From an uncultured Clostridia bacterium (GTDB taxonomy: Bacteria > Bacillota_I > Bacilli_A > RF39 > UBA660), in contig CAOJDZ010000001.1 of assembly GCA_948433815.1 (NCBI GenBank), positions 1 to 16,457 on the forward strand: a DNA stretch of 16,457 nucleotides, written 5' to 3'. The notes under the pieces are model-generated. The model did no database searches. It was not told the origin of the DNA and worked only from the letters and a program-made list of their open reading frames with translations. The position numbers were made by a program, and so were the translations under genes. Each line of letters starts with the position of its first letter. Positions within the stretch are counted from its first letter, which is position 1. Below, one piece after another: positions 1 to 16,457 of this stretch.

Positions 1-1
1 T

Positions 2-655
2 AAAAATGAAAAAGGAGAATATGAATATGACATACTAGAAGCAATAGATATTGAGCTTTTTAATGATCATTTAACTAAACTATTAAATGGAGAAAAAGTA
101 TCATTACCTACATATAATTTTATAACTGGAGAAAAAGAATTTAAAAAAGAACCAGTTTCATTACAAAAAAGAGATTTAATAATTATAGAAGGACTGCATA
201 CTTTAAATGAAGAATTAACGTCATCAATACCTAGAAAAAACAAATATAAAATTTATATAAGTCCATTCACGCCTTTAAGATTAGATAGACATAATCACAT
301 ATCAACAGTAGATTTAAGACTTATTAGAAGATTAGTAAGAGACTATAGAACCAGAGGTTATAATGCAGAGGCAACCCTAAAAAACTGGCAAACAGTTAGA
401 ATAGCTGAAGAAAAATATATATTCCCGTACCAAAAAGAAGCGGACAAAGTTCTTAACACAGCACTTATTTATGAACTTGGAATATTAAAAACTTATGCTG
501 TACCAATCTTACATTCAGTAAGTATTCACAGTGAATATTATAAGGAAGCATTAAGAATAATAAACTTCTTAAAATATTTCTTTGATATACCAGAAAGCAC
601 TTTACCAAATACTGCATTATTAAGAGAATTTGTTGGAAATGGATATTTTGAATAA
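2..655 (+). CDS. Nucleoside (uridine) kinase-like P-loop protein, 3' part only
   Basis: The reading frame is open from base 2 to the TAA at 653-655 (217 codons), so the gene begins upstream of the window. The fragment carries the C-terminal half of a uridine kinase/phosphoribulokinase-family domain. A hydrophobic strand ending in IIIEGLH matches the family's Walker-B-like region, and a later segment with DLRLIRRLVRDYRTRG and the A-E-x-T-x-x-x-W pattern is typical of the bacterial nucleoside kinases that carry an N-terminal TGS/threonyl-tRNA-synthetase-like region. That N-terminal part and the P-loop are outside the window, so the fusion is inferred. The expected activity is phosphorylation of a nucleoside with ATP or GTP in pyrimidine salvage. 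The gene ends 13 bases before gap with no terminator between, and its stop codon overlaps the gap ribosome binding site, so the two are probably cotranscribed. Confidence 0.85.
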   Translation, partial: KNEKGEYEYDILEAIDIELFNDHLTKLLNGEKVSLPTYNFITGEKEFKKEPVSLQKRDLIIIEGLHTLNEELTSSIPRKNKYKIYISPFTPLRLDRHNHISTVDLRLIRRLVRDYRTRGYNAEATLKNWQTVRIAEEKYIFPYQKEADKVLNTALIYELGILKTYAVPILHSVSIHSEYYKEALRIINFLKYFFDIPESTLPNTALLREFVGNGYFE

Positions 656-668
656 AGGAGGAAATTAA

Positions 669-1664
669 ATGATAAAAGTAGCAATTAACGGTTTTGGAAG
701 AATAGGAAGATGCGCACTAAGACAAATAAGTGAGAAAGATGACATTGAAGTAGTCGCAATAAATGATTTAACAGACTCGCTTACCCTAGCCTATCTTTAT
801 AAATATGATTCAGTCCATAGAACACTAGATAAAAAAGTTGGATATGAAGACGATAAAATAGAAGTAAATGGAAAAGAAATAACAGTTTTACAAGAAAGTG
901 ACCCTAGTAAACTACCATGGAAAGAATTAGAAGTTGATGTGGTTTTAGAATGTACAGGAGTATTCACATCAAAAGAAAAATGTGAAGCTCATATAAAAGC
1001 CGGTGCCAAAAGAGTAATAATAAGTGCTCCAGCAAAAGACGATGCTAAAACTGTAGTATTTGGAGTTAACGAAAATATCTTAACAAGTAAAGACAAAATA
1101 ATCAGCGCCGCTTCATGTACTACAAACTGTCTAGCCCCAGTATTAAACCTTTTACATAAAAATTACAATGTAATAAGTGGATTTATGACTACAGTACACG
1201 CTATCACAAATGACCAAGAAACTTTAGACATACCTCATAAAAAAGGAATAGAAAGTAGACGTGGAAGAGCCGCTTCATTAAATATAATTCCTACATCCAC
1301 AGGAGCCGCTTCACAAATAGGAAAAGTTATCCCAGAATTAAAAGGAAAATTAGATGGTCTAGCATACAGAGTACCTGTAGGAGATGGTTCACTTATTGAT
1401 TTAACTGTACTTGTAGAAAAAGAAACAACTGTTGATAAAGTAAACAAATTATTTAAAGATAATCAAAGTGATAAAATAAAAATAGTAAATGTTCCTCTAG
1501 TAAGTAGTGATATTATTGGAACTACAAACGGTGCTATAGTAGATTCTCTTCTAACTAAAGTAATAAAAGAAGATGGAAAAACTTTAATAAAAGTATCAGC
1601 TTGGTATGATAATGAATGGGGTTACACAGCACAAATGATAAGAACTTTAGAAAGCTGGAAATAA
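669..1664 (+). CDS. gap: Glyceraldehyde-3-phosphate dehydrogenase, NAD type
   Basis: This cytoplasmic glycolytic enzyme oxidises glyceraldehyde 3-phosphate to 1,3-bisphosphoglycerate with NAD. It is 331 residues, the normal length. The Rossmann motif NGFGRIGR is at residues 7-14. Acidic Asp33 in AINDL suits NAD rather than NADP. The catalytic site SCTTNC has the nucleophile at Cys150, and the general base is His177 in TTVHAITND, where Ile replaces the usual Tyr. The C-terminal SWYDNEWGY is intact apart from an Ala (SAWYDNEWGY). An AAAGGAGG ribosome binding site overlaps the preceding stop codon and fixes the ATG. It is cotranscribed with the nucleoside kinase and followed at once by a strong terminator, so it is cut off transcriptionally from pgk. 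Confidence 0.98.
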   Translation: MIKVAINGFGRIGRCALRQISEKDDIEVVAINDLTDSLTLAYLYKYDSVHRTLDKKVGYEDDKIEVNGKEITVLQESDPSKLPWKELEVDVVLECTGVFTSKEKCEAHIKAGAKRVIISAPAKDDAKTVVFGVNENILTSKDKIISAASCTTNCLAPVLNLLHKNYNVISGFMTTVHAITNDQETLDIPHKKGIESRRGRAASLNIIPTSTGAASQIGKVIPELKGKLDGLAYRVPVGDGSLIDLTVLVEKETTVDKVNKLFKDNQSDKIKIVNVPLVSSDIIGTTNGAIVDSLLTKVIKEDGKTLIKVSAWYDNEWGYTAQMIRTLESWK

Positions 1665-1670
1665 AATGTA

Positions 1671-1700
1671 AAGATAAGTGTTAAAACTTATCTTTTTTCT
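1671..1700 (+). terminator. Rho-independent terminator after gap
   Basis: A perfect 9-bp stem (AAGATAAGT at 1671-1679 with ACTTATCTT at 1686-1694) has a 6-base loop and runs into six consecutive T. It lies seven bases after the gap stop and separates gap from pgk. Confidence 0.88.
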
Positions 1701-1718
1701 ATTTAAAAATAAATATCT

Positions 1719-1740
1719 TGATATAATAATTATAAGGTGG
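1719..1740 (+). promoter_or_regulatory. Extended -10 promoter and RBS of pgk-tpiA
   Basis: TG at 1719-1720, one base, then TATAAT at 1722-1727 form a consensus extended -10. There is no good -35. The predicted start is near 1734, which is where the AAGGTGG ribosome binding site (1734-1740) begins, so the leader would be only about 13 nt. Confidence 0.65.
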
Positions 1741-1746
1741 ATAAAT

Positions 1747-2880
1747 ATGAAAACAATAAAAAATTTAGATATAAAAAGAAAAAAAGTTATAATAAGAGTC
1801 GATTATAACGTTCCAATTAAAGATGGAAAAGTTATAGATAATAATAGAATAGTAAGTAGTCTAGAAACAATTAACTACTGTATAAATGAAAATGCAAAAA
1901 TAATTTTAATGACTCATTTAGGTAAAGTAAAAACAGAAGAAGATAAAAATAAAAACACACTTTTACCAGTAAAAGAAGAATTAGAAAAATTACTAAATAA
2001 AAGCATTTTCTTTTCTCATGAATTAAAAGGAAAAGATCTAGAAGATAAAATAAATAATCTACAAGAACAAGATATTCTTTTATTAGAAAATACAAGGCAT
2101 ATGGATTATCCAGAAAAATTAGAAAGTAATAAAGACGTAGAATTATCAAAATACTGGGCATCTTTAGGAGACGTTTTCATACTAGATGCATTCGGTAGTG
2201 CTCACCGCGCACATGCTTCAACATATGGAATAAGCGAGTATTTGCCACACGCTATTGGATTCTTAATAGAAAAAGAAATAAAAGAATTAGATAATATAAA
2301 AGATAAAAAGAAAACTATAATACTAGGTGGTGCTAAAGTAAGTGATAAAATAGGTGTCATTAAAAACTTAATAAATAGAACAGAAAAAATACTTATAGGT
2401 GGCGCTATGTGTGGAACATTTCTAAAATCTTTAGGCTATGAAATAGGAAAAACTTATGTAGAAAATGAAAAAATAGATGAAGTAAAAGAATTAATAAACA
2501 CTGGAAAAATAATTTTACCTATTGATGCTATCACAGAAAACGGAACAAAATTAATAGAAAATATAACTAAAGATGAAACTATTTTTGATATAGGTCCTGC
2601 TACTCTATCACGCTTTAAAAATGCACTAAATAAAACTGAATTAATTCTTATGAACGGTACAATGGGAATGTGGGAAGAAAGCAAATATTCAAAAGGAACA
2701 GAAGAATTATTTAATTATCTAAGTGAAATAGATGCAAAAGTTATAGTATGTGGAGGAGACACAGGAAGTGCTTCAAAATTTTATAATTTTAAACCATACT
2801 ATCTATCAACAGGTGGAGGAGCATCTTTAGAATATCTTGAAGGTAAAAGTTTACCTGCACTAGAAATAATGGAGGATTAA
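1747..2880 (+). CDS. pgk: Phosphoglycerate kinase
   Basis: This enzyme transfers phosphate from 1,3-bisphosphoglycerate to ADP in glycolysis. The ATG at 1747 is chosen because AAGGTGG lies six bases upstream. An in-frame GTG at 1678 would place the start inside the gap terminator. The protein is 377 residues, a little short for the family. Landmarks are RVDYNVP (17-23), MTHLGK (55-60), LLLENTR (111-117), DAFGSAHRAHAST (147-159), GGAKVSDKIG (194-203) and STGGGASLEYLEGK (354-367). Several near-invariant motifs are altered: RVDYNVP for RVDFNVP, THLGK for SHLGR, NGTMG for NGPMG (303-307), and CGGDTGSA for the usual GGGD(S/T)xxA nucleotide loop. Those with a known role keep chemically similar residues. 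Its TAA directly abuts the tpiA ATG, so the two genes form a tight operon. Confidence 0.97.
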   Translation: MKTIKNLDIKRKKVIIRVDYNVPIKDGKVIDNNRIVSSLETINYCINENAKIILMTHLGKVKTEEDKNKNTLLPVKEELEKLLNKSIFFSHELKGKDLEDKINNLQEQDILLLENTRHMDYPEKLESNKDVELSKYWASLGDVFILDAFGSAHRAHASTYGISEYLPHAIGFLIEKEIKELDNIKDKKKTIILGGAKVSDKIGVIKNLINRTEKILIGGAMCGTFLKSLGYEIGKTYVENEKIDEVKELINTGKIILPIDAITENGTKLIENITKDETIFDIGPATLSRFKNALNKTELILMNGTMGMWEESKYSKGTEELFNYLSEIDAKVIVCGGDTGSASKFYNFKPYYLSTGGGASLEYLEGKSLPALEIMED

Positions 2881-3573
2881 ATGAAGACACTAATACTCAA
2901 TCATAAAAGTTATATGAGTTATGAAGAAATAACAAAATATAAAGATAAATTAAATAAATTACCAATTAGTAATATTGATTTAGTTCTATTTCCTAATATT
3001 GCCTATTTATCTCTTTTTAAAAATACTAAAATAAAAATAGGAAGTCAAAACTTTTATAGTTATAACTTTGGTTCATACACAGGAGAAATAAGTTTGGAAA
3101 CTTTAAAAAGCCTAGATATTAATCATACTCTTCTAGGTCATCCAGAAAGATTAACACTTAAATTAGATACTTATGCACAAATAAAAGATAAATTATTCAG
3201 AAGTCTAAACTCAGGATTTAAAACAATTCTATGCTTAGGACATGATGAAAACATAAAAATGTTAAAAAAAGAATTAAAATTTTTCTTTAAAGGAATTGAA
3301 CATTCATCATTAAAAAATCTTATAATTGCTTTTGAACCATCAAGCAAAATTGAAGGCGACTATGTAGATTTATATGAAATAGAATATATAAGAAATCTTG
3401 TAAAATCTTATATGAATAAAGAGTTTGATTTAGAAGTACCTTTCCTTTATGGTGGTTCAGTAAATAAAGAGAATATTGACGACATATTAAAACTAACAGA
3501 CGGAGTTATACTAGGAAAAACAAGTACAGACATAAATATAGTTAAAGAAATAATATCAATTATAAATAAATAG
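2881..3573 (+). CDS. tpiA: Triosephosphate isomerase, divergent and short
   Basis: This enzyme interconverts dihydroxyacetone phosphate and glyceraldehyde 3-phosphate. At 230 residues it is about 20 shorter than usual. The catalytic set is present: Lys9 in LNHKS, His87 and Glu89 in LLGHPER, and Glu152 in AFEPSS. GSQN (54-57), GSYTGEIS (64-71) and YGGSV (190-194) also match the family. The mobile loop 6, normally EPVWAIGTG, reads E-P-S-S-K-I-E-G and has lost the usual Trp and hinge. The C-terminal phosphate-binding region reads DGVILGKTS instead of DGxLVGGAS. The start is fixed by GGAGG at 2871-2875 within the last pgk codons. The stop codon lies inside the downstream terminator stem. Its position after pgk supports the assignment. 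Whether the altered lid keeps full activity is unknown. Confidence 0.9.
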   Translation: MKTLILNHKSYMSYEEITKYKDKLNKLPISNIDLVLFPNIAYLSLFKNTKIKIGSQNFYSYNFGSYTGEISLETLKSLDINHTLLGHPERLTLKLDTYAQIKDKLFRSLNSGFKTILCLGHDENIKMLKKELKFFFKGIEHSSLKNLIIAFEPSSKIEGDYVDLYEIEYIRNLVKSYMNKEFDLEVPFLYGGSVNKENIDDILKLTDGVILGKTSTDINIVKEIISIINK

Positions 3574-3585
3574 TTGATATTTTTT
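3552..3585 (+). terminator. Terminator overlapping the tpiA stop codon
   Basis: A 12-bp stem with one G.T pair (3552-3563 with 3570-3581) and a 6-base loop is followed by T at 3580-3585. The left arm is the last tpiA codons and the TAG stop lies in the right arm. Confidence 0.8.
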
Positions 3586-3610
3586 AGATATTTAGTAAAA
3601 TAAAAGCAAA

Positions 3611-3692
3611 TATAATCTTATTGTGTAGAAAGGATACATTTGTGAATAATTTAAAAGACATAGAAATAGAAACCTTAAGAGGTAATAAATAA
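3611..3692 (+). other. 16-codon ORF with its own promoter and RBS signals; gene remnant or leader peptide
   Basis: TATAAT at 3611-3616, GAAAGGA at 3628-3634 and a GTG start at 3642 precede a 16-codon frame (MNNLKDIEIETLRGNK) ending with TAA at 3690-3692. The spacing of these signals matches that of real genes here. No function is recognised. Either it is the surviving 5' end of a gene lost when the KilA-N segment arrived, or a short leader peptide. The 96 bases from its stop to the KilA-N start show no further frame or convincing promoter. Confidence 0.3.
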
Positions 3693-3788
3693 CTAGATGT
3701 CATGATTTTTATAACAATATGGTAACTCACTACGATATTGGAGTTTCTATATCAGTACATAAAAGATTATACGAGAGGTAGTGATGAA

Positions 3789-4601
3789 ATGATAGAATTA
3801 AAAGTTGACAATCAAATAATTAATTATACAAGGATAAATAATGAGGACTACATTTCTATTACTGATATGCTTAAAACAAAAGATGGGGATTTCTTTATAT
3901 CTGATTGGTTAAGAAATAGAAATACTATTGAGTTTCTGGGTATTTGGGAAGAACTTCATAACCCTAATTTTAATTATGGCGAATTCGCCATAATTAAAAG
4001 TCAAGCAGGTCTTAATAGTTATAAAATTAGTGTTAAAGAATGGGTAAAAAAAACAAATGCTCTAGGTATTATGTCAAAAGCTGGAAGATATGGTGGAACT
4101 TATGCACATAAAGACATAGCATTTGAATTTGGAATGTGGATTAGCCCAAAATTTAAATTATTATTAATTAAAGAGTTTGAAAGATTAAAACAAGAGGAAC
4201 AAAAACAATTAGGATGGAATGCTAAAAGAGAATTATCTAAAATTAATTATAGAATTCATACTAATGCTATTAAAGAAAATTTAATACCTAAAGAATTAAC
4301 AAAAGAAGAAATAAATTATATTTATGCAGAAGAAGCAGATGTCCTAAATATGGCTTTATTTGGTATGACTTCAAAAAAATGGAAAGAGAGAAACTTAGAT
4401 AAAAAAGGAAATATAAGAGATTATGCTTCTATAGACGAACTTATATGTTTAGCAAATCTAGAAAATTTAAATGCAGTGTTTATAAGCTATGGATTTTCTC
4501 AAGCAAATAGACTTGAAAGATTAAATAAAATTGCTATCTCTCAAATGAAGATATTATCTGAAAGCAATAATAAATATTTAGAAAATAAAATTTATAATTA
4601 A
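3789..4601 (+). CDS. KilA-N domain DNA-binding protein, solitary
   Basis: The protein is 270 residues. The KilA-N domain spans roughly residues 13-135, with ISITDML near the start, FISDWLRNRNTIEFLGIWE (36-54), QAGLNS (72-77) and the family block KAGRYGGTYAHKDIAFEF (97-114) followed by WISPKFKLLLIKEFERLK. A C-terminal helical region (140-270) has no motif I can name. KilA-N proteins are DNA-binding proteins found mainly in phages and large DNA viruses and also as lone chromosomal copies. The ATG at 3789 follows GAGAGGT (3773-3779) with a 9-base gap. An in-frame TTG at 3738 is less likely. No integrase, transposase or other phage gene is adjacent, and it sits between tpiA and spo0A, which suggests acquisition. 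Residues 60-71 are encoded by a perfect 32-bp palindrome. Confidence 0.88.
   Translation: MIELKVDNQIINYTRINNEDYISITDMLKTKDGDFFISDWLRNRNTIEFLGIWEELHNPNFNYGEFAIIKSQAGLNSYKISVKEWVKKTNALGIMSKAGRYGGTYAHKDIAFEFGMWISPKFKLLLIKEFERLKQEEQKQLGWNAKRELSKINYRIHTNAIKENLIPKELTKEEINYIYAEEADVLNMALFGMTSKKWKERNLDKKGNIRDYASIDELICLANLENLNAVFISYGFSQANRLERLNKIAISQMKILSESNNKYLENKIYN
3968..3999. repeat. Perfect 32-bp palindrome inside the KilA-N gene
   Basis: The two 16-base arms, 3968-3983 and 3984-3999, are exact reverse complements with no loop. The centre is GGCGAATTCGCC, unusually GC-rich for this window, flanked by ATTAT/ATAAT and TTTTA/TAAAA. It is read in frame as part of the KilA-N domain. No other inverted repeat of this length was noticed in the window. 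Confidence 0.95.
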
Positions 4602-4799
4602 TTATGTAATTGATAACTGCAACTGACGCTACATCAATAAGTAATATAGGTATATTTCCAAAAAATCTTTATTTTAAACTGAAAAAGTAAAATTATTTTT
4701 TTACTAAATGGAAAAATAAAACTAAATATAAATAGAATCATAAATCTTACCATAAAAAATTTCCAAAAAATAACTGAAAATAACAAAAAATAAAACCTA
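4602..4799. other. Non-coding stretch between KilA-N and the Spo0A-box array
   Basis: No supported gene is present. It contains a 13-bp direct repeat, ATTTCCAAAAAAT, at 4654-4666 and 4759-4771, each followed within about 15 bases by an AACTGAAAA-like string. A 7-bp hairpin (4686-4692 with 4699-4705) has a T tract only when read on the minus strand, where no gene would need it. No clear terminator for the KilA-N gene was found. Confidence 0.5.
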
Positions 4800-4847
4800 T
4801 TCGACATTTAACGACAAAAATCGACAATTATAGACAAAAGTAGAACA
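4800..4847 (+). promoter_or_regulatory. Tandem Spo0A-box array upstream of spo0A
   Basis: The known Spo0A box is TGTCGAA, reverse complement TTCGACA. In that orientation there are TTCGACA at 4800-4806 (exact), AACGACA at 4810-4816, ATCGACA at 4820-4826 and ATAGACA at 4830-4836. The step is exactly 10 bp. A degenerate fifth copy, TAGAACA, is at 4841-4847. Spo0A is known to bind paired boxes at about this spacing on one face of the helix. The array ends just upstream of the candidate -10 elements, suggesting autoregulation. Confidence 0.8.
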
Positions 4848-4866
4848 TTTTAACACAGTGATTAAA

Positions 4867-4886
4867 TATAATGTCTATATTATAAT
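4867..4886 (+). promoter_or_regulatory. Candidate -10 elements of spo0A
   Basis: Two TATAAT hexamers occur, at 4867-4872 and 4881-4886. Neither has a recognisable -35 at 16-18 bp nor the extended TG, which fits a promoter that needs an activator. AAGGAG at 4901-4906 is the ribosome binding site. Which -10 is used cannot be decided here. Confidence 0.45.
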
Positions 4887-4915
4887 ATTTTTGTAAGAAT
4901 AAGGAGAATAATAAT

Positions 4916-5680
4916 ATGAAGAAAAAGATTATGATAGTTGATGATAACAAAGCTATGGTAGAAATGTTAAATGAATACTTTAGTAATAATGCACAAATTG
5001 AAGTAGTTGAAACCGCTTATGATGGAGAAGAAGCATGGACAAAAATTGAAGAGAAACATAACGATATTGATGTAGTTTTATTAGATTTAATCATGCCTCG
5101 TAAAGATGGACTTTATGTTTTAGAAAAAATTAGAGAAACAAAAATGAGATTAAATGTAATAGTCGTTACAAGTTATAATGAACAAGAAACTATAAGAAAT
5201 ATAAGTGAATTTGGAGTTAAATATTTTGTATTAAAACCTTTTGACTTAAAAGAACTAGAAAAAAGAATAATAGATATAACAACTTCAAAACTAAAAGAAA
5301 ATAAAATATTAAATTTGCATGATAACAATGTTCAAATATTAATAACTAAAATACTTCATGAATTAGGAATACCATCTCACATAAAAGGTTACACATATAT
5401 AAGAGATGCGATTAATTTAGTTTATGATAATCCTTCACTTATAGGCGGAATCACAAAAGAACTATATCCTAGCATAGGATCAAAATACGATACTAGTGTA
5501 ACAAGAGTTGAAAGAGCAATTAGGCACGCTATTGAAGTTAGTTGGAACAGAGGTGACTGGAGTTTGATGGAAGAAATATTCGGACACAGTGTAGATATAG
5601 ATAAAGCTAAACCAACTAACTCAGAATTTATAGTAACAATCGCTGATAAATTAAGACTTGAGATGCTTAAAGTAAGCTAA
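4916..5680 (+). CDS. spo0A: Sporulation master regulator Spo0A (response regulator)
   Basis: This phosphorelay-controlled transcription factor is 254 residues. The receiver domain (1-125) has acidic pocket Asp9/Asp10, phospho-acceptor Asp57 in LLDLIMP, Thr85 and Lys107 in VLKPFD. The DNA-binding effector domain (about 138-252) is strongly Spo0A-like: LHELGIPSHIKGY (147-159), SRVERAIRHAIEV-type recognition region at 195-208 (here TRVERAIRHAIEV), and KPTNSEF (232-238). All key residues are retained, so it should be functional. The ATG follows AAGGAG with nine bases between. A tandem box array upstream suggests control by its own product. Its neighbours are glycolytic genes and a KilA-N gene, with no sporulation gene in view, so whether the organism sporulates cannot be said. 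Confidence 0.97.
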   Translation: MKKKIMIVDDNKAMVEMLNEYFSNNAQIEVVETAYDGEEAWTKIEEKHNDIDVVLLDLIMPRKDGLYVLEKIRETKMRLNVIVVTSYNEQETIRNISEFGVKYFVLKPFDLKELEKRIIDITTSKLKENKILNLHDNNVQILITKILHELGIPSHIKGYTYIRDAINLVYDNPSLIGGITKELYPSIGSKYDTSVTRVERAIRHAIEVSWNRGDWSLMEEIFGHSVDIDKAKPTNSEFIVTIADKLRLEMLKVS

Positions 5681-5687
5681 CTCTTTT
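5665..5687 (+). terminator. Weak terminator candidate at the spo0A 3' end
   Basis: A 5-bp stem (GCTTA 5665-5669, TAAGC 5673-5677) with a 3-base loop overlaps the last spo0A codons and is followed nearby by CTCTTTT. The stem is short, so this is tentative. Confidence 0.3.
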
Positions 5688-5703
5688 AAATAAAAAATAA
5701 ATA

Positions 5704-5724
5704 TGCTAGAATATACCTAGGTGA
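5704..5724 (+). promoter_or_regulatory. Extended -10 promoter and RBS of gpmI
   Basis: TG at 5704-5705, one base, then TAGAAT at 5707-5712. The ribosome binding site AGGTGA is at 5719-5724, so the predicted leader is about 12 nt. Confidence 0.55.
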
Positions 5725-5731
5725 AACAAAA

Positions 5732-7243
5732 ATGAAAAAAGTAATATTACTCATTTTGGACGGTTTTGGAATAAGTAACAATGAATATGGAAATGCTGTA
5801 AAAGAAGCAAATACTCCAGTAATCGACAAACTAATGTCGTTTTTTCCTCATACTCTACTTGAAGCAAGCGGAACAGAAGTAGGCTTGCCAAAAGGACAAA
5901 TGGGAAATAGTGAAGTTGGACATATGACTATAGGAAGTGGAAGAGTTAACCCTCAACCTCTTACATATATAAATGAAAAAATAAAAACAAAAGAATTCTT
6001 TGACAATGATGTTTTAGACAAAATGATAGAATACGTAAAAGAAAAAGGAAGCACACTTCATTTAGTCGGACTATTATCTAATGGAGGAGTTCACTCAAGT
6101 GCAAATCACTTTTATGCAGCACTCGCTATGGCGAAACTAAAAAAAGTCAAAAGAGTATGTTTTCATTTTATAACTGATGGAAGAGACACTTCTCCTACAA
6201 GTGGTGCCAACTTTGTTATAGATTTCATGGAAAGAGCCAAAAAATTAAACCTAGGAGAACTAGCAACCATAAGTGGAAGATATTATGCAATGGACAGAGA
6301 CAACCGTTGGGAAAGAATAAAAAAAGTTTATGACGCTATGGTATATGGAGTTGGAAATGAATTTCCAAGATATGAAACTTGTTTCAAAGAACACTATAAA
6401 AGAGATATAACGGATGAATTTATAAATCCTAGTATAATAACAAAAGGAAAAGAAATAAAAGATGGAGATGCAGTTCTTTTCATAAATTTTAGACCTGAAA
6501 GAATGAAAGAACTAATAGAAACATTTACTAATAAAAACTTTAAAATGTTCAAAACTAAACAATTTGAAAATCTAAAATTAGTATCATTATTTAACATACA
6601 TGAAGATGTAGAATATGCATTTGATACTGAAAAACCTGTAGAAACTTTTGGAGAATATATTGATGGTTTAGATTTTACTCAAGCAAGAATTGCCGAAACA
6701 GAAAAATACGCGCATGTAACATATTTCTTTGACGGCATGAAAGACTTAAATAGTAATAAATGTGAAAAAATCTTAATACCTAGTCCACAAGTTCCAACTT
6801 ACGATATGAAACCTGAAATGAGTGTTGGTGAAGTAACTGAAACTGTATTAAAATCATTAGAAAATGACTATGACTTTATGCTTATAAACTTCGCAAATCC
6901 TGATATGGTTGGCCACACAGGAAATTTAGAGGCTACAAAAACAGCAATTGAAATATGCGACTTCTGTTTAGGTAAAATATTTGAAAGTGCTAAAGAACAC
7001 TTCTATGAACTTATAATAACCGCAGACCATGGAAATGCAGAAAAAATGTTAAATAAAGAAGGAGAACCTGTGACTAGTCACACAACAAGTAAAGTTCCAT
7101 TTATAATTTGCAATACAGATTATAAACTAAAAAGTGAAGGGTCCCTAAAAGATATAATACCAACTATAATAGACATTTATGAAATAAAAAAACCAGGCAA
7201 AATGACTGGAGAAAGTTTAATAATTAAAGAAGAAAAAATCTAA
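5732..7243 (+). CDS. gpmI: Cofactor-independent phosphoglycerate mutase
   Basis: This enzyme interconverts 3- and 2-phosphoglycerate through a phosphoserine intermediate with two bound metal ions, and belongs to the alkaline phosphatase superfamily. It is 503 residues, normal for the family. Asp10 in LDGFG binds metal. Ser60 in GQMGNSEVGH is the catalytic serine. Asp391 and His395 in NPDMVGH, Asp432 and His433 in TADHGNAE, and His450 in SHTT complete the metal set. ITDGRDTSP and NFRPERM are substrate-site hallmarks. It starts 51 bases after spo0A with its own extended -10 and AGGTGA ribosome binding site. Its TAA overlaps the stop of the convergent XRE gene by three bases, and its last codons form one arm of the shared terminator. 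Confidence 0.98.
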   Translation: MKKVILLILDGFGISNNEYGNAVKEANTPVIDKLMSFFPHTLLEASGTEVGLPKGQMGNSEVGHMTIGSGRVNPQPLTYINEKIKTKEFFDNDVLDKMIEYVKEKGSTLHLVGLLSNGGVHSSANHFYAALAMAKLKKVKRVCFHFITDGRDTSPTSGANFVIDFMERAKKLNLGELATISGRYYAMDRDNRWERIKKVYDAMVYGVGNEFPRYETCFKEHYKRDITDEFINPSIITKGKEIKDGDAVLFINFRPERMKELIETFTNKNFKMFKTKQFENLKLVSLFNIHEDVEYAFDTEKPVETFGEYIDGLDFTQARIAETEKYAHVTYFFDGMKDLNSNKCEKILIPSPQVPTYDMKPEMSVGEVTETVLKSLENDYDFMLINFANPDMVGHTGNLEATKTAIEICDFCLGKIFESAKEHFYELIITADHGNAEKMLNKEGEPVTSHTTSKVPFIICNTDYKLKSEGSLKDIIPTIIDIYEIKKPGKMTGESLIIKEEKI

Positions 7244-7266
7244 ACAGAAATTTTCTTCTTTTTCTT
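7226..7266. terminator. Bidirectional terminator shared by gpmI and the XRE gene
   Basis: A perfect 11-bp A/T-rich stem (7226-7236 with 7251-7261) encloses a 14-base loop containing both overlapping stop codons. T-rich sequence follows on the plus strand (7259-7266). On the minus strand the right arm itself is T-rich. Both arms are coding sequence of one gene or the other. Confidence 0.6.
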
Positions 7267-7488
7267 ATCAAGTAAATTCCTAGGATAAGATTTACTAATA
7301 TTAGTTAATCCTAAAATATAATCAACACTAGTATTATAAAACTTAGAAAGTAAAGTTAATCCTTCATAAGATAATTGATATTCCCCACTTTCAATCCTAG
7401 AATAATGTGCTTGTGTAATTTTAAGTAACTTTGCTATATCTTTTTGAAATAAACCTTTACCCTCTCTTAACTCTCTTATTCTTAACAT
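7240..7488 (-). CDS. Small XRE-family (Cro/CI-type) regulator
   Basis: The protein is 82 residues. A single helix-turn-helix domain fills residues 3-60, with FQKDIAKLLKITQAHYSRIE covering the two recognition helices and a normal LSKFYNTSVDYILGLT ending. A lysine-rich tail (residues 74-79) follows. It should be a cytoplasmic DNA-binding regulator, and the target is unknown. The ATG at 7488 is preceded on its strand by AGAGGGA and an extended -10. It converges on gpmI, with a 4-base overlap of the two frames at their stops. It diverges from the MerR gene across 150 bp, so it could act on that promoter, but no operator for it was identified. Similar orphan XRE proteins can also be antitoxins or phage-derived repressors. 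No toxin partner is visible. Confidence 0.85.
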   Translation of the reverse strand: MLRIRELREGKGLFQKDIAKLLKITQAHYSRIESGEYQLSYEGLTLLSKFYNTSVDYILGLTNISKSYPRNLLDKKKKKISV

Positions 7489-7508
7489 AAAATCCCTCTA
7501 GTTTAATC

Positions 7509-7517
7509 ATTATAACA
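7509..7517 (-). promoter_or_regulatory. Extended -10 promoter of the XRE gene
   Basis: Read on the minus strand, TG, one base and TATAAT form a consensus extended -10, with the start predicted near 7502 and AGAGGGA just downstream. No good -35 is present. Confidence 0.6.
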
Positions 7518-7587
7518 CATACCCAAAAAAGATATACAAACTTTTTCACATAAGATATAATTTATATAATAAAATAAAAAGTTTTTC

Positions 7588-7618
7588 TTGACTCTAACCT
7601 TAGGTAAAGGTCTATTAT
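7588..7618 (+). promoter_or_regulatory. MerR-type promoter with 19-bp spacer
   Basis: TTGACT at 7588-7593 and TATTAT at 7613-7618 are separated by exactly 19 bp, the overlong spacer typical of MerR-activated promoters. The spacer holds the dyad ACCT-T-AGGT at 7598-7606, with weaker outer symmetry reaching GAC/GTC. The predicted start near 7625 lies next to the AAAGGAGG ribosome binding site at 7627-7634. It most likely controls the MerR gene and the overlapping YbjQ gene. Confidence 0.82.
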
Positions 7619-7638
7619 TAAAGCAGAAAGGAGGAAGT

Positions 7639-8283
7639 ATGTTTATAAATGAAGTTGAACACATAGTTGGTCTTTCTAAAAAAAGCATAAGATATTATGA
7701 AGAAAATGGATTATTAAATCCAAAACGAAATAAAGAAAATGATTATAGAATTTATGACGAACAAGATATAAATAAACTGAAAGTTATTAAATTCTTAAGA
7801 GAACTTGGTGTACCAATAAGAGAATTAAAACTTTTAAGTGATGGAAAACTAACTTTAGAAGAATGCATGGAAGATAGAATTAGAAAAATAAATAACGAAG
7901 AAAAAAACTTTAACAAAGTAAAAAATATGTGTCTTGAAATATCTAAATCAAAAAGCACTGTTGACAACATAGATATAACTAAGTATTTTGAAAAAATAAA
8001 TACACTTAATAAGGAAGGATTCACAATGAGAGAATTAAAAACAAATAAAAACAAAAAAATTAGAGGAGCCATTTTATCCAGTTTAATATTTAGTTCATTT
8101 TTTATATTTTTAATCAGTGTAATAAGTTATTTTCAATTTACAGAAAATGATAACATACCTTGGCTAATATATATAATATTAATGATGTTATTAAGTTTTC
8201 CTTTAATTGCAATAATCTATAATTTAAGACTTAGAATAAAAGAAATAAACGGAGGTGAAGAAGATGAAGCTAGTAAATATTGA
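7639..8283 (+). CDS. Membrane-anchored MerR-family regulator
   Basis: The protein is 214 residues. The N-terminal MerR winged-helix domain (about 2-72) has VEHIVGLSKKSIRYYEENGLL and DYRIYDEQDINKLKVIKFLRELGV. A dimerisation helix follows (about 75-125). The C-terminal part is unusual for MerR: two predicted transmembrane helices, about 142-166 and 174-195, with a charged end. A membrane or metal signal may therefore be sensed, but that is inference. The ATG at 7639 follows AAAGGAGG by four bases. Longer in-frame starts would lie in the promoter. The upstream 19-bp-spacer promoter indicates autoregulation. The frame overlaps the next gene by 20 bases, so their translation is probably coupled. 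Confidence 0.9.
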   Translation: MFINEVEHIVGLSKKSIRYYEENGLLNPKRNKENDYRIYDEQDINKLKVIKFLRELGVPIRELKLLSDGKLTLEECMEDRIRKINNEEKNFNKVKNMCLEISKSKSTVDNIDITKYFEKINTLNKEGFTMRELKTNKNKKIRGAILSSLIFSSFFIFLISVISYFQFTENDNIPWLIYIILMMLLSFPLIAIIYNLRLRIKEINGGEEDEASKY

Positions 8284-8584
8284 TTATATTCCTGGATATG
8301 AAATAACTGAAGCATTAGGAGTTGTTAAAGGACAAATAGTACAATCAAAAAATATAGGTCGTGACTTTATGGCAGGCATGAAAACTATTGTAGGTGGAGA
8401 AATAACAGGATATACTGAAATGATCGCCACAGCAAGAAGTATGGCTACTAAAAGAATGGTAGATGAAGCAGTAAGCCTAGGCGCTGATGCAGTTATTAAC
8501 ATTAAATACGGATCAAGTTCAGTAATGAATGGAGCCGCAGAAATAAAAGCCTATGGAACAGCTGTAAAAATTAAAGAAAAATAA
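8264..8584 (+). CDS. YbjQ/UPF0145-family protein (putative heavy-metal-binding domain)
   Basis: The protein is 106 residues, the usual length of a single-domain YbjQ/UPF0145 protein (the family Pfam calls a putative heavy-metal-binding domain). Family features are YIPGYEITEALGVVKGQ near the start, a central RD-x-x-AGMKTIVGGEITGYTEM block, and GADAVINIKYGSS near the end. The family forms small soluble oligomers of uncertain function, and metal binding has not been firmly shown. The ATG at 8264 follows GGAGG by eight bases. A GTG at 8255 would overlap the ribosome binding site. The gene begins inside the end of the MerR gene, so it is the likely target or effector of that regulator. A terminator follows its stop. 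Confidence 0.9.
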   Translation: MKLVNIDYIPGYEITEALGVVKGQIVQSKNIGRDFMAGMKTIVGGEITGYTEMIATARSMATKRMVDEAVSLGADAVINIKYGSSSVMNGAAEIKAYGTAVKIKEK

Positions 8585-8587
8585 ACT

Positions 8588-8612
8588 AAGTTCAGTAAAT
8601 ACTGAGCTTTTT
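8588..8612 (+). terminator. Terminator after the MerR-YbjQ pair
   Basis: A 9-bp stem with one T.G pair (8588-8596 with 8601-8609) and a 4-base loop runs into five T. Confidence 0.82.
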
Positions 8613-8615
8613 ATA

Positions 8616-8624
8616 TGATATACT
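8616..8624 (+). promoter_or_regulatory. Extended -10 promoter of the MBL-fold gene
   Basis: TG at 8616-8617, one base, then TATACT at 8619-8624. The predicted start is near 8631, at the AAGGAAAG that precedes the ATG at 8647. Confidence 0.55.
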
Positions 8625-8646
8625 ATAAAAAAGGAAAGTGGTATTT

Positions 8647-9519
8647 ATGGAATTAATAAAACTAGGAGAAAAAACTTACTATATAAAAAATAGAACTAAT
8701 ATTGGTATATATAAAATAACTGAAGATGAAGTATACATTATAGACTCAGGAAATGATAAAGAGGCAGGTAAAAAAATATTAAAAATATTAGAAGAAAATA
8801 ATTGGAAATTAAAAGGAATAATTTCTACCCACTCTAACGCAGATCATATAGGTGGAAACCACCTTTTACAAGAAAAAACTAATTGTAAAATATATTCGCG
8901 TGGAATAGAAAAATGTTTTACTGAGTACCCTATTTTGGAACCATCTTTTCTATATGGAGGTAAACCTTTTAAAGAACTAACAAACAAATTCCTACTAGCG
9001 AATCCTTCACAAGTAGAAGAAATAGACGGAAATTTACCTGATGGTTTAGAATACTTAAATTTAAAAGGTCATTTTTTTGACATGATAGGAATTAAAACAA
9101 GCGATAATATTTATTTCTTAGGTGATTCTATTTTTAGCGAAGAAACAATAAATAAATACCACATATTCTTTATTTATGATGTGAAAGAATACCTTAATAC
9201 TTTAGATTTTTTAGAAACACTAAACGGAAAACTTTATATCCCATCTCACACTGATTTAAGAGATAACATAAAAGATTTAATTAAAATAAATAAAAATAAA
9301 ATAAATGAAATAATAGAAAAAATACTAGATTATCTAAAAACACCAAAAACTTTTGAAGATATATTAAAATATCTTTTTGATGAATATAATTTACTCATGA
9401 ATGCTAATCAATATATTCTAATAGGTAGCACTTTAAAATCATATATTTCTTATTTAATAGATGAAAATAAAATAACATACGAATTCATAAATAACAAAAT
9501 GTTTTTTATCTCAAAATAA
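8647..9519 (+). CDS. Metallo-beta-lactamase-fold hydrolase with HxN metal motif
   Basis: The protein is 290 residues with an MBL-fold domain over about 1-205. Metal-site residues are His62, Asp66 and His67 in THSNADHIGG, His142 in LKGH, Asp160 in FLGDS and His201 in IPSHTD. The second His of the classic HxHxDH is Asn64, so one site may bind metal differently. The C-terminal 85 residues are helical, resembling the winged-helix tail seen on some MBL-fold hydrolases. The substrate cannot be inferred; family members act on thioesters, phosphoesters, lactones and others. The ATG at 8647 is chosen over a GTG at 8638, which would be only two bases from the AAGGA. It has its own promoter, and a weak hairpin (9525-9537) follows. 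Confidence 0.85.
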   Translation: MELIKLGEKTYYIKNRTNIGIYKITEDEVYIIDSGNDKEAGKKILKILEENNWKLKGIISTHSNADHIGGNHLLQEKTNCKIYSRGIEKCFTEYPILEPSFLYGGKPFKELTNKFLLANPSQVEEIDGNLPDGLEYLNLKGHFFDMIGIKTSDNIYFLGDSIFSEETINKYHIFFIYDVKEYLNTLDFLETLNGKLYIPSHTDLRDNIKDLIKINKNKINEIIEKILDYLKTPKTFEDILKYLFDEYNLLMNANQYILIGSTLKSYISYLIDENKITYEFINNKMFFISK

Positions 9520-9589
9520 AAATGCAACTGAAAGTTGGTATTAATAATTCATAATAAAAAGTAAACTTATTGTGAAAGGAGAAAATCTA

Positions 9590-10501
9590 ATGAAATTTGG
9601 AGATAATTTAAAAAAACTAAGAAAAAATAAAAACATATCACAAGAAACTCTCGCAGAAAAAGTAGGTGTTTCTAGACAAAGTGTAAGTAAATGGGAAACA
9701 GGAGAAGCATATCCAGAAATGAACAACATTCTTGAACTTTGTAAAATATTCCACTGCAATATAAATGATTTAGTAAACGATAATATTGTAGACATAGATT
9801 CATTAGATGAAGAAATAAAAATGAATTTAGTTAAATTTAAAGAAGACAAACAAAGAAAGATGAAAGGACTAAGTAAAGCAATTTATATTATCTCAAGAAT
9901 AATGAAAATAGTTGCTTTAATTAGTATAGGAATATGTGCTTTACTTTTAATAATGACACCTTTCATAATAAAAAACATAGACTTTAAAAATGATAAAATT
10001 GAAATATTTAATACAACTATAGAATATGAAATAAATGAAACAACACTTAAAATAAAAGATAATGATGGAGTTAATAAATATTATAGTATTAATACCACAT
10101 CAGATATAAAAAATTACTTAGTAAATCACTCAACCACATTCCACACATTCATAACAGAAGGAATAATAATTGCTACCACAATAACATTAATATTTATATA
10201 CTGTTTATTAAATAAACTAGATAAATTATTTGTAAATATTTATAATGGAAACACACCATTTACTATGGAAAATATAAAATTAATTAAATCGCTCGCTGCT
10301 TTCCAAGCATTAATAATTTTATTCCCTCTAATAACAGGCTGGATATTTGAATTCATAATGGGAATAAGTTTAAATATTGGCTTAGAAATAATAGAATTCA
10401 TATACATTTTAATTACCTACAGCCTAGCATATATATTTGAATATGGTTATGAAATACAACTAGATTCAAAAGGAACTATGTATGGTGTATCTAATGAATA
10501 A
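9590..10501 (+). CDS. XRE-family regulator fused to a DUF2975-like membrane domain
   Basis: The protein is 303 residues. An XRE helix-turn-helix occupies residues 4-62, with ISQETLAEKVGVSRQSVSKWE. A charged linker is followed by four predicted membrane segments (about 104-129, 186-208, 233-258, 263-284) and an extracytoplasmic stretch at about 130-185. NGNTPFT (220-226) and the end region AYIFEYGYEIQ (280-290) match the DUF2975 membrane family. It is thus a one-component, membrane-tethered regulator; signal and targets are unknown. The ATG follows AAAGGAG (9576-9582) by seven bases. Its end overlaps the next gene by eight bases, so the two form a unit. The helix-turn-helix closely resembles that of the regulator at 13882. 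Confidence 0.88.
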   Translation: MKFGDNLKKLRKNKNISQETLAEKVGVSRQSVSKWETGEAYPEMNNILELCKIFHCNINDLVNDNIVDIDSLDEEIKMNLVKFKEDKQRKMKGLSKAIYIISRIMKIVALISIGICALLLIMTPFIIKNIDFKNDKIEIFNTTIEYEINETTLKIKDNDGVNKYYSINTTSDIKNYLVNHSTTFHTFITEGIIIATTITLIFIYCLLNKLDKLFVNIYNGNTPFTMENIKLIKSLAAFQALIILFPLITGWIFEFIMGISLNIGLEIIEFIYILITYSLAYIFEYGYEIQLDSKGTMYGVSNE

Positions 10502-10703
10502 AAAAGAATTAATAACCACACTTTCTCAAGAATTAAATTATGAAGAAAACAAATGTAAAATAATTTGTGACATATTAGAAAATATAAATTTCTTTAACAA
10601 AAAGAACAAAGAAAAAATAATAGAAGAATTAATAAATAAATTAAATATAAATAACATAGAAGCAAATAAAATATATAATATAAGTCTAAAAATAATTAAA
10701 TAA
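10494..10703 (+). CDS. Small helical protein paired with the XRE-DUF2975 regulator; possibly 3' frameshifted
   Basis: The product is 69 residues, all helical and highly charged, starting MNKKELITTLSQELNYEENK and containing FFNKKNKEKIIEELINKLNI. From memory it resembles a family of small proteins encoded next to XRE-DUF2975 genes in clostridia; their function is unknown to me. The ATG at 10494 follows GGTG by six bases and overlaps the upstream stop. ATG at 10482, seven bases after AGGA, is an alternative. Remembered homologues end in a tail like I-K-x-K-hydrophobic-x-H/N-P-F-K. Here that tail (NKEIKMRIINPFK, 10699-10740) lies in another frame just past the stop, suggesting a one-base insertion near 10698. 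Confidence 0.7.
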   Translation: MNKKELITTLSQELNYEENKCKIICDILENINFFNKKNKEKIIEELINKLNINNIEANKIYNISLKIIK

Positions 10704-10752
10704 AGAAATAAAAATGAGAATAATAAACCCATTTAAATAATTAAAATACTTA

Positions 10753-10774
10753 TGGTATAATAAATCTAGAGGAG
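10753..10774 (+). promoter_or_regulatory. Extended -10 promoter and RBS of the 10782 operon
   Basis: TG at 10753-10754, one base, then TATAAT at 10756-10761. The AGAGGAG ribosome binding site at 10768-10774 coincides with the predicted transcript start, giving a leader of about 14 nt. Confidence 0.65.
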
Positions 10775-10781
10775 ATATATT

Positions 10782-11219
10782 ATGATAAAATTACCACCTA
10801 TAGAAAAAATACCAGAAGCTTACACTGCCATAGAAGATGAAAGAATAACTTTAAACAACACTGAAGCAATAGTAAAGTCTAGTAATGGAGAAAAAGAATA
10901 TCTAATAAAATGGAAAGATAATGTTTATTATTCTAATGACTCTGCGACTTACTGGCAATCATACCCAGGTTATCCAGTTATCGCAGTTTTAATGATGCAA
11001 GAAAAATTGTCATATAATAAAGAAACTGCTAAATACTTTAAAAATATTGATTGGAATAAATTAAATAAAGAAACTAAAAGAGATTATAAAAAATCTGTAG
11101 AAATTATTTTAGAAAAAGTAAGTGAAGAAGAAAAAGAAAAAATATATAAAGAACTAGACAAAGTTTATAAAGAAATAAAAAATTTAAGCATAGAACTTAC
11201 AAAAAAGAAAGATTTATAA
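10782..11219 (+). CDS. Hypothetical protein, first gene of the pentapeptide/phosphodiesterase operon
   Basis: I do not recognise a named family. The product is 145 residues, soluble, with no signal peptide or membrane segment. The N-terminal half looks like a small beta-rich domain: LPPIEKIPEAYTAI, then strands around EKEYLIKWKDNVYYSNDS and YWQSYPGYPVIAVLMM (positions about 57-73). The C-terminal half (about 80-145) is a charged helix or coiled coil rich in Lys and Glu. It starts seven bases after AGAGGAG under an extended -10 promoter. Two bases separate it from the pentapeptide-repeat gene, so a shared transcript is very likely. The YWQSYPGYPVIA segment is the best handle for a family search. 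Confidence 0.8.
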   Translation: MIKLPPIEKIPEAYTAIEDERITLNNTEAIVKSSNGEKEYLIKWKDNVYYSNDSATYWQSYPGYPVIAVLMMQEKLSYNKETAKYFKNIDWNKLNKETKRDYKKSVEIILEKVSEEEKEKIYKELDKVYKEIKNLSIELTKKKDL

Positions 11220-11221
11220 TA

Positions 11222-11842
11222 ATGAAAATTAATAAACCTAAAATATCTGACTTAGAAGATGATATATTTATTAACATTAAAGATGAAACAATCTATAACA
11301 AAAGATTTAATAAAACATCTGACAAAGTTCTAATAGAAAATTCCATATTTGATAGATGCATATTTGAAAATATAGACTTTACTAATATAGAATTAAAAAA
11401 TGTTGAACTAATAGACTGCATATTTAATAAATGTGATTTATCTAATAAAAGCTTCGATAACAAACTCATAACAAGAATTGAATTTAATGGTTGTAAAATA
11501 TTAGGTTCTTCATTTATAAACGCTTCACTTAAAGACATATCTTTTTCTAGCTCTATTTTACAATATTCAAATTTTAGTAGTGCTTCATTAAATAATATAA
11601 TAATAAATGAAAGCAATTTTTCCGATACATTTTTTATGGAAACAAAAACTAAAAATATAGAAATGGAAAAAGTAAATTTAACAAACGCAGAATTTATAAA
11701 AACAAACTTAGGTGGTATTGATTTTTCATCATGTAATATAAATGAAACAATATTTGATGAATACTCTTTAAAAGGAATATATGTAGACACATTTCAATGT
11801 AAATATTTAGTTGGAATGTTAGGAGTAAAAGTTAAAGAATAA
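11222..11842 (+). CDS. Pentapeptide-repeat protein
   Basis: The product is 206 residues. From about residue 41 to 186 a Phe, Leu or Ile recurs every five residues (SIFDR, CIFEN, IDFTN, IELKN, and later SSFIN, ASLKD, SNFSS, ASLNN, VNLTN, AEFIK, TNLGG, IDFSS), the signature of a right-handed quadrilateral beta-helix. The end, LKGIYVDTFQ followed by LVGMLGVKV, resembles the C-terminal cap of pentapeptide proteins including Qnr/McbG-type proteins, some of which mimic DNA and protect gyrase. That role is only a possibility here. It starts two bases after the previous stop and has no good ribosome binding site, so translation is probably coupled. Next comes the phosphodiesterase gene, 16 bases downstream. 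Confidence 0.88.
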   Translation: MKINKPKISDLEDDIFINIKDETIYNKRFNKTSDKVLIENSIFDRCIFENIDFTNIELKNVELIDCIFNKCDLSNKSFDNKLITRIEFNGCKILGSSFINASLKDISFSSSILQYSNFSSASLNNIIINESNFSDTFFMETKTKNIEMEKVNLTNAEFIKTNLGGIDFSSCNINETIFDEYSLKGIYVDTFQCKYLVGMLGVKVKE

Positions 11843-11858
11843 ATTAAGGAGAAACAAA

Positions 11859-12968
11859 ATGATAGTAAAAAATAATTATAATGAATGTCTAACTAATTTA
11901 GCCTGCTCTATAAGAAAATATTTTGGTTTAGAATATAAACATAAAACTTTGGACTATATAGATAAATTATTAGAAGAAAAAAAACCAGAAAATGTTATTA
12001 TGATATTATTTGATGGAATGGGTTCTAGAATATTAGATAGAACTTTAAATAAAGATAGTTTTTTTCTAAAACATAAAATAAAAGAAATAACGAGTGTTTT
12101 CCCAGCGACTACAACTGCCGCTACAACATCTATAAGAACAGGATTAAACCCAATAGAACATGGTTGGTTAGGATGGAATGTATATATTAAGCCTATAGAT
12201 AAAACAATAACACTTTTTAAGAACTGTTTAAAAGGCCAAGCGGAAACAACTTGTGAAGAATTTTTAAAAATAAAAAATAAATTAGTTACTAAAACAATAG
12301 TTGATGAAATAAATGAAAAAGGATCACATTATGCTAGAGAATTATTTCCTTTTGGAGACAATTGTTATAGCGATTTAGATGATATGCTTGCTACTATAGA
12401 AAAAGAAACTAAAAAAGAAGGAAAAAAATATATTTATGCTTATGATACAGAACCAGATTTTTCAATGCATGATTTCTGTGCTGATAGTGACATTGTAAAA
12501 GAGAAAATTCTTCTAAGAAATAATAAAGTGGAAGAATTATGTAGTAAAATCAGTAACAGTGTAGTAATTATAGTCGCAGATCATGGACATACAAAAGTAG
12601 ACCACATTTACTTAAATGATTATCCTGAAATATTAAACATGCTTGAAAGAACAACTTCTATAGAACAAAGAGCAGTTTCATTCAAAATAAAAGAAGAATA
12701 CTTAAATGTATTTGAAACCAAATTTAATGAATTATTCGGAAACTTTTTCACTTTATACGATAAAAAGAATATAATACATAGTGAACTATTTGGAGATGGA
12801 AATCCAAATGAATTATTTAATGATGCTATTGGAGATTATATCGCAATCGCAGAAAATTCTAATAAATGTTTAATAACTGATGGAGATGATGTTTTAGCAA
12901 GCCATCACGCAGGGTATACAGATGATGAAATTTATGTGCCTTTAATAGTTATTGATAAAACTATATGA
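11859..12968 (+). CDS. Alkaline-phosphatase-superfamily phosphodiesterase/nucleotide pyrophosphatase
   Basis: The product is 369 residues of the type I phosphodiesterase/nucleotide pyrophosphatase group. Metal and catalytic positions appear in order: Asp52 in LFDGMG, a Thr-rich nucleophile region FPATTTAATT (81-90), His101 in EHGW, Asp200 and His204 around TEPDFSMHDF, Asp241 and His242 in VADHGHTK, and His349/His350 in SHHAGYT. There is no signal peptide, so it is probably cytoplasmic. The substrate is unknown; a nucleotide or other phosphodiester or phosphomonoester is likely. AAGGAG at 11846-11851 precedes the ATG by seven bases. It is the last gene of the operon begun at 10782. Its TGA stop is used as part of the next gene's extended -10. 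Confidence 0.88.
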   Translation: MIVKNNYNECLTNLACSIRKYFGLEYKHKTLDYIDKLLEEKKPENVIMILFDGMGSRILDRTLNKDSFFLKHKIKEITSVFPATTTAATTSIRTGLNPIEHGWLGWNVYIKPIDKTITLFKNCLKGQAETTCEEFLKIKNKLVTKTIVDEINEKGSHYARELFPFGDNCYSDLDDMLATIEKETKKEGKKYIYAYDTEPDFSMHDFCADSDIVKEKILLRNNKVEELCSKISNSVVIIVADHGHTKVDHIYLNDYPEILNMLERTTSIEQRAVSFKIKEEYLNVFETKFNELFGNFFTLYDKKNIIHSELFGDGNPNELFNDAIGDYIAIAENSNKCLITDGDDVLASHHAGYTDDEIYVPLIVIDKTI

Positions 12969-12986
12969 TATAATACCGAGGGGAGG
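12966..12986 (+). promoter_or_regulatory. Extended -10 promoter overlapping the phosphodiesterase stop codon
   Basis: The TGA stop at 12966-12968 supplies the TG and the spacer base, followed by TATAAT at 12969-12974. The predicted start near 12981 falls in the GGGGAGG ribosome binding site (12980-12986), so the leader is about 15 nt. Confidence 0.6.
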
Positions 12987-12995
12987 TTTTAAAAA

Positions 12996-13535
12996 ATGGA
13001 AATAATAGAAAACTCTAAAGAAAAAATAATAGAAAGAATAAAATCAGTAATAATTAGTAGACATCCTATTGTAGAAGATAGATTTGACAAAGTTGCAAAT
13101 TATCCAGCTCCAAAAATTGAAGTAAGATTAAAACCAGTAAGTTATGATAACGGGGATGTTACAGTAGTACATTTTTGTGATGGCGATGAAACAGCTTTAA
13201 TTGGAATTTCAGAAAGCTTTGTAATAAATGGATTAATAGATTCCAATCTAATAAATGAATTAATATTTGAAATTTTATTAGATCATGATTATATACACTG
13301 TGCTACACTGAATAAAGACAGATTTTCATTATATTTTGGAGTAGTCTTAAGAGAAAATAATATGCATGGAATAAGTTGTAGTCAAATAGATTTAATAATA
13401 GATACATCTAGTTTTAGAGAAGGCGAAGAATTAATGACTGAAATTTCTAATGAAGTAATAAAAGTTTATACTAGCGAATTAAATGATGCATTACATAGAA
13501 ATGCAGAATTAACTTATAAACTTATGAAACAATAA
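12996..13535 (+). CDS. Conserved-looking hypothetical protein, soluble, acidic
   Basis: I do not recognise this protein. It is 179 residues with no signal peptide and no membrane segment. The first 40 residues are helical and basic, followed by a mixed alpha/beta region with strands around KIEVRLKPVSY (40-50), DVTVVHFCDGDETALIG (54-70) and FSLYFGVVLRE (110-120), and a C-terminal helix. Cys61, Cys102 and Cys128 do not form an obvious metal motif. It starts nine bases after GGGGAGG. It has its own promoter at the end of the phosphodiesterase gene and its own terminator right after its stop, so it is a single-gene transcript as well as possibly the end of the upstream operon. Confidence 0.8.
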   Translation: MEIIENSKEKIIERIKSVIISRHPIVEDRFDKVANYPAPKIEVRLKPVSYDNGDVTVVHFCDGDETALIGISESFVINGLIDSNLINELIFEILLDHDYIHCATLNKDRFSLYFGVVLRENNMHGISCSQIDLIIDTSSFREGEELMTEISNEVIKVYTSELNDALHRNAELTYKLMKQ

Positions 13536-13558
13536 TACACTTTAATGTGTATTTTTTT
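13534..13558 (+). terminator. Terminator after the 179-residue gene
   Basis: A 7-bp stem (AATACAC 13534-13540, GTGTATT 13547-13553) with a 6-base loop is followed by seven T (13552-13558). The last base of the stop codon lies in the stem. Confidence 0.85.
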
Positions 13559-13591
13559 GTATATTTTGAAAATACTATAAATAGGAGTATT

Positions 13592-13759
13592 ATGAAAAAG
13601 AATTATAAAAACAAAAAATTATATATTTTATCCTTTATTTTAAGTCTTTGTTTTTTCTTAACTTTTATTATCACAAAAGAAAAAATAAATACCCTTCTAG
13701 CACTCGCTTGGACTTTAGTAGGAATAGGATATTTAAGAAAATATAAAAAAATTAATTAA
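13592..13759 (+). CDS. 55-residue two-helix membrane protein
   Basis: A basic N-terminus (KKNYKNKK) leads into two predicted membrane helices (about residues 10-27 and 33-48), with a short KEK turn and a basic end, so both ends should be cytoplasmic. No family is recognised. The ATG at 13592 follows TAGGAG (13583-13588) by four bases. An in-frame GTG at 13547 lies in the preceding terminator and is rejected. A TACTAT/TATAAA-like -10 (13574-13582) lies just upstream. No neighbour shares an obvious operon, and the next gene begins 122 bases on. Confidence 0.65.
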   Translation: MKKNYKNKKLYILSFILSLCFFLTFIITKEKINTLLALAWTLVGIGYLRKYKKIN

Positions 13760-13847
13760 ACACCTTAAAACACAAGTATGCAACTTTAATTTGCTCTCTT
13801 TTTACATCTGCAAATTCTAGTTAGTGGTAAAATTTATCCCGCAACTG

Positions 13848-13853
13848 TATAAT
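13848..13853 (+). promoter_or_regulatory. Candidate -10 of the XRE six-helix regulator
   Basis: TATAAT, immediately preceded by TG without the usual intervening base, lies about 15 bases before the GGGAGG ribosome binding site at 13868-13873. No -35 is evident. Confidence 0.45.
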
Positions 13854-13881
13854 TAAACTTGTACATTGGGAGGTGTATAAA

Positions 13882-14784
13882 ATGAATTTGAGTAATAATT
13901 TAATTACTTTAAGAAAAAAAGCAAACATAAGTCAAGAAGAACTCGCAGAAAAACTTGACGTATCTAGACAAGCAATTTCAAAATGGGAAAGTGGAAACGG
14001 TTATCCAGAAACTGAAAAATTATTAAAACTTTGTGAAATATTTAATTGTAGTATGGATACATTAATGAAAGGTAAAATAGAAGAAAAAAATAATAATAGT
14101 GATTTAAATGAATATGATAAATTCATGAGTTCATTTGCTAAATACATAAGTATCGGAGTATTCTTAGTGTTAGTTGGTGTAACTCTACTATTATTTTATT
14201 TAAGTTCAGCGCCTTCAATCGAAAACATGAATGAAAAAGATATAATGATTGGTGTATCAATACTTTTATTATTTGTATTAATCTCTGTACCTATATTTAT
14301 AATAAAAGGTTTAAAAATGGAAGCGTTCAAGAAAAAATATTCAAATATAACAAATAACTACACAAATGAAGAAATAGAAAAATTTGATAAAAAGTTCGCA
14401 GTCGCAATTGCGGCATTAATAAGTTTCATTTTATTAGGTGTAATACTTTTAGTATTAATGTATGGATTAAAAACATATAAAAATGAATTGATGCCAGTAA
14501 GTTTATTTATGATATTTATAACTATCGCGTCTCCCCTACTAACCTACTTTGGTATTCTTAAAAGTAAATATGATTTAGATACTTATAATAAAGTAAACCG
14601 TAAAATAGAAATGAAAGAAGCCATATTAATTGGAAAAATAAGCGCAGTTATTATGATAATAACTACAATTATTTATTTTATATTGAGTTTTGTCTTTAAC
14701 TTATGGAAATATAGTTGGATACTCTATCCTATAGGTGGAATGATATGCGGAATAGTTTCAATTATATTATATAAAGAGGATTAG
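13882..14784 (+). CDS. XRE-family regulator fused to a six-helix membrane domain
   Basis: The product is 300 residues. An XRE helix-turn-helix occupies residues 3-62, with ISQEELAEKLDVSRQAISKWESG. After a charged linker come six predicted membrane segments at about 88-108, 121-142, 173-195, 203-225, 248-271 and 277-297. The helix-turn-helix belongs to the same subfamily as the one at 9590, but the membrane part is different and I cannot name its family. It should be a membrane-tethered one-component regulator of unknown signal. The ATG at 13882 follows GGGAGG by eight bases. An in-frame GTG at 13873 overlaps that ribosome binding site. The TAG stop is inside the following terminator stem. Confidence 0.88.
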   Translation: MNLSNNLITLRKKANISQEELAEKLDVSRQAISKWESGNGYPETEKLLKLCEIFNCSMDTLMKGKIEEKNNNSDLNEYDKFMSSFAKYISIGVFLVLVGVTLLLFYLSSAPSIENMNEKDIMIGVSILLLFVLISVPIFIIKGLKMEAFKKKYSNITNNYTNEEIEKFDKKFAVAIAALISFILLGVILLVLMYGLKTYKNELMPVSLFMIFITIASPLLTYFGILKSKYDLDTYNKVNRKIEMKEAILIGKISAVIMIITTIIYFILSFVFNLWKYSWILYPIGGMICGIVSIILYKED

Positions 14785-14801
14785 AATACTAATCTTTTTT
14801 T
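14777..14801 (+). terminator. Terminator containing the stop codon of the XRE six-helix gene
   Basis: A 6-bp core stem (GATTAG 14779-14784, CTAATC 14789-14794), extendable through G.T pairs, has a 4-base loop and seven T (14795-14801). The left arm ends in the TAG stop. Confidence 0.82.
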
Positions 14802-14829
14802 AATGTCATACAATTAAATGGTGATAAAT

Positions 14830-15096
14830 ATGTTTAAAATGAAAGATGCATTATACGCGGCTTCTGTTTTAGGAGTTACTTTTGATAAATACACAAAAGA
14901 AGAATTTTTAACTGGAATTAACGTAGAATTAGAACATGGTTTAATAAATCCAAAAACTAATGTCACAAATAACGACTTAATAATAACCGCAAAAATTGCC
15001 CTAGCTCATTTAAATGAATATCCTAATTATTATAATCCAATATATGGCTTAAAAGCATTTGAAAAATTACTTGAAAGTAAATTAAAAAATATGTAA
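14830..15096 (+). CDS. DUF5661-family small protein
   Basis: The product is 88 residues, soluble and mostly helical. GVTFDKYTKEEFLTGINVELEHG, NPKTNVTNNDLIITAKIALAHLNEYPNYY match the DUF5661 family, in which an E-L-E-H-G segment and an A-x-A-H-L-x-E-x-P-x-Y-Y segment are conserved. The function is not known. The conserved Glu/His positions could form a metal site, which is inference. The ATG at 14830 follows GGTGA (14820-14824) by five bases. An ATG at 14818 lies upstream of that site and is less likely. A TACAAT (14809-14814) is the possible -10. It is a single gene between a terminator and the MMPL promoter. Confidence 0.82.
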   Translation: MFKMKDALYAASVLGVTFDKYTKEEFLTGINVELEHGLINPKTNVTNNDLIITAKIALAHLNEYPNYYNPIYGLKAFEKLLESKLKNM

Positions 15097-15108
15097 AGTC
15101 CTTAACAT

Positions 15109-15155
15109 TTATAGTTGAAAAAATACCAAATTTGGAATACAATATAAAACTATAA
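15109..15155 (+). promoter_or_regulatory. MMPL gene promoter with nested palindromes
   Basis: TTGAAA at 15115-15120 and TACAAT at 15138-15143 have an ideal 17-bp spacer. The spacer contains the perfect palindrome CCAAATTTGG (15126-15135). An outer inverted repeat, TTATAGTT at 15109-15116 and AACTATAA at 15148-15155, is nearly centred on the same point. A repressor operator is the simplest reading. Confidence 0.6.
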
Positions 15156-15179
15156 TTTTAATTAAAGGATGGAGTACAT

Positions 15180-16457
15180 ATGAAGAAAATAACTAATTTT
15201 ATAGTAGATAAAAGACATTTAATTTTGTTTATTTTTATAATCTTAACTGGTCTCTCTGCTTTTCTTTCTACTAAAGTGGGAGTAAACAAAGATTTAACTG
15301 AATACTTGCCATCAGATTCTGATACAAAACTAGGTATGAATCTAATGGAAAGTAATTTTTCTGATGTAGATAATACAAGTACATTAAACATTATGTTTAA
15401 AAATTTATCCAATAAAGAAAAAGAAGTAATTATAAACACATTAAAAGATATTAAAGGTATAGAAAGTGTAGATTATGATGAAAGTGATTTCTACAATAAA
15501 GGAGAATACACATTATTTTCTATTAATGTTGATGATTCAAGTGATAGTAAAATATCAAAAACAATATACGAAACAGTACAAGAAAAATTTGAAAACTATG
15601 AAATCTATATGAGTGGAACAATCGCTTCCTCTAACACCCCTATTCTACCTACATGGATTTTAGTTGTATCAATAACAAGTGCTGTAATTATTTTAATAAT
15701 TATGTGTGATTCATACATTGAACCATTTCTATTTTTGGCTGTCATTTTAATGGCCGTTGTAATAAATTATGGAACTAACATAATATTTAAAAACGTATCA
15801 GACATTACAAATTCTATAAGTGCTATATTACAAATGGCGCTTTCCATGGACTATTCAATAATGCTTATAAGTAGATTTAGAGAAGAAAGTTTAAAAGAAA
15901 AAAATAAAACTAAAGCTATGAAAAATGCTTTATACCACTCTTTCCAAGCGATAACAAGTAGTTCTTTAACAACTATCGTTGGTTTAATTACTTTAATTTT
16001 TATGAGTTTCACAATAGGAAAAGACTTAGGCCTAGTACTAGCAAAAGGAGTATTACTAAGCTTAATATGCATCTTCTTAGCACTCCCTACCCTAATCTTA
16101 ATGTGCAACAAATTAATAACTAAAACTGAAAAAAAGACTATAAACATAAAATTAAATTTATTAGGTAAAATAAGTTATAAATTAAAATACCCACTAACAT
16201 TATTATTTATATTTGTATTTGTTGGTAGTTACTTACTTAAAGGCAACTTAGGAATACTTTATACACACACTGAAAGTAACAAAGTTGATGAAGTATTTGG
16301 AAGCACAAATCAAATTATTGGAGTCTATAATAATAAAGATGAAGATAAAATATATGAATACATAAAGTACTTAGAAGAAAACAAAAATATAAAATCGGTT
16401 TTATCATACTCAAATACTATAAACGAAAAAATAAAATATAATGAACTAAACTCTAAA
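15180..16457 (+). CDS. MMPL/RND-family membrane transporter, 5' part
   Basis: The frame is open from the ATG at 15180 to the end of the window (426 codons) without a stop, so the gene continues beyond it. The product starts with a short basic end and a membrane helix (about 13-31), then an extracytoplasmic domain (about 32-155) with the RND-like opening VNKDLTEYLPSDSDT. Helices follow at about 157-177, 181-203, 213-231, 259-279, 285-308, and a further one at 339-353 that begins the second half. LQMALSMDYSIMLISRFREE (217-236), with Asp224-Tyr225, is the hallmark of MMPL proteins and carries the proton-relay residue. Such proteins export lipids, peptides or drugs; the cargo is unknown. AAAGGATGGAG precedes the ATG. 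The promoter carries an operator-like palindrome. Confidence 0.92.
   Translation, partial: MKKITNFIVDKRHLILFIFIILTGLSAFLSTKVGVNKDLTEYLPSDSDTKLGMNLMESNFSDVDNTSTLNIMFKNLSNKEKEVIINTLKDIKGIESVDYDESDFYNKGEYTLFSINVDDSSDSKISKTIYETVQEKFENYEIYMSGTIASSNTPILPTWILVVSITSAVIILIIMCDSYIEPFLFLAVILMAVVINYGTNIIFKNVSDITNSISAILQMALSMDYSIMLISRFREESLKEKNKTKAMKNALYHSFQAITSSSLTTIVGLITLIFMSFTIGKDLGLVLAKGVLLSLICIFLALPTLILMCNKLITKTEKKTINIKLNLLGKISYKLKYPLTLLFIFVFVGSYLLKGNLGILYTHTESNKVDEVFGSTNQIIGVYNNKDEDKIYEYIKYLEENKNIKSVLSYSNTINEKIKYNELNSK

Follow-up and report, generated by a model that had tools for sequence, protein, structure and literature searches.

The question raised by the stretch of DNA analysed here (the window, 16,457 nucleotides in full) is whether a row of short repeats directly before spo0A serves Spo0A in the control of its own gene and, if so, in which direction. 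The matter reaches beyond one locus: in Bacillus subtilis it is debated whether spo0A's own promoter makes the sporulation decision switch-like, and a recent model describes boxes that are spread out and mainly repressive. The window comes from a 0.9-Mb metagenome assembly with a completeness of 76%, whose near relatives are uncultured Bacilli, many of them from rabbit and ruminant guts. The host family includes the MAG UBA660 (two of our records, L073 and G217, are one contig by sequence) and so corresponds to GTDB family UBA660 in the order RF39. In the available text of PMC10868615, spore formation is predicted for RF39, with different regulation. Of 60 genomes searched with profiles, 42 had SpoIVA_ATPase above its cut-off (8/9 in the genus of the window), and the sigF model found homologues in all 60, none above its cut-off. 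Spore formation in the host lineage seems likely.

The features between the start of the array and the end of spo0A are listed below; repeat units are scored by how many of the bases contacted by Spo0A they retain (G2, C4 and G5 of TGTCGAA, according to the available text of PMC3485338).

4800..4806, + strand: predicted Spo0A box 1, TTCGACA, exact reverse complement of the 0A box TGTCGAA; 3/3 contacted bases
4810..4816, + strand: predicted Spo0A box 2, AACGACA; 3/3 contacted bases
4820..4826, + strand: predicted Spo0A box 3, ATCGACA; 3/3 contacted bases
4830..4836, + strand: predicted Spo0A box 4, ATAGACA, weaker; 2/3 contacted bases
4840..4846, + strand: unit 5, GTAGAAC, degenerate, on the 10-bp register; 1/3 contacted bases
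4854..4859, + strand: place of the family's CTCTAG-type element, degraded to CACAGT in the window
4867..4872, + strand: TATAAT, candidate -10 of an upstream promoter (centre of box 5 near -36, of box 4 near -46)
4881..4886, + strand: TATAAT, candidate -10 of a downstream, family-wide promoter (box centres near -60 to -90)
4901..4906, + strand: ribosome-binding site AAGGAG, found by eye
4916..5680, + strand: spo0A, 254 aa, receiver domain and Spo0A_C

A preliminary description of this DNA had reported four heptamers ending in GACA, starting at 4800, 4810, 4820 and 4830 in the same orientation, one of them the reverse of the classical Spo0A box. All four are there as described, and box 1 matches the core of a 0A box (TGTCGAA or TTCGACA) exactly, being its reverse complement. 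The extent given for the array, 4800..4847, also covers a fifth unit that had been left unnamed. This unit continues the single orientation and the exact 10-bp register of the other four, and by itself would not qualify as a 0A box. From the distal to the proximal end, the contacted-base score runs 3-3-3-2-1, and a single change at a contacted base is reported to cost the Spo0A of Clostridioides difficile about tenfold in affinity (PMC3485338, available text). The run of four is the longest that GACA forms at period 10 in the window. Shuffling the window 2000 times with its dinucleotides preserved, and scoring both strands, gave a longest such run of one in 1668 cases and of two in 332, never more, which rules out an artefact of chance or composition. 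On the + strand of the window, no other tetramer composed of three or more different letters forms a run of four at periods 5 to 30.

The gene after the array is a genuine spo0A. Its product matches PF08769 (Spo0A_C; E 5.8e-40) and the PF00072 receiver domain, and passes the NCBIfam equivalog model TIGR02875 (spore_0_A) with 277.3 bits for a cut-off of 200. Residues 137-249 align to PDB entries 1fc3 and 1lq1 (SPO0A / Stage 0 sporulation protein A), the latter a DNA complex, and the stretch RVERAIRHAIEV is identical in the window protein and in these chains. The genome that carries the array thus also encodes a Spo0A with a conserved DNA-reading helix.

Is the array maintained in related species? 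Full-length Spo0A is found in eight of the nine genus genomes, the window's own included; the ninth (G006, 82% complete) gave only a weak receiver-type match. We compared seven non-redundant promoters, one contig (G004) being cut and a repeat of another (G007). Five of the seven have the exact run of four GACA words and the other two keep three of the four, with TACA replacing box 4 in L005 and box 1 in L007. Pairwise identity among the seven is 0.883 over the array, with 0.964 in the GACA cores, 0.937 in the 3-bp linkers and 0.734 in the three leading bases; it is 0.693 from unit 5 to the CTCTAG element and 0.374 in the 50 bp upstream of the array. The gradient is conserved as well. Box 1 keeps GACA in six promoters, box 2 keeps GACA in all seven and its three contacted bases in six, and box 3 keeps all three contacted bases in every promoter. 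Box 4 has two contacted bases in six promoters and one in L005, and its third base is never C; unit 5 has one in four promoters and two in three, with a conserved TAGA part. Units 4 and 5 accordingly score 1 or 2 in all seven, and this conserved weakness of the promoter-proximal units is what a cooperatively spreading occupancy would need. Boxes and spacing are both conserved in the upstream regions of spo0A across relatives, so that the idea of a Spo0A-box array passes the comparison to which the preliminary description had tied it.

The wider family was sampled through 110 spo0A loci (L001-L030 and L038-L117). Removal of truncated or duplicate contigs (L004, L039, L040, L073 and L113) and of 12 exact duplicates left 93 promoters, seven in the genus and 86 outside it; a quick FastTree of 92 Spo0A proteins, with L030 left out, was used for grouping only, and the counts that follow are not independent because the species share ancestry. 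In the 86 promoters outside the genus, same-strand GACA pairs are spaced by 10 bp 39 times, by 20 bp 16 times and by 30 bp 11 times, for an expectation of about 0.1 per distance in single-base shuffles; the reversed word ACAG gave none. The 10-bp register is not absolute, because some pairs have other spacings, 9 bp in six cases and 18 bp in four; another eight are spaced by 35-44 bp. Exact TTCGACA occurs in the last 170 nt upstream of spo0A in 68 of the 93 promoters and TGTCGAA in none, and single-box promoters without phased tracts also retain TTCGACA. The presence of 0A boxes near the spo0A promoter is thus kept in relatives.

Long rows have a narrower distribution. The longest phased run in the 86 promoters is one box in 48, two in 37 and three in a single case; when gaps in the lattice are allowed, 20 of 92 promoters have at least three boxes, five of these with four. 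One or two phased boxes are typical of the family (48 + 37 of 86), which argues against a need for four; general function does not require them. Among 15 spo0A promoters obtained by a phylum-wide search, 13 of which belong to other families, the runs were zero in nine, one in five and two in one, and the array is therefore a trait of this lineage. Of the 386 family genomes sampled, 16 contain an exact run of four boxes (19 rows, vs 3 rows in 2 genomes for the reversed control). Ten of the 16 carry the run before spo0A (G000, G001, G005, G007, G358, G457, G503, G429, G477 and G563), the last with five boxes. These ten span six genera; several of the genera other than that of the window have a common layout downstream and possibly form a single lineage, so the genera cannot be counted as six origins. 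Elsewhere, the run precedes comK in G496, has a kinase-like ORF on one side and a BRO-like ORF on the other in G448, and occurs in repeats near phage-like ORFs in G378 and G360. Four-box arrays in the TGTCG orientation (G011 and G323; L258:1500-2051 and L271:1500-2048) are followed by a gene for a small secreted protein and then one for a membrane protein, a pair that had no Pfam or NCBIfam match where searched and is possibly Spo0A-controlled and bacteriocin-like.

If the repeats are Spo0A sites, they might also mark other genes of its regulon. The word CGACA-N5-CGACA occurs in 27 rows in the nine genus genomes, vs 2 for the reversed control. These rows represent 20 distinct places, which precede spo0A (7), a sensor histidine kinase (6, one of them probable as it lies at a contig end), comK (3), sirA (1) and rpsU (1); the remaining two lie inside coding sequence, leuS- and rbgA-like by eye, and look like chance. 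Domain searches confirmed the tested examples (HisKA/HATPase, ComK with PF06338, and S21) as well as SirA (PF10747; 34 bits, cut-off 26). Of the matching genomes, we examined 30 of 44 for comK and all of those for sirA (15) and for the kinase (14, E <=1e-40). Exact TTCGACA lies at most 140 nt upstream of 14/14 kinase, 9/15 sirA and 15/30 comK genes, with 0.35% expected from the flanking background (10 TTCGACA in 385,556 strand-bases), figures in which the upstream windows hinge on the automatic choice of start codons and for which binomial tails, by assuming independence, overstate the case. Phased runs of three precede comK in four genus genomes and the kinase in one, and in two cases the comK box has the opposite orientation. 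In the genome of the window itself, a comK homologue flanked by dnaN-like and recF-like genes is preceded by three phased boxes (L118:3256-3780). Counted between the final G of the box word and a TATNNT-like hexamer, the gap is 11 bp in 11 and 21 bp in 13 of the 14 kinase promoters and 21 bp in 11 of 12 sirA promoters, with a broader spread for comK (n=25), which peaks at 11 bp (7), 21 bp (4) and 31 bp (8). In B. subtilis, sirA is a target of Spo0A. So is comK (PMC3297582, available text). The same boxes thus stand before orthologues of known Spo0A targets, as members of one regulon would have them. With a genuine Spo0A gene, a conserved lattice and a box shared with other targets, the identification of the repeats as Spo0A boxes holds up well, and 4800-4846 is very probably a Spo0A autoregulatory array in front of spo0A.

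What such an array might do depends on the promoters that follow it. The preliminary description had placed it just upstream of -10 elements that lack a -35; two TATAAT indeed follow, and a consensus scan pairs neither (4867, 4881) with a -35. The same scan shows TCGACA at 4801 to be -35-like, and between 3500 and 5000 it gives 8 promoter-like matches, under the shuffle mean of 12.7. Upstream of spo0A we saw by eye no sigmaH-like -35/-10 pair, and both -10 candidates are TATAAT; no 0A box overlaps either of them, so the arrangement of the B. subtilis Ps type is absent. The first TATAAT stands 30 bp past the last [GT]ACA in 7/7 genus promoters and in 4/4 of a group formed by L043, L044, L047 and L048, and elsewhere among the 93 promoters only in L023. 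Its history is not simple, because L049 and L057, which group with the genus in the quick tree and keep the phased boxes, are without it. The gap from GACA to TATAAT is 43 bp in 33 and 44 bp in 28 of the 93 promoters.

Between box and TATAAT, 53 of the 93 promoters have the motif CT[CAG]T[AG][GTC] exactly 17 bp past [GT]ACA, the window being an exception, and the distance from this CTCTAG-type element to TATAAT is 20 bp in 28 and 21 bp in 26 of the 93. CTAGA, often ten bases past the box, is the commonest 5-mer at the place of unit 5 (17 of the 53 element-bearing family promoters). A dyad, CTAG-N9-RCTCTAG, has nine distinct places in 38 genomes (control 1); six of them precede spo0A, and the dyad therefore seems specific to spo0A, which disfavours its being the site of a general regulator. 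The element could be a degenerate -10 (18 bp past the box), the site of a second factor or a polymerase contact. A different downstream layout is seen in L027-L029, L259, L260, L262 and L268, where CTAGTATTNTGTC, the box word inverted, stands between the phased boxes and TATAAT.

We favour the view, with a probability of roughly 60%, that the array is a head-to-tail operator for Spo0A~P, which would be filled cooperatively and activate spo0A, giving a steep positive autoregulation. One unit per 10 bp would put all units on one face of the helix. Spo0A~P would bind the strong distal boxes 1-3 first, and side-to-side contacts would then carry it to boxes 4 and 5, weak sites that would fill only at higher concentration. 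Once filled, these two would place Spo0A near the -35 region of the TATAAT at 4867 (centres at about -46 and -36), and Spo0A would also be placed upstream of the TATAAT at 4881 (about -60 to -90), where it could activate sigmaA-type transcription from promoters without a -35. Spo0A-activated sigmaA promoters of the spoIIG type have boxes at or above the -35 region and no well placed -35; the window appears to resemble them in this general layout. Cooperative filling of the array is plausible, and the maintenance of the row in related species suggests a cooperative switch of self-control. The conserved 3-bp linkers (0.937), together with A-runs, could add an effect of curvature.

The serious rival to activation is negative or mixed autoregulation: Spo0A, bound to the same boxes, would mainly repress spo0A or put a brake on it, and the boxes would overlap the stretch that RNA polymerase contacts. 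It is a possibility, though a rather doubtful one: units 4-5 do extend to the -35 region of the TATAAT at 4867, the TCGACA at 4801 resembles a -35, and the boxes of B. subtilis spo0A are reported to be mainly repressive (PMC12090719, available text), but the absence of a -35 for either TATAAT favours the need for an activator, and the boxes lie upstream of both hexamers, not on or after them. A further question is whether the repeats belong to Spo0A at all. Direct repeats about 10-11 bp apart are used by PhoP. That regulators other than Spo0A use such spacing (PMC4832192, available text), that many GACA words are followed by A-runs and that the linkers are as conserved as the cores (0.937 vs 0.964) would fit the site of another response regulator, or a bend or UP element made of phased A-tracts. 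Yet box 1 is an exact 0A box, the recognition stretch of Spo0A is unchanged, the same word precedes comK and sirA (orthologues of known Spo0A targets) and the sensor kinase, and TTCGACA persists in single-box promoters that have no phased tracts, all of which makes a reading without Spo0A very unlikely.

The repeats might also have arisen by slippage or small duplications, with only one or two boxes that matter and the rest neutral, as the runs of one or two in 85 of the 86 promoters outside the genus would allow. This we consider very improbable, given that the array has an identity of 0.88 in the genus vs 0.37 in the decayed upstream flank, which disfavours an unconstrained slippage repeat, that the boxes are no copies of a single unit, as leading bases and linkers vary within the array but agree between species at the same place, and that exact four-box runs before spo0A recur in six genera.

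How does activation through a phased array compare with known systems? The spo0A gene of B. subtilis also has four boxes (0A1-0A4), reported in the available text of PMC12090719 to be saturated early; there, Spo0A~P binding was fitted with N = 4, i.e. four molecules per box, and the in vitro part needed no interaction term between boxes, while attraction between occupied boxes is reported in the same study. The two loci are alike in having four Spo0A~P sites near two promoters and in autoregulation, each of these being predicted in the window. They differ in general layout: in B. subtilis, the vegetative sigmaA promoter has three of the boxes downstream of it, and the remaining one overlaps the sigmaH -10 (PMC12090719, available text), whereas the window has a single head-to-tail 10-bp lattice upstream of two TATAAT. 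The comK promoter of B. subtilis has five putative sites (A1-A3 and R1-R2; PMC3297582, available text). The figure of one or two boxes that the preliminary description gave as usual for known Spo0A promoters is thus too low, and the rarity of four boxes loses its force as an argument. In both B. subtilis and the genus, comK has several putative Spo0A sites, which have separate activating and repressing roles in the former (PMC3297582, available text) and form one phased row of three in four genomes of the latter. The spo0A gene of C. difficile resembles that of the window in having a 0A box upstream; in C. difficile the binding has high affinity and gives several shifted species that suggest more than one site. 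It differs in having one consensus box, at -75 from the start, with no phased array described in the available text (PMC3485338).

What appears new is the compact graded lattice, together with its recurrence at spo0A; Spo0A boxes, promoters with several of them, autoregulation and the control of comK were known before. In the literature covered, which leaves out most subscription journals and was available in part, we found neither a phased four-box array nor Spo0A sites in this lineage, and no description of a rigid lattice, of a strong-to-weak gradient or of a fixed-distance CTCTAG-type element. The rows before different genes differ in length: up to four boxes at spo0A (five in G563), three at comK, mostly two at the kinase and mostly one at sirA. 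As a tentative idea, which we think may well be wrong, the number and strength of boxes on the 10-bp lattice could be a code that sets the threshold and steepness of each Spo0A target; a filament would grow from the strong distal boxes onto the conserved weak proximal ones to reach the polymerase, and the longest rows would have evolved repeatedly at the feedback gene, spo0A itself. A compact graded array with relatives that have one to five boxes at spo0A would make the effects of box number, strength and helical phase directly testable. It also gives a first view of the Spo0A wiring (spo0A, kinase, sirA and comK) in uncultured gut Bacilli with reduced genomes.

The gene neighbourhood has features of its own. 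By reading and domain search, spo0A lies within a glycolytic cluster in the window (669-7243), in the order gapA, pgk, tpi, spo0A and gpmI. Of the 110 spo0A loci, 87 have a tpi match upstream, on the same strand, and 27 have gpmI immediately downstream, counts in which some flanks are cut and some loci duplicate. A KilA-N gene (PF04383; window 3738-4601) separates tpi from spo0A in the window, alone among the 110 loci; in the same gap, L039 has ORF6N, L041 has AAA_14/DUF4143 and L099 has, by eye, a TnpB-like ORF. The gap between tpi and spo0A, just ahead of the array, is a hot spot for insertions. Two genomes, G009 and G036, and related records (L013, L024, L076 and L080) have a tandem pair of Spo0A genes.
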